A program made the translations under genes and the position numbers. Below the pieces are notes generated by a model, which was not told where the DNA came from, did no database searches, and was given only the letters and a program-made list of their open reading frames with translations. A stretch of 64,000 nucleotides of DNA from a virus, in IMG/VR virus record IMGVR_UViG_3300045135_002615, positions 1 to 64,000 of that record, one strand, 5' to 3'. Every line of letters begins with the position of its first letter. Positions within the stretch are counted from its first letter, which is position 1. This document shows positions 1-64,000 of this stretch, one piece after another.

Positions 1-22
1 GTGAGATACTCTAGGTTACACA

Positions 23-988
23 CTAGATTTGATGGGTGAGTAGTTGGTGTCTTACACCAACTAGGTCTCCATTGTAGTCGTACTCAATAGTTCCCCTATC
101 CTTAACTTTTTTGACCCTCTCCCTTGGGACGAGAACGACTTTGTCCGCATTGGTCTCTCGGAGTATAGCCGCTAAGTGGCTAAAGCTAGGTGCGTTAGTC
201 ATCTTTTTAAGATACATAACTTCCCTAAAAACAATGACTGCCATCACGGAGGTTACCCCAATCTCAATAATTAGTTTTGAGAGAGGTCCATTACCGAACA
301 AACTTCCAAGTAGGGCTTCAATCCCTTCACCAGAAAGAAGGGCTATTACATCTGAGAAGTCAAGTTGTCCCGTCAGCCCCGCAACTACAGCGACCGCGTT
401 AAGATCGTATTGCCAATCCCATGCCCATAGAAACAATCCGATCTTAGCGGGCGTGCTGATTGTTTTGAGTACTTTAGATTTAGAGATTAAGCAATCAAGA
501 TACTTGGCTAAGGATATGGTCTTTGTCTTAATCTTGTTAAGACCCCTTAGAACGAAATTGGGCAGCTTATTGACTGCCTTCTCTATCATGCTGTCCCATG
601 AGTTCTTCTCTTGGAGGACTTCATAAAGAGCAGCTAATATAGGCATCTCTTTATAGAGGTATCTACCTAGTTTTGGTAGTAACTGCTTAGCTTCCTTTAT
701 CTTCCGTTTAATAGCTTTCCCCATTTTGATGAGAAGGTTCAGCCCTTCTCTTTTTCCAAGTCCAAGTAAGCTCTTAAACTTTTCCCATGCTCTTGGTGCT
801 TTCTTGAACGTGTCATAGATGAACTGAACCTTCTTTTGAGCAGTCTCGCGTAAGGAGGATGCCGTCTTGCTACCTAAGTTGGTGCTCGTATTTATAGCAA
901 TGACGGAAGCATAAAGAGGGTCAAACCCACTTGAGGATGACTCTCGTATCTTTAACCCTATGTAAAAACACTCTTTTGCAAAACTCAT
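23..988 (-). CDS. Hypothetical membrane-associated protein, 321 aa
   Basis: I do not recognise this protein. It is lysine-rich and mostly helical in its first 180 residues, then carries two hydrophobic stretches (about residues 185-205 and 240-258) that could be membrane segments, and ends in a charged tail. The ATG at 988 is preceded on the minus strand by a GAGG SD. A minus-strand TATAAATA box lies about 50 nt upstream. It is divergent from the three plus-strand paralogues that follow and resembles them in size and in having a late hydrophobic region, but I see no clear motif match to them. Real gene likely; function unknown. Confidence 0.85.
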   Translation of the reverse strand: MSFAKECFYIGLKIRESSSSGFDPLYASVIAINTSTNLGSKTASSLRETAQKKVQFIYDTFKKAPRAWEKFKSLLGLGKREGLNLLIKMGKAIKRKIKEAKQLLPKLGRYLYKEMPILAALYEVLQEKNSWDSMIEKAVNKLPNFVLRGLNKIKTKTISLAKYLDCLISKSKVLKTISTPAKIGLFLWAWDWQYDLNAVAVVAGLTGQLDFSDVIALLSGEGIEALLGSLFGNGPLSKLIIEIGVTSVMAVIVFREVMYLKKMTNAPSFSHLAAILRETNADKVVLVPRERVKKVKDRGTIEYDYNGDLVGVRHQLLTHQI

Positions 989-1025
989 GTCTACCTCACT
1001 TATCTGCCCATTGCAACCAATAGAA

Positions 1026-1044
1026 CATAAATAACTTATTTATA
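1026..1044. promoter_or_regulatory. Divergent AT-rich promoter candidate (late-promoter-like)
   Basis: On the minus strand positions 1044 to 1037 read TATAAATA, identical to the T4-type late promoter core, and point at the gene ending at 23. On the plus strand 1026-1033 reads CATAAATA and points at the gene starting at 1078. The two near-palindromic boxes sit between divergent genes. Promoter activity is inferred from the motif and its position only. Confidence 0.5.
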
Positions 1045-1049
1045 TGGTG

Positions 1050-1079
1050 ATGGTTGTACTAGGCAAAAGGAGCAACCAT
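1050..1079 (+). promoter_or_regulatory. Leader hairpin with SD in the loop
   Basis: ATGGTTG (1050-1056) pairs with CAACCAT (1073-1079). The loop holds the SD AAAAGGAG (1065-1072), and the right arm contains the first two bases of the ATG at 1078. The same design recurs at 13316-13353 and 23292-23318. Confidence 0.5.
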
Positions 1080-2037
1080 GATCGACTTTCTCTCACCACC
1101 GATCCTTTTTAACCCACCCCGTATAGCAAGCGAAAGAGACTCATATCGGCTATCTAAGATAGCCCTGTATCAGTTCAAGCAAGCGAACACTATGGATAAG
1201 AGGGCTAACTGGCTTGGTAACGTCATTAGCTCAGGTCTTACGAAGATCGAGAACTTCTTTAAGCACATCACAGATGCGGTGTTTGGTGCTTTTCAAAAGA
1301 TCATCATCTCTACACCTGTAGTCACACAAGCGACCCGTATTTTTCAGAGACTCGCCTATGATAGACTTCTTGTGAACTTCTTCAGGGCATGGGAAATCGG
1401 AGCAGGTGACTTCAAAGCAAAACGACCGCAGAGAGATGAGCGAGATGTTAAGCGTATTGCCAAATACGCACCTTATGAGGTCTACTTGATGGGCTTTGAG
1501 GGTCGCCCTTCAGAAGACACGATTCCTCTTGCTGAGAAGCTCGCTAGGAAGTCTTTAGGTGCTAGGACTGTATCTCTCATTCTTCTTGAGATGGTTAATC
1601 TCTTCAACCCGATTAAGACAATGCACTATCTTGTAAAGATAAAAGACTTGTGGGGGACAAGTAGAAAAGATTATGTTGCAATGAGAGCTCTATGGTCGCT
1701 CCCAGGTATCATTTTTCAAAGCAAGATGATGCTCTCTGCCTTTGGGATGTCTTTTTTGAGTGGCTTTGGCCTACCCGTAGCTATCGTAGGTGCTTTAGCT
1801 TACTACGGCGTGTCTGACATTCTCATCAAAGATTCAAGAGTGTTTAAGAAACTTATCAAGACAATCCATAAAGAGACACGATATCGGTATAGCCCTCACG
1901 ATCTCGTCAAGAAAATCCCGCCCAAAGATGTCTACCTTCAAGTAGCTCAAGACAGGTATGTCAATGTCTTGAAAGCCCCGAAAGAAGACATCGAACACGC
2001 CGTCGAGATCGGCAAGAAGCAAAAGGACAAGTTATGA
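1078..2037 (+). CDS. Tandem paralogue family member A, 319 aa
   Basis: First of three adjacent paralogues. Shared features are an N-terminus of the form MI(D/N)FL..P, a short RIAS motif at 15-18, a KIA..QF motif near 27-33, an FFQ(M/K/T)(I)I-type amphipathic segment near 70-95, a GARTVSLI block at 161-168 and a long hydrophobic region at 208-245. The protein is basic. The start has a strong SD (AAAAGGAG). The stop overlaps the next start by 4 nt (ATGA), which suggests translational coupling. No enzymatic motif is visible. A virion-internal or membrane-associated role is possible but is only inference. Confidence 0.9.
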   Translation: MIDFLSPPILFNPPRIASERDSYRLSKIALYQFKQANTMDKRANWLGNVISSGLTKIENFFKHITDAVFGAFQKIIISTPVVTQATRIFQRLAYDRLLVNFFRAWEIGAGDFKAKRPQRDERDVKRIAKYAPYEVYLMGFEGRPSEDTIPLAEKLARKSLGARTVSLILLEMVNLFNPIKTMHYLVKIKDLWGTSRKDYVAMRALWSLPGIIFQSKMMLSAFGMSFLSGFGLPVAIVGALAYYGVSDILIKDSRVFKKLIKTIHKETRYRYSPHDLVKKIPPKDVYLQVAQDRYVNVLKAPKEDIEHAVEIGKKQKDKL

Positions 2038-3005
2038 TCAACTTCCTACTACCCCCTGAAGAGTTCGCTCTTATCCGCATCGCTAGTGTAAACCCTTATC
2101 AACTAGGACGTATTGCACATCGTCAGTTCCGATATGCAAACACTAGAGTTAAGAGAGCCAACTGGTTATGGAATGCTCTTAAAGCTGGTGTTGCATGGGT
2201 CAAGGACTTGCCGAATAAGATGGCAAACCTCTTCTATGGCTTCTTTCAGATGATCATTGTTAAGGCACCTATAGTCGCTCAGATTACTAGGCTTTTCCAA
2301 AAGCTAGCATATAAGAGAATACTTGTTCTTCTTCACCGTTCATGGTCATATGGTAGAGAAGATAAGAGCTATGAGAACCCCATGAGAAACGAGAGGGGTT
2401 TGAGAGATTTACACCCTCACTTAGACTACCCCTCATATGTTATGGGTTATGAAGGTAAGCCCGATAGTTCTCTCCCCAAGAGAGCTATCGAGATCGCTAA
2501 AAGAGAGCTTGGAGCTAGGACTGTATCCCTGATGATAAGGGACGCTTTGCGTTCTATTAACCCTATCCCACAACTAAAGATATTCTTCGATGGTGAAGTT
2601 AGAGAGTATGGGAAGGTTTATAGGTTTAAGGCAAAAAATACACCTTTTAGGCACGCCATCCCTCTTCTCCTTAAAAGTTTCTTTCTCATGATTTTTGGTC
2701 TCAAGTTCATGGCTACCATAGGTGTCTATGGTGTGAGTGGTCTTGTTATTGCGGCAATGACCCAGTACACAGCAAAAGAGGTGTTCACTTCAAATGAAGG
2801 TTCCGCGACATACTCAAGTGTTGCAAAAAGCGTCCGAGAGTTCTGGATTAAATATGTTCAGAGGAAGGATCTACTCAAAACATTAAGCCCAAGAGATGTC
2901 TTTGTGAGGACTAATGAAGACACCTTCAAATCTGTTCTTGAAGTACCCAAGAAAAACATAGAACAGGCAGATGAGGCCCACCCTATCGTAAGCCCAACGA
3001 AATAG
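2034..3005 (+). CDS. Tandem paralogue family member B, 323 aa
   Basis: Second paralogue, coupled to the first by an ATGA overlap. It has the same landmarks: MINFL..P start, RIASV, RIA..QF near residue 30, FFQMIIVKAPIVAQITRLFQ near 70-90, GARTVSLM, a SINPI motif and a hydrophobic segment around residues 220-247. The conserved blocks are better preserved than the termini, as expected for an old tandem duplication. Function unknown. It reads with member A from the same likely promoter, while member C has its own box and leader hairpin. Confidence 0.9.
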   Translation: MINFLLPPEEFALIRIASVNPYQLGRIAHRQFRYANTRVKRANWLWNALKAGVAWVKDLPNKMANLFYGFFQMIIVKAPIVAQITRLFQKLAYKRILVLLHRSWSYGREDKSYENPMRNERGLRDLHPHLDYPSYVMGYEGKPDSSLPKRAIEIAKRELGARTVSLMIRDALRSINPIPQLKIFFDGEVREYGKVYRFKAKNTPFRHAIPLLLKSFFLMIFGLKFMATIGVYGVSGLVIAAMTQYTAKEVFTSNEGSATYSSVAKSVREFWIKYVQRKDLLKTLSPRDVFVRTNEDTFKSVLEVPKKNIEQADEAHPIVSPTK

Positions 3006-3012
3006 TTTTTTC

Positions 3013-3054
3013 TTTTATAGCCTCACATAAGCACACTCAATTTATGTGAGGCTA
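3013..3054 (+). promoter_or_regulatory. TTTTATAG box plus 13-bp leader hairpin before member C
   Basis: TTTTATAG (3013-3020) is followed at once by a perfect inverted repeat, TAGCCTCACATAA (3018-3030) and TTATGTGAGGCTA (3042-3054), with an 11-nt loop. The hairpin ends 3 nt before the ATG at 3058 and contains the only SD-like GAGG in its right arm. There is no T tract, so it is not a simple terminator. A 5' leader structure that limits ribosome access is the best reading. Confidence 0.55.
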
Positions 3055-3057
3055 CAC

Positions 3058-3981
3058 ATGATCAACTTTCTAAGTAACCCTTCTGACTTCCGTACTCAGA
3101 GCTACCGCGTAGCTTCTGTCTCCCCTTCTCATCTAGCTAAGATTGCTTCTATGCAATACAGCACCCGCCTCCCCCTTCAGAAGAAGGTCAAGTGGGCGAC
3201 TAATGTCATGGCGACCCCTAAGATCGCAGGCATTCGTGACATTGGGAAGAAGGTCTCCGATGCCTTCTTCTCCTTCTTTCAAACACTCTTTGTTAAGACA
3301 CCTGTAATTAAGCAGATCTTGGCTGTCTATCGTAAGGTTGCTGAGAAGAGGCTCAGAGAGATCCTCCATAAATCATGGAAGGTGGCTTTTGACGACCTTT
3401 CTAATTTTGTGACTGTTCCGAAGTCACGCATTAACTTCTTGAAGACATATGGGAAGAACTACTTCTACGATGTCTACCTAGAGACTTTCCAATCAGGTAG
3501 TATAGGTGCGGCTAAGGCATTATTACCTAACCTACAGCAAAGAGCAAAAGATATCGCTGAGAGAGAGATCGGCTTCCGACTAATCTCCTCTCTCGCAAGA
3601 GATGCTCTCCGTTCAATCAACCCCTTCTCCCACATGAAACAGATGAACAATGTATTTGAGTACCTTTATGATAGTTTCAGAACACCTGAACCAGGTGAGA
3701 AAAAGAAGTTAAAAGAGCCCCCTATCGGCTTCATCCTCCCAATGTTCCTTAAGTCAGTCCTTCTTTACATGGCATGGGGTTTTCTATCTACTGCTACCCT
3801 CTCTCCTGTTTTGTTACTTGCCTTTGCAAACTACTCCCCCAAGGAGATATACGCAGCACAGGAGAAGATGGGTCTTGTCAAGTACTTAACTAGGACACTC
3901 GGCAAGGGTTGGAATTGGCTGTCCTTCGGTGACCCTAATAAGGGTCAAGACCCTTCTACACTATGGGCTGAGGGCTTCTAA
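3058..3981 (+). CDS. Tandem paralogue family member C, 307 aa
   Basis: Third paralogue. I chose the ATG at 3058 because it gives the MINFLSNP start matching its two neighbours; a GTG 12 nt upstream is in frame but lies inside the leader hairpin. RVASV, KIASMQY, FFSFFQTLFVKTPV and a SINPF block align with members A and B. A hydrophobic stretch lies near residues 235-260. The C-terminus is shorter and ends in a polar tail. Function unknown. Confidence 0.88.
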   Translation: MINFLSNPSDFRTQSYRVASVSPSHLAKIASMQYSTRLPLQKKVKWATNVMATPKIAGIRDIGKKVSDAFFSFFQTLFVKTPVIKQILAVYRKVAEKRLREILHKSWKVAFDDLSNFVTVPKSRINFLKTYGKNYFYDVYLETFQSGSIGAAKALLPNLQQRAKDIAEREIGFRLISSLARDALRSINPFSHMKQMNNVFEYLYDSFRTPEPGEKKKLKEPPIGFILPMFLKSVLLYMAWGFLSTATLSPVLLLAFANYSPKEIYAAQEKMGLVKYLTRTLGKGWNWLSFGDPNKGQDPSTLWAEGF

Positions 3982-4047
3982 GACCCCTCTTTTGACTCTA
4001 AGTATCTCAGTTTTCAAAGAAAAAACCGCCCCCCTCTGATGCGTTGA

Positions 4048-4055
4048 TATAAATA
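4048..4055 (+). promoter_or_regulatory. TATAAATA late-promoter-like box
   Basis: An exact TATAAATA octamer lies 26 nt before the ATG of the pentapeptide-repeat gene. It matches the T4-type late promoter core. There is no obvious -35 element. Activity is inferred. Confidence 0.5.
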
Positions 4056-4081
4056 CAACACAACACAAAGGGAAATAAACA

Positions 4082-4885
4082 ATGAGCGGAACTAAGTACA
4101 ACTGGACATCTATTGAGAATGCGATTAAGAATGCGATTAAGCGAGAGGGGACGGACCCGACAGGGAGGGTGTTCATTTATGCAGACCTCCGTGGATTAGA
4201 CCTTAGTGGTCTTGACCTCAGCGGACTTGATCTCACCAAAGCTGACCTCAGAAAGGCTAAGCTCACAGGTGCGAACCTTGAGGGGACGGACCTCAGATGG
4301 GCTAACCTCAAGGGGGCGGATCTGAGCGGGGCTATCCTCACAGGGGCATCTCTCAGCGGGGTTAACCTCAGTGGGTTTAACCTCAGTGGGTTTAACCTAA
4401 CAGGTGCTAGTCTCTATAAAGCTAACCTCAAGGGTGCGAACCTGAAGGGTGCTGACCTCAGCGGGGCTTTCCTCGCGTGGGCTGAGCTCAAGGGGGCTGA
4501 TCTCACCAACGCTACCCTCACAGGTGCAGACCTAACTAAGGCGAAACTCAGAGGTCAAGACCTGAGTGGTCTTGACCTCAGTGGGGCTAACCTCAGATGG
4601 GCTAACATCAGAAAGGCTACTCTCATTGGTACTGACCTAACAGGTGCTATCCTTGAGGGGGCGTGGCTCACAGGGTCTAACTTCACGGGTGCTGACCTAA
4701 CAGGGGCTAACCTATCTAAGCTCAAAAGCTCATTCCTCAAAGAGACTAACTTCACGGGTGCGAACCTCAGTGGAGCGAACCTTACCAAATCTGACTTCAG
4801 CGGAGCTGACCTTACTGACGCTGACCTTACAGGTGCTGAGTTTAACAAGGTTGAAGAACCACTTCTTCTCTCTGATCTCTTATAA
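4082..4885 (+). CDS. Pentapeptide-repeat protein 1, 267 aa
   Basis: From about residue 30 to the C-terminus the protein is an almost uninterrupted run of A(D/N)LxX pentapeptides (for example ADLRK, ANLEG, ADLSG). These are diagnostic of a right-handed quadrilateral beta-helix. Known members of this fold include DNA-mimic gyrase inhibitors (MfpA, Qnr), but most phage members are uncharacterised. No membrane segment or fused catalytic domain is visible. It is one of five pentapeptide-repeat genes in the window. It is bounded by a TATAAATA box upstream and a strong terminator downstream, so it is probably monocistronic. The repeat codon pattern creates a long antisense ORF that I regard as spurious. 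Confidence 0.93.
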   Translation: MSGTKYNWTSIENAIKNAIKREGTDPTGRVFIYADLRGLDLSGLDLSGLDLTKADLRKAKLTGANLEGTDLRWANLKGADLSGAILTGASLSGVNLSGFNLSGFNLTGASLYKANLKGANLKGADLSGAFLAWAELKGADLTNATLTGADLTKAKLRGQDLSGLDLSGANLRWANIRKATLIGTDLTGAILEGAWLTGSNFTGADLTGANLSKLKSSFLKETNFTGANLSGANLTKSDFSGADLTDADLTGAEFNKVEEPLLLSDLL

Positions 4886-4905
4886 TAATCACTTTGATCC
4901 TTTAA

Positions 4906-4954
4906 AGGGTGGGGGTGTATCTTTTCATGGATACACCCCCCACCTTTTTTTTTT
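4906..4954 (+). terminator. Intrinsic terminator after pentapeptide gene 1
   Basis: GGTGGGGGTGTATC and GATACACCCCCCACC form a GC-rich stem with a short loop, followed by a run of ten T. Confidence 0.9.
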
Positions 4955-5003
4955 CTTTTATACCTCCCCTTAGCCAACTCAACCCAAAGGAAGGACTCAA
5001 CCA

Positions 5004-5459
5004 ATGAGACATCTAACCGCCAGTCAAAAAATCGCTCAACTTGAGCATCGCATCGCCCATCTTGAGAAAATGGGCTTTTTAACCCCAAGAGCAAAGAAGG
5101 ATCTACAATCAGCCTTATCTACAGCCAAGAAAAGCGGGTATGGCGATTTTGTAAGTGATATTAGTTACCTTTTGAAGGCTAAATCACCGGATGATTTCCA
5201 TAGCGTTTGGTACGACGCTTTTCATCGCTTAGATGGGCATAAAGCCAGCTTGTATCGTGAGATGGATTATTTAGAGAGTGAGGTGGTCTCCGAAATAGAT
5301 AAGACAGTACAGAAGCTCAATGTTCGTATCCAAAAAGCTCAGAAAAAAATACAAGAGCTCTCTAAGAAGAAAATGGAGAGTGAGAAGAGGATGGCGGAGA
5401 TTGAAAAAGAGTTGGAGCCCCTTGAGGAGATATACACACACCTTCAGAGCTTCGATTAA
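5004..5459 (+). CDS. Coiled-coil protein with KIAQLEHRIAHLEK N-terminus, 151 aa
   Basis: Residues 9-22 form a heptad-like KIAQLEHRIAHLEK motif. A very similar KIAQLEARLAQLEKQ motif opens the unrelated-looking protein at 19496, which suggests a shared short oligomerisation or targeting module. The C-terminal third (about 95-145) is a strong charged coiled coil rich in K and E. SD AAGGAAGG precedes the ATG. A TTTTATA box lies at 4956-4962, just after the terminator of the previous gene. A virion role is possible but not shown. Confidence 0.87.
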   Translation: MRHLTASQKIAQLEHRIAHLEKMGFLTPRAKKDLQSALSTAKKSGYGDFVSDISYLLKAKSPDDFHSVWYDAFHRLDGHKASLYREMDYLESEVVSEIDKTVQKLNVRIQKAQKKIQELSKKKMESEKRMAEIEKELEPLEEIYTHLQSFD

Positions 5460-5470
5460 TACACCCTTTA

Positions 5471-5513
5471 TGAAGCCCTCCCTATAGACGCATATACTCA
5501 TAGGAGGGCTTCA
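5471..5513 (+). promoter_or_regulatory. SD-sequestering leader hairpin of the fractured gene
   Basis: TGAAGCCCTCC (5471-5481) and GGAGGGCTTCA (5503-5513) are perfect complements. CTAT and ATAG just inside can extend the stem with one bulge. The right arm contains the SD GGAGGG, and the hairpin ends 2 nt before the ATG at 5516. A CTTTATG box at 5466-5472 could be the promoter. There is no T tract, so this looks like a translation-control leader. Confidence 0.6.
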
Positions 5514-5515
5514 TC

Positions 5516-6019
5516 ATGGCTGTTGCCTTTAAACGTAATCAGATACTCACAAGAGGTGACCTCGACATCTTCCTCACTAACTCATCAGGGAATGTCGCTA
5601 ACGCCTCTAGTATCTCATACGCTCTATACTTCGTTGACCCTGGTCCACCCGAAACAGATGTACTCATCGGTGACCCCCAACGTATCCCCGAAAACCCATC
5701 TATCGGTGAATACTACGCATCCGTTCGTATCCCTACTACCGCTACCTATGGTCGCTATCGTATCCGATGGACCCTTAAAGAGTTTGTTAACTCAAACGCT
5801 CAGACCGTTGTCCAAGAGTTTGAAGTCGTCCCTGAGAACTCCGTGCTCGGTCCTGAGATGTCCAACGGCGAAAAACAAATGGTCTATAAGCTCCGTATGC
5901 TCCTAAGAGACCAATGCCTCGGTGGTGAGGAACAAATCACCATTGACGCTGATGGTGAAAAGATTACTCTCTCCATAGAGGAGCTATATGACATCATAGG
6001 GGAGACAGGCAATGCTTGA
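5516..6019 (+). CDS. Fractured virion-type protein, piece 1, with split intein half IntN1
   Basis: Residues 1-133 are the N-extein. Its beta-rich first part (about 1-105) resembles an Ig-like or tail-associated domain, and it ends in the helix MVYKLRMLLRDQ. Residues 134-167 are an N-terminal split-intein half that begins with Cys134 (CLGGEEQITI, block A) and then stops. The matching C-half opens the protein at 6110. After trans-splicing, the ending RDQ would join CPDKFYHFRPP. The leader hairpin hides its SD. It is the first cistron of a tightly overlapped operon running to 8453. The family name of the host protein is not certain to me. I recall its pieces resembling a continuous virion protein of other large phages, which would need a search to confirm. 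Confidence 0.9.
   Translation: MAVAFKRNQILTRGDLDIFLTNSSGNVANASSISYALYFVDPGPPETDVLIGDPQRIPENPSIGEYYASVRIPTTATYGRYRIRWTLKEFVNSNAQTVVQEFEVVPENSVLGPEMSNGEKQMVYKLRMLLRDQCLGGEEQITIDADGEKITLSIEELYDIIGETGNA
5915..6016 (+). other. Split intein N-half 1 (IntN1), 34 residues
   Basis: It starts with the Cys nucleophile at 5915-5917 in a CLGGEEQITI block A and is strongly acidic. It ends at the gene's stop codon. Its size and composition fit known short phage IntN pieces. The partner is IntC1 at 6110-6496. Confidence 0.88.
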
Positions 6020-6113
6020 AGGACTGCTAACTAAGTTTGAACTCACAAGAGAGCAACTAAATAAAAAAGGTCGAGTCTCTAAAGAGATTGTAGAAAAGGA
6101 GCTTGGTCTATGA
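6012..6113 (+). CDS. 33-aa ORF bridging pieces 1 and 2
   Basis: The ATG at 6012 lies within the last codons of piece 1, and its TGA overlaps the ATG of piece 2. Translation would therefore be coupled through the break. The predicted peptide (LLTKFELTREQL near the start, VSKEIVEKELGL at the end) looks like two helices and could be a helix-turn-helix remnant. At the second break the equivalent position holds a full endonuclease gene. The ORF may be a decayed homing gene or simply a coupling ORF. Expression is unproven. Confidence 0.5.
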   Translation: MLEGLLTKFELTREQLNKKGRVSKEIVEKELGL

Positions 6114-6496
6114 CATCTCAAGAGAAAACACAGAAGATCAAAGATGCCTTCCAAAAAGGAAAACTCACCATCAAATCTATGGACTCTCAAGGTGAGTTCT
6201 CTTGGAAGCAAATCTCTAAAGCACACAAGAACCCGACACCAGTTGAACCCATATATAAAATCACCACTGAGCAAGGGAAGCAACTCATAGTCACAGGAGG
6301 GCATCGTGTGTATATGAGCCCTAACCTCTGTGTCCCCGCTGAAGATCTCTCTGTCGGTCTTAGCCTACAGACAACACAAGGCTTAACTAAGGTCTCCCAT
6401 ATCGAGGTCATACAAAACAGACCCTTTATGTTCGACCTGACCGTAGAGGATAACCATAACCTTGTACTAGAAGGTTCTGATGTGGTCGTACACAAC
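6110..6496 (+). other. Split intein C-half 1 (IntC1), 129 residues
   Basis: It carries block B (TGGH), block F and the invariant C-terminal His-Asn, followed by the Cys +1 nucleophile of the extein. There is no endonuclease domain. It should pair with IntN1 at 5915-6016. Confidence 0.9.
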
Positions 6497-6880
6497 TGCC
6501 CTGATAAGTTTTACCATTTCAGACCTCCCGAGCATGAATCCAACATCGGATCATACAATCAAGTCTTCGGTCAAGTATGGGAAGATGCCGAGTTCCTTGA
6601 GTACCTTGAGAGAGCACTCGATTGGTGGAACCTCCAACCTCCCGAAACTGAGAACCTCTCAAATATGGATCAACTCATCTCTCAAAAGCCCGCATGGAGA
6701 ACTCCCATCCTTCAAGGTGCTATTCAGTTCGCTGCTATGGCTCTACAAGCAAATTGGATCGTGGACGAATTCTCGGTTAGGGGGGATACCGACTTAGAGG
6801 TATTACTCCCTAGTGGGGAGAAGGTTAAGCTCACGATTGAAGAACTTCATGAGATTATAAAAGAGGAGGGTGAGGAGTAA
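6110..6880 (+). CDS. Fractured virion-type protein, piece 2: IntC1, middle extein, IntN2
   Basis: Residues 1-129 are a C-terminal split-intein half. It has a basic helix, a block B TxxH motif (VTGGH, about 61-65), a block F region (FMFDLTVEDNHNLVL, 106-120) and the terminal HN before Cys130. Residues 130-221 are the middle extein (CPDKFYHFRPP to NWIVDEF), helical and Trp-rich. Residues 222-256 are a second N-half starting with Ser222 (SVRGDTDLEV), with the same IEEL(Y/H)(D/E)II motif as IntN1. One polypeptide thus carries IntC at its front and IntN at its back. The stop overlaps the next ATG by 1 nt. Confidence 0.92.
   Translation: MTSQEKTQKIKDAFQKGKLTIKSMDSQGEFSWKQISKAHKNPTPVEPIYKITTEQGKQLIVTGGHRVYMSPNLCVPAEDLSVGLSLQTTQGLTKVSHIEVIQNRPFMFDLTVEDNHNLVLEGSDVVVHNCPDKFYHFRPPEHESNIGSYNQVFGQVWEDAEFLEYLERALDWWNLQPPETENLSNMDQLISQKPAWRTPILQGAIQFAAMALQANWIVDEFSVRGDTDLEVLLPSGEKVKLTIEELHEIIKEEGEE
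6773..6877 (+). other. Split intein N-half 2 (IntN2), 35 residues, Ser-1 nucleophile
   Basis: The half begins at the TCG codon at 6773 as SVRGDTDLEV, so residue 1 is Ser rather than Cys, and it ends with an acidic tail. The TIEELHEII motif matches the SIEELYDII of IntN1. The partner is IntC2 at 7827-8231, whose +1 residue is also Ser. Confidence 0.87.
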
Positions 6881-7827
6881 TGTTGAAGCAAAGACACCTC
6901 ATAATGAAATACGGGTTTAACCAAAGGCACTTAAAGAGTTTGATTGAGGAGGGTATCCTTAAGACCTTGCCCACAGAGGGCAAACGTAAAGTACCCCTCA
7001 TAGACCCTGAAAGTTTTGAAAGTCTTTTAGAAGGGGTACACTACCTCTCATGTAAGGAGTGTGGGTCGAGGGTTGCTCAAGTGTCACCAATGCACTTGAA
7101 ATCTTGTTCAGGCTTGTCTTTAGACTCCTACTTTAAGAAGCACACGGATGCTCCATACATGTGTGAGTTCACAAAGAAGAACAAGAAGAAGTCAGAGGAG
7201 CAAAAGATAAGACAGTCCGAAACCCTCAAGGCAAGGTTCAAGACCCCTGAAGGCGAGATCACCCGAAGGCAGATTAGTGAAGCAAGTATAAAAATGCAAC
7301 AGAGTGAGGTGGGAGATCGCATCAAAGATGCTCTTAGAGAAAATAACAAAAACCCTATCTCTCTCGCTAAAAAGAGCAAAAAGTCTAAAGCAATGTGGGC
7401 TACCAAGTCCCATCAAGAAAAGATAAAAAAGTGGCACAAGGATAACCGAGATCAAGTCCTTGAAAGCTGTAAGTACGCAAGAGAACACATCTCCCACACT
7501 TACACAAAACCGCACCATACTTTGAAACAGATGCTTGTTTCAGAGGGTATCGAGACTTTGACTGAACATAGCGTTTCTCACTACCATATAGATGAAGCCA
7601 TACCTTCTCTCAAAATCGCTATAGAGGTTGATGGGTGTTATTGGCATGGGTGCGATGCCTGTGGGTTTACCCCCACAAAAAGAATCGCAGGGAATGATAA
7701 AGCCAAAAACACAAACCTATCTAAGCTAGGGTGGGCTGTGCTTAGGTTAAAAGAACACGAGGTCTATGGTGACCCTGACTCTTGTCTTGAAAGAATAAAA
7801 AACCTAATCCAGCAAAGGAGCGTATGA
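6880..7827 (+). CDS. Free-standing Vsr-like (EDxHD-type) homing endonuclease inside the gene break
   Basis: The N-terminus (1-50) looks like a DNA-binding helical module. A zinc finger follows (C58, C61, H72, C76) with a conserved SLDSYF trailer. A long lysine-rich helical linker spans about 95-200. The catalytic domain at about 205-310 has HIDEAIP (D238), AIEVDGCYWHGC (E249, D251, H256) and GWAVLRLKEHEV, as in very-short-patch-repair-like nucleases. Endonucleases of this class are known between halves of genes split by split inteins. The gene overlaps its upstream neighbour by 1 nt and its downstream neighbour by 4 nt. It probably spreads the fractured arrangement by homing. Confidence 0.88.
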   Translation: MLKQRHLIMKYGFNQRHLKSLIEEGILKTLPTEGKRKVPLIDPESFESLLEGVHYLSCKECGSRVAQVSPMHLKSCSGLSLDSYFKKHTDAPYMCEFTKKNKKKSEEQKIRQSETLKARFKTPEGEITRRQISEASIKMQQSEVGDRIKDALRENNKNPISLAKKSKKSKAMWATKSHQEKIKKWHKDNRDQVLESCKYAREHISHTYTKPHHTLKQMLVSEGIETLTEHSVSHYHIDEAIPSLKIAIEVDGCYWHGCDACGFTPTKRIAGNDKAKNTNLSKLGWAVLRLKEHEVYGDPDSCLERIKNLIQQRSV

Positions 7828-8231
7828 TGGACAACTCGACCAAACAAGCAATCAAGCAGGCTTTCTTACAAGGGGAGCTTAAAGTTCTCTCCGTAGATAA
7901 CGACACCAACCAAGTAGACTACCAAGTCATCTCGGATGTGATGAAGCATCATACTCCACATAAGAGAATACTTCGAGTAGAACTCGATAATGGTCAGTTC
8001 GTCATCGCTACCCAAGACCACTCCCTATTCACTATCGAAGAGGGTAAAATCAAAGCCATTGAAACAGATCAGTTTTCTGTTGGAGATACTCTCGCTATCG
8101 TTGAAGACGGTCAAGTCAAAGGGTGTCTTATCACTAACATCTCTCAAGAGGATGACTGCGAACACACTTATGACCTCTGTGTGCCTAGGAACGAAAACTT
8201 TGTGCTTGCTAACGGAATACTAGCCCACAAC
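7827..8231 (+). other. Split intein C-half 2 (IntC2), 135 residues
   Basis: It has block B TQDH and block F with LCVPRNENFVL, and ends GILAHN before Ser +1 at 8232. It pairs with the Ser-1 IntN2. No endonuclease insertion is present. Confidence 0.88.
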
Positions 8232-8453
8232 TCGTATTCGATAGGTGGTATCAGCTTAGACTTAGACCGCTCCTCTAAGTATGAGTCTCTAAAGTCCACC
8301 GCTGAGTCCATGTGGTCTCAATCCGTTGAAGCAAAAGCACGCACTACCAAGTTTATGCGAGGTCTAAGGCAACCTAAATATGGTGTCGGTATTCGCAGTA
8401 GTTTTGGTCCTGCGGTTGGGCGAGGCGTTCTTTCACCGAGAAACTTTCTTTGA
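7827..8453 (+). CDS. Fractured virion-type protein, piece 3: IntC2 plus C-extein
   Basis: I chose the ATG at 7827, which lies 6 nt after the SD AAAGGAG; an ATG at 7824 is also possible. Residues 1-135 are IntC2, with TQDH (block B), EHTYDLCVPRNENFVL (block F) and the ending AHN. Residues 136-208 are the C-extein, starting SYSIGGISLDLDRSSKYESL and ending in a Gly/Arg-rich tail (GVGIRSSFGPAVGRG). Joining pieces 1, 2 and 3 would give a protein of 133 + 92 + 73 = 298 residues. The tail composition fits a structural protein. Confidence 0.9.
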   Translation: MDNSTKQAIKQAFLQGELKVLSVDNDTNQVDYQVISDVMKHHTPHKRILRVELDNGQFVIATQDHSLFTIEEGKIKAIETDQFSVGDTLAIVEDGQVKGCLITNISQEDDCEHTYDLCVPRNENFVLANGILAHNSYSIGGISLDLDRSSKYESLKSTAESMWSQSVEAKARTTKFMRGLRQPKYGVGIRSSFGPAVGRGVLSPRNFL

Positions 8454-8494
8454 TTTTTAGGGGTTTATCTTTGTAGAGACTCCGAAAAAAGTGC

Positions 8495-8524
8495 TTGACA
8501 TGCAAGTAAAGATTGGGGTATGTA
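8495..8524 (+). promoter_or_regulatory. Sigma70-like promoter
   Basis: TTGACA (8495-8500), an 18-nt spacer and TATGTA (8519-8524) precede the small zinc-finger ORF by 29 nt. It is one of the few places in the window with a consensus -35 hexamer. Confidence 0.5.
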
Positions 8525-8553
8525 TCTGAACTCAACCAAGAGAAAGGATACAT

Positions 8554-8724
8554 ATGTCAACTCATTGCCCTGCGTGTAAGAAGCAGGTGAGCCCAAAGGG
8601 GCTGCCAGGTCATATAAAAAAGTGCTCTCTATGGGACACCAAGATTGGGGTCCCATCATCAGAGTTCAACTTTGATGAATACTTCCAAAGGGGTTTGTAT
8701 GAGCCTCAAGGGTGCTACTTTTGA
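8554..8724 (+). CDS. 56-aa zinc-finger protein, likely homing-endonuclease fragment
   Basis: The peptide has CPACKK and a GHIKKC motif (C-x2-C ... H-x3-C), followed by FNFDEYF. The same order (C-x2-C, HLKSC, SLDSYF) occurs at residues 58-85 of the endonuclease at 6880. The rest of such a nuclease is absent, so this is either a stand-alone finger or a truncated homing gene. The ATG has SD GAAAGGA. The 3' end overlaps the pentapeptide gene starting at 8699 by 26 nt in another frame. Confidence 0.7.
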   Translation: MSTHCPACKKQVSPKGLPGHIKKCSLWDTKIGVPSSEFNFDEYFQRGLYEPQGCYF

Positions 8725-9634
8725 GGGTTGTCTTCTTGATGAGGTATTCTTCCACGAGTGTGACTCCTCATCACTTGAGGGTGTGGCCTTTGAGGGTTGT
8801 ACTTTGGGTGGTTACTTTGAGAAGTTCGAGGAGGCTACTTTCGTAGACTGCGAGGATGAGGACTACGAGGAAGACGAGGATGAGGTGGAAGTTGAGGACT
8901 TTCACGTTGACCTCTCGGAGTATGACATCTCGGAGTATGACATCTCGGAGATTGACCTCATCAAATTCATCGCTCAGCTCAAGGCGGAGCATGCCCCCGA
9001 AGCCCTACAGCTCACGGGGGCTGACCTCAGCGGTGCTGACCTCAGCGGAGCTGACCTCAGCGAGGTGGAGTTCTTCTCTGAGATTGACCTCACAGGGGCT
9101 AACCTCAGCGGTGCGAACCTCACTGATGCGTTCTTCGATGGGGTGAACCTCCGCGAGGCTGACCTCAGCGGTGCAAACCTCACGGGGGCGATCATCACGC
9201 CCGCCTCGCTCAAGCTCGCTAACCTCACAGGGGCTAACCTCAGCGGTGCTTGTCTCGGAGGCGACCTCTCAGGATCTAACCTCAGCGGTGCGACCTTGAC
9301 GGGGGCAGAGCTGATCGGTGCAACCCTGAAGGGTGCTGACCTCAGCGGTGCTGACCTGACGGGTGCGAACCTGAGCGGTGCGGACCTGACGGGTGCGGAC
9401 CTCTCAGGGGCTAAGCTCACAGGTGCTAAGCTCACTGAGGCTAACCTTGAGGGTGCTAACCTTGAGGGTGCTGACCTCACGGGGACTGACCTCACCCTCA
9501 CCAAGCTCGCTTATGGGGACTTGAGAGGGGTGACCCTCAAGGGTGCAGTCTTCGCCAACACCGACCTCACCAACGCCGACCTTGATGGTGTGAAACTCAC
9601 CAAGACCCAAATCAAGGCGGCGACCAAATCATAA
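8699..9634 (+). CDS. Pentapeptide-repeat protein 2, 311 aa, with acidic insert
   Basis: I chose the ATG at 8699 because AAGGGG lies 6 nt upstream and inside the preceding ORF; in-frame starts at 8675 (ATG) and 8645 (TTG) lack this. Residues 1-50 are degenerate repeats of the GATFEGC type. An acidic linker follows (about 53-95; DEDYEEDEDE, then SEYDIS repeats). From about residue 105 to the end runs a long regular A(D/N)LSG beta-helix. An 88-nt segment (8769-8856) is nearly identical to one in the next pentapeptide gene. The fold is secure; the target is unknown. Confidence 0.9.
   Translation: MSLKGATFEGCLLDEVFFHECDSSSLEGVAFEGCTLGGYFEKFEEATFVDCEDEDYEEDEDEVEVEDFHVDLSEYDISEYDISEIDLIKFIAQLKAEHAPEALQLTGADLSGADLSGADLSEVEFFSEIDLTGANLSGANLTDAFFDGVNLREADLSGANLTGAIITPASLKLANLTGANLSGACLGGDLSGSNLSGATLTGAELIGATLKGADLSGADLTGANLSGADLTGADLSGAKLTGAKLTEANLEGANLEGADLTGTDLTLTKLAYGDLRGVTLKGAVFANTDLTNADLDGVKLTKTQIKAATKS
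8769..8856 (+). repeat. 88-bp direct repeat, copy 1
   Basis: It matches 10351-10438 with three mismatches by my reading and encodes the same repeat-to-acidic-tail junction in both pentapeptide genes. It indicates duplication or gene conversion between neighbours. Confidence 0.85.
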
Positions 9635-9743
9635 AGCCACCACGAGATGGCTAACCTAAACGATTAAACACACACTTCATCACAGCCACCACGAGATGGC
9701 TAATCCTTAGAAGTGTAGAGCTCCTCGAAGTGTAGAGCTCCTC
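9635..9743 (+). repeat. Two kinds of short direct repeat in the intergenic region
   Basis: AGCCACCACGAGATGGCTAA occurs at 9635-9654 and 9684-9703; each copy can fold as AGCCA/TGGCT. AAGTGTAGAGCTCCTC occurs at 9711-9726 and 9728-9743, separated by one base. The remainder of the 238-nt gap to the next gene holds a terminator and a promoter-like box. Confidence 0.8.
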
Positions 9744-9749
9744 AATGTC

Positions 9750-9800
9750 AAAAGAGCCCGACTGACCTATCAAATGGTTGGTCGGGCTCTTTTTTTTTTT
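9750..9800 (+). terminator. Intrinsic terminator (loop orientation 1)
   Basis: GAGCCCGAC and GTCGGGCTC form the stem, extended inside by TGACC and GGTTG, followed by more than ten T. The loop reads TATCAAAT. The terminator at 10512 has the same stem with the complementary loop. Confidence 0.92.
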
Positions 9801-9817
9801 ACCTCCCCCCCCACCTC

Positions 9818-9831
9818 CTATTCATATAAGT
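9818..9831 (+). promoter_or_regulatory. CTATTCATATAAGT promoter-like box
   Basis: This 14-mer lies about 41 nt upstream of the ATG at 9873. The identical 14-mer is found at 12274-12287, and related TCATATAA boxes at 17666 and 24657. The repetition in front of separate genes suggests a phage-specific promoter class without a -35 box. Confidence 0.55.
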
Positions 9832-9872
9832 GATTAACGACAACAACGATAACTACCTACTAAGGAAAAGAA

Positions 9873-10496
9873 ATGTCAGACAAGAAGATTATAGATTTTG
9901 ATGAGTATGAGTGGAACTACGGCGACGATACCGTAAACTACGAAGGTCATGCTTTTTGGTTAAAGTTTGATGGTGACCTGACAGGTCACACCCTCACAGG
10001 GGCAACCATTGAGGGCACCCTCTTCAAGGGTGCGGATCTCAGGGGGGCAACCATTAAGGTAGAGGCTCTCACAGAGAGCCTCTTTGTGGATTGCAACCTT
10101 GAGGGTGCAACCCTCTCGGCAACTAATCGAGGCGTGAACCGCGTAGTCTGGACGGGCTGCAACCTTCGTGGTGCAACCATCAAGAACACCTGGCTTGATG
10201 GGGTATGCTTAAGGAACTGCGACCTTCGTGATGTAACATTCGAGGGCTGCTTATTTGATGTATATAATACTGTCCTTCTTCAAGATTGCAACCTGCAAGG
10301 TGCAACCTTTAAGGATTGCTCCTTGAGCTCTGATTTCGTTCTTCATGGGACATCACTTGAGGGTGTAACCTTTGAGGGTTGTACTTTGGGTGGTTACTTT
10401 GAGAAGTTCGAGGAGGCTACTTTCGTGGACTGCGAGGACAGGACTACGAGGACTACGAGGACTACGAGGATGACGAGGACTAAGAACCTCACCTAG
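9873..10496 (+). CDS. Pentapeptide-repeat protein 3, 207 aa, Cys-rich type with frameshifted tail
   Basis: Residues 30-175 contain degenerate pentapeptides of the pattern (D/N)CNLxGATFKDC, with Cys at regular intervals; this is a looser beta-helix than proteins 1 and 2. The C-terminal segment TFEGCTLGGYFEKFEEATF is shared with protein 2. The reading frame then runs through a GAC-TAC-GAG repeat in the wrong register, giving a basic RTTRTTRTTR tail. One extra base would give an acidic EDYEDYEDYEDDED tail ending at 10483. SD AAGGAAAAG precedes the ATG. A CATATAA box lies upstream and a terminator downstream. Confidence 0.87.
   Translation: MSDKKIIDFDEYEWNYGDDTVNYEGHAFWLKFDGDLTGHTLTGATIEGTLFKGADLRGATIKVEALTESLFVDCNLEGATLSATNRGVNRVVWTGCNLRGATIKNTWLDGVCLRNCDLRDVTFEGCLFDVYNTVLLQDCNLQGATFKDCSLSSDFVLHGTSLEGVTFEGCTLGGYFEKFEEATFVDCEDRTTRTTRTTRMTRTKNLT
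10351..10438 (+). repeat. 88-bp direct repeat, copy 2
   Basis: Copy of 8769-8856 with three mismatches. The sequence just after it is where the two genes diverge and where the frame changes. Confidence 0.85.
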
Positions 10497-10511
10497 ATAG
10501 AGACCCTCAAT

Positions 10512-10559
10512 AAAAGAGCCCGACTGACCATTTGATAGGTCAGTCGGGCTCTTTTTTTT
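10512..10559 (+). terminator. Intrinsic terminator (loop orientation 2)
   Basis: Same GAGCCCGAC/GTCGGGCTC stem as at 9750 with a perfect TGACC/GGTCA extension, then eight T. The loop reads ATTTGATA, the reverse complement of the loop at 9750. Confidence 0.92.
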
Positions 10560-10579
10560 ATCTAAAAGTGTCCTTAACT

Positions 10580-11038
10580 TCAAGTAAGGTCTAGACCTGC
10601 CTCTAACCATGAGAGGTCAAGTGTCCATTGATGCTGAGACCTCTCCTCCCACTTACTAAAGACACTCTCGATGTAGAGCTCTAACTGTAAAGGGTGCTTG
10701 AACTCGTTGAGTACAGCTATCTTGTTAAGCACTTGCTCCTGAACCTCAGGTGACTCTACAGAGAGTGTCCTCCCTAGATGCTTTGCCTTATGGCAGGTGG
10801 GGCATAAAGAGATCAACCCCTTGAGGGTCTGTGTCTTTGTCCCATCATCATAATGCCATATCTCATGACACTCTACGGGGTGTGTGGGACCTTTTTCGGA
10901 GCATATCTCGCATCGGTATTGAGCGTTTCGATATGACTGCCTCCGTAATGTGTCCCATCTCTCTTTAGAGAGGTTGGCTTCAGTGCGTAGGTTGTTGCCC
11001 CATGACGTTGAAGGGACAAGTTCAATAGTGAGTTTCAT
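10580..11038 (-). CDS. HNH endonuclease, 152 aa
   Basis: The protein has a zinc-binding HNH core: CEIC at 43-46, VECHEIW at 55-61 with catalytic-type His58, then LISLCPTCHKAKHLG at 75-89 carrying C79 and C82. Stand-alone HNH proteins of this size are common mobile or nicking endonucleases in phages. It is on the opposite strand from its neighbours and sits between two pentapeptide genes, which is typical of a mobile gene. A near-palindromic inverted repeat (11063-11117) overlies its promoter region. No intron signature was seen around it. Confidence 0.9.
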   Translation of the reverse strand: MKLTIELVPSTSWGNNLRTEANLSKERWDTLRRQSYRNAQYRCEICSEKGPTHPVECHEIWHYDDGTKTQTLKGLISLCPTCHKAKHLGRTLSVESPEVQEQVLNKIAVLNEFKHPLQLELYIESVFSKWEERSQHQWTLDLSWLEAGLDLT

Positions 11039-11062
11039 AGTGACCTCGTGGTGTTGTGGTGT

Positions 11063-11117
11063 TCACTTGACTTATAGGATCATGGTCATGGGAGGTTGTA
11101 TCTTATAAGTCAAGTGA
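11063..11117. promoter_or_regulatory. 14-bp inverted repeat in a divergent promoter region
   Basis: TCACTTGACTTATA (11063-11076) and TATAAGTCAAGTGA (11104-11117) are perfect complements spaced by 27 nt. Each arm contains TTGACTTATA and faces outward to one of the divergent genes (HNH to the left, pentapeptide gene to the right). It could be a bidirectional promoter/operator or a large hairpin. Confidence 0.6.
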
Positions 11118-11141
11118 TGAACATTTGAAAGGCACATTGAT

Positions 11142-12248
11142 ATGAGACTAACAAAGATAGATACATGGGTAGACGAGCCAATCAATACAGACCATCCCTT
11201 ACTGATCTCTAGTGTTGATTGGGCTCACACAGAGCTTGTAGATCGTGTGAATATCCCACTTGGCTCTAATGTCCAAGTGGGGTGCTCTTCTTCAGAGGAG
11301 TTGGACATTGAGGTGTGGCTAGAAGAAGCCGTTACCGAGGTCACCCGACAGACCTCAGTAGAAGGTATGGGTACTAGGACTTATCTTGAGCAAGAGACAC
11401 AGATCAAAGTGTTGGGTACAACGATCAGATCAATTTCCCCTCGCCCTATTAGGGTCAAGAACCTTGATGATGACAAGCAGTACCTCCTAGTGACTTCAGA
11501 TCACTTTAAGATCATAGAGATAGAGGGGGCATCCCTCACACTTGAGGAACAAGTAAAGCTGTACAGGGTGACACACGGACTGAGTAAGGATTTGCAAGGT
11601 ATTAGCTTGTCTAACTGCAAGGTCCCCTTTGACCTTAGCGGGTGCGACTTGAGCGGTAGTTCATTTGATCAAGTGGACTTCTTAGGTGATCTAAGGGGAG
11701 CTAATCTATCAGGGACACACCTCACATATTGTGATTTAAAAGGGTTGAACATTGAAGGGGCTGACTTCAGCAACAGCACCCTTAATAGCGTTGACTTCTC
11801 CTGCTCTAGCTTAAAGGGTTCAACCTTTTTAGACGCGGATCTTGATAGCCCCCTCTTTGTAACGTGTTCACTTGAGGGGGTGGACTTCACAAAAGCCAGT
11901 TTTAATGGTGGTGACTTTACTTGTGCTCTTTGTGAGGGGGTGGACTTTAGTGGTCTTGAGTATAGTTATGACGAGAGCTTGTCTGATTGTCTCAACGGCT
12001 ATCTTAATGACCCTAGGCTCTTGTTTAGTTGGGCGGATTTGAGGCGGGCTAAGTTTGATGGGTTGTCTTTGAACCATGCTCAGTTTAATGGTGCTACCTT
12101 GACGGGGGCAACATTTAAGGATTGTGATCTTAGTTCATCAGAAGACGACTACAGAGATGGTCGTTATGAATACTATTCAGAGGGCACGAACTTCAAGGGT
12201 GCAGAGCTAGGTCTAAAATTAAGGGTCACTTTAAGGGCTTATTTATAA
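11142..12248 (+). CDS. Pentapeptide-repeat protein 4 with N-terminal domain, 368 aa
   Basis: The first 150 residues are a non-repeat alpha/beta region that I do not recognise; it contains a VLGTTIRSISPRP strand pair and a LLVTSDHFKI motif. From about 160 to 350 there are degenerate pentapeptides (GCDLSGSSF, GADFSNSTL, GATLTGATF) with an acidic insertion near 275-295. The end (LGLKLRVTLRAYL) breaks the pattern and may reflect a late frameshift. A fused N-domain distinguishes it from the other four repeat proteins. Function unknown. Confidence 0.85.
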   Translation: MRLTKIDTWVDEPINTDHPLLISSVDWAHTELVDRVNIPLGSNVQVGCSSSEELDIEVWLEEAVTEVTRQTSVEGMGTRTYLEQETQIKVLGTTIRSISPRPIRVKNLDDDKQYLLVTSDHFKIIEIEGASLTLEEQVKLYRVTHGLSKDLQGISLSNCKVPFDLSGCDLSGSSFDQVDFLGDLRGANLSGTHLTYCDLKGLNIEGADFSNSTLNSVDFSCSSLKGSTFLDADLDSPLFVTCSLEGVDFTKASFNGGDFTCALCEGVDFSGLEYSYDESLSDCLNGYLNDPRLLFSWADLRRAKFDGLSLNHAQFNGATLTGATFKDCDLSSSEDDYRDGRYEYYSEGTNFKGAELGLKLRVTLRAYL

Positions 12249-12273
12249 AGATTTTTACCTCTCCCCCAAACTC

Positions 12274-12287
12274 CTATTCATATAAGT
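12274..12287 (+). promoter_or_regulatory. CTATTCATATAAGT promoter-like box
   Basis: Identical to the box at 9818, about 33 nt before the ATG at 12321, and also preceded by a C-rich stretch. Confidence 0.55.
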
Positions 12288-12320
12288 AGCTAAGAAACAA
12301 CAACACCTAAAGGAGAAAAG

Positions 12321-12761
12321 ATGTCAGATTATTGGCTTCAAGAGATGATTGAGACTGTAGGACGCCCCCTCACCGAGCGTGAGGCAGGGGTGATTTGGGA
12401 TGAGGCTCTCTCCAGGAGCGGTGTGGCAGACCTTCGCGGGTATCGCCGCACATCGCTCCAGACCCTTGAGGGTCAGCTTTATGGTCTGAGGGCTTATATG
12501 GACAGGTCGGAGGCTGACCCGCGAGGGTACATGATCGGTATCTCTGACCGAGATAGTAGCTACTACGCGACACCCTATAGTCGCCTCATCGAGGCGATCA
12601 AGGAGGTAGCAAAGAACCCTCCTATTTGCCGCCCTGCACATCAGTTGGAGGTGGCTAGTGAGGAGTCTGCGGGCTTCCTTCTCACTGAAGAGGAGGCTAA
12701 AGACCTCCCTGAAGGTGCCCTATTCACGGGTACTAATGGTCAGTGGTACATCCGTCTCTGA
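12321..12761 (+). CDS. Hypothetical protein, 146 aa
   Basis: I do not recognise it. It is a soluble, helix-rich protein (REAGVIWDEALSRSG near 21-35; LQTLEGQLYGLRAYM near 46-60) with a C-terminal TGTNGQWYIRL strand. Strong SD AAAGGAGAAAAG. It lies between a CATATAA box and a terminator, so it is its own transcription unit. Codon use is slightly more GC-rich than that of its neighbours. Confidence 0.85.
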   Translation: MSDYWLQEMIETVGRPLTEREAGVIWDEALSRSGVADLRGYRRTSLQTLEGQLYGLRAYMDRSEADPRGYMIGISDRDSSYYATPYSRLIEAIKEVAKNPPICRPAHQLEVASEESAGFLLTEEEAKDLPEGALFTGTNGQWYIRL

Positions 12762-12786
12762 TCTTCTTAAAGGATCTGATCTTCTT

Positions 12787-12830
12787 AAAGGCTCTGTCTA
12801 TCAGCAATGGTAGACAGAGCCTTTTTTTTT
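12787..12830 (+). terminator. Intrinsic terminator
   Basis: GGCTCTGTCTA and TAGACAGAGCC form an 11-bp stem with loop TCAGCAATGG and a run of nine T. It is preceded by a 16-nt direct repeat (CTGATCTTCTTAAAGG) that includes the stop of the upstream gene. Confidence 0.93.
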
Positions 12831-12863
12831 AATCTATGATTCATAGGGGAATGGAGGTGACAC

Positions 12864-13307
12864 ATGCGTTATTTAGTATCGAACCTTAAAGACCGATGGG
12901 GTAACTACGTTGAGATTACTCTGATCTCTAATGGAGCAGGGGTTGGTCAAGTTTGGGGCTATCATAACACTTATGAGAACTATATGGACTTCCATTGCGT
13001 CTCAGATTTGATTGCCCTCGCTAGTCGTAACCCTCGTGTATGGGAAGGAACTGCCATGCGTATAGCGGAGGTAGACCATAGCTCTTTAAATGCTTCTTTA
13101 AGAGGTAAGGGTCTTGGGGTACAGATGTACCTGAGATACGCAAGAGAACATTGGGACTTTAATGGAGGCAAGCCTTTCATCTTCATCCCGCAGTCTTGTA
13201 ATGACCAAGAGGGGACTACCTCAGATATGGCATTAAACGTATGGAGGTCACTAGCTCGCAAGTACCCTTCATCGGGTGAATGTATCCTCATCAGCAAGCG
13301 ACCTTAA
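12864..13307 (+). CDS. GNAT-like acetyltransferase, 147 aa
   Basis: The central segment VDHSSLNASLRGKGLGVQMY (70-89) matches GNAT motif A: a strand, then R80-G-K-G-L-G85 for the acetyl-CoA pyrophosphate, then a helix. GTTSDMALNVWRSLARKYP (about 117-135) fits motif B. The length is near the GNAT minimum. The substrate cannot be told; phage GNATs may modify host proteins. SD GGAGGTGA is present. It sits immediately upstream of the type IIG-like gene but with its own terminator boundary on the 5' side. Confidence 0.7.
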   Translation: MRYLVSNLKDRWGNYVEITLISNGAGVGQVWGYHNTYENYMDFHCVSDLIALASRNPRVWEGTAMRIAEVDHSSLNASLRGKGLGVQMYLRYAREHWDFNGGKPFIFIPQSCNDQEGTTSDMALNVWRSLARKYPSSGECILISKRP

Positions 13308-13315
13308 TATAAACC

Positions 13316-13353
13316 CCATCAGCCAACCTATCAAATAAGGAGAAAGCTGATGG
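13316..13353 (+). promoter_or_regulatory. Leader hairpin with SD in loop, start codon in stem
   Basis: CCATCAGC (13316-13323) pairs with GCTGATGG (13346-13353), which contains the ATG at 13350. The loop exposes the SD AAGGAG (13337-13342). A TATAAA box lies just upstream at 13308-13313. Confidence 0.55.
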
Positions 13354-15899
13354 CTAAGAGTTTTTCAAACGAAGCGGATGTCGTACACCACTTCAAATCA
13401 TTATTAGAGGACGCCACAGGAGCTCACTTTCAGACCCTCTCATCAAACAAGGGTGAGAAGTCTACATGGGCAACTGATGGTGTGATTGAGTGGGACTCCC
13501 CCACTAAGACCTCAGTACGAGTTTTATTAGAGACTAAGTTCGGTACGGACTTGACCCGTGAGCAGGTACGCTCAAATGTACTCGCTCAGGCATTGTACTA
13601 CTGCAAGAGGTTTGAGGGTAGGGGTGAGGACATCCCTAACGTGATCCTCATCGGCGATCAAGATCATTGTTTTGTGATTGGTTACGATGCGGTTAAGGAG
13701 TTCATGAGTGCGGAGGTAGATTGGAGTCGTAGACCTAGTTCACCTGACCCGAAGCTACATGTAGAGGTAGATGTTCACTTAGAGGGGACTCTAGCGGTGG
13801 ACGGGGTTAAGATGAAGGAGATATGTGAGCAGCTTGCGGAGGGTTGTGTGATAAAGGTGAAGCCCTCACCTGAGAACATCTCTGCGATGTATCAGCATTG
13901 GGTGACGCACATTATTCCAGAGGGTAAGTATGAGCCAGTGGAGATGACGGACATCTTCTTTGGTTGTGTCTTATACTCTGAGTCTGATGATCACTATGCG
14001 GTAGTCCACCCTAAGAAGAAGGACACCTTGTTGATGGGAGGTAAGGAGTACCACGTCAAGGTATCCGCGATGAACGGCTTCTTCGAGCGTAGGCAACGTG
14101 GTTTGAGTGCAAAGGATGCGGAAGAGCTTCTGTCTATGAGGGATCGTATCATTGAGGATGACGCGAGGCGTAGGCAGGGTGCGTTTTACACCCCACGTTT
14201 ATGGGTAGACGAGGCACATAGGGAGATGGAGAAGGTATTGGGTCATGATTGGAGGGATGAGTGTATTGTTTGGGATTGTTGTGCGGGTACAGGCAACCTT
14301 ACGAGGGACTATGACTTTAAGAATCTTATTCTGTCTACGGCGGAGGCACCTGATGTGAAGGCGATTAAGCGAGAGGGGTTTAATGAGGGTGCTCATGTGT
14401 TTCAGTATGACTTTTTGAACCCAGAGGCACCGTCACCTTTTTTTGAGGAGGGAGACAACGTATTGCCTTTGAGGGTGAAGGAGTTATTGAGGTCAGGTGC
14501 TGAGCAGGGGAAGCGTTTGGTATTTTTCATTAATCCACCTTATGCGACAGCAGGGAACGCGGGTGCAAAGGGGACATCTAAGGCTGGGGTTGCGGGTACA
14601 CTTGCGAACGCCGCTATGAAGAAGGATAAGTTAGGTGCTTGTTCACAACAGCTTTACGCTCAGTTCATGTATCAGTGTGAGCAGGTAGCTTCAGAGCATG
14701 GGTTCGAGAAGAAGAGCGTAGGCATCTTCTCACCTAGTTTGTTCATGGTGTCGGGGTCATTCGCAAAGTTCCGCCCTTTTTGGTACGAGCGATACTCTTA
14801 TCAGTCGGGCTTCATGTTCCAAGCCTCGCAGTTTGCTGACGTGAGTGGTGCATGGGCTATCTCGTTTACAACTTGGAATGAGGGCAAGACCGATATCACT
14901 CAATATCTCCCAATCATGCTTAAGAGCAAGAGAGATGCAGAGGAGATTATCCCACTCTCAGAGAAGCTCCTTTATAATGCGAGGGGTAGAGAGGCATCTG
15001 TTTGGGTGCGGGGGTTTGTTAAGGGGGTCAAGGCATGTCCTGTGCCTAACATGTCTTCAGGATTGAAGTTGAAGGAAGGTAAGATCACGTTGTGTTCGGG
15101 TGCCCTCCTTTACATGGTGAATGATAGTAACGCACTTTGCTATTCTCTAAAAGATGTTTTTTTCATCTCAAGTGCTTCCACACGAGGGCACGGGCTCTCA
15201 GTTTTAGCTGGAGAGGCATGGAGGAGGGCGATATCTCACTATGGTGCTCGTAAACTCTCTGTAGACACATGGATGACACATAATGACGAGTACCTAGCAC
15301 CAAGCACAGAGATTGAAGGCTATGACCAATGGGTAGATGACTGCCACATCTACGCTCTCTTAGAGAGCAAGAACAACATGACCTCTATGCGTGACGTAGA
15401 ATACAAAGGCAAGAAGTGGAATATCCATAACCACTTCTTCTGGCTCACCCGCAAAGAAGCTCTCGACCTCTACGGCAACCACCCCGATACAAGGAAGCTC
15501 TACCAAGACGCTAAAAAGAACCCTATCCCATATGAGAAGGAAGAAGGTGTACTCGGTGAAGACCTTACCCCTCAATGGCGTAAAGACGGTGACCCCTACT
15601 TCGCACACATCTTGCCCACCCTTGATCTCTCTCCATTAGCTAATGAAATCCTAGATGATCTCAAAGCCCTTCATGTGGAGAGCTTTACTTTACGCTCAAA
15701 GACAACCTCAGTGTTGGAGAAGGGTAAGTCTATTGATCTTCACTTAGGTGCTTGGGACGCAGGTGTCTATCAGCACAAGAAGCTATGGGCTACAGAGCCT
15801 ACCCTGAAGGCGAAGTGGGAAGCGATTAAAACTAAACATCGCACTCTTGCCCAGCAACTAGAGCATGGTGTGTATACCTATGGGTTCTTGATCAAATAA
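13350..15899 (+). CDS. Type IIG-like restriction nuclease / N6-adenine methyltransferase fusion, 849 aa
   Basis: The N-terminus holds a PD-(D/E)xK-like nuclease core (D43, E61, K63 in VRVLLETKFG). The methyltransferase follows, with the Eco57I-family lead-in QGAFYTP (276-282), SAM motif I DCCAGTGN (309-316) and catalytic motif IV NPPY (395-398). The remaining 450 residues probably include target recognition. This R-M-S order in a single chain is that of type IIG enzymes, which both cut and protect. In a phage it could protect its own DNA or degrade competitor or host DNA. No separate specificity gene is seen. A hairpin leader controls the start. Confidence 0.88.
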   Translation: MAKSFSNEADVVHHFKSLLEDATGAHFQTLSSNKGEKSTWATDGVIEWDSPTKTSVRVLLETKFGTDLTREQVRSNVLAQALYYCKRFEGRGEDIPNVILIGDQDHCFVIGYDAVKEFMSAEVDWSRRPSSPDPKLHVEVDVHLEGTLAVDGVKMKEICEQLAEGCVIKVKPSPENISAMYQHWVTHIIPEGKYEPVEMTDIFFGCVLYSESDDHYAVVHPKKKDTLLMGGKEYHVKVSAMNGFFERRQRGLSAKDAEELLSMRDRIIEDDARRRQGAFYTPRLWVDEAHREMEKVLGHDWRDECIVWDCCAGTGNLTRDYDFKNLILSTAEAPDVKAIKREGFNEGAHVFQYDFLNPEAPSPFFEEGDNVLPLRVKELLRSGAEQGKRLVFFINPPYATAGNAGAKGTSKAGVAGTLANAAMKKDKLGACSQQLYAQFMYQCEQVASEHGFEKKSVGIFSPSLFMVSGSFAKFRPFWYERYSYQSGFMFQASQFADVSGAWAISFTTWNEGKTDITQYLPIMLKSKRDAEEIIPLSEKLLYNARGREASVWVRGFVKGVKACPVPNMSSGLKLKEGKITLCSGALLYMVNDSNALCYSLKDVFFISSASTRGHGLSVLAGEAWRRAISHYGARKLSVDTWMTHNDEYLAPSTEIEGYDQWVDDCHIYALLESKNNMTSMRDVEYKGKKWNIHNHFFWLTRKEALDLYGNHPDTRKLYQDAKKNPIPYEKEEGVLGEDLTPQWRKDGDPYFAHILPTLDLSPLANEILDDLKALHVESFTLRSKTTSVLEKGKSIDLHLGAWDAGVYQHKKLWATEPTLKAKWEAIKTKHRTLAQQLEHGVYTYGFLIK

Positions 15900-15909
15900 G
15901 GGAGGTCTT

Positions 15910-15993
15910 ATGAGGGTTAGTTCTATCGGGGTTAAGAGCCTCTATACGGCTCAGGGAAATAAGGCTTCTGAGTGGGGTGAGAGAGCCTGTTAA
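15910..15993 (+). CDS. 27-aa small ORF
   Basis: ATG with the excellent SD GGGAGG 8 nt after the upstream stop codon. The peptide starts MRVSSIGVKSLYT and ends in Cys. It could be a real coupled small protein or the 5' remnant of a gene replaced by the downstream insertion. Unsupported by homology. Confidence 0.35.
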   Translation: MRVSSIGVKSLYTAQGNKASEWGERAC

Positions 15994-16162
15994 GGGGGTT
16001 AAGACCATTAAAGGGGGACTAGGGTTAAGACTACGCTAGACTTCTGAGGTGCCTCTTAGGGGAGTTAGTGGTCGGGTTTCTCCTAGAAAATATGGGACGT
16101 TTTAACTATGCGTTTTCGGGTGCTTACTGACGGGTCGGGCTTGTAAGACGTTTCAGAAGTGG

Positions 16163-16177
16163 TATAATTGTTATAAT
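16163..16177 (+). promoter_or_regulatory. Tandem TATAAT boxes
   Basis: TATAAT occurs at 16163-16168 and 16172-16177, about 100 nt before the D12 methyltransferase start. Confidence 0.4.
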
Positions 16178-16272
16178 AGAGGCGTAAGTGCTCACTTATA
16201 CACCGTGACAATAGACCAAGAAAGACACATCTAGACTAATGATTGGGTCTAGAAGAAAGAGAAAAATATAGT

Positions 16273-17202
16273 ATGACTAAGGCAGTGAAAACCGCTAAGC
16301 GTGGCAGAGGAGTGTCCCCAATATATCTAGATGAAGACGACCAAGCGAATCAGTCAAATGTTATTCACCCACGAGGTCGCAGACGAAAGAAAATAGTCTT
16401 CGGATGGTATGGCGGAAAGTTCTCTCATCTTGATTGGTTATTGCCTTTGCTACCCGAGTGTCATCACTACTGCGAACCCTTCTCAGGATCTGGTGCCGTG
16501 CTTATCAATCGTGATGCCTCGCCCGTTGAGACTTACAACGACATAGATGGTGACGTGGTGAATTTCTTCCGTGTGCTTCGTGACTCTCATGAAGAGCTGA
16601 TTAGGGCAATTTCCTTGACGCCATTTTCACGCGAAGAATACCACCATGCGATCAGTGGCGACACAAGTGGTATCAGTGACGTGGAACGGGCAAGAAGGTT
16701 CTACATAAAGGCTCGCCAGACTCGCACAGGGCTTGCTCAGACCGCATCACTTGGTCGTTGGGCGAACTGCAAAAACACGAGCCGATCAGGGATGTCCGGT
16801 GTTGTCTCCCGATGGCTTGGTGGCGTGAATGCACTGGACGAGATCGCCGAGCGACTTATTCGGGTGCAAATCGAAAACAGACCCGCTGTTGATGTAATCC
16901 GTCTGTATGACAGCCCCAAGACGCTTTTCTATTGTGACCCGCCCTATCTCCACGCAACACGAGGTGACGCTAAGGCTTACGGGTTCGAGATGGACGAGAG
17001 TCAGCATCGGGAATTTGCCAAAGCGGTTAATGAGTGCAAAGGTATGGTAGCTGTGTCTGGGTATGACCACCCGCTGATGGACGATCTCTTCAAACCCGAA
17101 CATTGGTTCAAGACCCAAGGTCCTGACAAAACGATCCACTCGACCAAGGGTAAAAGGTCAGAAGTCCTTTGGACAAACTATGACCCCAAGTTAAAACCAT
17201 AG
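16273..17202 (+). CDS. D12-class (Dam-like) DNA adenine-N6 methyltransferase, 309 aa
   Basis: Motifs are in the D12 order: GWYGGK (44-49), EPFSGSGAV (68-76, SAM motif I), NDIDGDVVNFF (89-99) and catalytic DPPY (222-225), with a VSGYDHPLMDDLF C-terminal block. The length fits Dam-like enzymes, which methylate adenine in short sites; the site cannot be read. I chose the ATG at 16273; a TTG 30 nt upstream is in frame. Codon choice (more GCC, CGC and CGA, GC-richer third positions) differs from the surrounding genes. A gene fragment lies right after it. Both point to horizontal acquisition. Confidence 0.9.
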   Translation: MTKAVKTAKRGRGVSPIYLDEDDQANQSNVIHPRGRRRKKIVFGWYGGKFSHLDWLLPLLPECHHYCEPFSGSGAVLINRDASPVETYNDIDGDVVNFFRVLRDSHEELIRAISLTPFSREEYHHAISGDTSGISDVERARRFYIKARQTRTGLAQTASLGRWANCKNTSRSGMSGVVSRWLGGVNALDEIAERLIRVQIENRPAVDVIRLYDSPKTLFYCDPPYLHATRGDAKAYGFEMDESQHREFAKAVNECKGMVAVSGYDHPLMDDLFKPEHWFKTQGPDKTIHSTKGKRSEVLWTNYDPKLKP

Positions 17203-17384
17203 TTTGAATGCTATTCATTGTGTGGGGCTTTAGGTGAGAGCACTAATCTGATAGTGCCGAACTCACTTTATTGCCTTTTAAGTGTTTGCTGTAGTTTAAT
17301 GTGTGCCAAACAGGTCGGGCAATGGAGACTATGTGCCCTTGACCACCATACCCTTCTTGGTAGGCTATGGCGTGGTGCTCCTGC

Positions 17385-17652
17385 TAGAAATCGAGGCGAG
17401 GGGAGAGCTGATCCCAACAGATATGGGAAGATACTCTTTGATGACCATAGCTGGGTGTTGAAAGAGGTCGAAGGGGCTCGGAGGGCTCTTCGTAGATATG
17501 CGAAGCTCTATGACCTTGAGCTTACGGACTTCTTTAAACGTCTAGGGGGGAGAGGTACTACCTACCCTCGTGACTTGAATCTATCAGGTGGGATTCAGAG
17601 TCCTGTGTTCACTCTATACGACCCCAACTTCCAAGACGACTTGGGATATTAA
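17385..17652 (+). pseudogene. 3' fragment of a paralogue of the next gene
   Basis: The translated end of this stretch (YGKILFDDHSWVLKEVEGAR, then RALRRYAKLYDLELTDFF) aligns with residues about 77-120 of the protein at 17709 (YLKIDEEGELHFKYPVWAVK, then VLRAYARRYKLDFIDDF). No matching N-terminal half exists upstream. A longer ORF can be opened at 17218, but its first part has no similarity and an unusual composition, so I treat it as a truncated gene beside the inserted methyltransferase. The 180 nt between 17203 and 17384 show no other feature. Confidence 0.7.
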
Positions 17653-17665
17653 CTCCCCTGCGAAC

Positions 17666-17680
17666 GTATTCATATAATAT
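17666..17680 (+). promoter_or_regulatory. TATTCATATAATAT promoter-like box
   Basis: It shares TATTCATATAA with the boxes at 9818 and 12274 and lies about 30 nt before the ATG at 17709. Confidence 0.55.
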
Positions 17681-17708
17681 AGGGAACACACGTTATAAGG
17701 AGAAACAC

Positions 17709-18167
17709 ATGAACCAAGCAAAGCAGATTATTGAGAAATTCCGCAAGAGCTATAAGCCTATTGCACCACCCGAAGACAGCGTTCTTTACCCTCTCTATGA
17801 GAGGCTGACCTCAAGAGGTTGGGTTGTCTCTTATGAGGAGGTTGCTCAAGGTCTCGCGGTGAACCCTGTACTGAAGTACACCACTGATCAGATCTTGAGT
17901 GATCCGTACTTAAAGATTGATGAAGAAGGTGAGTTGCACTTTAAGTACCCCGTATGGGCGGTCAAGGAGATCAGAGCAGCCCGTAGCGTATTGAGAGCTT
18001 ACGCACGAAGGTACAAACTCGACTTCATTGATGACTTTGAGAACCTCCCCAATAACTTGGGCTTCAGCCGCACCCCAAGTATTGACAAGCCTGAGTTCTT
18101 CATCTCTATCCCTGATGATGGGAAGTCGGTTTGGAGACTTGAGAAGTATCTTAGGGAGAACACCTAA
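17709..18167 (+). CDS. Hypothetical protein, 152 aa, intact member of a two-copy family
   Basis: I do not recognise it. It is soluble. Residues 1-60 are helical and may form a winged-helix-like region (LYERLTSRGWVVSYEEVAQG). A conserved central motif (VWAVKEIRAARSVLRAYARR, about 88-107) is also present in the truncated copy just upstream. Strong SD AAGGAGAAA, a CATATAA box upstream and no terminator before the next hairpin. The duplicated copy suggests the family has been amplified here. Confidence 0.85.
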   Translation: MNQAKQIIEKFRKSYKPIAPPEDSVLYPLYERLTSRGWVVSYEEVAQGLAVNPVLKYTTDQILSDPYLKIDEEGELHFKYPVWAVKEIRAARSVLRAYARRYKLDFIDDFENLPNNLGFSRTPSIDKPEFFISIPDDGKSVWRLEKYLRENT

Positions 18168-18183
18168 GATACTCACCCCCCCC

Positions 18184-18228
18184 AATCCATTGATGTAAGT
18201 ATCCAACAACAACTTACATCAATGGATT
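18184..18228 (+). promoter_or_regulatory. 17-bp perfect hairpin ending 3 nt before a start codon
   Basis: AATCCATTGATGTAAGT (18184-18200) and ACTTACATCAATGGATT (18212-18228) are perfect complements with an 11-nt loop. The ATG is at 18232. No free SD exists, and the only weak one (GGAT) is in the stem. There is no T tract on the plus strand. Geometry (11-nt loop, 3-nt gap to ATG) matches the hairpin at 3018-3054. Confidence 0.65.
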
Positions 18229-18231
18229 TAT

Positions 18232-18888
18232 ATGTTTAATCTCTTTAACTACAGCAAGAGGGATCTCACCGCCGCCATTGCGGGGGTCAAAGCACTCACG
18301 GGTGCTAAGCTTCGTAATGCCCCACTAGGTGCGGTTGATCTCTCTTATGCAGATCTCTCTTATGCAGACCTAAGAGGAGCTGATCTCACAGGTGCGAACC
18401 TAACAGGTGCTAAGCTCACAATGGCTAGGCTCAAAGGAGCTGACCTCACGGGTGCTGACCTCACAGGGACTACTTTGAGTATGGTGAGAGCCCCTCAAGC
18501 GAACTTCACGGGGGCGTATGCTCCTTTGAGTGATCCTGCTCTCTTTAATGGTGCGGAGCTAACAGGAGCTATCTTTGAGAGGGCTCTTTTGGACTCATCA
18601 CTCTTTAAGAGTGCCATTCTAAAGGATGTAAACTTTACTGAAGCCTCTCTCATCGAGGCGAACTTCAAGAAGGCAGAGTGTAAGGGGACAGACTTTGTAT
18701 ACGCCAACATGGAGCGTGTGAAGTTTGACTCGGCAGAGCTGACAGATGTGAGCTTCATCTCTGCGAACTTGAGTTATGCCGACTTTGAGGATGCCACCTT
18801 GACAGAGGTGGACTTCAGAGAGGCTACGACAACTAGAATTCGATTATTAGACGCGGTTATGTCCCGCATTGAGACAGACGAGGCGTAA
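18232..18888 (+). CDS. Pentapeptide-repeat protein 5, 218 aa
   Basis: After a short N-terminal helix (1-20), repeats of the A(D/N)LxX form run to the end (for example ADLRG, ANLTG, ANFKK, ADFED), making a compact right-handed beta-helix. Phe replaces Leu at many central positions in the second half. It is translated directly after a 17-bp hairpin. It is followed 6 nt later by a small membrane protein gene, so the two are probably cotranscribed and may work together. Target unknown. Confidence 0.9.
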   Translation: MFNLFNYSKRDLTAAIAGVKALTGAKLRNAPLGAVDLSYADLSYADLRGADLTGANLTGAKLTMARLKGADLTGADLTGTTLSMVRAPQANFTGAYAPLSDPALFNGAELTGAIFERALLDSSLFKSAILKDVNFTEASLIEANFKKAECKGTDFVYANMERVKFDSAELTDVSFISANLSYADFEDATLTEVDFREATTTRIRLLDAVMSRIETDEA

Positions 18889-18894
18889 ATCAAA

Positions 18895-19371
18895 ATGGAT
18901 AACAAGACAGATATGAACAAGACAGATATGAACAAGACAGATGCGAACAAGACAGATATGGCGTTAGCCTTCGTGAGCGGGGGGTGGACATGGTTGAAGG
19001 ATTCTACCTCCTCTCTACTAGGCTTCTTGTGGATGATCCTTAAAGAGATCGGCACACTGAAGATCTTCAAGTGGCTCTTGATGGGCGTGGTCGCCTTGAT
19101 CATCGCATGGGCAGGTTGGAAGTACTACTCAGTCGAGACCTATGCCGTGTGCATTAAAATGGACGACAAGGGTAAGACCCAAGACATGACTAAGCCCATG
19201 AAGCTCAAGTCAAAAGCTCACGAGAAGATCGCGGCACAACTCACCGCTCAAGATTGGGTGTGTGAGGAGTACAAGGTGGACATGGAGATGATTGATCTAT
19301 TGAACACCATGTACATCAGTCACACGGAGATCATGCGAAGCAAGCTAGGTTCAGAGTCAACCACCCCTTAA
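18895..19371 (+). CDS. Single-pass membrane protein with NKTDM tandem repeats, 158 aa
   Basis: The N-terminus has four tandem five-residue repeats (NKTDM, NKTDM, NKTDA, NKTDM) encoded by 15-bp DNA repeats. One strong transmembrane segment follows (about residues 61-80, LLMGVVALIIAWAGW), with an upstream amphipathic region and a C-terminal soluble domain of about 75 residues containing two Cys (VCIKMDD and WVCEEY). No signal peptidase site is seen. It sits downstream of a pentapeptide gene and upstream of a terminator. Function unknown. Confidence 0.87.
   Translation: MDNKTDMNKTDMNKTDANKTDMALAFVSGGWTWLKDSTSSLLGFLWMILKEIGTLKIFKWLLMGVVALIIAWAGWKYYSVETYAVCIKMDDKGKTQDMTKPMKLKSKAHEKIAAQLTAQDWVCEEYKVDMEMIDLLNTMYISHTEIMRSKLGSESTTP
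18901..18960 (+). repeat. Four tandem 15-bp repeats within a CDS
   Basis: AACAAGACAGATATG is repeated four times with one variant (GCG in the third unit). The unit is a multiple of three, so copy-number change keeps the frame. Confidence 0.95.
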
Positions 19372-19375
19372 ATTA

Positions 19376-19427
19376 AAAAAGAGCCCCTCTCTAGTAAACT
19401 GAACGACTAGAGAGGGGCTCTTTTTTT
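19376..19427 (+). terminator. Intrinsic terminator
   Basis: GAGCCCCTCTCTAGT and ACTAGAGAGGGGCTC pair perfectly with a short loop, followed by seven T. Confidence 0.95.
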
Positions 19428-19452
19428 GTTGGGGGGGTTTGAGTGTTAGATC

Positions 19453-19460
19453 TTTTATAG
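19453..19460 (+). promoter_or_regulatory. TTTTATAG promoter-like box
   Basis: The same octamer stands before the hairpin leader at 3013. Here it is 36 nt before the ATG at 19496 and just after a terminator. Confidence 0.4.
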
Positions 19461-19495
19461 TATGATATACAGGACACCTATACGGGAGGGCAACT

Positions 19496-19933
19496 ATGGA
19501 TAAGATAGCTCAATTAGAAGCACGCCTAGCACAACTTGAAAAGCAATCAGGACTCTTTGACTTCTTTAAGAAGAAGAAGACCCCAAGTATGAGTTCAACG
19601 GCATACATAGCTACTGAGATACTAGAGGCGTGTTTGGTTGATTTAAAAAAGAACAGGCTGGTTTTGGATTCGGAAAGAGTGACTGTAGAGGAAGACCTTG
19701 TCGTTTCCTCTATAGTCTCTACGAGTGTTGCAGTCATCGAGGACTCATATCTCAAAAAGACCGAGTACTATGATCTCATCTGTTATGTTAAAGAGGTCTC
19801 TCAGATAGAAGATCAATTCATAGTAACCATCGAGCTTGACCATGAGACTTTATATAAGGGGGTCTATAATCTCCGAGACCGCATGGTGAGTATCTCTAAG
19901 ATGGTACTTAGGGAGTTTGCTTCCCGCGTCTAA
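19496..19933 (+). CDS. Hypothetical protein with KIAQLEARLAQLEKQ N-terminus, 145 aa
   Basis: Residues 3-17 (KIAQLEARLAQLEKQ) form a short coiled-coil module nearly the same as in the protein at 5004. A GLFDFFKKKK amphipathic or basic stretch follows. The rest (about 35-145) is a mixed alpha/beta domain that I do not recognise. Sharing only the N-terminal module suggests a common docking or oligomerisation tag. SD GGGAGGG is present. Terminator-bounded on the 5' side. Confidence 0.85.
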   Translation: MDKIAQLEARLAQLEKQSGLFDFFKKKKTPSMSSTAYIATEILEACLVDLKKNRLVLDSERVTVEEDLVVSSIVSTSVAVIEDSYLKKTEYYDLICYVKEVSQIEDQFIVTIELDHETLYKGVYNLRDRMVSISKMVLREFASRV

Positions 19934-20049
19934 AAAAATTTGAAGCCGGGGTGAGATGGTTGGTATAAGGGTGTTGCTCTTTGAAAAAACAGGTACTACA
20001 CATCATTAATCTTATAAGGCTCTTACCACTCAACATGGAAGGAGCACTT

Positions 20050-20283
20050 ATGATGCAACAATGGTGGATTTTCAATATTTCGGATGGTGAGGTGAACCGG
20101 ATGGCGTTTGAGGAGCTTCCTCCTCGCCCATCAGACGCTCGTGAGCCTGAGAATGGCGACCCTTACACCCCTTGGTATGAGCTCTTAGAGCATTGGGATG
20201 ACGAGCATATCCACATCAAGGCAGAGAGCTTAGAAATCGCAGAGATCAAAGCGAAGAACATCTTAGCTTTGAGAAAAGCGTGA
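20050..20283 (+). CDS. Hypothetical small acidic protein, 77 aa
   Basis: I chose the ATG at 20050 (or the adjacent one at 20053) because GGAAGGAG lies just upstream; a TTG-initiated form from 19981 would place this SD inside the gene. The protein is acidic, Trp-rich at the start (MMQQWWIF) and ends in a helix (SLEIAEIKAKNILALRKA). No known motif. It directly precedes the tRNA cluster. Confidence 0.75.
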   Translation: MMQQWWIFNISDGEVNRMAFEELPPRPSDAREPENGDPYTPWYELLEHWDDEHIHIKAESLEIAEIKAKNILALRKA

Positions 20284-20302
20284 TAAGCGTATTGCTCTCC
20301 GA

Positions 20303-20319
20303 TCCCGTGTCAAACGGGA
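20303..20319 (+). repeat. tRNA-region hairpin, variant 0
   Basis: TCCCGT and ACGGGA flank a GTCAA loop just upstream of the first tRNA-like remnant. It is the shortest member of the hairpin family found at 20750, 20945 and 21382. Confidence 0.45.
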
Positions 20320-20326
20320 AACTTAT

Positions 20327-20377
20327 GTAGAGGTGTAGGTGGCTACACTCTGAGGGGTTCGACTCCCAACTTCTACG
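20327..20377 (+). ncRNA. tRNA-like remnant 1, about 50 nt
   Basis: The acceptor-like arms GTAGAGG and CTTCTAC pair (one G-U). There is one internal hairpin (GTAG/CTAC with a GTGG loop, D-arm-like), and GGGG-TTCGACT-CCC forms a T-arm, partly mismatched. No anticodon arm fits in the length. Followed by a CA dinucleotide run. Either a decayed tRNA or a minimal tRNA-like RNA. Confidence 0.5.
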
Positions 20378-20405
20378 ACACACACACACACAAGGAGACA
20401 TTGAT

Positions 20406-20612
20406 ATGTCAGAGAAGAGCAGTAAGAATGGCTACGAGATTCGAGAGAATCTCCTCCACATGGCAGTTGGTATTCTTTCAGATCGTGACAACAAGGATCG
20501 TGAGAACGAGTATCTCAAGCCTGAAGGTCAACGTAAACCCATCAAAGGGTATGATCTTGAAGAGGTGCTTGCTACTGCGGAGAAGCTCTATAGCTTTGTA
20601 GGCAAGAAGTAA
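20406..20612 (+). CDS. Small conserved-type phage protein, 68 aa
   Basis: The protein contains NGYEIRENLLHMA near its start and a final EEVLATAEKLYSFVGKK helix. From memory this pattern (EIRxxLLxxA ... A..LY.FV) is frequent in small proteins of T4-like phages; a search would be needed. SD AAGGAG precedes the ATG. It is embedded in the tRNA cluster between the first tRNA-like remnant and tRNA-Val, so it is probably cotranscribed with the tRNAs. Confidence 0.8.
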   Translation: MSEKSSKNGYEIRENLLHMAVGILSDRDNKDRENEYLKPEGQRKPIKGYDLEEVLATAEKLYSFVGKK

Positions 20613-20639
20613 GTCATTCTTGAGGGCTGAACCCCTCAC

Positions 20640-20712
20640 GCGACTATAGCTCAGTTGGTAGAGCATCGGTCTTACACACCGATGGTCACAGGTTCAAGTC
20701 CTGTTGGTCGCA
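20640..20712 (+). tRNA. tRNA-Val (anticodon TAC)
   Basis: All four arms fold: acceptor GCGACTA/TGGTCGC, D-arm GCTC...GAGC, anticodon stem TCGGT/ACCGA with loop CTTACAC, T-arm ACAGG-TTCAAGT-CCTGT. CCA is not encoded (CTA follows). Confidence 0.97.
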
Positions 20713-20749
20713 CTAGCCCTGCCCGTTAAAGGTGTTTCTCCTCCTCGTT

Positions 20750-20776
20750 GTTCCGTGAGGAGGGCTAAAACGGAAC
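20750..20776 (+). repeat. tRNA-region hairpin, copy 1
   Basis: GTTCCGT (20750-20756) pairs with ACGGAAC (20770-20776) around GAGGAGGGCTAAA. A longer flank (from about 20727) is shared with the copy at 21382. It lies directly before tRNA-Asn. Confidence 0.75.
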
Positions 20777-20782
20777 CTCTAT

Positions 20783-20856
20783 GCCTACTTAGCTCAGTTG
20801 GTTAGAGCAACGGACTGTTAATCCGTAGGTCCAAGGTTCAAGTCCTTGAGTGGGCG
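20783..20856 (+). tRNA. tRNA-Asn (anticodon GTT)
   Basis: Acceptor GCCTACT/AGTGGGC, anticodon stem ACGGA/TCCGT with loop CTGTTAA, T-arm CAAGG-TTCAAGT-CCTTG. CCA is not encoded. Confidence 0.97.
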
Positions 20857-20860
20857 GTCC

Positions 20861-20913
20861 CTTCCCCTTTGGTGCAGAGGGGTGTCAACACTTTATCATG
20901 TAGTGTGGGGAAG
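20861..20913 (+). ncRNA. Structured 53-nt RNA candidate between tRNAs
   Basis: CTTCCCC (20861-20867) pairs with GGGGAAG (20907-20913), a 7-bp closing stem. Inside, ACACT (20888-20892) pairs with AGTGT (20902-20906) directly against the closing stem. It has no T-loop or anticodon arm. Position and size recall the non-tRNA stable RNAs of the T4 tRNA cluster (RNAs C and D). This is an analogy, not an identification. Confidence 0.4.
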
Positions 20914-20944
20914 AACATGAGACGCCTGTAAAAACAGCCTTGTA

Positions 20945-20969
20945 CTCCGTGAGGCGGGCATCAACGGAG
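20945..20969 (+). repeat. tRNA-region hairpin, copy 2
   Basis: CTCCGT (20945-20950) and ACGGAG (20964-20969) surround GAGGCGGGCATCA. It is clearly related to the copies at 20750 and 21382 and stands before tRNA-like remnant 2. Confidence 0.7.
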
Positions 20970-20975
20970 GTTTAT

Positions 20976-21025
20976 GTGGTCAGCCATATGGGGCTGCTTA
21001 ACAGGTTCGATTCCTGTAGATCGCA
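20976..21025 (+). ncRNA. tRNA-like remnant 2, 50 nt, no anticodon arm
   Basis: GTGGTCA pairs with AGATCGC (six of seven, including G-U). CAGCC/GGCTG closes an ATATGG loop that looks like a D-loop. ACAGG-TTCGATT-CCTGT is a perfect T-arm. The 3' part (ACAGGTTC...CCTGT...TCGCACTAGCC) closely matches the end of tRNA-Val at 20640, so it is probably a deleted duplicate of that gene. Confidence 0.6.
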
Positions 21026-21103
21026 CTAGCCGCAGAAAGTTTGGTAAAAGCCAAGAGATTAAGCTCCTCAAAAACTTTAACCCCTTATTTGAAGCGGCTT
21101 TCA

Positions 21104-21185
21104 CGGGATGTGGCGGAATTGGTAGACGCACTGGATTTAGGTTCCAGCGTTGTAAGACGTGGGGGTTCGACTCCCCCCATCCCGA
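21104..21185 (+). tRNA. tRNA-Leu (anticodon TAG)
   Basis: Acceptor CGGGATG/CATCCCG, anticodon stem CTGGA/TCCAG with loop TTTAGGT, a long variable arm as expected for Leu, T-arm GGGGG-TTCGACT-CCCCC. CCA is not encoded. Confidence 0.97.
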
Positions 21186-21189
21186 CTAA

Positions 21190-21221
21190 GGGCAGGTTTT
21201 TTTAACCTGCCCGTTTTTTTT
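21190..21221 (+). terminator. Intrinsic terminator inside the tRNA cluster
   Basis: GGGCAGGTT and AACCTGCCC pair around a T-rich loop, followed by eight T. It divides the tRNA cluster into two transcripts. Confidence 0.9.
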
Positions 21222-21230
21222 ATGTTTGCC

Positions 21231-21240
21231 TTGTATAATG
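21231..21240 (+). promoter_or_regulatory. TTGTATAATG promoter-like box
   Basis: It lies 31 nt before tRNA-Thr and just after a terminator. The same TTGTATAA core precedes the genes at 22606 and 41897. Confidence 0.5.
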
Positions 21241-21270
21241 CTCTGTGAGCTGATATAGGTTAGCTCGTTT

Positions 21271-21343
21271 GCTGGTGTAGCTCAATTGGTAGAGCACCTG
21301 TCTTGTAAACAGGGGGTTGGGGGTTCAAGTCCCTCCTCCAGCA
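21271..21343 (+). tRNA. tRNA-Thr (anticodon TGT)
   Basis: Acceptor GCTGGTG/CTCCAGC with one T-T mismatch, D-arm GCTC/GAGC, anticodon stem CCTGT/ACAGG with loop CTTGTAA, T-loop TTCAAGT. CCA is not encoded. Confidence 0.95.
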
Positions 21344-21381
21344 TTAGCCTCTTCCCTTTAAGGGTGATTCTCAACCTCGTT

Positions 21382-21408
21382 GTTCCGTGAGGTGGGCTAG
21401 AACGGAAC
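21382..21408 (+). repeat. tRNA-region hairpin, copy 3
   Basis: GTTCCGT (21382-21388) pairs with ACGGAAC (21402-21408) around GAGGTGGGCTAGA. It stands immediately before tRNA-Gly. Confidence 0.75.
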
Positions 21409-21411
21409 CAT

Positions 21412-21484
21412 GCAAGAATAACTCAATTGGTAGAGTATCTGCCTTCCAAGCAGAATGTTGCGGGTTCGAGTCCCGTTTCTTGCT
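21412..21484 (+). tRNA. tRNA-Gly (anticodon TCC)
   Basis: Acceptor GCAAGAA/TTCTTGC, D-arm ACTC/GAGT, anticodon stem TCTGC/GCAGA with loop CTTCCAA, T-loop TTCGAGT. Discriminator T; CCA is not encoded. Confidence 0.95.
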
Positions 21485-21518
21485 CTCTCTCCTTTTGGAG
21501 GGGATAAGGGAAGCCCTT

Positions 21519-21646
21519 TCTCTGTGGGGTCAATCACAGAGAGTTTTGTTCTAGAGGGGTCTAAAGCCTTGACAGAACACTGACTACACTAAATAACATC
21601 CTAACTCACGATTTGAGCGTTGTCCGTTGGGCATATAGTGTAGTCA
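21519..21646 (+). ncRNA. Possible structured spacer RNA before tRNA-Tyr
   Basis: The region holds an 8-bp hairpin (TCTCTGTG/CACAGAGA, about 21519-21543) and a long-range 11-bp pairing, TGACTACACTA (21581-21591) with TAGTGTAGTCA (21636-21646). It is neither tRNA nor ORF. It could be a tRNA-processing scaffold, a small RNA or a regulatory loop. Confidence 0.35.
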
Positions 21647-21651
21647 TTTAT

Positions 21652-21734
21652 GGGTAGGTGGCCGAGTGGTTAAAGGCATCAGGCTGTAAACCTGACCTCG
21701 ATAGAGTACGGGGGTTCAAATCCCTCCCTGCCCA
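21652..21734 (+). tRNA. tRNA-Tyr (anticodon GTA)
   Basis: Acceptor GGGTAGG/CCTGCCC (one G-U), anticodon stem TCAGG/CCTGA with loop CTGTAAA, long variable arm, T-loop TTCAAAT. CCA is not encoded. Confidence 0.96.
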
Positions 21735-21738
21735 TATA

Positions 21739-21773
21739 GGGGAGCTGACTTAGGTCGGCTCCCCTTTTTTTTT
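21739..21773 (+). terminator. Intrinsic terminator after the tRNA cluster
   Basis: GGGGAGC and GCTCCCC, extended by a GAC/GTC pair inside, then nine T. Confidence 0.92.
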
Positions 21774-21819
21774 GTTTATTACCCACTCGGAGTATGTCGT
21801 TTCAAGTGAGGTATGACAC

Positions 21820-22539
21820 ATGAGTAAGTTCCAAGTAGACCCTAACATTGAGGGCTATGTCCCTAATATCAGTGCTGTAGTTTCGTTAAAGAAGAGAAAC
21901 CCTGAGAAGGCAATTCATGCTGCGGGGCAGATGCTCTTATTTTTATCCGATTGGTCAGAGAAGTACCCAGAGGAGCTCACCACAGAATTCTTATTTGGGT
22001 CGATTGATGACATAAAGGAGCTCTTGAGGGTGATCGGTCAAGAAGGGTCTATGTATAGTTTTGGGCAGGTATTATTGACCCGTATGGTTTCTCTTTGTAA
22101 GCAAACCAAGAAGTCCGAAGAGTTGGTTAAGAGGGTCATGAAGAAGATAGATAAGTGGTTTTCTAAGGTCAACAATAATAGGACAAGGCTATCTAGCTAC
22201 GATAAGGTTAGTCAAGACATAAAAATCACAATGAAGAAAGTTCGCCAATCCCGTATTATGACTCACTCGGACAAGGTTCGTTTGAGAGGTCGTCTTACTA
22301 AGCTTGGAGAATTGTTGGCTGAAAAAAAAGCCTTGAAGGTAGATAAGCAAATGAGGAAGGGTCGTATTCTTCTCAAAGAGATAGACCGAGCCCTCGACCT
22401 TGCGGAGATTGAGGATATAGATGATCAAAACATTCAAGCGATTAAGAAGATGTTTGATGAGGTGCAACTCTCATATGTATCTCATCTCTTAGAAGATGAG
22501 ATAGACGAGGTATATAAGAGATTGAGTCCCTATCTATAA
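21820..22539 (+). CDS. Hypothetical helical protein, 239 aa
   Basis: The whole protein is predicted helical from its composition, rich in Lys, Arg, Glu and Leu, with a long coiled-coil-like stretch from about 110 to 215 (KVRQSRIMTHSDKVRLRGRL, KRILLKEID-type heptads). No membrane segment or catalytic motif is seen. SD GTGAGGT precedes the ATG. It follows the terminator of the tRNA cluster and is separated from the next gene by a TTGTATAA box. Function unknown. Confidence 0.87.
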   Translation: MSKFQVDPNIEGYVPNISAVVSLKKRNPEKAIHAAGQMLLFLSDWSEKYPEELTTEFLFGSIDDIKELLRVIGQEGSMYSFGQVLLTRMVSLCKQTKKSEELVKRVMKKIDKWFSKVNNNRTRLSSYDKVSQDIKITMKKVRQSRIMTHSDKVRLRGRLTKLGELLAEKKALKVDKQMRKGRILLKEIDRALDLAEIEDIDDQNIQAIKKMFDEVQLSYVSHLLEDEIDEVYKRLSPYL

Positions 22540-22562
22540 GAGCCTTTAATGTCTGCTTAAGT

Positions 22563-22573
22563 TATTGTATAAT
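22563..22573 (+). promoter_or_regulatory. TATTGTATAAT promoter-like box
   Basis: TATTGTATAAT ends 32 nt before the ATG of the phosphoesterase gene. Confidence 0.45.
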
Positions 22574-22605
22574 CTGTCAGATACTCAATGACATAAGGAA
22601 GACCA

Positions 22606-23283
22606 ATGACTCGGCTAGTATGTATCTCAGACACGCACACTCACCACTCTAAGTTGGTCTTACCTGATGGGGACATCTTAGTTCACTCAGGTGACTTCTC
22701 AAAGACAGGTCGTGTGAGAGAGATGATCCCCTTCTTCAAGTGGTTTGCTTCACAGCCCCATAAGCATAAGGTGCTTGTAGCGGGGAACCATGATTTGACC
22801 CTTGATGAAGATCACTATAAATATGAATGGAGAAGGTGGCATCCTGTACCTGAAGACGATGTCTCTATTCGTGCATATTTAGCGAGGGAAGAAGGGATCA
22901 CTTACCTGTTGGATAGGGAAGTGAACCTTGATGGTGTGCGTATTTATGGTAGTCCCTGGCAACCTGCTTTTGGCGGGTGGGGTTTCAACCTTGAGAGGGG
23001 TTCAAACGAGCTGAAGAGGGTATGGGCTAACATCCCTGAAGGTCTAGATGTGTTGGTCACGCACGGACCTCCGTATGGTATCCGAGATCAGTTAGATACG
23101 GGTGAGGCTGTAGGGTGTGAAGACTTGTTGGAGGCTGTAAAGAGAACGGCACCTAGAGTCCATGTTTTTGGGCATATTCATGAGGGGTACGGGATCACAG
23201 AGGGGGAGACAACCTTCATTAATGCGGCGAGCTGTAATGGTTGCTATCGCTTAGCGAACGCCCCATTGGTGTATGACTTATAG
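22606..23283 (+). CDS. Calcineurin-like metallophosphoesterase, 225 aa
   Basis: All signature motifs of the family are present in order: SDTHTHH (8-14), GDILVHSGDF (22-31), GNHD (about 60-63), VTHGPPYG and GHIHEG near the end. These bind two metal ions and hydrolyse a phosphoester. The length is that of single-domain members. Substrate unknown: nucleotides, RNA ends or phosphoproteins are all possible in phages. SD AAGGAAG. It heads a run of small genes, including a DUF1599-like protein tied to nucleotide metabolism. Confidence 0.93.
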   Translation: MTRLVCISDTHTHHSKLVLPDGDILVHSGDFSKTGRVREMIPFFKWFASQPHKHKVLVAGNHDLTLDEDHYKYEWRRWHPVPEDDVSIRAYLAREEGITYLLDREVNLDGVRIYGSPWQPAFGGWGFNLERGSNELKRVWANIPEGLDVLVTHGPPYGIRDQLDTGEAVGCEDLLEAVKRTAPRVHVFGHIHEGYGITEGETTFINAASCNGCYRLANAPLVYDL

Positions 23284-23291
23284 TGGTACTC

Positions 23292-23318
23292 TATGACCCA
23301 CACTATGAAGGAGTCATA
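23292..23318 (+). promoter_or_regulatory. Leader hairpin with SD in loop
   Basis: TATGAC (23292-23297) pairs with GTCATA (23313-23318), whose last base is the A of the ATG. The SD AAGGA is in the loop. Confidence 0.4.
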
Positions 23319-23596
23319 TGAAGAGCCTAGAAGAGATCGCAAGAGAAGTAGCCCTGCTAGTTGAGGACAAGCAAGCTCAATATGGAGATGCCTTTGGCAA
23401 GTCCGAGCAGATACTCAAGGTGCTGTACCCTAATGGAGTAAAGCCAGAGGACTATCAAAACCTTCTCACGATCACCCGTATTGTAGACAAGCTGTTTCGT
23501 CTAGCTACGAACAATGGCAATGACAGAGAAGACCCATGGAGAGACATCTGTGGGTATTCCCTGTTATCTTTAAGGAGCAAGGAAGATGAGCACTAA
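23318..23596 (+). CDS. DUF1599-like (nucleotide modification-associated) protein, 92 aa
   Basis: The pattern KQAQYGDAF, then ILKVLYPNGV, LLTITRIVDKLFRLAT and EDPWRDICGYSLL matches the small DUF1599-type proteins of phages, an all-helical fold reminiscent of MazG or dUTPase-like helical bundles. Comparative genomics has linked these to nucleotide metabolism or base modification. No catalytic site is proven. The ATG of the next gene starts inside its last codons (11-nt overlap), so they are coupled. Confidence 0.85.
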   Translation: MKSLEEIAREVALLVEDKQAQYGDAFGKSEQILKVLYPNGVKPEDYQNLLTITRIVDKLFRLATNNGNDREDPWRDICGYSLLSLRSKEDEH

Positions 23597-23813
23597 GAGT
23601 ACAATCACACATGGGGCATCTTATCATGTCTATCAAGAGATGTGTGTTACAGATAAGGTTTATATCCGAGTAGATAAGGAAAGCTCAGATGTACGGATAG
23701 GGGAGAGCACACAGACCTTCATCATATCCCCTGAGCTTATGGACGAGATTGCTAAGGGTTGGTTGGAGAAACGGGACAGATTTGATGAGGAGGAAAGTCT
23801 CTTCACACCCTAA
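23586..23813 (+). CDS. Hypothetical protein, 75 aa
   Basis: The protein is small and beta-rich: HVYQEMCVTDKVYIRVD followed by TFIISPELMDEIAKGWLEK and an acidic end. It overlaps the DUF1599-like gene by 11 nt and starts after a GGAAGATG SD. The pattern is one I associate with short phage proteins of unknown role. No metal or catalytic motif. Confidence 0.8.
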   Translation: MSTKSTITHGASYHVYQEMCVTDKVYIRVDKESSDVRIGESTQTFIISPELMDEIAKGWLEKRDRFDEEESLFTP

Positions 23814-23957
23814 TGGATTTCTGTCTGGCGGTGCATCGGTAAGAACAAGACCGACAACACAAAGAGTAGTTGAAAAAACTTTGGCAATCCTTACTATAAC
23901 AAAGGTATCCATTAACAGGGTGTCCTCGGGTGCCCCTCTACAAGGAAAGGGATCGTG

Positions 23958-24503
23958 ATGAAGATCACATCCATCATGTTGAGCCTGATGGCTCTCCTCT
24001 TCACCACTAACGTGTCAGCAGAGGAGACTTGTTCAAGCTCTCCATACAAGCTCATTGACAACTCCTTCAAGTTTGGCATGACGAGAGCTCAAGCTGCCGA
24101 GTCCATTGTAAGGGCATACGGCTCCAAAGGCTTCATCGTGCCAAACAAGGACCTCGTCATCTTCAAGTTCACCAAGCCTGTGAAAAACCTTGAGGCTATC
24201 GCAGCTCTCATTGTTGGAGACAGGGTCGTTCGTATCATGTACACATATGATGAAAGCTTCATGCGTTCACTCGGTGGTGTGGTGCCTTCTTTCAAGCTCC
24301 TCTTTGGCAAGGTCACCGAGAAGTACGGAAGTCCTGACGGTACAAACCCTGATGAGGGTCGTGTGTGGTGGGCGAGACCTGGTATTGATCAGATGACGTT
24401 GATTGCTAAAGAGCCTCTGACCCTTCAGGTCCGCTTTGACTGCGATGTTCTTGAGTCTAACGTAAGGCAGAAGCAAGCAGAGACGGCTGAGTTCGGTATC
24501 TAA
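23958..24503 (+). CDS. Sec-exported periplasmic-type protein, 181 aa
   Basis: The N-terminus is a textbook signal peptide: basic MKITS, hydrophobic LSLMALLFTT, then NVSA-EE as a signal peptidase I site. The mature part is about 160 residues with two Cys (one near the start, one in FDCDVLE near the end), a possible disulfide. FKFGMTRAQAAESIV resembles segments of small periplasmic proteins. I place the start at the second codon (ATG 23958); GTG at 23955 is also open. A phage-encoded exported protein could act in superinfection exclusion or envelope modification, by inference only. A terminator follows. Confidence 0.85.
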   Translation: MKITSIMLSLMALLFTTNVSAEETCSSSPYKLIDNSFKFGMTRAQAAESIVRAYGSKGFIVPNKDLVIFKFTKPVKNLEAIAALIVGDRVVRIMYTYDESFMRSLGGVVPSFKLLFGKVTEKYGSPDGTNPDEGRVWWARPGIDQMTLIAKEPLTLQVRFDCDVLESNVRQKQAETAEFGI

Positions 24504-24532
24504 TGAGCTTGTGTACCCATTAGGGTGCTCAT

Positions 24533-24581
24533 AAAGACCCCCCCCAATCTACCCTGCACGGAGATTGGGGGGGTCTTTTTT
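24533..24581 (+). terminator. Intrinsic terminator
   Basis: AAAGACCCCCCCCAATCT pairs with AGATTGGGGGGGTCTTT, followed by T residues. Confidence 0.95.
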
Positions 24582-24656
24582 ATCTATTACCACACTAGGA
24601 AGGACATAGAGGTTTACTATTACTTGACCTCTAATACTCCACCACATCTCCCTTGA

Positions 24657-24670
24657 TAGTCATATAAGAG
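24657..24670 (+). promoter_or_regulatory. TAGTCATATAAGAG promoter-like box
   Basis: Fourth member of the TCATATAA box family, 24 nt before the ATG at 24695. Confidence 0.5.
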
Positions 24671-24694
24671 AAAATAACTAGCAAGGAGAATAGA

Positions 24695-24952
24695 ATGAAG
24701 ATTGATTTTAAGAGCGGTGACCTTGTCATCCGCCGAGCCCAAAATGGGTTCGTAGTCTACTCGATGGGTGTTGACTCAGAGTATGACCTTTATGTGTATG
24801 AGTTTGAGGACAGCCCCCTCAAGAGCGATAGTGTGATTGAGGCAGATGCTGTACTCAAGTTGCTCGCAGACCACTTTGAGAGTTGCCTGAGGACGAAGCA
24901 CCGAGGAGGACTCAGTGTAGAGGTGAAGGAGGATGGTCATGCCGTGGACTGA
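24695..24952 (+). CDS. Hypothetical small protein, 85 aa
   Basis: The protein is acidic. FKSGDLVIRRAQNGFVVYS at 5-23 looks like a small beta-barrel start, followed by a helical C-terminal half. SD CAAGGAG. Its last codons overlap the SD and start of the next gene, implying coupled translation. It is the first gene of a nine-gene run that ends against the tail operon. Function unknown. Confidence 0.82.
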   Translation: MKIDFKSGDLVIRRAQNGFVVYSMGVDSEYDLYVYEFEDSPLKSDSVIEADAVLKLLADHFESCLRTKHRGGLSVEVKEDGHAVD

Positions 24953-25391
24953 GATTGTAAAGGGGGAGCGGAGGGCTTTAAATGCCCATATGTCAAGCGG
25001 AGTGGTGATCGCAAACAACATAGAATACAAACTCACTAACGCATTTGTGTCCGCGATGTCTGAGCTTGGTTTTTCTCCTGACCTCCCTCTCAATGACCAC
25101 CCTGGTTGGGAAGATGAGAGGCACGCCTTTGCAGAGGAGCTTGAAGACTTCTACAGGTTGGCAATTGACTTCAAACACAAAGCATTATGGAAGGGTTACA
25201 ACCTCACCCTTAAAACGGAGATCGAGTATCCCCGTGATTATCGAGGTGCATCCGTATTGAATGTCTCCGCTCATTTTGAGAAGGAGGGTGACTTCTATTC
25301 ATTTGAGACTCGATCAGAAGAAGTGGGTTCTTTCAGACATCTACTTGAGCTGTTGATGATGGAGTGTAGAGAGGTCTATAAGCTTCTATGA
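24939..25391 (+). CDS. WTEIV-family paralogue 1, 150 aa
   Basis: I chose the ATG at 24939, 6 nt after AAGGAGG; the in-frame ATG at 24933 is too close to it. The protein shares with its downstream neighbour a WTEIV-x-G-x-R start, an LT.A....EMGF or ELGF helix, a HAF..E motif and a WKGY(N/K)LTL strand. No catalytic motif. The stop overlaps the next ATG by 4 nt. Function unknown; a tandemly expanded family often signals accessory or host-specific roles. Confidence 0.85.
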   Translation: MPWTEIVKGERRALNAHMSSGVVIANNIEYKLTNAFVSAMSELGFSPDLPLNDHPGWEDERHAFAEELEDFYRLAIDFKHKALWKGYNLTLKTEIEYPRDYRGASVLNVSAHFEKEGDFYSFETRSEEVGSFRHLLELLMMECREVYKLL

Positions 25392-25873
25392 GATGGACTG
25401 AGATTGTAAATGGCAAGCGTCAGGCTGTTGAAGGGATGGCATTCGATTCAATAACAGGACATGTGATCGAAGGACATACCTTCACCAACTTGACCTATGC
25501 TCTATATGGAGCTTTGAGAGAGATGGGGTTTGATGAAGTGTACATTGGAGAGGGTAAGCTGCATGAAATTCACCCTCCTATTTTCGAGCACACCCGTCAC
25601 GCCTTTTGCATAGAAACAGATTCACATGTTGAGATGAGAGGTTACTCTGTCCACCCGACCATATGGAAGGGCTACAAGCTCACACTTAACTTTTATATTT
25701 GCTACCCTAAGACCTCCGTAGGAGACTCAAGGGTTGAGCTGTCCATAAAGAAAGTAGATCAAAGAGACAGCGTTACCTACACCAAACCTACTTGGTATCT
25801 TGTATCCACCTTCACGGATATTCTTAACAAGGTTATAGATACGACCCGACAAGGGTTTTTAATGGAGAACTAA
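25388..25873 (+). CDS. WTEIV-family paralogue 2, 161 aa
   Basis: Clear tandem paralogue of the preceding protein: MRWTEIVNGKRQA start, LREMGF helix, THAF-like RHAFCIE, and IWKGYKLTLNFYICYP. It is coupled by ATGA at its start and overlaps the next gene by 1 nt at its end. Conserved spacing of the WKGY block suggests the same fold. A third, more distant copy begins at 26960. Function unknown. Confidence 0.85.
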   Translation: MRWTEIVNGKRQAVEGMAFDSITGHVIEGHTFTNLTYALYGALREMGFDEVYIGEGKLHEIHPPIFEHTRHAFCIETDSHVEMRGYSVHPTIWKGYKLTLNFYICYPKTSVGDSRVELSIKKVDQRDSVTYTKPTWYLVSTFTDILNKVIDTTRQGFLMEN

Positions 25874-26229
25874 TGTACAGCATTCAAATGATTGAAGATA
25901 ACTCACAACACAACAAACACAAGATTTTCAAGGATCACTTGTGTAGAGGGCTGACAACCCTGAATATAGACCTCACTCGTGGTGGGGTTGATGTCCCCAA
26001 GAAGTTTTTAGCGGATAAGTCCATCACCTTGAACGTGTCGCTCTTCTTTGGGGGCGACCTTGTGTTCAGTGTAGACGGGGGTGTGACCGCAGTCTTAACT
26101 TTCTCAGGTGAAAAGTATCGCTGCCATATTCCTTGGTCAGCTATCTACATGATTTCGAGTAGTAGTGATCGAACCGCCTCGGCATTTAAACAAGATGCTC
26201 CACAATGGATGGAGGTTGACGAGGTATAA
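25873..26229 (+). CDS. Hypothetical protein, ClpXP-adaptor-like pattern, 118 aa
   Basis: The first half is helical. The second half has LFFGGDLVFSVDGGVTAVLTFSGEKYRCHIPWSAIYMI, a pattern reminiscent of SspB-type small beta-sandwich proteins (strand, FPGD-like turn, VPWSAIYAI). SspB proteins are ClpXP adaptors, and this match rests on the (I/V)PW.AIY motif only. The protein is shorter than SspB. It overlaps its upstream neighbour by 1 nt. If real, it could redirect host proteolysis. Treat as a hint. Confidence 0.55.
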   Translation: MYSIQMIEDNSQHNKHKIFKDHLCRGLTTLNIDLTRGGVDVPKKFLADKSITLNVSLFFGGDLVFSVDGGVTAVLTFSGEKYRCHIPWSAIYMISSSSDRTASAFKQDAPQWMEVDEV

Positions 26230-26230
26230 T
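26225..26230 (+). promoter_or_regulatory. TATAAT box at a gene end
   Basis: TATAAT at the stop codon of the preceding gene, 20 nt before the ATG at 26250, with AAGGAGG between. Confidence 0.35.
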
Positions 26231-26249
26231 ATAGACAAGGAGGTGGACT

Positions 26250-26477
26250 ATGGAAGACACAACTATTGTCTATGAAGGTGATCTCCAAGAGGTCAACATC
26301 AAAATCCAAGCCCTTGATCGTATCTCAACCATGTACTACAACTTGATTGAGCGATATGAGAACGAAGACCCATATCCACCAGAGAGTGTAGCATGGGCTA
26401 AAGAGCAACATGCGAAGATCAATAATCAGATCGCAGAGCTCTTGACCCTTAAATCCAAGCTCGGTCTTCCCTTGTAA
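26250..26477 (+). CDS. Hypothetical helical protein, 75 aa
   Basis: Small all-helical acidic protein with two predicted helices (VNIKIQALDRISTMYYNLIE and AKINNQIAELLTLKSKLG) joined by a proline-containing turn (DPYPPES), so a helical hairpin. Excellent SD AAGGAGG. No known motif; possible structural or adaptor protein. Confidence 0.82.
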   Translation: MEDTTIVYEGDLQEVNIKIQALDRISTMYYNLIERYENEDPYPPESVAWAKEQHAKINNQIAELLTLKSKLGLPL

Positions 26478-26512
26478 TATTTTTGTTGCTTCTGTGTTTC
26501 TGTGTGGTACTA

Positions 26513-26698
26513 ATGAAGGGTACCCCTCGCCACAGGAAGCACATCATGATAGCGACAAATGGATTTATCCTCATTAGCTTGATTGTCCTCCTCTCTAGCA
26601 CCCTGAAGAATGGGTTGAGAGATGGGCTTGCCATGATGTCCCTAGCACAAGGCTTTTATATGGCTCTATGGGTGTGCTTGGTTGTGGCAACCCACTAA
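26513..26698 (+). CDS. Small two-TM membrane protein, 61 aa
   Basis: After a basic start (MKGTPRHRKH) come two hydrophobic segments, ATNGFILISLIVLLSS and AQGFYMALWVCLVVAT, separated by a short polar loop. I chose the ATG at 26513; a TTG 30 nt upstream would add a further hydrophobic stretch. No good SD is seen for either. Small phage inner-membrane proteins of this type include holin- or exclusion-like factors, but no lysis genes are nearby. Confidence 0.6.
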   Translation: MKGTPRHRKHIMIATNGFILISLIVLLSSTLKNGLRDGLAMMSLAQGFYMALWVCLVVATH

Positions 26699-26708
26699 GG
26701 AAAGATAA

Positions 26709-26909
26709 ATGAAAGAGAAGAAGGCAGCAGAGTTCCTCAAGAAGTTCCATGATCTCCAAAGAGAGTATGAGGTGGAGGTAGATGGTCCACTTGCACTATA
26801 TACGAGAGAGGGAGTTCTCTTAGGAGACATTGAACAGAACTTCGATAGTATCGACTTGGTAGAGGATGGGATCGTTCAAGCAAGCTATTCTATTGAGAGG
26901 GACTCATAA
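26709..26909 (+). CDS. Hypothetical acidic small protein, 66 aa
   Basis: The first 20 residues form a basic helix (KEKKAAEFLKKFHDLQREY). The rest is acidic and beta-rich (VEVDGPLALYTREGVLLGDI). SD AAGGAAAG is present 10 nt after the preceding stop. No motif recognised. Confidence 0.8.
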   Translation: MKEKKAAEFLKKFHDLQREYEVEVDGPLALYTREGVLLGDIEQNFDSIDLVEDGIVQASYSIERDS

Positions 26910-26959
26910 GTTTTATATCTCTACCAACCATGCCGTTGTAAACAGCATGGAGTTCGGCT

Positions 26960-27424
26960 ATGTGGTATGAAGTTAAGGGTCGAGAACGTATCGCTCAGGT
27001 AGGGTGCTCTTATGATGGGGACATGGTTTGGAACCCGCTCACTCATAAAAGCACCCCTATCAATGAAGCCCTCGTCTCCGCATTAGGAGAGTTAGGCTTT
27101 GTGCATGTGTCTAGCACAGATAAGATGGAGCTAGTGGACATTGAGGCTTTGGATAAAGCGGGGGTGACCTTTGTTGACCCCTCCTCTTTCATTCGTGAGG
27201 AGTTCTCAATCATCCGCAAAGGGGCAAAGGAAACCATAGTGGTTTACCCTGCTCCACGAGAGGATAGAATATTGTATGTGGTGTGTATGGGTGAGGAGCA
27301 ACTGCTCTTTATCTCACATACGTTCACTTCATTCTTAAATGACTTTGTTGTAGGTTTTCGCCAATGGTGGTCACGCAAACACAGCGGCACCCAAGTTTTG
27401 ACCTCTAGGGGGACAGAAGGTTGA
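26960..27424 (+). CDS. WTEIV-family paralogue 3 (divergent), 154 aa
   Basis: Distant relative of the proteins at 24939 and 25388. The start MWYEVKGRERIAQ corresponds to their WTEIV-x-G-x-R block, and INEALVSALGELGFVHV to their LT.A....EMGF helix. A late ISHTFTSFLNDFVVGFRQWW helix ends the conserved part. Its 3' end runs 54 nt into the end of the convergent spike gene on the other strand. Such an overlap of two real convergent genes is unusual; one stop may be extended. Function unknown. Confidence 0.8.
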   Translation: MWYEVKGRERIAQVGCSYDGDMVWNPLTHKSTPINEALVSALGELGFVHVSSTDKMELVDIEALDKAGVTFVDPSSFIREEFSIIRKGAKETIVVYPAPREDRILYVVCMGEEQLLFISHTFTSFLNDFVVGFRQWWSRKHSGTQVLTSRGTEG

Positions 27425-29653
27425 GAAGGGTACGCCAAGTATAGGGTCTATGTCAGAGCCGCAGACAATAGCACCTGAAGCTACTCCTGGGCTCAAGAGT
27501 GAGATGCTAGGGGAAGCAATACGGGTAGCTGTTCGTGCGGAGGTCTGTATGACAGCAGAAGACATAGAGATCAAAGCCCCACCGACCATGTTGACCGTAC
27601 CTGTAGGAGCGATGAACTTAAATCCGTCCATTGAGTGAGTGGCTACATTGGTACCTACAGTGTTTGTACTTTGACCTACACCTATGGTGGTTGTCTCAGT
27701 ACCTGTAGCGATGGTCTTTGTGTTTGTAGTAGCCGTCAGGTAGATCTCTTCACGCCCACCATAGGCATTAGTGTAAGAGTCGCTCGGACCTCCTGGGTGA
27801 CCTGTTACAGGGTTGGCTGCAATCGTCACTTTCTTAACGGGTCCATGTAAGGCATTAAAGGAAGGTGGTCCTGCTATGACTTCATCGTAAGAACCTGTAG
27901 AGGTCACCTTAACCCTATCACCCGCAAGGTTAAGCCCACTACCTGTAGACAGATCAAGCAGACTATTAGAGTTAAGGCGTATTTCACCTGCCTCTGAGAA
28001 GTCTACTATAGGTGCTTTAAAAGACAATGAGGTGCCCGATTGGAGAGCTACTCTTTTAGTTCCATTAATGAAGATAGAGGCTTCTCTACCATCCCCTTCT
28101 AGAGGTCCGCCTTCTCTTGAACCTTCCGCTTTGAGCGTGATGGTGTTTGACGAGATGTAGCTCTCGTTGGTAGTAAAGAGATTGATACTATCCGCCCCAA
28201 GTGTCAGTTCAGCTTCAGATGAGAGTTGAACTCCACCGAGGGCAGATACTCTAACGGCATCTGAAGCGGGGCTCGACACATGAGCTTTAAACTTACCTCC
28301 CTTAGTCCATGAGGCGAAGGCATCTCTCACGTTAGAGAGAACTGGAGACACCTTCAGTAGCGTAGCTGCATGGTCTTCAACCCTTGTCTCATCATCTGCG
28401 GCGACTATCTCTTGTTCTTGAGGTACAAGAGGTAGTCCATATAGGGGCTTACCTTGGTTTGAGAACGGATCATTACCTACAGGTGTTCCTAGTACCCATT
28501 CAATGAAGGGTGTGTTAGAATCGCCACCTCTCTCATTAGGTAGTTTGTCTGCATCGAAGCCATCTGTTTGTTCGGTGACAGGTAATGTCCCATCCGTTGT
28601 ATGTGTGACTTCTATACGGTATTCAGTAAAGGCATTGCCCGTATCTGTAGCGTTATCGCCTTCAGTCCCCAACCTGAAGATAGACTTACCACCATAGGTG
28701 AGCCCCTCTAGTGTCTCATCAAAGAACTCCTCTCCTACAAGCCCTGCGTCATACAAGAACCGATAGGGATCCATAGGAGGCTCTACCTCTCCCTCAAAGG
28801 TTCGTGACCCCGTGATGTCTCCATCTTCATTAATAGTGGGGTTGTTTCTAACGAAGAGGGGGTGTGGTGAGAGTAGACCGGGTGTCTCCTCTCTGACTTC
28901 GTATTCATCGTCTAGAGGGTAGAGTGGTCTACCTTGTGTATCTAGTTGTATTGAGCTATCCCACTTGATGCCGTCAGAGAACATCTCTTTAGGTAGTGAC
29001 CGTGCATCACGTTGGACCATACCTGCGTATACTCTTGCCCCCGACATGGCATGGAACTGCTGTAGTGACCTCAATACAATGGCTTGGTCTTGATCTCGGA
29101 GTAGTATCTCGTTCGATCTACGATTGGAGAGAAGGACACTCTCATCAAGCACAAGGTCAGAACCTTGTGATGAGCTTGCACCTACGTTACCTGGTTGATA
29201 GTGTCTTAGTTTGTTCCTTACTCTAGAGTAATGGCTCTCAATCTCTTGGCGTCTCTTATTGGAGTCAAATCCTTCACCTGGTTTGAAGGATTGAGTGGGC
29301 AACCAATCATGTCCCAAGTAAGTAGCTTGAGGCCACCATGCAAGGATAGCGGGGGTCTTCCCATTAGCAGGACCTTTGGAGTCCCCGACAAACCAACCTA
29401 CGACACATTTATCTCCGATCTCAGGTATGGCACCCATGAAGTGTCTACTACCAATAGAGGGTAAGAGTATCTCCACACCACTCAAGGGGTATGAGAGGTC
29501 GCCTTCTCCGTGTATGATCTGAAGAGTACACTTCAGCTCCGCCGCATGAATCTCTAAGACTTTAGCGATGCTCAGACCTAGTGATGCCCACCCTGTAGAG
29601 GGGTCACCATCTTTACGGGCTAAGTCTTCGATCATATTCTGTGATGTCTTCAT
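27371..29653 (-). CDS. Baseplate spike-type protein (OB-fold plus beta-helix), 760 aa
   Basis: Residues about 40-125 fit the OB-fold of gp5/gpV/VgrG-type spikes (YPLSGVEILLPSIG, then IPEIGDKCVVGWFVGD and ILAWWP). A long middle region follows. The last 250 residues show beta-repeat patterns typical of a needle (SLSFKAPIVDFSEAG, IRLNSNSLLDLSTGSGLNL). The protein ends in a Cys- and Gly-containing tip (VCGSD...FCPP). No lysozyme motif is obvious. It is last in the tail operon and overlaps the hub gene by 4 nt, the expected place for a spike. Confidence 0.75.
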   Translation of the reverse strand: MKTSQNMIEDLARKDGDPSTGWASLGLSIAKVLEIHAAELKCTLQIIHGEGDLSYPLSGVEILLPSIGSRHFMGAIPEIGDKCVVGWFVGDSKGPANGKTPAILAWWPQATYLGHDWLPTQSFKPGEGFDSNKRRQEIESHYSRVRNKLRHYQPGNVGASSSQGSDLVLDESVLLSNRRSNEILLRDQDQAIVLRSLQQFHAMSGARVYAGMVQRDARSLPKEMFSDGIKWDSSIQLDTQGRPLYPLDDEYEVREETPGLLSPHPLFVRNNPTINEDGDITGSRTFEGEVEPPMDPYRFLYDAGLVGEEFFDETLEGLTYGGKSIFRLGTEGDNATDTGNAFTEYRIEVTHTTDGTLPVTEQTDGFDADKLPNERGGDSNTPFIEWVLGTPVGNDPFSNQGKPLYGLPLVPQEQEIVAADDETRVEDHAATLLKVSPVLSNVRDAFASWTKGGKFKAHVSSPASDAVRVSALGGVQLSSEAELTLGADSINLFTTNESYISSNTITLKAEGSREGGPLEGDGREASIFINGTKRVALQSGTSLSFKAPIVDFSEAGEIRLNSNSLLDLSTGSGLNLAGDRVKVTSTGSYDEVIAGPPSFNALHGPVKKVTIAANPVTGHPGGPSDSYTNAYGGREEIYLTATTNTKTIATGTETTTIGVGQSTNTVGTNVATHSMDGFKFIAPTGTVNMVGGALISMSSAVIQTSARTATRIASPSISLLSPGVASGAIVCGSDIDPILGVPFSTFCPPRGQNLGAAVFA

Positions 29654-32600
29654 GAGTTCTCACCCCTTTTGGTCTTAGCCTTAATGAACTGAGTCAGGTC
29701 ATCGGTAGCTTCTACGATTTGATCTACTTGTTGACCCCACTCAGCAATTTCCTTCTCAAGAAGTTTACCGACTCGATTCGCTCGATTAGCTCCCGCGATG
29801 GGAGAGCCCCTCAACGCCTTTTGATGCTCTTCCCATGTTTGCTTGTTCTCTCTAGACTTTCTAAGAGACCTAGCGATCAAGGGGTTCTCTATCTCTACAA
29901 TGGTGTTCTCAAGATCAAGTGCAGAGTAAAGGAGATCAGCTTCAGAAGTATTACCCTTACAGGAGCACATCGCTTCTGATCGTGTGGGTGGTCTGATCTC
30001 AGATAGTGCTTTAGGGGTATTCGTAATGACCTGTTCATCTGACCTCGACATCATTAAGTTGATAATCCCCTCATGTCTTAGACCAGGGTCGAACTGAACT
30101 GACTGATCATCTATGTTCAAACCATAAGCTGCATATATCCTAGAGACTGCCTCTTTATCCGTAGACATGATCTCATCCATCCTAGACCTTAACGTGTCCC
30201 TCAACTCCTCATTGAACGCATCTATACTCTCATAAGAGGAGAGGCTCTCTCTTAGATCAGCGATCTGTCTTTGAGTTAGAATACCTAGCGGGTCTTGTCT
30301 TAAAAGGATGTCAAATAGAGTCTTACGGGCGGGCTTCAAACCTCTCCCGTATTGATACGCCCCAAACACCTCATATCCTTGATCATCAGACACAGGGAAC
30401 ACAGGGGCGAACATCTTTCCTTTTTTGAACCTACGGCGAACTTCCTTGCGAGATCTACCCTTGTAAAACCCGCCCTTGATAGAGGGTACAAATGCCTTTT
30501 GCACATCGGATAGAATTTTAATGATTGCTTGAGTTCTCGCTTGAGCTGTGCCTGTCCATTTTTGATATAGCTCAGGGTAGTACCCTTTTAGCTTTGCCTC
30601 CAATGCGAAGGCTGTCTCAGTGGCGAGGACGGCAGCAACTTGAGCTTTGTTATTGTTCCCGAAGGGGAGGTCTTTAAGTCTAGTGTTTGGGTCTAAGGCT
30701 GACCCGTATATCAACCTAGATGGGAACTGCCTTGAGTTAGCATAGTCAAATCTAAACAGAGCCTCATTGAGAGTGTTCACTGTGGTAGTGGGCTTGTACT
30801 TCTTTATGATGGTTGCCTTGATGACATTCACAATGTTCTGTCGTAGTGCTCTACCAAACCCGCTCTCTGTTTCCCATTTAGATGGGTCGAAGGTGAGTCC
30901 TACTTCTACGGTATCTTCGGTGATGGTGTAGTTGGTAGAGAACGTGAGTGTCTTAATGTCTTTCGTAGGGACTACTTCAAAGCCTCTTGTAAACAGAGTC
31001 CTTGCAAAGATACCTCGAACAACAGAACCCCGACGCTGTTCAAACTCAACCACATCACCACCGAGCTCAGGGTCAGGATAGACAATATTAAGATCACTCA
31101 CGGTAGCTGAACCTGCGGGTTCAAAATAAAGTTGAGCCATATCATCTTCACCTTCAGGTGGCTTTACTGAAGGCACAGGAGGTCCCTGATGTTCGGGAGA
31201 GGGATGAGAGGATGAGAAGTATCTATAGTAGCCAGGTAGGTGAGGTGCAAAACTACTCTTCTTGTTCTCAAGCAACCTCAAGATGTTTGAGGTCTTCAAT
31301 GTTCCGTCATCAACCTCTGTCTTTCGCTGTTCACGGATAGCGAGGATCAAGTCGTAGATGGTGAAAGTAGTAGAGCCTTGAGGAGACCTTAATTGCTCTA
31401 TTGCTTCTTCAAGTGTGCGTTGAGCTGTCTCACGGAGTTGCTTAGCCTCATCTATTCGAGACCCTGAAGCATATTTAGACCTACCTGCTAGTTTAGATGC
31501 TCTCTCATCGGCTTTGACCTTCTCATAGGTAGCCTTCTCTAGAGCGGACTCACCGAGGATAACATTACGTTGAGATATGGTTCTCCTTGAGAGTTTAGAA
31601 TATGAGTATCTACCTCTACTGTCTTTTCTTAAATACTGAGTACCTTCCTTCTCAAGACCGAGTACACCCTCTTGATCACCAATCTTGATCTTCCAAGGAC
31701 CATTAAAGAGATCACCGCCTTCATCTGTTTGGATGATGCCGTACTTCTTACCTTCCATGAGGAGCATATTGCGATATGCTTCACGGACTTCGCTCCCGAT
31801 TCTGCCCATAGACTGATAGTCGAGGCTATACGTTAAGAAGCTAGGGTCCATCTTATAGGGGTCAAGAGCCATCACCACATTGGGGAAGCCCTGTAGTTTC
31901 TTTGTTTGGAAGGTATCCCCATTAACATCATTAGCGGTAGCTCTACGATAGAGATACTTCTTAGGCATTGAAGGGTCACCTAAGTCCACCGCACGGGCAG
32001 GGTCTTCATTATACTTGATGTCGGGATCTCCAGGTGGGAAGAACTTTTTCCGCTGACATGTGAGCGATAGAGTGGTGGTGCAATCACCTCCAAAGCTGAA
32101 GGAGTGATCAACTTGCTCTACATAGTAGAAGCAGTCATTTTCCTCAACATAGATGGGATAGCCTGGTTTGATCTCAGGTCTTAGAGGGATTGTGATAGAG
32201 CATGTCTCTGTTGATTTATTAGCTGAATCGAGGGCTACGACCGCAGCGTAAAAAGCCTTCCTTGCGGTGTTGTAGTATGTCGTATCAAAGGACATCTCTT
32301 TCCACCCGTACTTGGCAACCAACTTATAGTCCACATACATGCCCTTGATACCCCATTCACCCTCAACAGATGAGACTTTAATATTCCTGAAGGGTCCACC
32401 ACTACATACGACATAGGTGTACTCAGGTTCAGCGTGTTCAAAGCTGATATCTAGCGTATGTCTACGCTCAATCCTGTAGACTCTATCACCGCTGGTGTTC
32501 ATGTTGTACATGGGGGGTTTGAATACGAGGTTGCCATCAAAGTCTTGATAGAACTCATACCCGACCCTCTCCGCCACTTTATCAGCTAGAGACTTCTTGG

Positions 32601-33744
32601 AGCTATAGTTCGATTGGAAGAAGTTGACTTGCCCAAGAGCACCAAGATCAGTGATGAACTCTTGTAGGGAAAGGACATTGACAGGGTCTTCTTTTTTGCC
32701 CTCAATCGAGGGGAGCTGACGTACATCAAGACCTCTTACAAGACGACCACCTGCATCTTGAGCGACAAACCCTGCTTTCATAAGGTTGCTCAATACCGAC
32801 CTTGAGTTCCTCCTTGAGATCGTGTGTTGCTTGAGTTGACCTTTAACAACAGACTTAAACTCGTTGTCTTTGCCGTAAGGGGTGGTATCTACAAGGATAG
32901 CTTGTTCTAGTGAGTTGTACATACGCCCACTCACCCCAAACATCTTCAACCCATAGAGTCCATTTTCCCACCTGTTCTCAAGATAGCGTAGATACATAGA
33001 GTAGAACTGCTGACCTGTAGAGACTTTGCCAAGTAGGTTTGACTTCTGTTGAAGTACGAAGTTAGTACCTTGTGCCGTACCCCCCGCATCTCTAAAGAGA
33101 TCATAGATGATTTGGTGAGCAGTCATGTTGGTGTACACATGACCTTGCAGGTTGATGTTGCCCCTTGCTTCTTTAGGGTCGGCGGCGAAGTAGCCTTGTT
33201 TCTCATTTACGAACTGATTGTCCCATAGGGAGATCATAGGTCTTGCAGAGATGGATACCTTATAGGCGTTCTCAGAATAGTTGACTGACACTCCACTGAT
33301 GAAACCATGGAACACAGGGTAGTAAGGTCTTGCCTCAACCTCATTAAGCATGATGGTCTCTGAGCCACCTCCTTCAAGTTGTAGTTCAATCTCATCACCA
33401 GGTGCAGTAAGCTCAGCCGTCTTGAAGAATCCCCTGTAGTAGACGTTGATCTCAATCCCTGTAGTAAGGATAAACTCGCCGTCTTTGTAAACAAGATCGC
33501 CGTATGATTTTGGAACGGTGAAGTTAATACTACAGGAGGGGACCCCATTTACGGAGCATCCCGTGTTTACGCTATTGATGAAGGAGCTGAAGTCGATCCT
33601 GTTTTTACACTCAGGACAACCTGGCAAGGTAGTGTCACCATTAAACTGAACGATTGCGTCAGGAGTCCATGACTCAACAGTTCTATGCTTTTGTTGGAAC
33701 TCACTTGACCATGTTCCTGCGTAGGGTCTTTGATCTGTCTTCAT
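29650..33744 (-). CDS. Baseplate hub (gp27/gpD-like) with long C-terminal extension, 1364 aa
   Basis: The N-terminal half has hub features: VFHGFISGVSVNYSENAYKV (a strand-rich domain about residues 145-165), VNFFQSNYSSKKSLADKVAE and VGYEFYQDFDGNLVFKPPMY (about 395-420), with an LRPEIKPGYPIYVEENDCFY barrel. A CPEC and nearby Cys near residue 40 may bind metal. The last 800 residues are rich in helices and may be a separate structural arm. It is long for a hub, so it may be a fusion. Coupled to the spike by a 4-nt overlap. Confidence 0.75.
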   Translation of the reverse strand: MKTDQRPYAGTWSSEFQQKHRTVESWTPDAIVQFNGDTTLPGCPECKNRIDFSSFINSVNTGCSVNGVPSCSINFTVPKSYGDLVYKDGEFILTTGIEINVYYRGFFKTAELTAPGDEIELQLEGGGSETIMLNEVEARPYYPVFHGFISGVSVNYSENAYKVSISARPMISLWDNQFVNEKQGYFAADPKEARGNINLQGHVYTNMTAHQIIYDLFRDAGGTAQGTNFVLQQKSNLLGKVSTGQQFYSMYLRYLENRWENGLYGLKMFGVSGRMYNSLEQAILVDTTPYGKDNEFKSVVKGQLKQHTISRRNSRSVLSNLMKAGFVAQDAGGRLVRGLDVRQLPSIEGKKEDPVNVLSLQEFITDLGALGQVNFFQSNYSSKKSLADKVAERVGYEFYQDFDGNLVFKPPMYNMNTSGDRVYRIERRHTLDISFEHAEPEYTYVVCSGGPFRNIKVSSVEGEWGIKGMYVDYKLVAKYGWKEMSFDTTYYNTARKAFYAAVVALDSANKSTETCSITIPLRPEIKPGYPIYVEENDCFYYVEQVDHSFSFGGDCTTTLSLTCQRKKFFPPGDPDIKYNEDPARAVDLGDPSMPKKYLYRRATANDVNGDTFQTKKLQGFPNVVMALDPYKMDPSFLTYSLDYQSMGRIGSEVREAYRNMLLMEGKKYGIIQTDEGGDLFNGPWKIKIGDQEGVLGLEKEGTQYLRKDSRGRYSYSKLSRRTISQRNVILGESALEKATYEKVKADERASKLAGRSKYASGSRIDEAKQLRETAQRTLEEAIEQLRSPQGSTTFTIYDLILAIREQRKTEVDDGTLKTSNILRLLENKKSSFAPHLPGYYRYFSSSHPSPEHQGPPVPSVKPPEGEDDMAQLYFEPAGSATVSDLNIVYPDPELGGDVVEFEQRRGSVVRGIFARTLFTRGFEVVPTKDIKTLTFSTNYTITEDTVEVGLTFDPSKWETESGFGRALRQNIVNVIKATIIKKYKPTTTVNTLNEALFRFDYANSRQFPSRLIYGSALDPNTRLKDLPFGNNNKAQVAAVLATETAFALEAKLKGYYPELYQKWTGTAQARTQAIIKILSDVQKAFVPSIKGGFYKGRSRKEVRRRFKKGKMFAPVFPVSDDQGYEVFGAYQYGRGLKPARKTLFDILLRQDPLGILTQRQIADLRESLSSYESIDAFNEELRDTLRSRMDEIMSTDKEAVSRIYAAYGLNIDDQSVQFDPGLRHEGIINLMMSRSDEQVITNTPKALSEIRPPTRSEAMCSCKGNTSEADLLYSALDLENTIVEIENPLIARSLRKSRENKQTWEEHQKALRGSPIAGANRANRVGKLLEKEIAEWGQQVDQIVEATDDLTQFIKAKTKRGENS

Positions 33745-33749
33745 TGAGA

Positions 33750-34688
33750 TTACCCTCTTGAGTTGGGTGCGAACATTTGGAACAACTGACTCTTAGCTTC
33801 AAAGTCTTGTTCATAGTGACGATACACCTCGAAGGTCATATCAAAATCAATGTTCCCGTTTTGGTTGTCCTCACCAATAGTGAAGTTCAGACCCTTAATC
33901 CTACCTTGCCACCTTTGACCATCATAATAGATGCTATGTGTTCCAACGTCATGGTACGCCCTTGATCTACCTAGTGTATCTGCAAGAGCAGCCCCATTAC
34001 GATATGAAGCGAGGATGTTCATTAGCTGTCTCCACCCAGCAGAGTCTCTCCTTGAGGCAAACTGAAGCCCTGAGATACCACTGAGGTTGCCATGTATGTC
34101 AGGTACCTCTCGGTTAGCTCTCCCGGATATGAATGAACCGATAGTGCAGTTGATGGATATCTCTGTCAGCTCCTCTCCCCAACGATAAAAGACAAAGCCG
34201 TACCTACTCGTGTCTGTATAGCTTTGTTTTGACCCATAAGTGAAACCCATCTCTTTAGGGTTGATGAGAAAAACGATAGGAGGTGTAGCACTCAATACTC
34301 TATGCTGATAAGCCATACTCACCAACTGATCCCTATCCACCATACCCGCTTCTTCTCTTCTCTGTTGACCTTCTACCCTTGTACCTCTAATCGGCTCCTT
34401 AGCGTAGGTGCTAATCTTTGGGCTAAATTTGAGCGTTTGATAGTCAATGGTATTAGCCATATTAGGTGAGCTTGGTAAACGGCTTCTAAAGGGTCTTGCG
34501 GTGGTTGATTTGACGTAGTTGCCTATAGATGGAGGGTCTATGGCGAGGATAAAAGGAGACATGGACCTCAAGTGCTGTTGGTTGGTGGGGTCGAGAGGTA
34601 TTGTTCCTGGGTTGGGGTCAGGGAAGAGGAAGAACTCTTCCGTAGTGGGTAGCCTTAAAAATGGTTTGGTGTCTATTGTGCCTCTCAT
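33750..34688 (-). CDS. Baseplate/tail protein, 312 aa, paralogue of the next gene
   Basis: The core from about 130 to 300 resembles the 202-residue neighbour upstream: LINPKEMGFTYGSKQSYTDT against ANPNQVEYKYEKQRNITNT, a Y(R)WG turn, an SFISG/GAFI motif, and a late YDGQRWQGRIKGLNFTIGED against FDGGTWFGWFQSFSVTDSAE. This pattern (NP..v...k......t..G.....wG....i...g.tG.f) is known in phage baseplate proteins between tape measure and hub. The N-terminal 120 residues are unique. Confidence 0.75.
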   Translation of the reverse strand: MRGTIDTKPFLRLPTTEEFFLFPDPNPGTIPLDPTNQQHLRSMSPFILAIDPPSIGNYVKSTTARPFRSRLPSSPNMANTIDYQTLKFSPKISTYAKEPIRGTRVEGQQRREEAGMVDRDQLVSMAYQHRVLSATPPIVFLINPKEMGFTYGSKQSYTDTSRYGFVFYRWGEELTEISINCTIGSFISGRANREVPDIHGNLSGISGLQFASRRDSAGWRQLMNILASYRNGAALADTLGRSRAYHDVGTHSIYYDGQRWQGRIKGLNFTIGEDNQNGNIDFDMTFEVYRHYEQDFEAKSQLFQMFAPNSRG

Positions 34689-34690
34689 GT

Positions 34691-35299
34691 TTAACCCCTG
34701 TATATGTCTTGAGTGCGTACCCCATGGTATTCCCTCTCAACTTGCATAGCGAGACTCACTTTGAACTGATACGGGTTCTCCGCACTATCTGTGACTGAGA
34801 AGGATTGGAACCAACCAAACCATGTCCCACCATCAAAGGTCATTTTGATCTTGCCTTGTAGGATCACTTGACCGATGTCGTCATAGATTGACCCGTTACA
34901 ATGGAAGAGGGCGAGGAGGTCTAGATACTTATCATAGGTGATTGTATCTCTACGAGTGCCACCGATAGTGGAGCCATACGTCTCACCGTTGATCGTGGAG
35001 GGACCTGTCGTAGCGGTAAGTCCTGTAAAGGGTCTTATGAACGCACCTGAGCTTGCTTCAAAGGAGATCGTAGAGGGATTATCTCCCCAATAGTATTCAA
35101 TCCACCCATTCAGGGTATTTGTGATGTTGCGTTGCTTCTCATACTTGTACTCCACCTGATTAGGATTAGCGTGGAGTACCATTTTGAGGTTATCAGGCAA
35201 CATGGAGGTTACTCCATCGGGAGCCATGATGTCGAAAACAAAGGGTCGTATTCCGAGTCGGGCGTCTTCTATGTTTTCAGAGATGTGTGACTTGATCAT
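34691..35299 (-). CDS. Baseplate/tail protein, 202 aa
   Basis: Compact version of the following 312-residue protein, with NPNQVEYKYEKQ, EYYWGDNPSTISFEASSG and GTWFGWFQSFSVTDS landmarks. It lies immediately downstream of the tape measure gene (4-nt overlap). The two related proteins in tandem probably form adjoining rings at the tube-baseplate junction. SD GAGG precedes the ATG. No LysM domain or catalytic residues are seen. Confidence 0.78.
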   Translation of the reverse strand: MIKSHISENIEDARLGIRPFVFDIMAPDGVTSMLPDNLKMVLHANPNQVEYKYEKQRNITNTLNGWIEYYWGDNPSTISFEASSGAFIRPFTGLTATTGPSTINGETYGSTIGGTRRDTITYDKYLDLLALFHCNGSIYDDIGQVILQGKIKMTFDGGTWFGWFQSFSVTDSAENPYQFKVSLAMQVEREYHGVRTQDIYRG

Positions 35300-38200
35300 C
35301 TGCTACCTCCTCTAGTGGACTTAACCCAGTTTTCAAGTTGGCGGACAACTTCTTTAGCTTGTTGCTCACCACCACCATTGATATGGAAGGTGGCATTAAA
35401 GGTAGTCCCTCCTCCACCGCCTCCCATCACGCGATCTACAGCCCCACCTGGCTTTGAAGCGAGGACATCATCTTTGCTGTCGAGCTTATAGGCACGACCT
35501 TTAGAGATATAGAGGTCACTCACGGGCATTGGGCTTGAGATGCCCGCTGCTTCTAGGAACTCACGACTAAACCCTAAAGGAGGGCTCTCCGCTCTCCTGG
35601 CAACAATCAAATCCCTCAGTGTCTCATTGTCAAAGCCCTTGATTTTCTCATTGAAGCCGAGTTCATCTGCAATCGCTAATAGCTTAGTTCTTTGTTCTTC
35701 TTTGACCATCGCTTTGGCGATGTTCTCAGCTTGTTTTTCATCTCGCTTTTTAGTGGATGGACTCTTGTTGACAGCGTCTTGCTTCTTGACCTCGGTTTTT
35801 GTTTCCTCAGACTCACTTGAGGGTGTTAATAGCCCTATCATCTCCTCAAATGCCTGTTCAAGTAGACCTTGATCGTCCTTTGCCGCTAGTTCTGAGTACC
35901 TTGATCTTAGCTCTTTTGAAGGACCTTCCTCGGTTCCTTCTGCTAACCTTAATTCTTTGGAGACTCTAACGAACTCATCTTGCTTGGCACCTAACATACC
36001 AGGGAAAACTTTCCCCACTGCACGACCACCTGCTTCTCTACGGAGTTGCTCTGCTGTATAGTCGTCATCCCCGAATTGTATGCCTTCAGCATCGTTGAAG
36101 ATGCCCCGATTGAGTTCCCTCAACTGACCTTTCCTTAGTTCAGTCCTCTTACGGTTGAAGGTCAGTTGCTCTTTTATCTTTTTAGCCTCTTCCTCCAAGT
36201 AAGTCTTTTGGCTACCCTTTGCTGTGGATATCTTTATTTTGTTTGTTGCTAGTTTGTCTTCTAGTGCTCTCCTAGCACTGAGGTCTGATTGTATCTCATC
36301 CTCGATCTCCTTCTTGACAATCTCTTTTTGTTTTTTAGTCTCCTCTGATTCGGACTGCCCTGTGAAGTATCCGAGCAAGTCCATAATGCTAGATGAAATG
36401 GTTTGCAAGTAACCACCCAAGTGGTTATTGATCTGATCAGCAATCGTCATCGTAGCCGTGACGTTTTGCTGAAGGAGATCCGTCTGAGTGGGCTGCTCCT
36501 CCCCTGATTTAGCAAGGGTTTCACCTTGTGCCAAAATGAAGTCCGTTAGGTTCTCAACCGCCACACCCGTCTTAGACATCTGAAGTTTACCCTCCACAGA
36601 CTCAAGTCCCATTTTCTCAAGCTGCTCTCCGGTAAGTTTCCCACTCTTAGCAAGTTCAAACTGACCCTTCATTTGATCTTGCACCTTGGCGTAACCCTCA
36701 ATCTGCTCTTTGCTGAGATCGGTGAACTGCATCATAGCTTTTTTCTGTATGTCCGAGAGCTCCGAGACATCCCGACCCTTTAGGAAGGTCTCCGCACGGG
36801 CATATTGCATGGCAAGACTACCACTTGTGCCCATCTGATCCATCGCCCTCGAACGATCTGTCCTCGATGCTCCTTCCGCAGCCCCTCTCGCTATGTCAAT
36901 CACCTTAGCAAGCTCTCGTCCAAGACCTGCCGTATCATCACTCATACTGAGCTTACCTAAGACGGCTTGCCTATCTTCGGCCGAGAGTGCTTGCAAAGAT
37001 TTGATCATATTGTCTCTACTGGAGGTGTCAATCTTAGCCTGCCCCAACATGTCGAAACCCGCACTACCCTCGAACGTATCAAGGAATGCTTGAGACGACC
37101 TCTTAGCTTCAGTCTGAATAATCTTGCGTGTGCTCTTGCTATTGGTGAGCATCTGCCTCTTAATCTGATCTAGATAGTCCTCTCCTTTAAGGCCACTAGC
37201 TAATGAAGACAAGAAGCCTGAGACACCTTGAGGTCCGACCACACGACCCAATCGGATGAATAGAGCACCCGCTTCTTTAGTGCGGAGGTTCATATTGTCG
37301 AGCTGACCTACGAGGTCGGTTATTTGCTTGTAAAAATTGGCTGTTGAGTAGGTTGACTGTACAGCCATGTCTCTGATGTCACCCATGTAGTCTGCCATAG
37401 ATCTGAAGGCAGCACCATTACTTGCGGAGACACCGATCTGATACGCAAAACGCTCAGCCGCCGTCACAGCCTCATTCATGTCAATACCGAGGGCAAGTGA
37501 CATCTCTTTGAGAGCGAACATGCCATCTTTCATGTTTTGAATGCCCTGCTCCCCACCACCAAGAGCTTTAAAGCCTAGATTGGCATTGTTGAGCGTTCCA
37601 ACTAGAGCCATCACATCATCATTGAGCATCCCAAGTGAGTTACTGAATGAACCATCTGTAAACGTAAGTCTAACCTTCTCTAAGTTCTTTTGAGCATCAC
37701 CTGCACGAACGGCGAGTAGATCAGTGAAAGAGGTGCTCTCAAGGATCTTCTTATTCATATCCTTAACGGCACCCTCAGCCATTGTGAACAGCTTAACAAC
37801 GAGGGCGAGTCCTGCACCTACAGCCAGCACCGTCTTGGCGAGTCCTGCAAACGTACCCGCCAACTTCATTAACCCTAGACCCTCTTCTTTGGAGCCTGCT
37901 TCCTCAGACTTTTTGGCGTACTCTATAGACTTGGCGTTTAAGCCCTCAGAGATTTTACTAGCAATATTGGTAGGTATCTCAGAGAGGTCTGCCACCCCTT
38001 GTTTGAGGGTGTCGATTCCTGTCTCTAGTCTTTTTAAGAAATTCCTCTCAATGGCTTCACCGAGTTCACCGATCTCTTTAGCTCGATCTTTTCTGTTTCT
38101 CTCAAGACCTTCATAAGCCTCCTTTGCACCTTCGATTGACTTGTTGAAGTTATCAATGTCTTGAACAAACTTTTTGGCTGATGTCGCTTGTGCATCTAGG

Positions 38201-38526
38201 GTGGTTTTGATGTTCTGTGCGGCTCTCTGAGCAGCCCCGACAAGAGCATCATTACCTTCGGACTGACCTTTGATGATCTGTTCTTGAGTGAACATGACGC
38301 TCTTGTAAGATTGCTTCATCTGTTCGGATAGCTGGTCAATTGTATTCTTTAGCTCTCTACGTTGGAAGCGATTAGCCGTAGTCATCTTAGATTGAGCTAC
38401 TTGAATCTGTTTACCTATCTCATTGATACTGGTAACAGAACCCTGTAGTACCTGTGAGGTGACTTGTTTTTTGAGGTCTTGGAGAGCCTTCTCCATCGCG
38501 GTGATGTCTTTACTGCCTCCAATCAT
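35296..38526 (-). CDS. Tape measure protein, 1076 aa
   Basis: It is the longest helical protein of the tail operon. The N-terminal 190 residues are coiled coil (LKKQVTSQVLQGSVTSINEI, QLSEQMKQSYKSVM). A hydrophobic segment lies at about 220-245 (TFAGLAKTVLAVGAGLALVV). Long helical regions follow, then a Lys/Glu-rich coiled coil at about 700-790 and a Gly-rich end (VMGGGGGGTTF). A hydrophobic patch in a long helix-rich protein placed after the chaperone-like genes is the hallmark of tape measures. Its length would set a tail of the order of 150 nm if the usual residue-per-length rule holds (inference). SD AGGAGG. Confidence 0.88.
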   Translation of the reverse strand: MIGGSKDITAMEKALQDLKKQVTSQVLQGSVTSINEIGKQIQVAQSKMTTANRFQRRELKNTIDQLSEQMKQSYKSVMFTQEQIIKGQSEGNDALVGAAQRAAQNIKTTLDAQATSAKKFVQDIDNFNKSIEGAKEAYEGLERNRKDRAKEIGELGEAIERNFLKRLETGIDTLKQGVADLSEIPTNIASKISEGLNAKSIEYAKKSEEAGSKEEGLGLMKLAGTFAGLAKTVLAVGAGLALVVKLFTMAEGAVKDMNKKILESTSFTDLLAVRAGDAQKNLEKVRLTFTDGSFSNSLGMLNDDVMALVGTLNNANLGFKALGGGEQGIQNMKDGMFALKEMSLALGIDMNEAVTAAERFAYQIGVSASNGAAFRSMADYMGDIRDMAVQSTYSTANFYKQITDLVGQLDNMNLRTKEAGALFIRLGRVVGPQGVSGFLSSLASGLKGEDYLDQIKRQMLTNSKSTRKIIQTEAKRSSQAFLDTFEGSAGFDMLGQAKIDTSSRDNMIKSLQALSAEDRQAVLGKLSMSDDTAGLGRELAKVIDIARGAAEGASRTDRSRAMDQMGTSGSLAMQYARAETFLKGRDVSELSDIQKKAMMQFTDLSKEQIEGYAKVQDQMKGQFELAKSGKLTGEQLEKMGLESVEGKLQMSKTGVAVENLTDFILAQGETLAKSGEEQPTQTDLLQQNVTATMTIADQINNHLGGYLQTISSSIMDLLGYFTGQSESEETKKQKEIVKKEIEDEIQSDLSARRALEDKLATNKIKISTAKGSQKTYLEEEAKKIKEQLTFNRKRTELRKGQLRELNRGIFNDAEGIQFGDDDYTAEQLRREAGGRAVGKVFPGMLGAKQDEFVRVSKELRLAEGTEEGPSKELRSRYSELAAKDDQGLLEQAFEEMIGLLTPSSESEETKTEVKKQDAVNKSPSTKKRDEKQAENIAKAMVKEEQRTKLLAIADELGFNEKIKGFDNETLRDLIVARRAESPPLGFSREFLEAAGISSPMPVSDLYISKGRAYKLDSKDDVLASKPGGAVDRVMGGGGGGTTFNATFHINGGGEQQAKEVVRQLENWVKSTRGGSR

Positions 38527-38527
38527 A

Positions 38528-39604
38528 TCAACCTCCTATGGTTGGCTTTCTCTTGGCTACTTGATCCATCAAAGAAGGTGCAGTCCCACTCGTCACCTCA
38601 CGGGCGGCGAGATATTTACTCTTTAAGAAGTCATCGTACTCATGACCCTCATCTATGACGATGGTCTTCTTGCCTTGAAGAAGTTGACCAAGCTCTTCAT
38701 CTGTATACGCCTTCATTGGTGAGAGCATAGATAAACTATTTAGGTCTTCCTCCATCTCCTGCGTCTGACGTTGATTGCGTGAGACCATAGAGCGACCATT
38801 GTTAATGAACTTCTGAAGGTTCTCTTTATATTCACGCACCACGCGGTCGTGGTGGTCTTCCTCACCATCTACCCAACTCTTGTACTCTTTTTGGAGGTCT
38901 TCAATCGTCTTGCCTTTGATAGCTCTCTCATGTGATTCTTCCTCATTAGTCTCACCCCTACGAGCACGCTCAATGGTCTCTTGCCTATACTTACTCTCCT
39001 TCTCTTTCCTGCTGTCCCACTTCTTCTGGACTTGATCTACACCCTTTGGGTTCATTGAGGACGCTTGGAAGAACGTGCGACTCCATGCATCGTCAAGTTC
39101 TTCTTTCCTGTCTTCAGTCTGATTGTAGATCACCCAACTCAGTTGAATCTCATTCAACACACCCCTGAGACCATCTATGGGAGCATTGACACGCAAGGAG
39201 TGCTTCCACCTTGACCATAGGCTTCTAGAGAGGTCAGTGTAACAGAACGCCTCAAAGTATTTGTATTGCTCTTGGCTGTTCTTGATCGCTTTCCAAAAGA
39301 ACGGAGCAAGTCTAGGTGTTATCCTTGGAGTGTTCTTAAAGAACTGTAGGAGATCATATTCATGTCCATCAACATGAAACCCTCCAACTGAGTGGAGGGA
39401 GAGAGCCAAGATATATGCCTCTTGTTCTCTCTCACCACCACCATAAGAGATACATCGCTCATAGTCTGTGGGGTTAGGTGCTCTAAAAGACAACACCCTC
39501 CCTTTGACTTTGAGTGAGAGTATCACCCCACCTGTGCGGATGAAGTTATATAGGTACTCACTGAACTGATTGTTCATCTGCGTTTGTAGCTTTCGAGAGT
39601 TCAT
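38528..39604 (-). CDS. Tail assembly chaperone-like protein 2, 358 aa
   Basis: It lies between the first chaperone-like gene and the tape measure. Residues 1-180 look globular (SLKVKGRVLSFRAPNPTDYE, then LAPFFWKAIKNSQEQYKYFE). Residues 180-300 are a highly charged helical arm. The ATG at 39604 has only a weak SD and starts 47 nt inside the previous gene. The frame relation equals +1 or -2. Tail chaperone pairs are often expressed by frameshift, so a fused product is possible. I chose ATG over the adjacent TTG at 39607. Confidence 0.75.
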   Translation of the reverse strand: MNSRKLQTQMNNQFSEYLYNFIRTGGVILSLKVKGRVLSFRAPNPTDYERCISYGGGEREQEAYILALSLHSVGGFHVDGHEYDLLQFFKNTPRITPRLAPFFWKAIKNSQEQYKYFEAFCYTDLSRSLWSRWKHSLRVNAPIDGLRGVLNEIQLSWVIYNQTEDRKEELDDAWSRTFFQASSMNPKGVDQVQKKWDSRKEKESKYRQETIERARRGETNEEESHERAIKGKTIEDLQKEYKSWVDGEEDHHDRVVREYKENLQKFINNGRSMVSRNQRQTQEMEEDLNSLSMLSPMKAYTDEELGQLLQGKKTIVIDEGHEYDDFLKSKYLAAREVTSGTAPSLMDQVAKRKPTIGG

Positions 39605-40115
39605 CAAGACCTGAAGGTCTCTTTAAGGCTTCAACGCGACCTTCAAGGTTCTCGATCTCTGCCTCTGTGCTCTCTACGTTGAGCTTCAAACTTTCATCCA
39701 TGTTCTTTTCGATCTCCTCTGTGAGCACAATGTAGTGTTCATAGAGCTTTGAGATCACAGGACGTGACCAATCATCAATCAGTTGAGACACCGCCTCGAT
39801 ACGGCTCATCTTAATGTGTTTACCGTTAGCGAGGGTCTCACTTGTCTCTACATGTTCTTGGTCACGAAGATCAACACCATTGATAGCCACGATAGCTCTT
39901 GCGAGTGTCTCCTTACGGAACACATCTGCAAACTCTAAAGCGGCAGCGGGACTACCTGTCACATCTGGGAGGAGCTTTTGGACTTCTGTCTCTTCAAGAG
40001 GGGTGAGGGACTTGAGTGTGACTTGCACACCACCGAGTTCTACGGTCTTCTCAAGTTTACACAGACCCTCAAGAGGAGACATAAGCTCCTTGAGTTGGGC
40101 GAAGTTGATTGTCAT
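39558..40115 (-). CDS. Tail assembly chaperone-like protein 1, 185 aa
   Basis: The protein contains VQVTLKSLTPLEETEVQKLL and EFADVFRKETLARAIVAING, a pattern seen in small tail chaperones that handle the tape measure (strand pair followed by a helical bundle). A C-terminal coiled coil (EAEIENLEGRVEALK) leads into the overlap with the next gene. A TATAAAA box and a 7-bp hairpin lie upstream (40138-40160), so it may start its own transcript after the tail tube gene. Role inferred from position and pattern. Confidence 0.75.
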   Translation of the reverse strand: MTINFAQLKELMSPLEGLCKLEKTVELGGVQVTLKSLTPLEETEVQKLLPDVTGSPAAALEFADVFRKETLARAIVAINGVDLRDQEHVETSETLANGKHIKMSRIEAVSQLIDDWSRPVISKLYEHYIVLTEEIEKNMDESLKLNVESTEAEIENLEGRVEALKRPSGLDELSKATNADEQSVQ

Positions 40116-40137
40116 GTTAATCCTGTCCGTTTAGTTG

Positions 40138-40161
40138 AAGGGTACGGCTACCCTTTTATAC
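40138..40161 (-). promoter_or_regulatory. TATAAAA box plus leader hairpin in the tail operon
   Basis: On the minus strand TATAAAA (40160 to 40154) runs into AAGGGTA-GCCG-TACCCTT (40155 to 40138), a 7-bp hairpin, then 22 nt to the ATG at 40115. There is no T tract after the hairpin, so it is not a terminator for tail tube transcripts in that direction. Confidence 0.45.
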
Positions 40162-40166
40162 CGAGC

Positions 40167-41027
40167 TTAGTCGAGTTGGACGACACCTGAGTCAGCTTCT
40201 GGGTCAGCTTCTGGGTCAGCTTCACCCGCCACCGTAACACCAAAACTCCTACTAGCAGAAACACTATCAAGAAGTGGGTCCGCACCATAGTTGCTATAGA
40301 GGATAGAAGCACCTTGACCAATCGTTGGGTCATTACCTGTAGCCATGAACTCACCATAGGTTGAGTAGAGATCATGTACGTCTGTAACCTTAGCTTGGAT
40401 GCTTTGAGAGATGATCCCGCCATCGGCACTAAAGTCACCAAAGGGCATGTCAGTGATCCAACAGCCCTCATAGTAAGTGATGAGTGCTTTGTGCTTCGCT
40501 TTTGAGTTCCCCTGTTCATCTACATACTGATCACTACCTGTAGCATTCTGACCTGAGAAGTCTACATCCTTAAGACCAAGTGCGGTAGAGCCATTAGACT
40601 CTACATCTGCTAGGGTTGAGAACACCATCTGTTGTTCAACATCGAAAGGCCACCTGTGTTGCTGAAGGGTACGAACAGGTCCGTCAATACCACCAGCATA
40701 ACCGAACGCTTGATGTCCATTAGAGAGATAGAGCAAAGCACGCTCAGCCGTGAACGAGTGCTCGCCTGTCACACTAGGTACGAGCTCCGCGATCTGATCA
40801 CCGAAGCCGATACCTCTAATCGCAGTGGCATCGCGAGCTGATGAACCAGGTGCAAAGCTACTCACCACACCAATCTGATAAAGGAGACCCTCTTCCCCAC
40901 CGTATGCGGGTGTTAGGATACGCACCTTTTGAGAGACAACAGCTCTTGTGTTAGGTGAGCTATTGTGCTTGTAAAGGGAGCTAGTCCCCTGTACCCCATT
41001 TTGGGGGTTTAGATCATTGTTCGCCAT
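40167..41027 (-). CDS. Tail tube protein candidate, 286 aa
   Basis: I chose the ATG at 41027 (MANNDLNPQNG) because it follows a perfect TAAGGAGG SD at the right spacing. An upstream TTG-type start would cross it. The protein is beta-rich, with VRILTPAYGGEEGLLYQIGV and FTAERALLYLSNGHQAFGYA (a hydrophobic strand pair) and no long helix, as in tube proteins. It is first in the tail operon, before the chaperone-like pair and the tape measure. The C-terminus carries EADP repeats (from a repeated TCAGCTTCTGGG DNA unit) that may extend outward. Confidence 0.75.
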   Translation of the reverse strand: MANNDLNPQNGVQGTSSLYKHNSSPNTRAVVSQKVRILTPAYGGEEGLLYQIGVVSSFAPGSSARDATAIRGIGFGDQIAELVPSVTGEHSFTAERALLYLSNGHQAFGYAGGIDGPVRTLQQHRWPFDVEQQMVFSTLADVESNGSTALGLKDVDFSGQNATGSDQYVDEQGNSKAKHKALITYYEGCWITDMPFGDFSADGGIISQSIQAKVTDVHDLYSTYGEFMATGNDPTIGQGASILYSNYGADPLLDSVSASRSFGVTVAGEADPEADPEADSGVVQLD

Positions 41028-41100
41028 GTTGTCCTCCTTAGAGAGCCAATAGTCCATTTATGAGCAACTGATAAAGAAACTATTAACGAGGACTTAGACG

Positions 41101-41838
41101 ATGGCATTCACCACACTTGAGAAGTCATACGGGGGCTATTCCACCCACTCCGTGAGGAACGCTGAACCCAATAAAGACAGGAATGTCCCGAAGTATGTCA
41201 CAGACAAGGCTGATCACTTCGTGGATGACAAGGGCTATGATGAGAGCAAAGCATGGGCGGTAGCTTGGTCTATATACTGCAAGTACAAAGAGCCAGGTTC
41301 AAAGCATTGCAAAAAGGAGAAGGGCGAGTACTTCAAGAATAGGAAAGCCTATCCCAACAAGAAAGAATATGAGAGAGCCAAGAGACAAGCAAAGTACATT
41401 AGTGGAATCATGCACAAGAAGATTTCAAGGTTGTTGATCGCCGTCTACTCTATGCTTGAAGATTACCCTGAGCGTATTCAAGACATTGTGATGTGGAAGT
41501 GGACTAGAGGGGTGTACCCTCAATCCTTCAACACAAAATCTATGATCCCTAAGTATGTGGGTCAAGTATCTCACCTTATGAATGAGGAGATGAGACCTTC
41601 AGGTGTCACTAAAGAAGAGAACCACAAGGCAAATAAGATACTATGGGAGATATTTAAGTTCATCAATGACAAGTGGTCAGATCATCTCTACGCTTCATTG
41701 TCAGATAAGTTTGAAGGTTTCCTCTGCTTCCAAATACGCATGGAGATTTTAGCCCCTGCGAACAGGATCATGTTTGCGATACCTTACTCTAGGATACTCT
41801 TAGAGCTCTTCCCTGACTCCCTCTTTCCACCTTCATAA
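41101..41838 (+). CDS. Protein with AWSIYCKYKEPGSKHC motif, 245 aa
   Basis: Residues about 30-75 form the motif KADHFVDDKGYDESKAWAVA, then WSIYCKYKEPGSKHCKK, with a Cys and a HC pair that could bind metal. I associate short 'AWS.YC...PGS.HC' modules with many phage proteins, including virion and maturation proteins, but the role is unclear. The C-terminal 150 residues are helical (HKKISRLLIAVYSMLEDYPE). It is divergent from the tail tube gene and precedes the helicase. SD GAGGA. Confidence 0.8.
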   Translation: MAFTTLEKSYGGYSTHSVRNAEPNKDRNVPKYVTDKADHFVDDKGYDESKAWAVAWSIYCKYKEPGSKHCKKEKGEYFKNRKAYPNKKEYERAKRQAKYISGIMHKKISRLLIAVYSMLEDYPERIQDIVMWKWTRGVYPQSFNTKSMIPKYVGQVSHLMNEEMRPSGVTKEENHKANKILWEIFKFINDKWSDHLYASLSDKFEGFLCFQIRMEILAPANRIMFAIPYSRILLELFPDSLFPPS

Positions 41839-41860
41839 GAGTTGGTCGAGTTCTTTACTC

Positions 41861-41869
41861 ATTGTATAA
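41861..41869 (+). promoter_or_regulatory. ATTGTATAA promoter-like box with SD-sequestering hairpin
   Basis: ATTGTATAA is followed by CTCCCTTA (41870-41877), which can pair with TAAGGAG (41885-41891), the SD of the helicase gene, with one bulge and a 7-nt loop. Confidence 0.45.
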
Positions 41870-41896
41870 CTCCCTTACTAGCAATAAGGAGACACT

Positions 41897-44797
41897 ATGA
41901 GTGAAGAAAAACTATTGAAGACAATTGAACGACTAAGAGAGATCAGGGCTAAAGAGGACTTGAACCCACCTCCCTCAAAAATCTTGAGGTCACATCTCCC
42001 TAATGGGGTAGAACTGAAGCTACGTCAGTATCAGATACAGGGTATCTTACACTTGATCGCCATGCCACGCTTTGTTTTGGGAGACGACACTGGGTTGGGG
42101 AAGTGCGTTACGGGAGACACCCTCATCTCTACAGATAAGGGGTTACTCCCAATTGCTTCTTTAAATCCTGGAGTGTCTGAACCTGACACATTCGTCCCTT
42201 TTGATGGCGATGCTCAAGTTGTTGTGAGAGGCGAAACCCGTAGGATAAGAAGCTTCTACTATGGTGGGCTTAAGCCTACAGTTAAGATCCGCACCCGCAG
42301 AGGATATGAGATTGAAGGGTCTCACATCCACCCCTTACTTGTTAGGGGTGAAGATGGCTCTGAGGATTGGGTGAAGATGTCTGATCTTAAAGAGGGCGAC
42401 ACCCTTTGTTTAAATCGAAGCTCTTATGTAAGTGAGTGCCACACAGTTAAACTCGTCCAAATACCTCAAGGACAACCTGGTGAAAAAAAATATCGTGTAC
42501 CACAGGTGCTTGATAGCAGACTAGCACGACTCTTTGGGTACCTTGTTTCTGAGGGTTGGTTCAACCATGACTATCATTTCAACGTGGCACAATGCTTGGA
42601 GAAGAACCCCGAAGTCTGTCGTGACATTGAGGACTGTTTTACGGCACTCTCTGACTATAAACCTAGATATGCAGATGGTGTCTACTCTATATCAAGCAGT
42701 TACCTCATACGCTTTTTAGAGGCACAAGGATTGACTAAAGGAGTCGCTAAAGATAAGGCGGTGCCTTTTTGTGTGTTAAGGGCAAACCCTTCTCTCCAAG
42801 CAGAGTTTTTAAAAGCCCTGTTTGAGGCTGAGGGACATGTATCTCAAGAGACGATTGAGATCAGTTCCGCTTCATCGACACTCCTAAAGCAAGTTCAAAC
42901 TATGCTTCTTAGCTTTGGGGTGCTCTCTACGAGAAGGGAAAAATATGTCAAAGGATACGACCACACATATTGGAGGCTAACCATTACGGGAGCGGACACT
43001 AAGTGCTTCATGTCTCAAATTGGTATGGTTAGCTCTCGTAAGATAGAGGCTCTTAAAAACATATGTTCTAAGATAGGTGGTAACACCAATCTAGATACTG
43101 TACCTCACACGAAGGAGCTATTTGAGAGGTATCGGCTCAAAGTCGCACACCCTACAAAACATGGCAACTCTTTTGTAGGGACTCTTGGTCATATCAGAGC
43201 AGAGAGACGCAATCCGAGCTACGACTTCATTCGCAAATGTGTCCGTGACATTCATGTTGACGGAGAACTTCAGGACATTCTAGCTAACAACTACTTCTAT
43301 GACCCGATTGTGGAGGTCACCTATGGTGAGGCAGAGGTTTTCGACATTGAGGTCGATCACCCAGAGCACTCATTTGTTGGGAACGGATTCGTATGTCACA
43401 ACACATTGCAGTCCATCGCAGCCCTCTCATATATTTGGGATAAGAACCCATCTATCCCCGCTCTCATCTGCACAACAAAGTCCGCCGTAGGGCAATGGGA
43501 ATCCGAGTTCGATAAGTTCACTCATGGGGTCAAGGTCTTTAAATGCCTCGGCACTAAAAAGAAGCGTGAAAAGATCCATAACGAGTTCAACCTCGCTGAA
43601 GGTCCAAAAGTGATCATCATGGGATACCGCACCGCTGTGCAAGACTTCCAATACATTCAACACATGGTAGGGCATGTTGTCATCTTTGATGAAGCTACCG
43701 CTTTTAAAAATGACACCTCTCAAGTCCATCAGGTGTGTAAGCACATGGCAGGGTCTGCCGAGCGTGTATGGTCTCTATCTGCGACCATCATCAAGAATAG
43801 GCTCATGGAAGCATGGGCTATCTACAAAGTCACAGTCCCTCACTTATTTGGTGCAAAGACACACTTCATGCGTGAGTATTGCATCACCCGTGATCAAACT
43901 ATACCTGGCTCTCGCCGCCGTATTCAGATTGTGGTGGGTCACAGGAAGCGTGACATCCAAGCCTTCCGTGAGCACATTGATGCTTATTTCTTAGGTCGCC
44001 CTAAACATGAGGTTGCTCAAGAGCTACCACCTCTCACAACTAAGATCATTGAATGTGAACTCTCTAAGGCTCAGAAGAACAAGTATGCAGAAGCCCTTCA
44101 AGGGTTACTTGAGTACCTAGACCCTGAGACAGGGGAGCTTGCCGAGCGTGAAGTAAGTAAGCTCACCGCAGTCACCGTCTGCCAACAGATTGTGAACCAC
44201 CCCGCCCTTGTAGATTGTGAGGGAGATAGCGGGAAGCTCGATACCCTCTTAGACTTGGTGACTAATGAACTTGAAGGTGAGAAGGTGATTGTGTTCTCTC
44301 GCTTCAGGGGTATGGTTGACATCTTAGAGGCGGAGCTCAATGGTAAGGGTATTCAGACCTGTCGTATCACGGGAGCTGAGTCGGGTGATGAGCGTTTAGC
44401 CTCTCAGAAGGCGTTTCAAGACCCTGAGAGTGAGACAAAGGTATGCCTCATCACAATGGCTGCCGCAGAGGGTGTAAATCTACAACTCGCTAAGGCGGTT
44501 ATCTTTTATGATACCCCTTGGTCAGCAGGAGACTACCTTCAAATCGTAGGTCGTATGATCCGTATTGGGTCTATCCATGACAAGGTGTTCAGCTATCACA
44601 TCTGTGCCCCTAAGACCATTGATGATAGAGTGATGAAAACCCTCAAAGCTAAGATGGGTCTTATCGAAGCGGTACTCGGTAAGAGGCTAAAGGAAGATGG
44701 TGAGTCAGACGCTATCGTAGAGGTAGGTCAATCTGAGCTGGCGGACATCTTTGACGGGCTTCTTGAGGATGCCCAAGAGATCATTAAGGTGAAGTGA
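41897..44797 (+). CDS. SNF2-type DNA helicase/ATPase precursor with in-frame intein, 966 aa
   Basis: The extein is 533 residues. Motif Q/I region LRQYQIQGI...DDTGLGK (residues 43-69) continues after the intein with TLQSIAALSYIW. Motif II is VIFDEATAFKN, motif III SLSATIIKN, and the C-terminal lobe has VIVFSRFRGMVDIL, MAAAEGVNLQLA and QIVGRMIRIGS (motif VI). This is a compact SNF2-like ATPase such as phages use in replication or recombination. The protein is inactive until splicing because the Walker A loop is interrupted after GK. SD AAGGAG. A bidirectional-looking terminator follows. Confidence 0.92.
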   Translation: MSEEKLLKTIERLREIRAKEDLNPPPSKILRSHLPNGVELKLRQYQIQGILHLIAMPRFVLGDDTGLGKCVTGDTLISTDKGLLPIASLNPGVSEPDTFVPFDGDAQVVVRGETRRIRSFYYGGLKPTVKIRTRRGYEIEGSHIHPLLVRGEDGSEDWVKMSDLKEGDTLCLNRSSYVSECHTVKLVQIPQGQPGEKKYRVPQVLDSRLARLFGYLVSEGWFNHDYHFNVAQCLEKNPEVCRDIEDCFTALSDYKPRYADGVYSISSSYLIRFLEAQGLTKGVAKDKAVPFCVLRANPSLQAEFLKALFEAEGHVSQETIEISSASSTLLKQVQTMLLSFGVLSTRREKYVKGYDHTYWRLTITGADTKCFMSQIGMVSSRKIEALKNICSKIGGNTNLDTVPHTKELFERYRLKVAHPTKHGNSFVGTLGHIRAERRNPSYDFIRKCVRDIHVDGELQDILANNYFYDPIVEVTYGEAEVFDIEVDHPEHSFVGNGFVCHNTLQSIAALSYIWDKNPSIPALICTTKSAVGQWESEFDKFTHGVKVFKCLGTKKKREKIHNEFNLAEGPKVIIMGYRTAVQDFQYIQHMVGHVVIFDEATAFKNDTSQVHQVCKHMAGSAERVWSLSATIIKNRLMEAWAIYKVTVPHLFGAKTHFMREYCITRDQTIPGSRRRIQIVVGHRKRDIQAFREHIDAYFLGRPKHEVAQELPPLTTKIIECELSKAQKNKYAEALQGLLEYLDPETGELAEREVSKLTAVTVCQQIVNHPALVDCEGDSGKLDTLLDLVTNELEGEKVIVFSRFRGMVDILEAELNGKGIQTCRITGAESGDERLASQKAFQDPESETKVCLITMAAAEGVNLQLAKAVIFYDTPWSAGDYLQIVGRMIRIGSIHDKVFSYHICAPKTIDDRVMKTLKAKMGLIEAVLGKRLKEDGESDAIVEVGQSELADIFDGLLEDAQEIIKVK
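42104..43402 (+). mobile_element. LAGLIDADG intein, 433 residues, in the Walker A site
   Basis: It starts with Cys (CVTGDTLISTDKG, block A) and ends GFVCHN with Thr as the +1 residue. Block B is GSHIHPLL. The two endonuclease dodecapeptides are RLFGYLVSEGWF and FLKALFEAEGHV. Block F is VFDIEVDHPEHSFVGNGF. The inserted site is between GLGK and TLQSI, the nucleotide-binding loop, a classic intein position. The intein appears intact for both splicing and homing. Confidence 0.95.
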
Positions 44798-44821
44798 GTC
44801 CTAGTTGGACAACACTCCAAC

Positions 44822-44872
44822 AAAAAAGCCCCCTCGTCCTGTCTTGAACGAGGGGGCTTTTTATTAGCCTTC
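44822..44872. terminator. Bidirectional intrinsic terminator
   Basis: AAAAAAGCCCCCTCGT and ACGAGGGGGCTTTTT flank a short loop between convergent genes. It has T runs on both strands, so it can stop both. Confidence 0.93.
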
Positions 44873-45412
44873 GGTGGGGATGATGACCGCATACCGACCT
44901 CGCCATTCGGAGGTCTTAGGCACATTAGGATCACCAGGAAACGCTGTGTATACACTCATTAGTTTTCCCTCTGACAACGCTGTCATGAGGAGGGGTTCTT
45001 CAATGACATCACGAGGGAGAAACTCTTTGCTTGCAGGACCAACGATTATGGTGACCTCGTCCGTCTCAAAGCTCTTTAGAGGGGCTGTCGTTTTAACCGC
45101 CACTACGGAGATCCTCCGCCCATCCTCTTCCTTGACGACCCATGTCAAGCTCGCACTAGGTAACTTGAGGGCTTCCTTCATAGGGAGTACGAGATGGTAT
45201 CCCACATTAGGCTTTTTAATTGTAAAGAACTGAACACCCTGATCGGACTTAACCTTCAAACCCTTCACAAGTGACTCAATGTCACTCTCTGATAGAGCCC
45301 TTGAAAACACTGACCCCGTGCCAATTTTGTTGTGTATTTGGATGTGCTTAACCACCGCTTCGGGGAGTACAAGCACACCGCCATCATCTGTTGGGAAAAC
45401 TCTTGTTGTCAT
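44864..45412 (-). CDS. Hypothetical beta-rich protein, 182 aa
   Basis: I do not recognise it. The composition suggests alternating strands (VVKHIQIHNKIGTGSVF, VGYHLVLPMKEALKLP, SASLTWVVKEEDGRRISVVA) with few helices, and it ends RGRYAVIIPTEG. It follows the gene at 45753 by 11 nt and ends within the bidirectional terminator. The two form a short minus-strand unit. An SD of only AGGGG type precedes the ATG. Function unknown. Confidence 0.82.
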   Translation of the reverse strand: MTTRVFPTDDGGVLVLPEAVVKHIQIHNKIGTGSVFSRALSESDIESLVKGLKVKSDQGVQFFTIKKPNVGYHLVLPMKEALKLPSASLTWVVKEEDGRRISVVAVKTTAPLKSFETDEVTIIVGPASKEFLPRDVIEEPLLMTALSEGKLMSVYTAFPGDPNVPKTSEWRGRYAVIIPTEG

Positions 45413-45423
45413 ATGGATACCCC

Positions 45424-45753
45424 TTAGTGAGTATAGGCGTGGATACGTCTAACGATAACAGGGTCGGAGAGGGATTCTCCTGTTTGGGCGGCACTGATAA
45501 GTGCGTAGAGAGCCTCTTGAGCCCATGAAGGGAGTAAGGCTTTTGCTTGGAGTTCAAGGTCTTGAAGGATAGGATACCACTCCCGATTTGTCATGGTAAG
45601 GGGGCGGTATTTAAGTGTACCTCCCCTGCCGTCATCGCTGACGTAGCATACGGCAACATCGCCATGCCTTAATGTTGCTGTCCACTCGACCCATCCGTTT
45701 TGAGCAGAGGGGGTCATCTTTACATCGGTCACAGTCAGTTCTTCGAGTCTCAT
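45424..45753 (-). CDS. Hypothetical protein, 109 aa
   Basis: I chose the second ATG (45753), with AAGGAG 5 nt upstream; the ATG at 45756 is only 2 nt from it. The N-terminal half is strand-rich (WVEWTATLRHGDVAVCYVSD) and the C-terminal half helical (WYPILQDLELQAKALLPSWA). No catalytic motif. First gene of a two-gene minus-strand unit. A repeated GGTTATAGT and an inverted repeat lie upstream. Confidence 0.8.
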   Translation of the reverse strand: MRLEELTVTDVKMTPSAQNGWVEWTATLRHGDVAVCYVSDDGRGGTLKYRPLTMTNREWYPILQDLELQAKALLPSWAQEALYALISAAQTGESLSDPVIVRRIHAYTH

Positions 45754-45771
45754 CATATCTCCTTTTTGAGT

Positions 45772-45817
45772 TAATGGGTTATAGTGTGGTTATAGTATAT
45801 TGAGTACAAACCCATTA
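45772..45817. promoter_or_regulatory. Inverted repeat in a divergent promoter region
   Basis: TAATGGGTT (45772-45780) and AACCCATTA (45809-45817) flank a spacer with a tandem GGTTATAGT. Genes diverge on both sides. It could be an operator with two promoters. Confidence 0.5.
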
Positions 45818-45837
45818 GAGTTTAAAGAGGTTAAGTT

Positions 45838-46101
45838 ATGTACATGATCCATGATTTGATGACGGGTAAACCACTCTATCCTATTTTACGCGGTAAGATA
45901 GAGAAGGCTTATTTTGTTCGTAGTGATGCGGTTAAAGACGCTGAAAAAGAGAGCGTTGCAAATCTCTCGATGAGAGTAGACGTGGTGGAGATCAGCCCTC
46001 ACGCCAAGCTATGGATGGAAAACCAAGCAAGGATGCAGAATGCAGTACACTCATATCAACCCCGAAACGAAGAAGAGAGAGTGCCTCAGAGTAAGACCTG
46101 A
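45838..46101 (+). CDS. Hypothetical small protein, 87 aa
   Basis: Basic N-terminal half (MTGKPLYPILRGKIEKAYFV) and a strand VDVVEISPHAKLWMENQA. The last 62 nt overlap the next ORF in another frame, so one of the two may end or start differently. A weak SD (AGAGGTTAAG) is present. Not recognised. Confidence 0.7.
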   Translation: MYMIHDLMTGKPLYPILRGKIEKAYFVRSDAVKDAEKESVANLSMRVDVVEISPHAKLWMENQARMQNAVHSYQPRNEEERVPQSKT

Positions 46102-46366
46102 GTGTACCTTCCAAGAGTACATTGAGCAGGTCTTGAAAGAGGCGGGATTCAGGGTAGAGGAGAGAGACCCACTCTATAACAGAGTACACCTAAAGGGGTG
46201 TCTCGACATCGTCGTATTTTGGAAGGTGGGCTCAATGCAATTGTTTGAGTCTAGGGAATTCCTACTCTTCCTTTCAGACATCACATGGGAAGGGTGGCAC
46301 TTCCATCGACTAGGTGACAGTATCCTTGAGACGTTAAGGGCTCAGTGGAAGCACCACAACGCCTAA
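46040..46366 (+). CDS. Hypothetical protein, 108 aa
   Basis: It begins inside the previous gene with MQYTHINPETKKRECLRVRP, followed by a helical segment (FQEYIEQVLKEAGFRVEERD) and strands with FLLFLSDITW. The start has AAGG upstream at long spacing. Its TAA shares bases with the stop of the convergent zinc-ribbon gene. Likely real because the codon pattern is regular over its whole length. Confidence 0.7.
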   Translation: MQYTHINPETKKRECLRVRPECTFQEYIEQVLKEAGFRVEERDPLYNRVHLKGCLDIVVFWKVGSMQLFESREFLLFLSDITWEGWHFHRLGDSILETLRAQWKHHNA

Positions 46367-46599
46367 GATTTAGCGGATCTTCTCTTATTACGTTCTTTCC
46401 TGCGAGCTACTTCATCAGGTTCAAAGTAACCGATAGTGAGCCTTATGTCATAGAGGCACTTAGCACACATACCCGTGCCGTCATACCAGTTCAAACCCCA
46501 CCCTAATAGGGTCTCAGGTAGTTTACCCCCGCAAGAAGTACAGTGTCCAATATAACGTGCTTTAAAGTGTTTGTGCTTCTCTACGGGGATCTTCTTCAT
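46363..46599 (-). CDS. Small zinc-ribbon protein, 78 aa
   Basis: Two CxxC knuckles (HCTSCGG and MCAKCLYD) about 24 residues apart form a zinc ribbon, flanked by a basic start (KKIPVEKHKHFKAR) and a very basic end (RRKERNKRRSAKS). It may bind nucleic acid. It is the last gene of the right-hand virion operon, 3 nt after the 1719-residue protein, and its stop overlaps the stop of the convergent gene. Confidence 0.82.
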   Translation of the reverse strand: MKKIPVEKHKHFKARYIGHCTSCGGKLPETLLGWGLNWYDGTGMCAKCLYDIRLTIGYFEPDEVARRKERNKRRSAKS

Positions 46600-46602
46600 G
46601 GC

Positions 46603-49600
46603 TTACTCTTTATTGTATGGTGCGGGGTCTATGTCCTCTACAGACAACACATTATACCCTCGAACTAGAGGCTTGCCCTTGATGCGGTATCTATCAGCAG
46701 CTGACCAACCTTCCCCATAACCTGTAGGTGAGATGATACCTCCAAGTACAAGTGAATCTTGGATCACCTCATCGGGTGAACGGGTGTTACCATCAATACA
46801 ATGAGTGAGGATAATGAGCTGAACCTCATCTCCTCTAGTGAGTGTTTGTCCATTAAAAGACTCCTCACCGCAACGAACGAGCATCGCCCTACAAGCAAGG
46901 ACACTACCTTTAAGGGTAGGCTTCAAGCTCTCGGCAAAGGAGGCTACGAGGAAGCTGAAGGGAGAACCAGGCACATTACCTGAAGCACCCATGACGGCAC
47001 CTGAACCTCTTGTAAGAGAGAATAGGTTTGTAGCCTCCGCAAGAGGAGCTACTTGGGAAAGGTCTCCACTTGTGAGTTGGATCACGTCCCCCGCAGTTCC
47101 GAGTATCCGAGTGTAGGGTTGACCATTAGGGCTTACGGGAACACTTGTAGAGAGGGTACTCAAGTTACCCGTGCGAGAGAACAAGAAGCTAGACTTATCG
47201 TTGAGTACATCTTCACAAAGGAAGTCGGTGTCTCTGACCATAGACCCTAGTGGGAGTCTTGTGGTCACACCCACCATAGAGATGGGTGTTTCACCATTAC
47301 CTGCATTAGCAGGGTTGGTTCTCGTGGGGGTTGAGAAGTCTACTACATACTCGGTTCGATTAGTCAGCCCGATTAAATCCTCCTCTCTACTTCTCGTGAG
47401 TGAAGCAGAGTAGAACTTGAATGCCATAGGTGCTTCTTTAACGCCCTCGAACAACTGAATATCCCTACCTAGAGCAAACGATCTGTACCCACTAAAGCCG
47501 AGAGATGAGTTGTCCGTGGCGTAAGGCTCTTGGATCACAAGACCATAGAAAGACTCATCTTGAGGTGTGATGCCATAGTGTTGGTATGAGGTGTACCCTT
47601 CTAGTTGTAGAGCTCTTTGCATGTCCATAATGAGCTCTTCTAAGGTTGTTTGAATGGTTGTGTTGATAGAGTAGCTGAAAGACCCTCTTGAGTTACGGAT
47701 GCTTAGGTAGGCTCCATTGAACTCCGCGAAGGATGACGTGAACATATAGAGGGTTGCAAACCCGCCTTGATCGGGCTTATCCGTAAAAGCAGATGTGAGG
47801 ACATAAGGGTATTGGAGAGGGTGGTTAGACATATCCCTAGATGTCGGGTAGAAGGCGTAACCTACATCTGTGATAGTGGAGGGGTATATGGCACCCCCAA
47901 TCTTACCTGTGCCAAGTGTCGTATAGAAGTCCATTGACGCAAGGACTTCAAAGTCACGTCTGTTATTGAGTTCTACGGTATCTTGATCACGGGTACCTAT
48001 CTCAAGGTCACTTGCTGACTTACGACCATAAGGGATTGTAGAGTCTGAGTCCTCAAGAAGAGTAACGCTCTTTGTATGGTAGGGGTCTCCTTGATAGGCA
48101 CCTCTCTGATAAGAGATAGCTATCTTTGTTCCCGCAGGAGGGGCGAAGGGGATGACAGAGTCAATGTAAACCTTAGAGGTTTCATCAGAGGCTCTTTGAG
48201 TACCTGCTCCGTTGTAGCTGCGAACAAGTACGTTACGATTAGAGCTAATAAACCCGTTAGCAAATCCAAAGACCACCGCTTCAACCACATACTCAAAGTC
48301 GCTGAATACTGAGTTAGAACTATAACCTGGAGCTCTAGAGATGTCGATAGCGTGCTCTGTTAGAACATAAGTGTGAGCTTCGTTGAATGTCGTATCGTTG
48401 ATGTCCTCATTACCACCATATTTATTGATAAAGAGTGTGAAGCGGTCTGTATCAGTTCTCAAGAGGTTAGGGCAATCGCCATTAACGACTGCATCTAGAG
48501 GGTTGGTTCTTGTGGCGTCATGAGCACTAGTATTACCCGCACCGATGATGTGGGTGAGGTATGCGTTACGCTCATACACACCATAAATACGAGCTACACC
48601 GAAGAAGGGAGGTAGCTCAATACCCTGTAGATATGTGCCGAAGTCGGTTGTGGGTGCATAGATAGCATCTTCACGAGTACCTACAGTTCCACCATTAAAT
48701 CTCTTGCGAACACCAATGGCGTTGACACCTGAGAGACTCAGAGCCCACTCTCCATAAGTGGCGTTGGTGTCAAACAAGACGGGTTCTACATTTTGGTTCC
48801 CGTTATTGGAGACACCCCCAATGATGTTGAATACGCTGTCAGTGTTGGAGACACGATCTACAAAGATATGGTTCAAACCACTCATGAAAGCGTCACTCGT
48901 AGAGGTACGAGTGTGCATGGGGATGTCTTGTCTACCAAAACGAGGCATGAGGGCTTCAGGTAGGACATAAGCACCAAGACGGTCACTCAAAAAGAACGCA
49001 CCTCCATCAACAGCATGACCTGCATCGTAGACAGAGGGGATAAGGGCGGAGACTTCTTGATGTTGATGGAGGATTACTTGCTTACGCTGATAAGGGCGAA
49101 TAACAATCGTCTTTGAACCCTCGTCCTTAAAGACCTCCATCTCCCTATCAAGTTCCCCATTGACAATGGCTCCGCCGAGCTTCCTAGAGTCCGCAATACC
49201 AATAGGGAAGTTTGAACAGGGGAGCCTATTCCATAGTGACACATGACCTTGTGTGGGCAAGTTGATGTCACCATTAATGAGGGGGATTAAGTTAGCGTTG
49301 GTGGTATCAAGGTCGGAAGCCGCGTTGCGTAAGAAGTGATCTCTGTTAGGGGCTTGGAGGCTGACCTTATGGATGTTCTCAGCATTGTTTGCGGTAGCAC
49401 CCGCATTAGGAGGGTAGAGGATAGACACTCCGAGTTGGAAGTCTTGTTCAATATAGAGCCTAGAACTACCTGATGAGTTAGAAGTCACGGCTATGGCAAT
49501 CTCGGTGTCCTCTACGGTGATCTGTTGGCTTCTAAACTCAACCGTCATCTCAAGACCATCGGTGAAGAGTCCTTCCCTAGTGCCTGCTTCATCAATGGGC

Positions 49601-51762
49601 TCAAGGATGACGTAGTTGAAGAGTGTACCTGATGGGACCCAAGCGTCCTCATTGGTGTTCAAGAAGTAGTTGACTGTTTGGTTGTAAGGACCGAAGGAGA
49701 TCACCTTATAGGTGCCATTATTCTTTCGAGTACCATCAACATCGCCATAGACAACAGCATAGAGGTTACCCCTAAGCATCAAGCCGAGTTCATTCACCCC
49801 AAAGGGGAACGAGGAGAGCTCAAGTGCAATGACCTCCTCAAAGAGGTTAGGTGTTGTGTTGACAGAAGAACTTGGCAGTCCTGCATTAGACCCGTTCTTC
49901 TTGTAGATCACCGTATAGTTGTGGTCGTTCTTAGAAGCACCTGCGACATCAATCGTGAAGGGCTCACTTGCTCGATTGCGACCTAAGACAATAAAGGGCT
50001 TCTCATAGTTGTACGCCTTCTCAGGGTAAGAGAAGAACCCATGAGAAGAACCTAACTCTTCAATCGTAAATGGAGGGGCTTTGTCTTCATCCATATCCCT
50101 CGGAGCAATGAATCTTACGCCCTTGGATTCTAGGTCAACACCCTTTAGACCATAAGCTAGATTATCGAGTGTATCATCAAGGCTCATGAATAAGACAGCA
50201 CCCATTTTAAAGGGGGCGGTGCTACCACTATCGAGCAAGAACGCTGAAGGGTTCAAGTCAGGACCGAGATCCCAGTTCGTTTGGTCTGTCACATTCAAGT
50301 TAGTAGTAGACATCCCGTTCACATCAGTAGCTACATTAGGATCGAGATACATTGTCAGACCCATCTGTGGAACCGCCGCATCAGACCAAGTGTCCCTAAA
50401 GCCATTAGGGGCGTCCATCTGATGGACACGATTAGCAGAAGTTGCACTCAAGTAAGACACCTCCTCGTAGGAGACACCCTTACAATAAGCGTTAACTGAG
50501 TTCTGCTTGTATGAAGACCTCATACGACCAAAGAGAACATCTGAGACAGCCCCCTCAAGCATGGACTGATAGTCCCATTGACCAAGAGTGACCGCATGTC
50601 TCATGTCTAGCAGATCCTTCTCATGGATCTGATCTGCATAAAGTCCATCAGGTCTACCATTGAAGAGTGACACCGGCTCTCCTGTCTCATGTCTCTTTGC
50701 CTGTGTACCTGCGACACCTCTCTCAGAGATCGTAACCACACCTGTGCTTGGGTTAACAGCGGACACCTTGACGACCTCTCGACCAAGACCACTTCCAATT
50801 ACGAAGAACCGATCACCCGCCAAGAAGAGGTCTGGGTCGTCAAGCCCGGACCCCGCAAGGTCATCAATGTTGATGAAAGGCGTATTCGTAGATGCAAACC
50901 CTGCGTTAAGGGTAGGGTTCGTGAGAGCCGAGGCTTCGTTAGCGAGTGTAATCGAAGGTCTCCTATTAATCGCTCCATTTTGGTTAGGTCCACCTGAGCT
51001 AGAAACCGCTACATAAGGAGCAGAGTTCCTGCGGAACACCATAGCTAGAGGGATAGCGTAAATAGAGTCCTCTGCGAGGAGGTCATTTACAACATTGGCA
51101 ACCCATAATCCTGAGTCACCTTCTACAGGAGTGAAGGTAGCTGTAGTACCTCCAACGACAGGTCCATTGGCTTTGACAAGATTACTTGAGATACCTTCAG
51201 GGTGATATTTCAAGTCAATATCGGAGACAACTCGCACTTGATATTGAACCTGCACACGCTTAGTGGTCTCAAACCCAACTTGAGGGTCAACCATCTCATC
51301 ACTCACACCACTACCTGCGACATTGCCATTAGAATAGACGGTGGTGCTTGTCGGCTTGTTGGTGAGAGGGTCACCTGAGTTGTCTGAGCTAATGATACTC
51401 TTCCAAATCTCAAGGAATACGAAATCTCCACGGGTACCCGAACTTGGAGGAGGTGGTAGTTTAACCTCTAGTTCTTCTACGTTGACGAGATGACCTTTAA
51501 TGAGAGCCTTGAAGGGTTTGATCTTAAAGTAGTTAGACCACAAGGGGTTGAACACAAAGTCACGCTCACAAGAAGTGGGGCTGATAAGAGCTCCGCTATG
51601 TGCTTGAGATGTGATGAGTTCAGCCATGTTGCTAGATGAGAGCTGACCCATGAGGTTAAGCTCGCTATCTAGAGGAGGCTTGCCCGCTTGCCATATTACA
51701 TTGGTGTATTGGCGGTTCTCAGTGGTGAGTGTGCGTGTAGGGTATTTGAAGTCGTCTGCCAT
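46603..51762 (-). CDS. Giant virion structural protein with LDSELNL N-terminus, 1719 aa
   Basis: The first 130 residues (YTNVIWQAGKPPLDSELNLM, then DFVFNPLWSNYFKIKPFKAL and GDFVFLEIWKSI) align with the start of the protein at 58216. This suggests a common attachment domain for two large tail appendages or baseplate parts. The rest is beta-rich and repetitive in pattern, without visible enzymatic motifs. The end carries VRGYNVLSVEDIDPAPYNKE. It is transcribed leftward after a 263-residue protein. An appendage or fibre role is inferred. Confidence 0.8.
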   Translation of the reverse strand: MADDFKYPTRTLTTENRQYTNVIWQAGKPPLDSELNLMGQLSSSNMAELITSQAHSGALISPTSCERDFVFNPLWSNYFKIKPFKALIKGHLVNVEELEVKLPPPPSSGTRGDFVFLEIWKSIISSDNSGDPLTNKPTSTTVYSNGNVAGSGVSDEMVDPQVGFETTKRVQVQYQVRVVSDIDLKYHPEGISSNLVKANGPVVGGTTATFTPVEGDSGLWVANVVNDLLAEDSIYAIPLAMVFRRNSAPYVAVSSSGGPNQNGAINRRPSITLANEASALTNPTLNAGFASTNTPFINIDDLAGSGLDDPDLFLAGDRFFVIGSGLGREVVKVSAVNPSTGVVTISERGVAGTQAKRHETGEPVSLFNGRPDGLYADQIHEKDLLDMRHAVTLGQWDYQSMLEGAVSDVLFGRMRSSYKQNSVNAYCKGVSYEEVSYLSATSANRVHQMDAPNGFRDTWSDAAVPQMGLTMYLDPNVATDVNGMSTTNLNVTDQTNWDLGPDLNPSAFLLDSGSTAPFKMGAVLFMSLDDTLDNLAYGLKGVDLESKGVRFIAPRDMDEDKAPPFTIEELGSSHGFFSYPEKAYNYEKPFIVLGRNRASEPFTIDVAGASKNDHNYTVIYKKNGSNAGLPSSSVNTTPNLFEEVIALELSSFPFGVNELGLMLRGNLYAVVYGDVDGTRKNNGTYKVISFGPYNQTVNYFLNTNEDAWVPSGTLFNYVILEPIDEAGTREGLFTDGLEMTVEFRSQQITVEDTEIAIAVTSNSSGSSRLYIEQDFQLGVSILYPPNAGATANNAENIHKVSLQAPNRDHFLRNAASDLDTTNANLIPLINGDINLPTQGHVSLWNRLPCSNFPIGIADSRKLGGAIVNGELDREMEVFKDEGSKTIVIRPYQRKQVILHQHQEVSALIPSVYDAGHAVDGGAFFLSDRLGAYVLPEALMPRFGRQDIPMHTRTSTSDAFMSGLNHIFVDRVSNTDSVFNIIGGVSNNGNQNVEPVLFDTNATYGEWALSLSGVNAIGVRKRFNGGTVGTREDAIYAPTTDFGTYLQGIELPPFFGVARIYGVYERNAYLTHIIGAGNTSAHDATRTNPLDAVVNGDCPNLLRTDTDRFTLFINKYGGNEDINDTTFNEAHTYVLTEHAIDISRAPGYSSNSVFSDFEYVVEAVVFGFANGFISSNRNVLVRSYNGAGTQRASDETSKVYIDSVIPFAPPAGTKIAISYQRGAYQGDPYHTKSVTLLEDSDSTIPYGRKSASDLEIGTRDQDTVELNNRRDFEVLASMDFYTTLGTGKIGGAIYPSTITDVGYAFYPTSRDMSNHPLQYPYVLTSAFTDKPDQGGFATLYMFTSSFAEFNGAYLSIRNSRGSFSYSINTTIQTTLEELIMDMQRALQLEGYTSYQHYGITPQDESFYGLVIQEPYATDNSSLGFSGYRSFALGRDIQLFEGVKEAPMAFKFYSASLTRSREEDLIGLTNRTEYVVDFSTPTRTNPANAGNGETPISMVGVTTRLPLGSMVRDTDFLCEDVLNDKSSFLFSRTGNLSTLSTSVPVSPNGQPYTRILGTAGDVIQLTSGDLSQVAPLAEATNLFSLTRGSGAVMGASGNVPGSPFSFLVASFAESLKPTLKGSVLACRAMLVRCGEESFNGQTLTRGDEVQLIILTHCIDGNTRSPDEVIQDSLVLGGIISPTGYGEGWSAADRYRIKGKPLVRGYNVLSVEDIDPAPYNKE

Positions 51763-51781
51763 GTTGACCTGCCTTATGCTG

Positions 51782-52573
51782 TCAGTACATCAGAGTGTAT
51801 GAGAGGAGATGGACATCCACGTTAGTGGGGTTAACAAACGCTAAACGAATAGACGTTTGTGCTACAGTGTAAGTCACCCTTTGGAGCTTAGTGATCTCCT
51901 GATAGGTGTTCCCATTATCGTTGGAGATATATGCTCTAATGAAACCGCTCGTGTCATAGTGCAGATTACCCGCACGATCAAGTGACCCGACATTCGCACT
52001 TGTGCCAGATAAATCAGTGCTGTCCTTCGTAAACACCTTGAGACAATCATGGAAGTCAATCAGGAACTCTCTGCGACCTAAGCCGTCTGAAGTATGGGCG
52101 GTGATGTCAATCGGGTTGGTGATGAGACAATGGTTGCTTGCAGATGTGATGTCCGTGACCCTGACTCCACCTTCAACCATGTTCTGTTGAGGGAACCTGC
52201 CTCTAATAGCAAGGGTATGAGGTGTATCTCCTGCTTTAAAGCTCGTAGTGAGGAATGCACCTGCATCTACAGAGGGGAAACTAGCGGAGGTGTCAAAGAG
52301 TAATGTGAAATCTGCATATGTCTCAAGGTAGTTAGCGTCACAGACCTCATACCCAAAGACACTTAGGTATCTCTCACGGATAAGGTTGACGAGGGCGGTC
52401 TTTGTTGCGGGGATGTCGGACACATCGAGGTTCTGCATGTCACGGGTGAAGTCAAACCCTTCAGGGAAGTCTAGGCTATAAAGCCCCTTCATCTGTATGG
52501 GTTGGTTTCGTAGTGAGTAGGTGGGTAGATATTGAACAAGTCGATCATCTGACCGATTCAAAATAAAGGGCAT
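51782..52573 (-). CDS. Hypothetical virion-operon protein, 263 aa
   Basis: The N-terminus contains RSDDRLVQYLPTYSLRNQPI and then MQNLDVSDIPATKTALVNLI, helical. The C-terminal part is a beta-sandwich-like region (GFIRAYISNDNGNTYQEITK, ending VDVHLLSYTLMY). Its ATG overlaps the stop of the 1879-residue gene by one base, so translation is coupled. Not recognised; it is probably a baseplate or appendage connector. Confidence 0.75.
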   Translation of the reverse strand: MPFILNRSDDRLVQYLPTYSLRNQPIQMKGLYSLDFPEGFDFTRDMQNLDVSDIPATKTALVNLIRERYLSVFGYEVCDANYLETYADFTLLFDTSASFPSVDAGAFLTTSFKAGDTPHTLAIRGRFPQQNMVEGGVRVTDITSASNHCLITNPIDITAHTSDGLGRREFLIDFHDCLKVFTKDSTDLSGTSANVGSLDRAGNLHYDTSGFIRAYISNDNGNTYQEITKLQRVTYTVAQTSIRLAFVNPTNVDVHLLSYTLMY

Positions 52574-55500
52574 TAGCCTTCTCCTTTAAGGGGCTTCTTG
52601 AACTCATCACCGAGTTCTCTTGCTGAGTGTTCACCATAAGTATAAGTCGCCTTATTGGTCAGACTTGAAGTCTCCTTCAAGTAGCTCTCAAACAGCCCCC
52701 CATTAGTAGAGCGAGCATAATAGAGAGTCGGGTTAGCATACAGATCAAGAGAGGTGTATGAGGGGCGTTCTATCGCCACATCCCTATCATAGTTTGTACC
52801 ATCTGGACGGAGAACCTCAATCCCCATCAATCCCCTACGAGCCCATAGAGGTGCTCGATCATCAGGAGGGAAAGAGTGTCCTCGATATGACTTCATCGGA
52901 GTCGGGTGGATGTCTATAATCGTTTCATTAGCGGGTGTGTCGTTAGCTATATCAGCAACCTCTAAGGTGAGATTGTTGATGTCATTAACATCTACGAGCT
53001 TAGTTGCATCACCTGGATGCCTCTCATACTTAGGGTAGTCGGGGTGACTTAAGAGCACCTTGACTAAGATGGGAGCTTGGAAGTTGTTACTTGCACCTGC
53101 CACCTCGGGGTCGATACCTCTTGTGTCTCTCGTATATGTTTTATCTATGAGGCAGTTGTCTACTCTGATGTCCTGTTTAAGACCGAGATATTCATCTACG
53201 CTTAGATTAGCGTCCGCCGCTGAGGGGTCGAAGGGATCGTAATAATTCCCGTCTGGGTTGAAAGCGGGGACAATCCCAAGATTAAGGTCAAGGTCAACAC
53301 ACACAACACCTTCATCTACTAGGTACTTCTCGTGATAAGATGTACAACACCCTGCTCCATCTACAAGAGTTGAAGCCTTATCGTTTGTAGGTCCATTAGG
53401 GTCTAGTAAACCCGCATCGACATCTGTCTTGTCGCCAATGAAGTGACGGTATGACTCTCCGTATTCACCATCCATAACACCGACATCGAGCCATGTGGTG
53501 AGCCCTGGTACTTTGACATAGACCCTCATGACTCTCTTTCGCATGAGATACCTTGCCCCATTAATAGTGTGGACAAGACCATCTCTTCTTTGGAGTGGGA
53601 ACTGAGGGTCGATATAAGAGATCATGTCCCAATCAACACCTACGAGGCGTAGCTTAACAGGAGCAAACTGAACTTGTCCTGTTTCGTCTTTTGTGGCTCG
53701 AACCCAACCCTGCTCAATAAGTCCATAGTTTTGTGCTTCTCTTGCCGAGTGGTAAACCTCACCGCCTTCAGGGGGGAGTTCATACCAATCTTTGTTCCAA
53801 TAGGGAGCTTGGGGGGTGAGTACCGGGTTGCCCCCGAAGTTCACATCGAACGCTCTCAAATAACCGACATCAGGGTAGTCCATAGGGTCCGCGATTTCAT
53901 TAAGAAGAGCGGATGTCTCATAGTTAGGTTGAGCGTGACGTAGTTTGGGACTTGTTGCGACCACATCATCATCAATCCAATCATCTCCCTCACGGTCATC
54001 TCCTGTGTTTTTACCTGTGTTAGGTAAGTGATAACCCTTTGAAGAGGCAATGAGAGGGTTAGTAGTTAGGTCTTGACCTTCAAGTGTGGAGTTGGTATTC
54101 CCATCAAAGTCCCAATAGGGATAGACCAAAACCCCTCTTGGTGGAGTTCCGTATTTACCTCCAGTGAGGTGATTACGGGCGAGGTCGGGGAGACCCATGA
54201 CTTGAGCTTCTCTCCAATCAGGTGTGTTGGGGTCTGAAGAGAAGAAGGCTCTTCGGGCGTGCCAGCTATTTCTTAAATAGCCAGCTCCACCATGTCCCGC
54301 AGTGGCTTGGAATACTTGAGGTCTACCAAAGGTAACATAGCTATCAAAGGCTTTTGCAGTCAGTGTGCTTATATCACGCACGGGAACAGCGATATAGCCT
54401 CCGTTCACACCTTCTGAGGGGTTGGGTAGACCTGGACCACTTAGGTTGTCTTTAATGAGTGTATTTGTATTCCCTAAGATGAAGGCTTCAGTGAGGGAGT
54501 TGTTATCTGTATTTGAATATCGGATAGAAGTCTCAGGGTCGGTAGGGTCTTTAAAGAGGTGATAGAGAGTAGACTCTATTCTGTAAGACTCATCAAGGAA
54601 CCTCTCTTGGGTGTCTTTACGAAGGGTAAAGAGTGACCTTAAAGGGATGCGAGTATTGTTGACGGGGGCAACAGCATGTATTTGGTCCTCCGAGTAGAAG
54701 GGTTCATTACCTAACCCGCTGACTGTGATGTACCCTCTTAGGTCTTGAGTAAAGTTGCCGTATTCAGGGAGTTCCCTGTTTCCTGTCGGGGGGACTTCAA
54801 TCCACACAATCCCGTAGTTAATATATCCATTATGGTCGAGAGAAGGGCGAGGATGCGGATGAGTCGGGGAGTCATAGAGCACTAACTCCTCGGAGGAAAG
54901 CTCAAACTCAAATGCTCTGACAAAAGATACATACCCAACATTGGCTACGGGGTCTGTATCAAAAGGAGCTATGGCGGGGTCCATATCTTGACCGAGCCAT
55001 TCGCACTGACCTGTAGGGATACCATGTAAGTTAGCATAGAGCTCTAGATAGAAACCTTGAACCCAAATGTCTACCGGATTTTGTTCTAAAGCAAAGCCAA
55101 GTAGAAGGTCGGGTTTCCCTGTAGCCCCTAGACTGAGAATGGATTCATTAACAGAGTTTTCGTCTAGAGTGCTTGGGTCAGTTAAAGGGACTGATGAATA
55201 GCACTCGACATAGTACTCGACACCCTTGACCATGAGGAACTTAGCGGAGGCGAATACATCAAGAAATGTAAGATCGGAAGAGGTAGGTCTATAGACAGGT
55301 CGATCACTTGGGTACTGATATCCTTCAGGTGTCTCAACATCAGCATCATTTTCATCAACTCTATTCCAACCTGAGCATAGCTCTAGAGCATAACCATTAC
55401 TTTCTGAACCTGCTATTGGGAGGAGGGTGAGAGGTTGATAGACCTTATAACCCTCTTCATCATAGCGATAAATGGAGAACGATTGACCCGCTCTACGAGG

Positions 55501-58212
55501 AGAAGTAGTCGTTGTGATATGAGCGGGGTCCGTGCTTTCAATCGTGTTCTGCCAACCCGCAAAGAGATACACCTCTAAGAAGTTGTGATTGAAGTCCCCA
55601 TAAGGGGCTTCTTGATTTCCGCTCAAGGTGTAATAGTCAGACATCTGTGTGATGTTTGAACTTGATGACGTTGTACGAACCTCACCAACAGGTGATAACC
55701 TTCTGCCGTATAGCTCAAGTAAAGACAGCTTACGGGCGGAGTGGTAGAGCAACTTAGCATTATTACCTGTGGTGGCTTCTACATCATCAAGGACTACCTC
55801 TACTCCTACGTTGTCAAGATGCCTATGAGGTTTATTAACAAGGATAGATGTCCTTGTGGCAGAGGTTGAGAAGGTACAGAAGCCGTCCTTTTTATCCCAT
55901 TCTTCAAGTAGAGAAACAGGCTTAACTGAGTCCCCCTTAGCGTAGACTACAAGTGTCCCCATCTCACCCTCAAGCCATGTGCTTTGGTGTTTAACACCAC
56001 CCTCACCCGAGTGTATAATCGAGAGGTTATCAGTTGCAGTGAGTGAACTTGTTAAAACTTGTGCAAGAGGGCGTACAGAAGCATAAGGTTGATTAGATGT
56101 CGCCTCCGTGTACTTCCACTCTGAATAGGAATCGTCTGTTCGTGCATCGAACTCAACATCAAGCCGTACACGCAGGTTTCTCTGTTCTTCCACTCTAACA
56201 GGGTCTGGCACACCTCCCCTTTTAGAGATGTGTCCGTCATAAGAGAAGGGTGAAGTGGGGTGGACATAGATAACACCTGAGATGAAACTGAAGTAGGTGT
56301 TGTACCTTTGAAGTTTACCCCTATTGAGGTTGTCTTCGTAAGAATGTAAGAACTCAACCCTACTTGAAGTCTCAATAGAACCTGACCCATAATAGGGCGT
56401 GGTGTGCTTCATCTCAAAGTTCACGTTAGGCCTGAATAGACTTAGGTTTTGTACTCCCGTAAACCCTTCAGCACTACTGACAACACCTAGATCGTTGTTC
56501 GAGCCTATAGATTGACCTATATTGTTTGCGGGGTCTGAGTAGTCAATGAGGTTGACGCTATATACCTCCTCGTTAGAGGGTGCGATACCATCTCTAACGA
56601 GCCTTTCAAATGAAGCCTCTGTCTTGAAATGTACGAGAGCAAAAGATCCGAAGTTGTACTCTAGGTGGGTTGAGTCAGATGAGAGTGCCGGATAGGTGTC
56701 ACTCGCCAAGTCCATCAAGTCTACACAGTGCCTATATCGAGCTACCTGAGCTGTAGGTTTATCCTCTCCAAACGTGACGTAACCTCCTGCACTCTCAAAG
56801 TAAGGAGAGTAACCCACCTTTTCTTGGTCCTTGTTAGGTAGGTTCTTGGTGAAGAACCTCTCCCTATCTTCTACAGGTATGGAAAGAGCATTAGCCGTAT
56901 AGTCTTTGAGCATAGGCATACGGTAAGAGAGGAAGTTTCGTTCTTCTCTTACTACGGCTGTCTCTAAGCTTCTCATGAACTCATATGGCGAGAAGAGGAC
57001 AGGGATACCTAGAGAGTAGGTGTTATCTTGAACATTGAAAGCTAAGGGGTCTTTGAGCAGACGTACCTGCCCTCTATGGAACCCCGGATCTGACACATTA
57101 TGGTTAGCTCCTGTACGGGAGTAGTGGGGAGGATAGTTCCCAGTGTGTAGTTCATAAAGGTCAAACTGCCCTGCCTCCCTTGAAGGGAAAGCCCCTTCGC
57201 TACCTTCCGAGAAGATACCCCCAGGCAAACCATCATTAGGACCGATCCCTTGACCTAGGTTAATGGCGGCAACACATCTATTTAAAACTTCGGTAGCATC
57301 TTGAGCCATTCCGTTGAAGCCTGTTGAGATATCGAACTCCTCCGAAGAGAACCGAATAAGAGCTACGACACCTCTATCGGCAGGGTAGAGGACACCGCTA
57401 ATGACAAGACCTAAGTCATCAGGGTCACCTGCTAAGGTTTCTGAAACGAAGGGGTTATAAGTCTGAGTAGAGTAAGGGGTCAGGCTCAACGAGGGTGTAA
57501 TCGTAGAGGTATCTCCATTAAGGTTTTTGAACCCTAAAGTGGCGGATCCCTGTCCTGCTGAAAACCCTACGCTCTTGGTGTGTGTTGAGTTGAACAGGTC
57601 ACCCTCATTTTCGCTGAAATAAGAGGGTTTATAGAGGAAGGGGTAGACCTGCTCAGGGTCGAGCTGTCTAAGGGCTTCACGGGGTACGGATTGAGCTATT
57701 AGGGTTGACCCACCATGTGTGTATTGGTCATCTCCGAATCCGAAGTAGCTTGTAGTCTCAGCATCGCGGTAGTTGAGATTGATGGTGTCATATAAGCCAC
57801 CTTCATTAACCCACTTAACTTCATCAAGGGTGATAGGGTTAAATAGAGACCCATACCCATAGTGAGGCATTTGTCTCTTCTCTGCCCACACCCTAGAAGG
57901 TTGAATCCATGGGTTGGGGTCAATGACTTTAAGAAAACCCCAATCGGGTCTACCGTCATGGCTTACAGTGATGTTGCCATGCTGATACGAGAGAGGAGCT
58001 TGACCGAGGCGTGGAGGGTTAGATGCACCACCCACAAGACTATCTAGGTTATCCTGTACGTTCGTATCAAGGAAGCCCTCACCTGTAGACAGCACTTGAC
58101 TTGCGTTAGGTGAGGGTGAGGAGGGGGCTAGTGGGTTGTAAGAGTTCTTATAGTCTGACCCTTGAGTTGAACTGACTCTAGTGTCCCCATTGTTAATCGT
58201 TCTCTTTGGCAT
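52573..58212 (-). CDS. Largest virion structural protein, 1879 aa
   Basis: The protein is mainly beta, rich in Tyr, Asp, Asn and Pro, with no helices of note and no catalytic motif that I can see. The N-terminus (KRTINNGDTRVSSTQGSDYK) is low complexity. Such composition is typical of long tail fibres or baseplate appendages. It is flanked by coupled genes on both sides (3 nt and 1 nt). SD GGGGAG. Adhesin activity is possible but cannot be read from the sequence. Confidence 0.78.
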   Translation of the reverse strand: MPKRTINNGDTRVSSTQGSDYKNSYNPLAPSSPSPNASQVLSTGEGFLDTNVQDNLDSLVGGASNPPRLGQAPLSYQHGNITVSHDGRPDWGFLKVIDPNPWIQPSRVWAEKRQMPHYGYGSLFNPITLDEVKWVNEGGLYDTINLNYRDAETTSYFGFGDDQYTHGGSTLIAQSVPREALRQLDPEQVYPFLYKPSYFSENEGDLFNSTHTKSVGFSAGQGSATLGFKNLNGDTSTITPSLSLTPYSTQTYNPFVSETLAGDPDDLGLVISGVLYPADRGVVALIRFSSEEFDISTGFNGMAQDATEVLNRCVAAINLGQGIGPNDGLPGGIFSEGSEGAFPSREAGQFDLYELHTGNYPPHYSRTGANHNVSDPGFHRGQVRLLKDPLAFNVQDNTYSLGIPVLFSPYEFMRSLETAVVREERNFLSYRMPMLKDYTANALSIPVEDRERFFTKNLPNKDQEKVGYSPYFESAGGYVTFGEDKPTAQVARYRHCVDLMDLASDTYPALSSDSTHLEYNFGSFALVHFKTEASFERLVRDGIAPSNEEVYSVNLIDYSDPANNIGQSIGSNNDLGVVSSAEGFTGVQNLSLFRPNVNFEMKHTTPYYGSGSIETSSRVEFLHSYEDNLNRGKLQRYNTYFSFISGVIYVHPTSPFSYDGHISKRGGVPDPVRVEEQRNLRVRLDVEFDARTDDSYSEWKYTEATSNQPYASVRPLAQVLTSSLTATDNLSIIHSGEGGVKHQSTWLEGEMGTLVVYAKGDSVKPVSLLEEWDKKDGFCTFSTSATRTSILVNKPHRHLDNVGVEVVLDDVEATTGNNAKLLYHSARKLSLLELYGRRLSPVGEVRTTSSSSNITQMSDYYTLSGNQEAPYGDFNHNFLEVYLFAGWQNTIESTDPAHITTTTSPRRAGQSFSIYRYDEEGYKVYQPLTLLPIAGSESNGYALELCSGWNRVDENDADVETPEGYQYPSDRPVYRPTSSDLTFLDVFASAKFLMVKGVEYYVECYSSVPLTDPSTLDENSVNESILSLGATGKPDLLLGFALEQNPVDIWVQGFYLELYANLHGIPTGQCEWLGQDMDPAIAPFDTDPVANVGYVSFVRAFEFELSSEELVLYDSPTHPHPRPSLDHNGYINYGIVWIEVPPTGNRELPEYGNFTQDLRGYITVSGLGNEPFYSEDQIHAVAPVNNTRIPLRSLFTLRKDTQERFLDESYRIESTLYHLFKDPTDPETSIRYSNTDNNSLTEAFILGNTNTLIKDNLSGPGLPNPSEGVNGGYIAVPVRDISTLTAKAFDSYVTFGRPQVFQATAGHGGAGYLRNSWHARRAFFSSDPNTPDWREAQVMGLPDLARNHLTGGKYGTPPRGVLVYPYWDFDGNTNSTLEGQDLTTNPLIASSKGYHLPNTGKNTGDDREGDDWIDDDVVATSPKLRHAQPNYETSALLNEIADPMDYPDVGYLRAFDVNFGGNPVLTPQAPYWNKDWYELPPEGGEVYHSAREAQNYGLIEQGWVRATKDETGQVQFAPVKLRLVGVDWDMISYIDPQFPLQRRDGLVHTINGARYLMRKRVMRVYVKVPGLTTWLDVGVMDGEYGESYRHFIGDKTDVDAGLLDPNGPTNDKASTLVDGAGCCTSYHEKYLVDEGVVCVDLDLNLGIVPAFNPDGNYYDPFDPSAADANLSVDEYLGLKQDIRVDNCLIDKTYTRDTRGIDPEVAGASNNFQAPILVKVLLSHPDYPKYERHPGDATKLVDVNDINNLTLEVADIANDTPANETIIDIHPTPMKSYRGHSFPPDDRAPLWARRGLMGIEVLRPDGTNYDRDVAIERPSYTSLDLYANPTLYYARSTNGGLFESYLKETSSLTNKATYTYGEHSARELGDEFKKPLKGEG

Positions 58213-58215
58213 GGA

Positions 58216-61200
58216 TCACTCCCCAAGAAGTAGAAGGTTGCGTGTGCGATAGACGCAAGCAACGACAAGATTAGTGTTGCTATCTGTAGTCATGTCTACT
58301 GCTACAGATTGACCCCATGTATTAGTCTTGACAAAGACAACTAAGAGAACCTCACCACGTCTATACAAGTCATGTTCATCAGTGACCACTTTCATTAAAC
58401 AAGGCACAGCCGTCTTGTAGTCACGGGTGAAATTGGTCATGTTCTTTGCAAACGTAGCTGGGACATAAGACCCATCACCCATCGCAGGGTAGACCACACG
58501 GTTGAACCCGTCTTTCTGGGGGGGTGTCGTCAAAGACCCAAGCACGAGATTAACGGAACTAGCCAACGACACAAATGAAGGGAGATCAACGGCACCTGTG
58601 TTGATCCCAAGATCATCTAAGAACACTTCATTAGTGTTCATGACGAGGTACTCATCATAACCATTAGCTTCACCGAGAGGAGATGACCCAAGCTCATAGG
58701 TGGGGTTGCTAAAGGGGTATGTGAAACTCGACCTCATAAAGCCACTGACCTTGTCACCCATAGCTAGTGGTTCTAACTCTAGGTTGTAGGGGACTACACC
58801 ACCATTATTGGTGCTGATTTGAGCCTGTGCGAGAGGAAAGTCGGACCCACATGTTTGAGGAGCTTGGCGGTTGTAATAGACGAGCATGGTTGCAGCGGTA
58901 GGGGCGACTAAAGGATAGCAGTCTATTTGGATGTTCCTCTGACCTGCTCCCCATACTTCATTCCATGCGATCTTGGGTTCTGAGTGACCAAACTGACACT
59001 CGGCTTCGTTCAGTGTGAGGGGTACGGGGTTGAGTGCATCTGACACATCTGTGACGGTGATTGTAGAGGTATCTCCATAGACTCTAAAGGGCAAATAAGT
59101 AAACGACTGACCCCTTGAGACACAAGAGTGGGATACAACATTGCCGATCTCCTCCAGAGTCACATCTTGCTTAGCTTCTCGCATGGTGACAATCGGCTTA
59201 GGTCTGCTGTTGCCCACCCCTACATTGATGTCTGTGACCCACATGGATTGACCACCTACTTGAACACCCACCCCAAAAGGATAGACACCCGTATCCGCAT
59301 CGGGAACTTGAGCGACGGGAGCGGTCAGCCCATAGTTCCCTGAAGGGTACTCTACGATGAACTCAACAAAGAGAGCACGGCGACTACCATCAACAAGTGG
59401 ATCATTAGAGACTAAGGGGTAGTCCGCACCTCCGCTGAGCCCTCCATTACAGACTTGAGCATTAGCACCTAGAGTGAGGGTCAATATGTTTGTCCCTAAA
59501 CCTTGAGCACTCGTGTAGAAGGCATCTTGTGTAACGTCATTGACGTAGTGACCCTCGTCATGCCAACACATTCCAACATCAATGATTTTTGTACCTACAG
59601 GGAACCGATCAGCCGGGGCATCAAACCCTAGATTTGCGGTGTACCAATCGTGACGACTACCCACTTGCATTGCGGTCAAGTCAAACTCAACCACATCACC
59701 TTCATGCCAACCCTCTTGCGTAGGATCTGCGGGTACTTGTGTGACACCAGGTACATTTGGGTTCGGTGATAAATCTGTTCGTGGGTATACGGGAACGAAG
59801 AACCTCTCGATAGTAGGCTCATTAGAGAACCTCCTCACGATGTGGTCAAATGTCCTCTTATACTCACCTGCGTTGAAGACATAGGAGGGGTCCCCAAAAG
59901 CATCGCACATAAGTGGTGTGTGACTCACCCCTGCCGTACCATTACCCGTATCCGCTAAGTTGTGTGCTTCCGCAACCCATGTCTTATTACGGGTGTCGAG
60001 AAGCTCATGGAACTGGCGAGCAAGTTCTGAAGAGTAATCAACACCATAAGGGAACACACGACGCCTCATATCAAGTACGTCTTCTTGAGTCACTTCATCT
60101 GAGAAATGCCCATCTGGTCGGTCTGACAAGGTCGCAGGAACATTGTCTACATAGGTACTTGGGAGCAGTGATGTGCCATCGTGGTCATGTAAAGCCCCTG
60201 TATTGAACCTTGCGAAAGCATCGAATCCTTGTGTACCACCACGAGGTTGATTACGCCTGTAGACAAAAGCAACAGGCATGGCATACACATAACCATCAAC
60301 CGTCCCAAGTTCATTAGCTAATGTTTCAGAGCCATCACCTGCGACCCATAGACCATTATCTGAGGAGTGTCTGATGAAAGTGGCACTAGCATGTGGGGCG
60401 GACAAAGAACCTTGAGCAAAGAGATCAGGGTAGTTGAACCCGAAGATGTGATCGGACACACTATAGTTCAACATAGGATGTGCTCTTAAGCGGTATTGAA
60501 CTTGAACCCTGCGACTAGAGGAGACTTCAAGAGTTGGGTCTTGTATGTCATCTACGAGCCACAAGTCACTATGTGAGTCTACGTTGCCCGAATAGTACAC
60601 ATGATTGGCATCAGGCTTACCTTCCCCATCTGAGCCACCACTAGGTTGATCTACAACTACGACTCCAGAGCTTGAAGATGAAATCGTGTAGTTAGGGTAG
60701 TTACCGTCTAACCCACCTGTCAGAGAGAGGAACACATAACGGGTACCTCTCGTCTCCGCTGTGACAGTGACAGAACCTAGAGTCAACCCGAGTCCTGGAC
60801 CATCATAGTCGTTGATTGCGTCCGCGATATTTCTTGCAGTCTCAGGTTGAGAGGCGGAGACTTGGTAATCAACACCTGCGGTGAGGGTGATACCATCGCC
60901 TGGGATATTGAAAGAGAGTAAATCACCATTAAGGGGGCTTGAGACTCTGATACGAGCTTTAGCACCCATGCTAGGGGTGACTTCACGCCGCCATACCTCT
61001 AAGAACACGAAGTCCACGAGTCTACCTGACTCTTCGGGTGTAGAGAGAGTGACCTTATTGAGCAATGGGTCTGTTGAGTTAGTGCCTTTTACCTCTACCT
61101 TCATGCCATTCACGTTGGCGGTGAAGCTACGCATATAGAGTGTGTTGGGTGTGAAGTCAGGGTTCAGCACTTTGTTAGGATATGAACCCGTATAGGGCTT

Positions 61201-61404
61201 TACAAATAGGAACTCACCGTGAGTGGGGTTCACGGGGTGCTGTGAGACCATACCTGAAGGTGTGTTCAGACGTTGCTTGAGGATGTCTTGAGACAGGTTG
61301 AGTTCACTATCGAGGAGTGGTCTGCCGAACTGATGAACAACAGAATCCCAAGCGTAGTCAGCAACCTCTAGGTTGCGGCTAGTGGAGGATAAATATTTAG
61401 TCAT
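58216..61404 (-). CDS. Large virion structural protein with LDSELNL N-terminus, 1062 aa
   Basis: The N-terminus (YAWDSVVHQFGRPLLDSELN, then GEFLFVKPYTGSYPNK and DFVFLEVWRREV) matches the start of the 1719-residue protein. Residues about 150-260 look like an inserted carbohydrate-binding or Ig-like beta domain (TLTAGVDYQVSASQPETARN). The remainder is beta-rich. The two proteins probably dock to the same partner through their common first 130 residues. SD GAGAGG. Role inferred. Confidence 0.8.
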   Translation of the reverse strand: MTKYLSSTSRNLEVADYAWDSVVHQFGRPLLDSELNLSQDILKQRLNTPSGMVSQHPVNPTHGEFLFVKPYTGSYPNKVLNPDFTPNTLYMRSFTANVNGMKVEVKGTNSTDPLLNKVTLSTPEESGRLVDFVFLEVWRREVTPSMGAKARIRVSSPLNGDLLSFNIPGDGITLTAGVDYQVSASQPETARNIADAINDYDGPGLGLTLGSVTVTAETRGTRYVFLSLTGGLDGNYPNYTISSSSSGVVVVDQPSGGSDGEGKPDANHVYYSGNVDSHSDLWLVDDIQDPTLEVSSSRRVQVQYRLRAHPMLNYSVSDHIFGFNYPDLFAQGSLSAPHASATFIRHSSDNGLWVAGDGSETLANELGTVDGYVYAMPVAFVYRRNQPRGGTQGFDAFARFNTGALHDHDGTSLLPSTYVDNVPATLSDRPDGHFSDEVTQEDVLDMRRRVFPYGVDYSSELARQFHELLDTRNKTWVAEAHNLADTGNGTAGVSHTPLMCDAFGDPSYVFNAGEYKRTFDHIVRRFSNEPTIERFFVPVYPRTDLSPNPNVPGVTQVPADPTQEGWHEGDVVEFDLTAMQVGSRHDWYTANLGFDAPADRFPVGTKIIDVGMCWHDEGHYVNDVTQDAFYTSAQGLGTNILTLTLGANAQVCNGGLSGGADYPLVSNDPLVDGSRRALFVEFIVEYPSGNYGLTAPVAQVPDADTGVYPFGVGVQVGGQSMWVTDINVGVGNSRPKPIVTMREAKQDVTLEEIGNVVSHSCVSRGQSFTYLPFRVYGDTSTITVTDVSDALNPVPLTLNEAECQFGHSEPKIAWNEVWGAGQRNIQIDCYPLVAPTAATMLVYYNRQAPQTCGSDFPLAQAQISTNNGGVVPYNLELEPLAMGDKVSGFMRSSFTYPFSNPTYELGSSPLGEANGYDEYLVMNTNEVFLDDLGINTGAVDLPSFVSLASSVNLVLGSLTTPPQKDGFNRVVYPAMGDGSYVPATFAKNMTNFTRDYKTAVPCLMKVVTDEHDLYRRGEVLLVVFVKTNTWGQSVAVDMTTDSNTNLVVACVYRTRNLLLLGE

Positions 61405-61419
61405 TGGTGAGCCTCTCTA

Positions 61420-62058
61420 TCAGAACGTCAAACGCCATGTGATTGCGAGGACAGCCCCATTAGGTTTATTGATGACAGGAAAGGTCAAGTAGTTGACCAG
61501 TACATCGTAGTCCCGCACGTCCAAAGTCTCGTCACGCTCGTTGGGGAAGTTATTAGGGTTTGAGACGAAGGTGTTAGGGGCGTTGTTTGTATTGACAGCG
61601 GAGAGCAAGCCCATCTCATTTAGAGCACCAACGGCTTCACTAGCTTCAAAGGTTGTAGTGAAGTCTACGATGTTTGTAGGCACGGAGCTGAGAGAACCTT
61701 CTGCTGTCCTATAGGTGACACTTGAGAAGGTCTTCTTATAGAGGGGTGTATTGAGTGTCCTTTGTTGATAGTCAGGTGTATCTGGACTTTGTGCTGTGCC
61801 TGAAGCACCCGTACCTACGGAGAGCATATTGATGTGTCTACTGTTCCCTTGACCGATGTGGTTGGAGAAAAGTAGAGCTGCGAGGATGCCACCATCAAGC
61901 GTATAGATATTGGATTGATCAATGACGACCTCTTCGTGATTGTCATAAGAGAGGACACCAAAGACATCTCCCTTAACGCGGATTGAGGGTTGCTCAATGA
62001 ACCCAAGTCCAAAGTTAAGGGCGGTAGTTGAGGGGGGTGAAATCTTAGATTTAATCAT
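61420..62058 (-). CDS. Small tail protein, 212 aa, related to the gene at 62128
   Basis: I chose the ATG at 62058 (MIKSKISPPS), which follows GGAGG at good spacing. It shares with the protein at 62128 a pattern of ISMLSVGTGA-type turn (HINMLSVGTGAS), a VDFTTTFEASEA strand, an ALNEMGLL motif and a final strand ending in LTF. This arrangement is common in phage tail or baseplate proteins that connect fibres (EiGLf motif). It lies between the related gene and the 1062-residue protein. Confidence 0.75.
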   Translation of the reverse strand: MIKSKISPPSTTALNFGLGFIEQPSIRVKGDVFGVLSYDNHEEVVIDQSNIYTLDGGILAALLFSNHIGQGNSRHINMLSVGTGASGTAQSPDTPDYQQRTLNTPLYKKTFSSVTYRTAEGSLSSVPTNIVDFTTTFEASEAVGALNEMGLLSAVNTNNAPNTFVSNPNNFPNERDETLDVRDYDVLVNYLTFPVINKPNGAVLAITWRLTF

Positions 62059-62127
62059 GCTATCCTCCATGCTCTTGGGGCACAGAGGTTAGCTGATAGA
62101 ACAACTAAAAAAACGACCCTCTGTACC

Positions 62128-62850
62128 TTACGCTTGGAACGTAAGAGTGTAAGTGATGGTCAGTGTACCATCATCAGTCTTCGTGATGGTGTTCGTAAGG
62201 TGACGGCGGGCAAAGAGCCTCATGTTCGTGCTCGTAGCTGGCTGAGGACCCCCTGTAAAGCAGTCCGCATCTGCGTTGTCTCCCGCAGTCCAAATACCGA
62301 TCTCTGCGATACCATCAGCGAGGTTTCCCTCAGTAGTGTCAAACTCAGCGGTGAACTGAATCTTGTTGGGCTCAGGGAAAGTGACTGAGTTGATCACTTT
62401 GCAATAGATGGGGGTGACGCTCACAGGGTTGAAGTTACCATCAACCATGGTAGTGAGCTGAGATGAGTTCGCCACATCGGTGTTCTGAGAAGCATTGACA
62501 GGAGATACGGTATTTGTCCCTAGTCCGTCATTGAGGTTGCTGCCGACAGCAATGAAAGAGATGCGGTTACGACCAAAGACATCAAGGGCATTACCCGTAG
62601 CCATGTCAGGACCGATGTAGTCAGGTCCATTAGGGTATGCCGTACCATCAGCCGCCATGCCGAGCTGAGCCGCACGATCAGGGGCGGCGAGCGGGGTAAT
62701 CCCGTCACTTGCGTAAATACGAGAGATGATCTGATCCATCAAGATGTTGTTGGACATCTTGACAACGGTGTTGGGACCCTCTGACTCTTGGATCACGTTG
62801 CCCTGTGCATCCTTGAGGACAGCATGGACGTAGCCTTTGATATTGAACAT
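62128..62850 (-). CDS. Small tail protein with IAEIGIW motif, 240 aa
   Basis: I chose the ATG at 62850 (MFNIKGYVHAVLKDAQGNVI), preceded by AAGGAG; a longer form would run through the leader hairpin. Residues include ISFIAVGSNLNDGLG, IQFTAEFDTTEGNLADGIAE and IGIWTAGDN, then NMRLFARRHLTNTITKTDDG and a final TYTLTF. This is the full pattern of a tail protein family related to the gene at 61420. It has its own box-plus-hairpin leader (62866-62891). Confidence 0.77.
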   Translation of the reverse strand: MFNIKGYVHAVLKDAQGNVIQESEGPNTVVKMSNNILMDQIISRIYASDGITPLAAPDRAAQLGMAADGTAYPNGPDYIGPDMATGNALDVFGRNRISFIAVGSNLNDGLGTNTVSPVNASQNTDVANSSQLTTMVDGNFNPVSVTPIYCKVINSVTFPEPNKIQFTAEFDTTEGNLADGIAEIGIWTAGDNADADCFTGGPQPATSTNMRLFARRHLTNTITKTDDGTLTITYTLTFQA

Positions 62851-62865
62851 AGTAGAACTCCTTGT

Positions 62866-62891
62866 GTGTCTATGAAGACACTCCATAAAAG
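62866..62891 (-). promoter_or_regulatory. TTTTATG box plus leader hairpin
   Basis: On the minus strand CTTTTATGG (62891 to 62883) is followed by GTGTCT-TCAT-AGACAC (62881 to 62866), then SD AAGGAG and the ATG at 62850. Same order as at 3013-3054 and 40161-40138. Confidence 0.45.
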
Positions 62892-62896
62892 ATTTA

Positions 62897-64000
62897 TTAA
62901 GCCGCACCACCATCGGTCTCCCAAATGATGAACCCGTCACGCCTCATTGTGAAGAAGTAATTCCATTGGAATTTATTGCCGTCAGTGTTCTGTATGAGCT
63001 CCATGTAGGGGAGAACACTTGAGGCGTTGTACACGGTAGTCGCACTCGATCCTCCATCATCTGCCCTCACCTCAAAGTACACCTCTACATCAGTAGCGTC
63101 ACCTTGAACCTCTAGTTGAAGCTGATGTCTCGTACCTAGTTGGAGCAACCAACTCGCCTGTGCTTCATTATCGGGGTTGAGCTTAGTTCCACCAGGGAAC
63201 TGCACATACCCGCCATCAACATAGACATAGGTGTAGTTTGCATCATGGAGATCAGGCTCAAGCCACCCTGTGAAGTCGGTAGACCCATCCGTTCCATTAG
63301 GAGATAGGACTGAAGAGTTATCAGGGGCTGGGCGGAGTCTCATCAAATCCGCATCATCACCCGCATCTGTGTATGTGTACTTGATGTACGCATACAGACG
63401 CACGGTCTCCGTCTTGTTGAAGTCAAAGTGTTGTTCACCATTAAAGGCAAACTTCACCGACTTGGTTAACGATTCAGGTGTGATCGTGTGGAGGTGATAG
63501 AGAGGTAGTGTATCAGCAGGTCCAGGGAATAGCTCCACATAGCTCTCACCCTTCAAGTACTGATAGGGTGACTCATTACTACCTCCGATCTTGAACGCAA
63601 GCTCCATGTCAGGGGGGCTCGTGTCATCAGATTCTGTAGAAGCATAGAGTTGATAGTCTCTGTCCCAGACAAGAGGTCCAATCTTAAAGAACGCATCATT
63701 ATTAGGGTTGTTGTACCCCGCAGTCAGCGTGGGGTGGACGGACAAGTCATTAGAGTCTCCTGTGATGACCTCTACAGGGACAGCACCTTGACTATCGGGC
63801 ATTAAAGTGGTGATGGCGGGATAGTTGAGTGTATTCAGTTGACCCTCATAGATACTGAACAGCTCTTCATCATTCACCGAGTTGGAGTTGTACCTCACCC
63901 CAATGTAGATATAAGGGTCTATGAGCACCTCAGTCTCGGTAGATGTGTCTGTTTGAGTAGGTAGTGAGTCCTCCATAACTAACGTCAAAGAGGTGGTTGT
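62897..64000 (-). CDS. Virion-operon protein, 5' end outside the window
   Basis: The frame is open to the right edge of the window. The first in-window ATG (MEDSLPTQ, 63976) and a TTG 12 nt before it lack a good SD, so the start is probably beyond 64000. The visible 360-plus residues are acidic and beta-rich (PYIYIGVRYNSNSVNDEELF, YAYIKYTYTDAGDDADLMRL) and end IIWETDGGAA. No known motif. It belongs to the same leftward operon of virion proteins. Confidence 0.72.
   Translation of the reverse strand, partial: TTTSLTLVMEDSLPTQTDTSTETEVLIDPYIYIGVRYNSNSVNDEELFSIYEGQLNTLNYPAITTLMPDSQGAVPVEVITGDSNDLSVHPTLTAGYNNPNNDAFFKIGPLVWDRDYQLYASTESDDTSPPDMELAFKIGGSNESPYQYLKGESYVELFPGPADTLPLYHLHTITPESLTKSVKFAFNGEQHFDFNKTETVRLYAYIKYTYTDAGDDADLMRLRPAPDNSSVLSPNGTDGSTDFTGWLEPDLHDANYTYVYVDGGYVQFPGGTKLNPDNEAQASWLLQLGTRHQLQLEVQGDATDVEVYFEVRADDGGSSATTVYNASSVLPYMELIQNTDGNKFQWNYFFTMRRDGFIIWETDGGAA

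What the first reader, a model, noticed from the sequence alone, without database searches (positions are those of the whole stretch)
5516..8453. One gene broken into three polypeptides joined by two consecutive split inteins
Seen: piece 1 ends in a 34-residue IntN; piece 2 is IntC1, 92-residue extein, IntN2; piece 3 is IntC2 then a 73-residue extein. Every junction has the right residues (Cys-1/Asn-Cys+1 at site 1; Ser-1/Asn-Ser+1 at site 2). Known: 'fractured genes' with split inteins and nearby endonucleases have been described from phage and metagenomic data, usually with one break. Inference: the mature product is a 298-residue virion-type protein needing two ordered trans-splicing events from five overlapping cistrons.
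Basis: partly seen in the sequence, partly recalled or inferred. Interest (0 to 1): 0.93.

Follow-up and report, generated by a model that had tools for sequence, protein, structure and literature searches.

The report
Phage gene broken by two inteins
In a large phage, one virion-protein gene is cut into three separately translated pieces that two different self-splicing protein elements should weld together, and relatives of the gene show nearly every stage of these elements arriving, breaking the gene, losing their DNA-cutting enzyme and sometimes re-fusing.

Summary
Window 5516-8453 encodes E1-IntN1, a 33-codon micro-ORF, IntC1-E2-IntN2, a Vsr/DUF559-type endonuclease and IntC2-E3, all with overlapping start and stop codons. 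Unbroken homologues of the joined exteins (298 aa, up to 86% identical) are common in IMG/VR, and the phage has no intact second copy. The protein is probably a head-tail connector. The finding sits inside a larger natural series. Among 138 distinct relatives, each site is empty, split with an endonuclease, split without one, or contiguous; 8 relatives are doubly occupied. Occupancy is scattered over the extein tree (18 changes for 19 occupied site-1 rows, 24 for 27 at site 2). A site-1 cassette is about 96% identical, with the rise beginning at the splice junctions, in two phages whose exteins are saturated at silent sites: a homing signature. Occupied alleles always carry the +1 nucleophile; empty site-1 alleles never do and empty site-2 alleles seldom do, so it appears to travel with the element. 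The window's site 1 lost a TnsA-like endonuclease by in-frame deletion between 6-bp repeats. Splicing itself is inferred. The kind ('fractured genes') is known; this is a new variant.

The parts
5516..5914 (+). Extein E1, residues 1-133 of the mature protein; beta-rich domain plus one helix in the model of an unbroken homologue
   Evidence: 100% in own genome; aligned in unbroken homologues; model
5915..6016 (+). IntN1, 34 aa, Cys1 (CLGGEEQITIDADGEKITLSIEELYDIIGETGNA); ORF stop 6017-6019
   Evidence: dN/dS 0.05-0.10 against L037 and L032
6012..6113 (+). 33-codon micro-ORF: first 29 codons (counted from the second Met of L037 HEN1) and last 4 codons of the TnsA-like site-1 endonuclease, joined by an in-frame deletion of about 770 bp between GAAAAG repeats; keeps both start/stop overlaps
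   Evidence: Sequence comparison with L037 and L032 HEN1
6110..6496 (+). IntC1, 129 aa, block B TGGH, ends VVHN
   Evidence: PF14890 3.4e-11; 86-88% identical in L037 and L032
6497..6772 (+). Extein E2, residues 134-225, with Cys+1 in place of the Asn of unbroken homologues
6773..6877 (+). IntN2, 35 aa, Ser1, no cysteine (SVRGDTDLEVLLPSGEKVKLTIEELHEIIKEEGEE); ORF stop 6878-6880
   Evidence: 100% identical at protein level in L040 and (32 residues) L037
6880..7827 (+). HEN2: free-standing Vsr/DUF559/MTES_1575-type endonuclease, 315 aa, with a zinc-finger-like N-terminal region
   Evidence: PF18741 1.3e-9, PF04480 9.7e-8, PF03852 6.1e-7; phrog_13076 endonuclease and phrog_3339 homing endonuclease; relatives at 37-91% identity all lie at this site of this gene
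7815..7819 (+). AGGAG, Shine-Dalgarno-like, 4 nt before the IntC2 start; also the microhomology at which L037 fused IntN2 to IntC2
   Evidence: Sequence comparison
7824..8231 (+). IntC2, 136 aa, block B TQDH, ends LAHN
   Evidence: PF14890 8.5e-16; 82-96% identical in L030, L037 and L040
8232..8453 (+). Extein E3, residues 226-298 plus stop, with Ser+1 in place of the Asp most common in unbroken homologues

Best explanation
A single phage gene, probably for a head-tail connector, has been invaded at two strictly conserved codons by two atypically split inteins that carry unrelated endonucleases. Each element is a cassette IntN - endonuclease cistron - IntC. The endonuclease (TnsA-like at site 1, Vsr/DUF559-like at site 2) should cut the empty allele at that codon; repair from the occupied allele copies in the whole cassette together with the +1 nucleophile codon (usually Asn to Cys or Ser at site 1; usually Asp to Ser or Thr at site 2). 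The insert breaks the gene, and overlapping stop/start codons keep the pieces translationally coupled. The three polypeptides E1-IntN1, IntC1-E2-IntN2 and IntC2-E3 then associate pairwise and trans-splice twice into one 298-residue protein. In this phage the site-1 endonuclease has been deleted, leaving a permanently split intein that can no longer home by itself; site 2 is still a complete cassette. Shown by sequence: anatomy, unbroken homologues, +1 switch, mobility, purifying selection, endonuclease deletion. Inferred: cutting, the splicing reaction, pairing specificity, and the order, if any.
For: Unbroken homologues across both junctions. Same two sites hit in 20 (site 1) and 28 (site 2) of 138 distinct genotypes, 8 of them at both. 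+1 residue on 129 deduplicated rows: site 1 occupied C/S/T 19/19, empty 0/110 (Fisher 4e-23; 14 of 14 phylogenetically independent pairs, p 1e-4); site 2 occupied S/T 27/27, empty 15/102. Occupancy scattered on the extein tree: 18 and 24 changes, no fewer than shuffled labels typically give. L037 against L032: site-1 cassette dS 0.05-0.13 while exteins are saturated; identity jumps from about 75% to mostly 95-100% at the splice junctions. Site-1 and site-2 inteins form two separate clades, one change. Intein parts under purifying selection, dN/dS 0.05-0.12 in nearly all comparisons. Start/stop overlaps in most split alleles. HEN1 is PF08722 TnsA-like, 2.3e-8. Full double cassettes with both endonucleases in L055, L057 and L162. 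No intact second copy in the genome.
Against: No splicing, cleavage or virion data. IntN1 and IntN2 are similar enough that cross-pairing (E2 skipping, or E2 cyclisation) cannot be excluded by sequence. Endonuclease cutting is inferred from family and from the gene-conversion pattern only. Empty site-2 alleles already carry Ser or Thr in 15 of 102 cases, so the +1 switch is absolute only at site 1. The census is enriched for occupied alleles and is not a prevalence estimate.
Confidence: 0.88

Rival explanations
1. The inteins no longer splice; the three polypeptides act as separate subunits that assemble non-covalently.
For: The site-1 endonuclease is deleted in the window, so part of the element has decayed; the predicted fold has separable N- and C-terminal domains.
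Against: Both breaks lie next to near-invariant residues of the extein. Intein parts are under strong purifying selection and keep the terminal nucleophile, TxxH and Asn in the aligned examples. The +1 nucleophile tracks intein presence without exception at site 1. Contiguous in-frame versions exist at both sites, where a failure to splice would leave an insert of about 150-190 aa in the protein.
Confidence: 0.05
2. The split inteins have been recruited to regulate the protein: splicing is slow or conditional, so the connector appears only late in assembly.
For: Conditional splicing is known for inteins in general (PMC6195587, abstract seen). The split state persists after endonuclease loss (window site 1, L170, L248).
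Against: Occupancy is scattered as if random over the extein tree and many relatives lack both inteins, as expected of selfish elements and not of a maintained control. No condition-dependence was tested.
Confidence: 0.07
3. The contiguous inteins are ancestral at each site and were later broken by endonuclease insertion, in the opposite direction to the fusions proposed here.
For: This is the usual route given for split inteins (PMC7765530); 8 contiguous forms are scattered over the intein tree.
Against: In L037 the contiguous intein still contains the former IntC start codons and the end of the endonuclease gene, joined at an AGGAG microhomology, and it nests inside a fully supported clade of otherwise split forms. 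In L171 it is sister to the split L177.
Confidence: 0.2
4. Assembly or frameshift artefact in metagenomic contigs.
For: All double-broken sequences are from metagenome assemblies.
Against: The same structures recur in separate IMG/VR records with different metagenome ids (L027 and L040; L030 and L031; L032 and L033; L037 and L038), at two sites, with full-length endonuclease cistrons and stop/start overlaps.
Confidence: 0.01

Closest known systems
'Fractured genes' with split inteins and free-standing endonucleases (Dassa et al. 2009, NAR 37:2560; paper not in the library, content from memory of its abstract and from citations in PMC12350094 and PMC7090010)
   Same: Conserved phage gene interrupted by a split intein with a free-standing endonuclease cistron between IntN and IntC; Vsr-related endonuclease (site 2).
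   Different: As recalled, those genes are DNA synthesis and repair enzymes each broken in two. Here a probable virion protein is broken in three; site 1 uses a TnsA-like endonuclease, with an HNH replacement in L181; the same sites also carry contiguous, endonuclease-free and empty alleles; the +1 nucleophile is absent from empty site-1 alleles.
Atypically split inteins (natural AceL-TerL, IntN 25 aa; PMC11766414, PMC12707363)
   Same: Short IntN and long IntC, split near the N terminus.
   Different: IntN here is mostly about 30-35 aa (the listing was cut at 35), against about 15-25 aa in PMC12707363; two natural pairs act in one gene, one Cys1/Cys+1 and one Ser1/Ser+1.
Cysteine-less split inteins and engineered tandem trans-splicing (PMC12707363)
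   Same: Site 2 uses Ser1 and Ser/Thr+1; two pairs assemble three segments, as in designed tandem schemes.
   Different: This is a natural tandem arrangement; neither speed nor mutual orthogonality is tested.
Neighbouring contiguous inteins in one gene (haloarchaeal mcm a and d, PMC10643990)
   Same: Two intein sites in one gene, each with its own endonuclease; single, double and empty alleles.
   Different: Contiguous inteins with built-in endonucleases there; there the MCM-d +1 residue is serine or proline, here empty alleles always (site 1) or mostly (site 2) lack a +1 nucleophile.

Membership tests
Split intein (HINT superfamily) | Nucleophile (Cys/Ser) at intein position 1, block B TxxH, C-terminal Asn, +1 Cys/Ser/Thr | tested here: met
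   all 48 inteins examined start with Cys or Ser, end in Asn and have +1 C/S/T; site-2 inteins end HN, site-1 inteins HN or mostly SN
Split intein (HINT superfamily) | Similarity to the intein splicing domain | tested here: met
   PF14890 above cut-off in pieces 2 and 3; fused L037 form 7e-23
Split intein (HINT superfamily) | Trans-splicing activity | not testable with these tools
   Needs expression
Fractured gene (Dassa type) | Conserved gene with unbroken homologues, broken by a split intein | tested here: met
Fractured gene (Dassa type) | Free-standing endonuclease gene between IntN and IntC | tested here: met
   Site 2: HEN2 6880-7827. Site 1 in the window: remnant only; intact in L037, L032, L055 and L057
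Fractured gene (Dassa type) | Gene broken in two, host a DNA synthesis or repair enzyme (as recalled from the original set) | tested here: not met
   Broken in three; head-tail connector family. This describes the original set rather than a requirement of the mechanism, so it makes this a variant and not a plain member
Vsr/EDxHD homing endonucleases (HEN2) | Vsr-related catalytic domain | tested here: met
   PF03852 6.1e-7, PF18741 1.3e-9, PF04480 9.7e-8
Vsr/EDxHD homing endonucleases (HEN2) | Cuts the intein-free allele at the insertion site | not testable with these tools
   Indirect only: mobility pattern
TnsA-like endonuclease (HEN1) | TnsA N-terminal nuclease domain | tested here: met
   PF08722 2.3e-8, over cut-off, in L037; weaker and below cut-off in L055 and L057. 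Only its ends remain in the window
Head-tail connector (extein) | Similarity to a connector family | tested here: inconclusive
   phrog_17327 in 15 of 74 homologues, best 6.5e-6, not in the window's own protein; Tunturi_5 annotation; fold match to phage G gp165, TM 0.71 on target; no confident PDB match

The most novel reading that the evidence does not exclude
The mobile unit at each site is the fractured cassette together with its own +1 nucleophile codon, and fracture is reversible: the split, endonuclease-bearing form invades and writes Cys/Ser over an Asn/Asp codon, then loses its endonuclease by microhomology deletion to become either a permanently split intein (window site 1) or a re-fused contiguous mini-intein (L037 and probably L171 site 2). 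That reverses the usual contiguous-to-split order for at least some natural inteins, and it runs independently at two sites of one gene.
Probability: 0.6. Interest if true: 0.85.

Novelty: new variant of a known kind. Interest (0 to 1): 0.78.

Why it matters
It is a natural three-segment tandem trans-splicing system in a phage structural gene. Because empty, split-with-endonuclease, split-without-endonuclease and contiguous alleles coexist at two sites in related phages, it makes the origin and fate of split inteins (broken from contiguous, or contiguous re-formed from split) directly testable. It also suggests that an intein can bring its essential +1 residue with it, so insertion sites need not already encode Cys, Ser or Thr. 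Practically, it offers a matched Cys-type and Ser-type pair of short-IntN split inteins that presumably evolved to work side by side.

Tried and rejected
AlphaFold of a single unbroken homologue gave pLDDT 33 and was discarded; with 73 aligned homologues pLDDT was 76. A PDB profile search with the extein found nothing and the PDB fold search gave no hit at E below 0.001. PHROGs gave no match for the window's own extein. A scan of GTDB genomes found only 3 relatives, all in metagenome-assembled bins and one of them site-1 occupied with HEN1, so no host was inferred. HEN2 against isolate phages found only weak matches. Dassa 2009 and Carvajal-Vallejos 2012 were not held, so whether any published fractured gene is broken twice could not be checked at source; searches for such a case or for a TnsA-like intein endonuclease found none. 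Considered and rejected: assembly artefact, pseudogene, a hidden intact second copy (only a 31%-identical N-terminal paralogue at genome 176205-176507).
Full report
Observation. The window is bases 1-64000 of a 296,642-base IMG/VR virus record. On the + strand, 5516-8453 holds three intein-bearing pieces with an endonuclease between the second and third. Pieces 2 and 3 score above the Pfam cut-off for the intein splicing domain. The ORFs overlap: E1-IntN1 ends at 6019, a 33-codon micro-ORF runs 6012-6113, IntC1 starts at 6110, the endonuclease at 6880 on the last base of the preceding stop, and IntC2 at 7824 inside the endonuclease stop region.

Unbroken homologues. The joined exteins (298 aa) find more than twenty IMG/VR contigs with an unbroken ORF aligned 1-298, most without any gap, at 70-86% identity. 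A wider scan confirmed 328 relatives, of which the best 80 were returned. The phage's own record has no other full copy, only a 31%-identical match to residues 1-102 elsewhere, so these three pieces are its only source of the protein.

What the protein is. PHROG 17327, head-tail connector, matches 15 of 74 homologues (best 6.5e-6), though not the window's own protein. The homologue in Tunturiibacter phage Tunturi_5 is annotated head-tail connector. A model built on 73 unbroken homologues (pLDDT 76, pTM 0.51) has an N-terminal beta domain and a C-terminal helical part; its best interpretable match is phage G gp165 (E 2.7e-8, TM 0.71 on the target). No solved structure matches confidently. A connector is likely, not proven.

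The same two sites across many phages. A census of all loci fetched up to one search gave 138 distinct extein genotypes: both sites empty 98, site 2 only 20, site 1 only 12, both 8. The searches were partly aimed at occupied alleles, so these are not prevalences. Five kinds of occupied site were seen. (a) Split with endonuclease; both sites at once in L055, L057 and L162. (b) Split with the endonuclease gone or mostly gone: window site 1, L170 at both sites, L248, L167. (c) Contiguous, one reading frame: site 1 in L036 and L228, site 2 in L037, L165, L171, L174, L175 and L180. (d) Endonuclease fused in frame to IntC2-E3 (L060). (e) Endonuclease swapped for an HNH enzyme (L181 site 1, PF01844 1.6e-9). 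Close relatives of both endonucleases occur only at these two sites of this gene.

The +1 residue travels with the element. On 129 deduplicated rows, site 1 has Cys or Ser at +1 in 19 of 19 occupied rows and in 0 of 110 empty ones, which mostly have Asn (Fisher 4e-23; 14 of 14 independent pairs, sign test p 1e-4). Site 2 has Ser or Thr in 27 of 27 occupied rows and 15 of 102 empty ones, which mostly have Asp (2e-17; about 15 of 18 independent pairs, none the other way). The intein therefore appears to replace the host codon with the nucleophile it needs. Absence of Cys/Ser in empty site-1 alleles also argues that they are mostly uninvaded, since a precise loss would be expected to leave the nucleophile behind.

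Mobility. On the extein tree the 19 occupied site-1 rows need 18 changes and the 27 occupied site-2 rows need 24, about what shuffled labels give (means 18.0 and 24.9). Site-1 and site-2 inteins form two separate clades. Between L037 and L032 the exteins are saturated at silent sites, yet the site-1 cassette has dS 0.05-0.13; in 60-base windows, identity goes from 41-49 of 60 in the exteins to mostly 55-60 of 60 in the cassette, with one diverged block inside HEN1, starting at the splice junctions. Window against L040 shows the same at site 2, less recently (HEN2 dS 0.40, IntC2 0.21, exteins 1.2 to saturated). This is the pattern of homing by double-strand-break repair. Intein parts have dN/dS of 0.05-0.12 in nearly all comparisons, so they are kept functional.

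Loss of the endonuclease and re-fusion. The window's micro-ORF is the first 29 and last 4 codons of the site-1 endonuclease (29 counted from the second Met of L037 HEN1) joined at a GAAAAG repeat, an in-frame deletion of about 770 bp that preserves both start/stop overlaps. In L037 site 2, IntN2 is joined to IntC2 at an AGGAG shared by the end of IntN2 and the end of the endonuclease gene, and the fused intein still contains the end of the endonuclease gene and the IntC start codons. On the intein tree L037 sits inside a fully supported four-member clade whose other members are split, and L171 (contiguous) is sister to L177 (split). In these two cases the contiguous form is best read as derived from the split form, more firmly in L037. 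For the other six the direction is open.

Mechanism. Most likely, each cassette homes by cutting the empty allele, breaks the gene on arrival, and survives because the products trans-splice. Coupled translation puts the pieces in the same place: in most split alleles the downstream start lies within the upstream ORF or its stop. Two reactions, Cys1/Cys+1 at site 1 and Ser1/Ser+1 at site 2, would give the 298-residue protein. Splicing, cutting and pair specificity are inferred; no order of events is supported.

Known and new. Fractured genes with split inteins and Vsr-type endonucleases are known (Dassa 2009, cited in PMC12350094 and PMC7090010; the paper itself was not available). Atypical and cysteine-less split inteins and engineered three-segment splicing are known (PMC11766414, PMC12707363), as are two contiguous inteins in one gene (PMC10643990). 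I found no report of a natural gene broken in three by two split inteins, of a TnsA-like intein endonuclease, or of split and contiguous alleles coexisting at two sites, with the limits of that library. I class it as a new variant of a known kind.

Noticed in passing
window 8554-8724: 56-codon ORF just downstream of E3 is 55% identical over 49 residues to the start of a 772-aa DUF7487 protein found at the same place in L052 (7629-9947): probably the remnant of a third, free-standing nuclease gene.
   Followed up: partly
window 41897-44797: SNF2-type helicase interrupted by a contiguous intein with a LAGLIDADG endonuclease.
   Followed up: partly
G000:C1 about 192434-195031 (L069 469-3066): Ribonucleotide reductase large subunit with a contiguous LAGLIDADG intein elsewhere in the same genome.
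   Followed up: partly
G000:C1 176205-176507 (-): Short paralogue of the extein's N-terminal beta domain (31% identity, residues 1-102); similar E1-like domains lie upstream of the gene in L054, L057, L058, L299 and L300.
   Followed up: no
L057 8353-10968: A downstream gene has its own contiguous, LAGLIDADG-looking intein by eye, so this phage carries three inteins within about 7 kb.
   Followed up: no
window 4082-4885, 8645-9634, 9873-10496, 11142-12248, 18232-18888: Several pentapeptide-repeat proteins surround the broken gene; 8645-9634 and 9873-10496 share a nearly identical stretch (SLEGV.FEGCTLGGYFEKFEEATFVDCED), suggesting recent duplication.
   Followed up: no
L171, L177, L202: Three phages with nearly identical extein proteins but different occupancy (both sites, site 2 only, none): a natural near-isogenic set.
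   Followed up: partly

What the first reader, a model, noticed from the sequence alone, without database searches (positions are those of the whole stretch)
6110..6880. Middle piece has IntC-extein-IntN topology, the layout of protein-cyclising split inteins
Seen: piece 2 starts with IntC1 and ends with IntN2. Known: an extein flanked by IntC at its front and IntN at its back is circularised if the two halves recognise each other. Inference: to avoid making a 92-residue circle the two inteins must be orthogonal. The switch from Cys (site 1) to Ser (site 2) nucleophiles and sequence divergence may enforce this; alternatively a cyclic product may be a regulated side product.
Basis: partly seen in the sequence, partly recalled or inferred. 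Interest (0 to 1): 0.8.

Follow-up and report, generated by a model that had tools for sequence, protein, structure and literature searches.

The report
Phage gene split by two inteins
A giant-phage gene is cut into three pieces that are predicted to be stitched together by two different self-splicing elements; the middle piece has the layout used to make protein circles, but its two ends belong to two separate elements whose chemistry probably stops a circle from forming.

Summary
The ORF at 6110-6880 is IntC1 (129 aa), a 92-aa extein, then IntN2 (35 aa). Profiles built from distant relatives find IntC1 and IntN2 best in this ORF among 1,760. It is the middle third of a neck/connector-like protein that relatives encode unbroken. 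The IntC-extein-IntN order is not a cyclisation cassette. It results from two independent, site-specific inteins. Among 62 non-redundant alleles, 44 are empty, 6 have only site 1, 9 only site 2 and 3 both. Site 1 inteins are always Cys1 with a TnsA-like endonuclease when one is present; site 2 inteins are always Ser1 with a Vsr-like one. Tree support for the split is 100/100. The Cys/Ser difference therefore predates double occupancy. It may still block the circle: IntC2 has the NX histidine that Ser1 inteins need, while IntC1 has Asn there. AlphaFold folds IntN2 almost equally well beside the wrong partner, so docking is not excluded. Cyclisation is unlikely, but only an experiment can settle it. 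In addition, the window lost the site 1 endonuclease, and a sister phage lost the site 2 endonuclease and re-fused that intein.

The parts
5516..6019 (+). Piece 1: N-extein (133 aa) plus IntN1 (34 aa, Cys1, from 5915)
   Evidence: IntN1 HMM E 2e-9
6012..6113 (+). 34-codon remnant of the site 1 homing endonuclease (MLEGLLTKFELTREQLNKKGRVSKEIVEKELGL*); the interior is deleted between GAAAAG repeats
   Evidence: matches both ends of the full HEN in L049 and L004
6110..6496 (+). IntC1 (129 aa): block B TGGH, block F FDLTVEDNHN, ends HN; no histidine at the NX column
6497..6772 (+). Middle extein, 92 aa, beginning with the +1 Cys
   Evidence: contiguous with its neighbours in unbroken homologues
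6773..6880 (+). IntN2 (35 aa, Ser1) and stop codon
   Evidence: IntN2 HMM E 8.8e-11
6880..7827 (+). Free-standing Vsr-like homing endonuclease (HEN2) between IntN2 and IntC2
   Evidence: Pfam MTES_1575 1.3e-9, DUF559 9.7e-8, Vsr 6.1e-7; phrog homing endonuclease 2.8e-8
7824..8231 (+). IntC2 (136 aa): NX motif KH, block B TQDH, block F YDLCVPRNEN, ends HN
8232..8453 (+). C-extein (73 aa), beginning with the +1 Ser

Best explanation
A neck/connector-like gene of a roughly 300 kb phage was invaded at two sites by two different class 1 inteins. Both are atypically split (IntN 34-35 aa, IntC 129-136 aa in the window), each with its own free-standing homing endonuclease between the halves (the site 1 one is now a remnant in the window). 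Three polypeptides are translated. IntN1+IntC1 (Cys1/Cys+1) join pieces 1 and 2, and IntN2+IntC2 (Ser1/Ser+1) join pieces 2 and 3, giving a 298-aa protein. The IntC-extein-IntN layout of piece 2 follows from having split inteins at both of its borders and is not a device for making a circle. Cyclisation would need IntC1 to act on IntN2. These belong to inteins about 29% identical, and IntC1 lacks the NX histidine used to activate Ser1, so a circle is expected to be negligible. Shown: anatomy, gene-wide homology, site-specific clades, occupancy states. Inferred: actual splicing, non-reactivity of IntC1 with IntN2, identity of the host protein.
For: Unbroken homologues with zero-length junctions at both sites. 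All four intein pieces are recognised by independent profiles, each best in the expected ORF. Occupancy is both 3, site 1 only 6, site 2 only 9, empty 44; double occupancy is not depleted (Fisher P 0.36). Site 1 and site 2 inteins are separate clades at 100/100, with between-site identity 26% on average and 29% in the window. Endonucleases are site-specific: TnsA-like at site 1 (PF08722), Vsr-like at site 2. Class 1 catalytic residues are present in both. NX [KR]H is present in IntC2 and aligns with RH of PI-PkoII (2cw7) and KH of the Aes123 PolB1 intein (9hth), while IntC1 has Asn there. The NX His was critical in the three Ser1 inteins tested (PMC10189870). A cognate IntN2-IntC2 model from the sister phage matches intein structures over its whole length (Z 20.8, rmsd 1.6, 141 aligned, 1mi8).
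Against: No splicing was measured. AlphaFold gives IntN2 the same strands and helix, and nearly the same confidence, when only IntC1 is present (about 90 against 93-96), so docking may not discriminate. Cross-reaction among split inteins was seen mostly for atypical, short-fragment splits (PMC7090010), which is this class. IntN2 is tethered to IntC1, so even weak affinity could matter. Most site 1 inteins carry a different histidine two residues before the NX column. Co-occupancy statistics rest on three cases.
Confidence: 0.77

Rival explanations
1. Piece 2 does cyclise in the cell: IntC1 and IntN2 cross-react intramolecularly and make a 92-residue circle, as a costly side reaction or a regulated product that lowers the amount of full-length connector.
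For: The IntC-extein-IntN order is exactly the engineered cyclisation layout. AlphaFold folds IntN2 confidently next to IntC1, and the extein ends are predicted flexible (residues 133-156 and 215-220 under pLDDT 50). Atypical short-fragment inteins are the ones that cross-reacted in a large test.
Against: The two halves come from different intein clades. Ser1 would sit in an active site without the NX histidine. Several Cys1 inteins die on C1S exchange (PMC10189870). Nothing in the relatives looks selected for a circle: the layout occurs only where both sites happen to be occupied.
Confidence: 0.08
2. The inteins discriminate at binding rather than chemistry: IntN2 does not dock on IntC1 at all because the interfaces diverged (for example the one-residue longer beta-turn in site 2 IntN, and IntC2 strongly acidic, net -11, against IntC1 neutral).
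For: Site 2 IntN carries one extra residue in the hairpin; IntC charges differ. Site-specific profiles score the wrong IntN at 9.0 and 15.7 bits against 33.8 and 38.3 for the right one.
Against: AlphaFold does not show loss of structure for IntN2 beside IntC1. Both IntN are acidic, so charge does not separate them.
Confidence: 0.35
3. The locus is a decayed gene: with the gene in pieces and one endonuclease deleted, the inteins no longer splice and the protein is lost or supplied by another copy.
For: The site 1 endonuclease is reduced to a 34-codon remnant.
Against: All pieces keep intact frames, starts, Shine-Dalgarno-like sequences and all catalytic residues; the exteins are about 80-90% identical to close relatives. 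No second copy of the connector gene was looked for in the remaining genome, so this is not fully excluded.
Confidence: 0.05

Closest known systems
Fractured genes with split inteins and Vsr-family homing endonucleases (Dassa et al. 2009, from own knowledge; the paper was not read here)
   Same: A phage gene broken by a split intein with a free-standing endonuclease between the halves; a Vsr-like endonuclease at site 2.
   Different: Here one gene is broken twice. The host is a structural (connector-like) gene rather than DNA metabolism. Site 1 uses a TnsA-like endonuclease. IntN is only 30-37 aa.
Atypically split inteins: VidaL (6vgv), AceL-TerL, PolB16 OarG
   Same: Very short IntN with block B on the IntC side; VidaL is among the structural matches.
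   Different: Sequence relation to VidaL is weak (E 0.099 for intein 1). Intein 2 is a Ser1 member with IntN of about 31-35 aa, against 15 aa in PolB16.
SICLOPPS / split-intein protein cyclisation (engineered IntC-target-IntN; from own knowledge)
   Same: Order of parts in piece 2.
   Different: In the engineered system IntC and IntN come from one intein; here they come from two.
Engineered tandem trans-splicing from three segments with two orthogonal split inteins (PMC12707363)
   Same: Middle segment IntC(a)-extein-IntN(b) flanked by the two partners.
   Different: This one is natural, with one Cys1 and one Ser1 intein.
Double cis-inteins in haloarchaeal MCM (PMC10643990)
   Same: Two independently mobile inteins in one gene.
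   Different: Those are contiguous inteins; here both are split, so a middle piece of cyclisation topology arises.

Membership tests
Class 1 intein (both inteins) | Cys/Ser at position 1, TxxH block B, block F Asp/His region, penultimate His and terminal Asn, Cys/Ser/Thr at +1 | tested here: met
   Read directly in the sequences and alignments; Pfam PF14890 above cutoff
Class 1 intein (both inteins) | Hint fold formed by IntN plus IntC | tested here: met
   Intein 2, cognate pair from the sister phage: Z 20.8, rmsd 1.6, 141 aligned to 1mi8. For intein 1 only the IntC part was modelled: Z 11.4, rmsd 4.5, 121 aligned to 2cw7, model range 1-129
Class 1 intein (both inteins) | Splicing activity | not testable with these tools
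   Needs expression of the pieces
Fractured gene with Vsr-type homing endonuclease | Split intein halves separated by a free-standing Vsr-like endonuclease ORF | tested here: met
   Site 2, HEN2 6880-7827. At site 1 only a remnant of a TnsA-like endonuclease is left
Protein-cyclising split intein cassette | Order IntC-extein-IntN on one polypeptide | tested here: met
Protein-cyclising split intein cassette | IntC and IntN are cognate halves of one intein | tested here: not met
   IntC1 and IntN2 are assigned to different site clades
Ser1 (cysteine-independent) inteins with motif NX | Ser1, Ser/Thr+1 and [K/R]-His NX motif | tested here: met
   Intein 2: Ser1 and Ser+1; NX His invariant in the seven site 2 inteins of alignment A6 (H75), preceded by K/R in most; aligned with 2cw7 and 9hth. 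L119 and L126 have Q/E before the His. IntC2 has other cysteines, so it is not cysteine-free
Head-tail connector protein (host gene) | Homology to an annotated connector | tested here: inconclusive
   27% identity over 94% to Tunturi_5 gp319, annotated as head-tail connector. No PHROG match and no significant Pfam match for the joined protein

The most novel reading that the evidence does not exclude
A natural three-piece gene in which two split inteins work side by side without crossing, with specificity carried by the chemistry (Cys1 site against Ser1 plus NX-His site) rather than by binding, so that the dangerous IntC1/IntN2 pairing docks but cannot react. The extreme version, that piece 2 really makes a circle in the cell, is put at about 0.08.
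Probability: 0.3. Interest if true: 0.75.

Novelty: new variant of a known kind. Interest (0 to 1): 0.6.

Why it matters
It is a natural counterpart of engineered three-segment trans-splicing. The set of relatives (empty, either site alone, both, re-fused) makes two questions directly testable: how nature keeps split inteins from cross-reacting when they are tethered on one chain, and whether gene breaking by an endonuclease is reversible. It also supplies new split-intein pairs with short IntN (one Cys1, one Ser1) that coexist in one gene, which is useful for protein assembly.

Tried and rejected
1) Cyclisation cassette with cognate ends: rejected, the ends belong to different inteins. 2) Nucleophile switch as an adaptation to double occupancy: rejected, it is fixed per site also in singly occupied phages. 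3) Avoidance of double occupancy: no sign, but power is low (P 0.36). 4) A single-chain AlphaFold competition with the sister phage's IntC1-extein-IntN2-IntC2-extein ORF was planned, but the alignment placed IntC2 rows on IntC1, so the cognate control was run from the extein onward instead. 5) AlphaFold as a test of binding specificity: it folded IntN2 in both settings and gave no inter-domain error, so it cannot decide. 6) DNA search of annotated phages with the locus: no match. 7) Literature: in searches of the held library no natural gene broken by two split inteins turned up; most subscription journals are missing, so this is weak evidence. 8) Host-fold identification was not resolved: intein hits filled both structure lists.

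Full report
What is there. Three consecutive ORFs on the + strand carry one protein in pieces. Piece 1 (5516-6019) is 133 residues of extein plus IntN1 (34 aa). Piece 2 (6110-6880) is IntC1 (129 aa), 92 residues of extein and IntN2 (35 aa). Piece 3 (7824-8453) is IntC2 (136 aa) plus 73 residues of extein. Between pieces 2 and 3 lies a free-standing endonuclease gene (6880-7827) of the Vsr/MTES_1575 type. Between pieces 1 and 2 lies only a 34-codon ORF. Each piece has a Shine-Dalgarno-like sequence before its start.

Is it more than chance? Profiles of the four intein parts, built without the window and its closest relatives (L002, L004, L008), were run against all 1,760 ORFs of 20 aa or more in the window. 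Each finds its expected ORF first (IntN1 2e-9, IntC1 1.5e-40, IntN2 8.8e-11, IntC2 1.7e-49); piece 2 is the top hit for both IntC1 and IntN2. Relatives encode the joined protein without interruption: a contiguous match of 204 residues in LR745208.1 (across site 2, which is empty there; its site 1 is occupied), 94% of the length in Tunturi_5 (annotated head-tail connector), and dozens of IMG/VR contigs with no residue lost or gained at either junction.

Occupancy series. After removal of near-identical alleles, 62 remain: 44 empty at both sites, 6 with only site 1, 9 with only site 2, and 3 with both (the window; 3300020178_000002; 3300009514_000001). The third has both inteins split and both endonucleases present, so the same IntC1-extein-IntN2 middle piece occurs there too. 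Double occupancy is not rarer than expected (P 0.36), but numbers are small.

Two separate elements. Site 1 inteins (9) are all Cys1; where an endonuclease was examined it is TnsA-like (PF08722; further site 1 ORFs read by eye). Site 2 inteins (10 in the tree) are all Ser1, with a Vsr-like endonuclease when one is present. The tree separates the two sets at 100/100. Mean identity is 46% within a site and 26% between sites; in the window the two inteins are 29% identical. The Cys/Ser difference is therefore a property of the site lineage and predates their meeting in one gene.

The +1 residue travels with the intein. Empty alleles have Asn (51 of 53; 1 Asp, 1 Ala) at the first residue after site 1 and Asp (46 of 50; 4 Ser) after site 2. 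Occupied alleles have Cys or Ser (site 1) and Ser or Thr (site 2). Thus the spliced protein of the window should differ from the intein-free protein at both junctions.

Endonuclease loss and re-fusion. The 34-codon ORF at 6012-6113 starts like the site 1 endonuclease of the sister phage and ends with its last residues (EKELGL); the interior is missing between two copies of GAAAAG. In that sister phage (L002) the opposite happened. The site 1 endonuclease is whole, while at site 2 the endonuclease is gone and IntN2 runs in frame into IntC2 (...HEIIKEERMMDNLTK...), still carrying the former ribosome site and ATGATG start. The retained start codons suggest that the split came first and was healed by deletion across AGGAG (inference). 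L006 (site 1) and L119 (site 2) also have contiguous inteins without an endonuclease; their direction of change is not known.

Would piece 2 make a circle? Three lines bear on it. (1) Kinship: its two ends are halves of different inteins, and site-specific profiles score the wrong IntN 23-25 bits lower than the right one. (2) Chemistry: Ser1 inteins depend on a [K/R]-His motif (NX); changing the His abolished splicing or nearly so in three of them, and several Cys1 inteins die when Cys1 becomes Ser (PMC10189870). IntC2 has this His (aligned with the RH of PI-PkoII and the KH of Aes123 PolB1). IntC1 has Asn at that column, and other site 1 inteins mostly Ala. So Ser1 of IntN2 in IntC1 should be badly activated. 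The opposite mismatch (Cys1 of IntN1 in IntC2) is not protected in this way. (3) Structure: AlphaFold gives IntN2 the same two strands and helix with IntC1 alone (about 90) as with its true partner (93-96), and the extein ends next to the junctions are predicted flexible. Docking is thus not excluded, and short-fragment inteins are the class in which cross-reaction has been seen (PMC7090010). My estimate is that a substantial circle is unlikely (about 8%), and I cannot tell whether binding or chemistry is the guard.

Verdict. Observation confirmed; interpretation partly supported. The layout is a by-product of two invasions by split inteins, a natural form of three-segment trans-splicing. Members of each kind are known (split inteins with Vsr-type endonucleases, atypical splits, Ser1 inteins). 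I found no report of one natural gene broken twice in this way, but the library searched is incomplete. The splicing itself is inferred, not shown.

Noticed in passing
42104-43402 (+): Contiguous 433-aa intein in a helicase gene (41897-44797), inserted directly after GLGK of the Walker A motif (Cys1, ends HN, +1 Thr).
   Followed up: partly
L068 (G000:C1 around 193466): Further contiguous intein in a ribonucleotide reductase-like ORF of the same phage genome (CVRGDTQILTDKG...), so the phage carries at least four inteins.
   Followed up: partly
L002 6664-7170: Intein 2 of the sister phage is re-joined into one frame and keeps the ATGATG start and ribosome site of the former separate piece: an apparent reversal of a split intein by endonuclease deletion.
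   Followed up: yes
L128, L130, L132, L156, residue after site 2: Alleles without a site 2 intein but with Ser in place of the usual Asp at +1; may be scars of a lost intein or simple variation.
   Followed up: no
8554-8724 (+): Short ORF (MSTHCPACKKQVSPKGLPGHIKKC...) resembling the zinc-finger-like N-terminal part of the Vsr-type endonuclease; similar fragments lie downstream of the connector gene in L018 and L020.
   Followed up: no
4082-4885, 8645-9634, 9873-10496, 18232-18888 (+): Several pentapeptide-repeat-like ORFs flank the locus (Pfam-tested only for 4082-4885); two share the stretch FEGCTLGGYFEKFEEATFVDCED.
   Followed up: no
1078-3981 (+): Three neighbouring ORFs that look like paralogues (each with an M-I-[DN]-F-L start, 311-323 aa), function unknown.
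   Followed up: no
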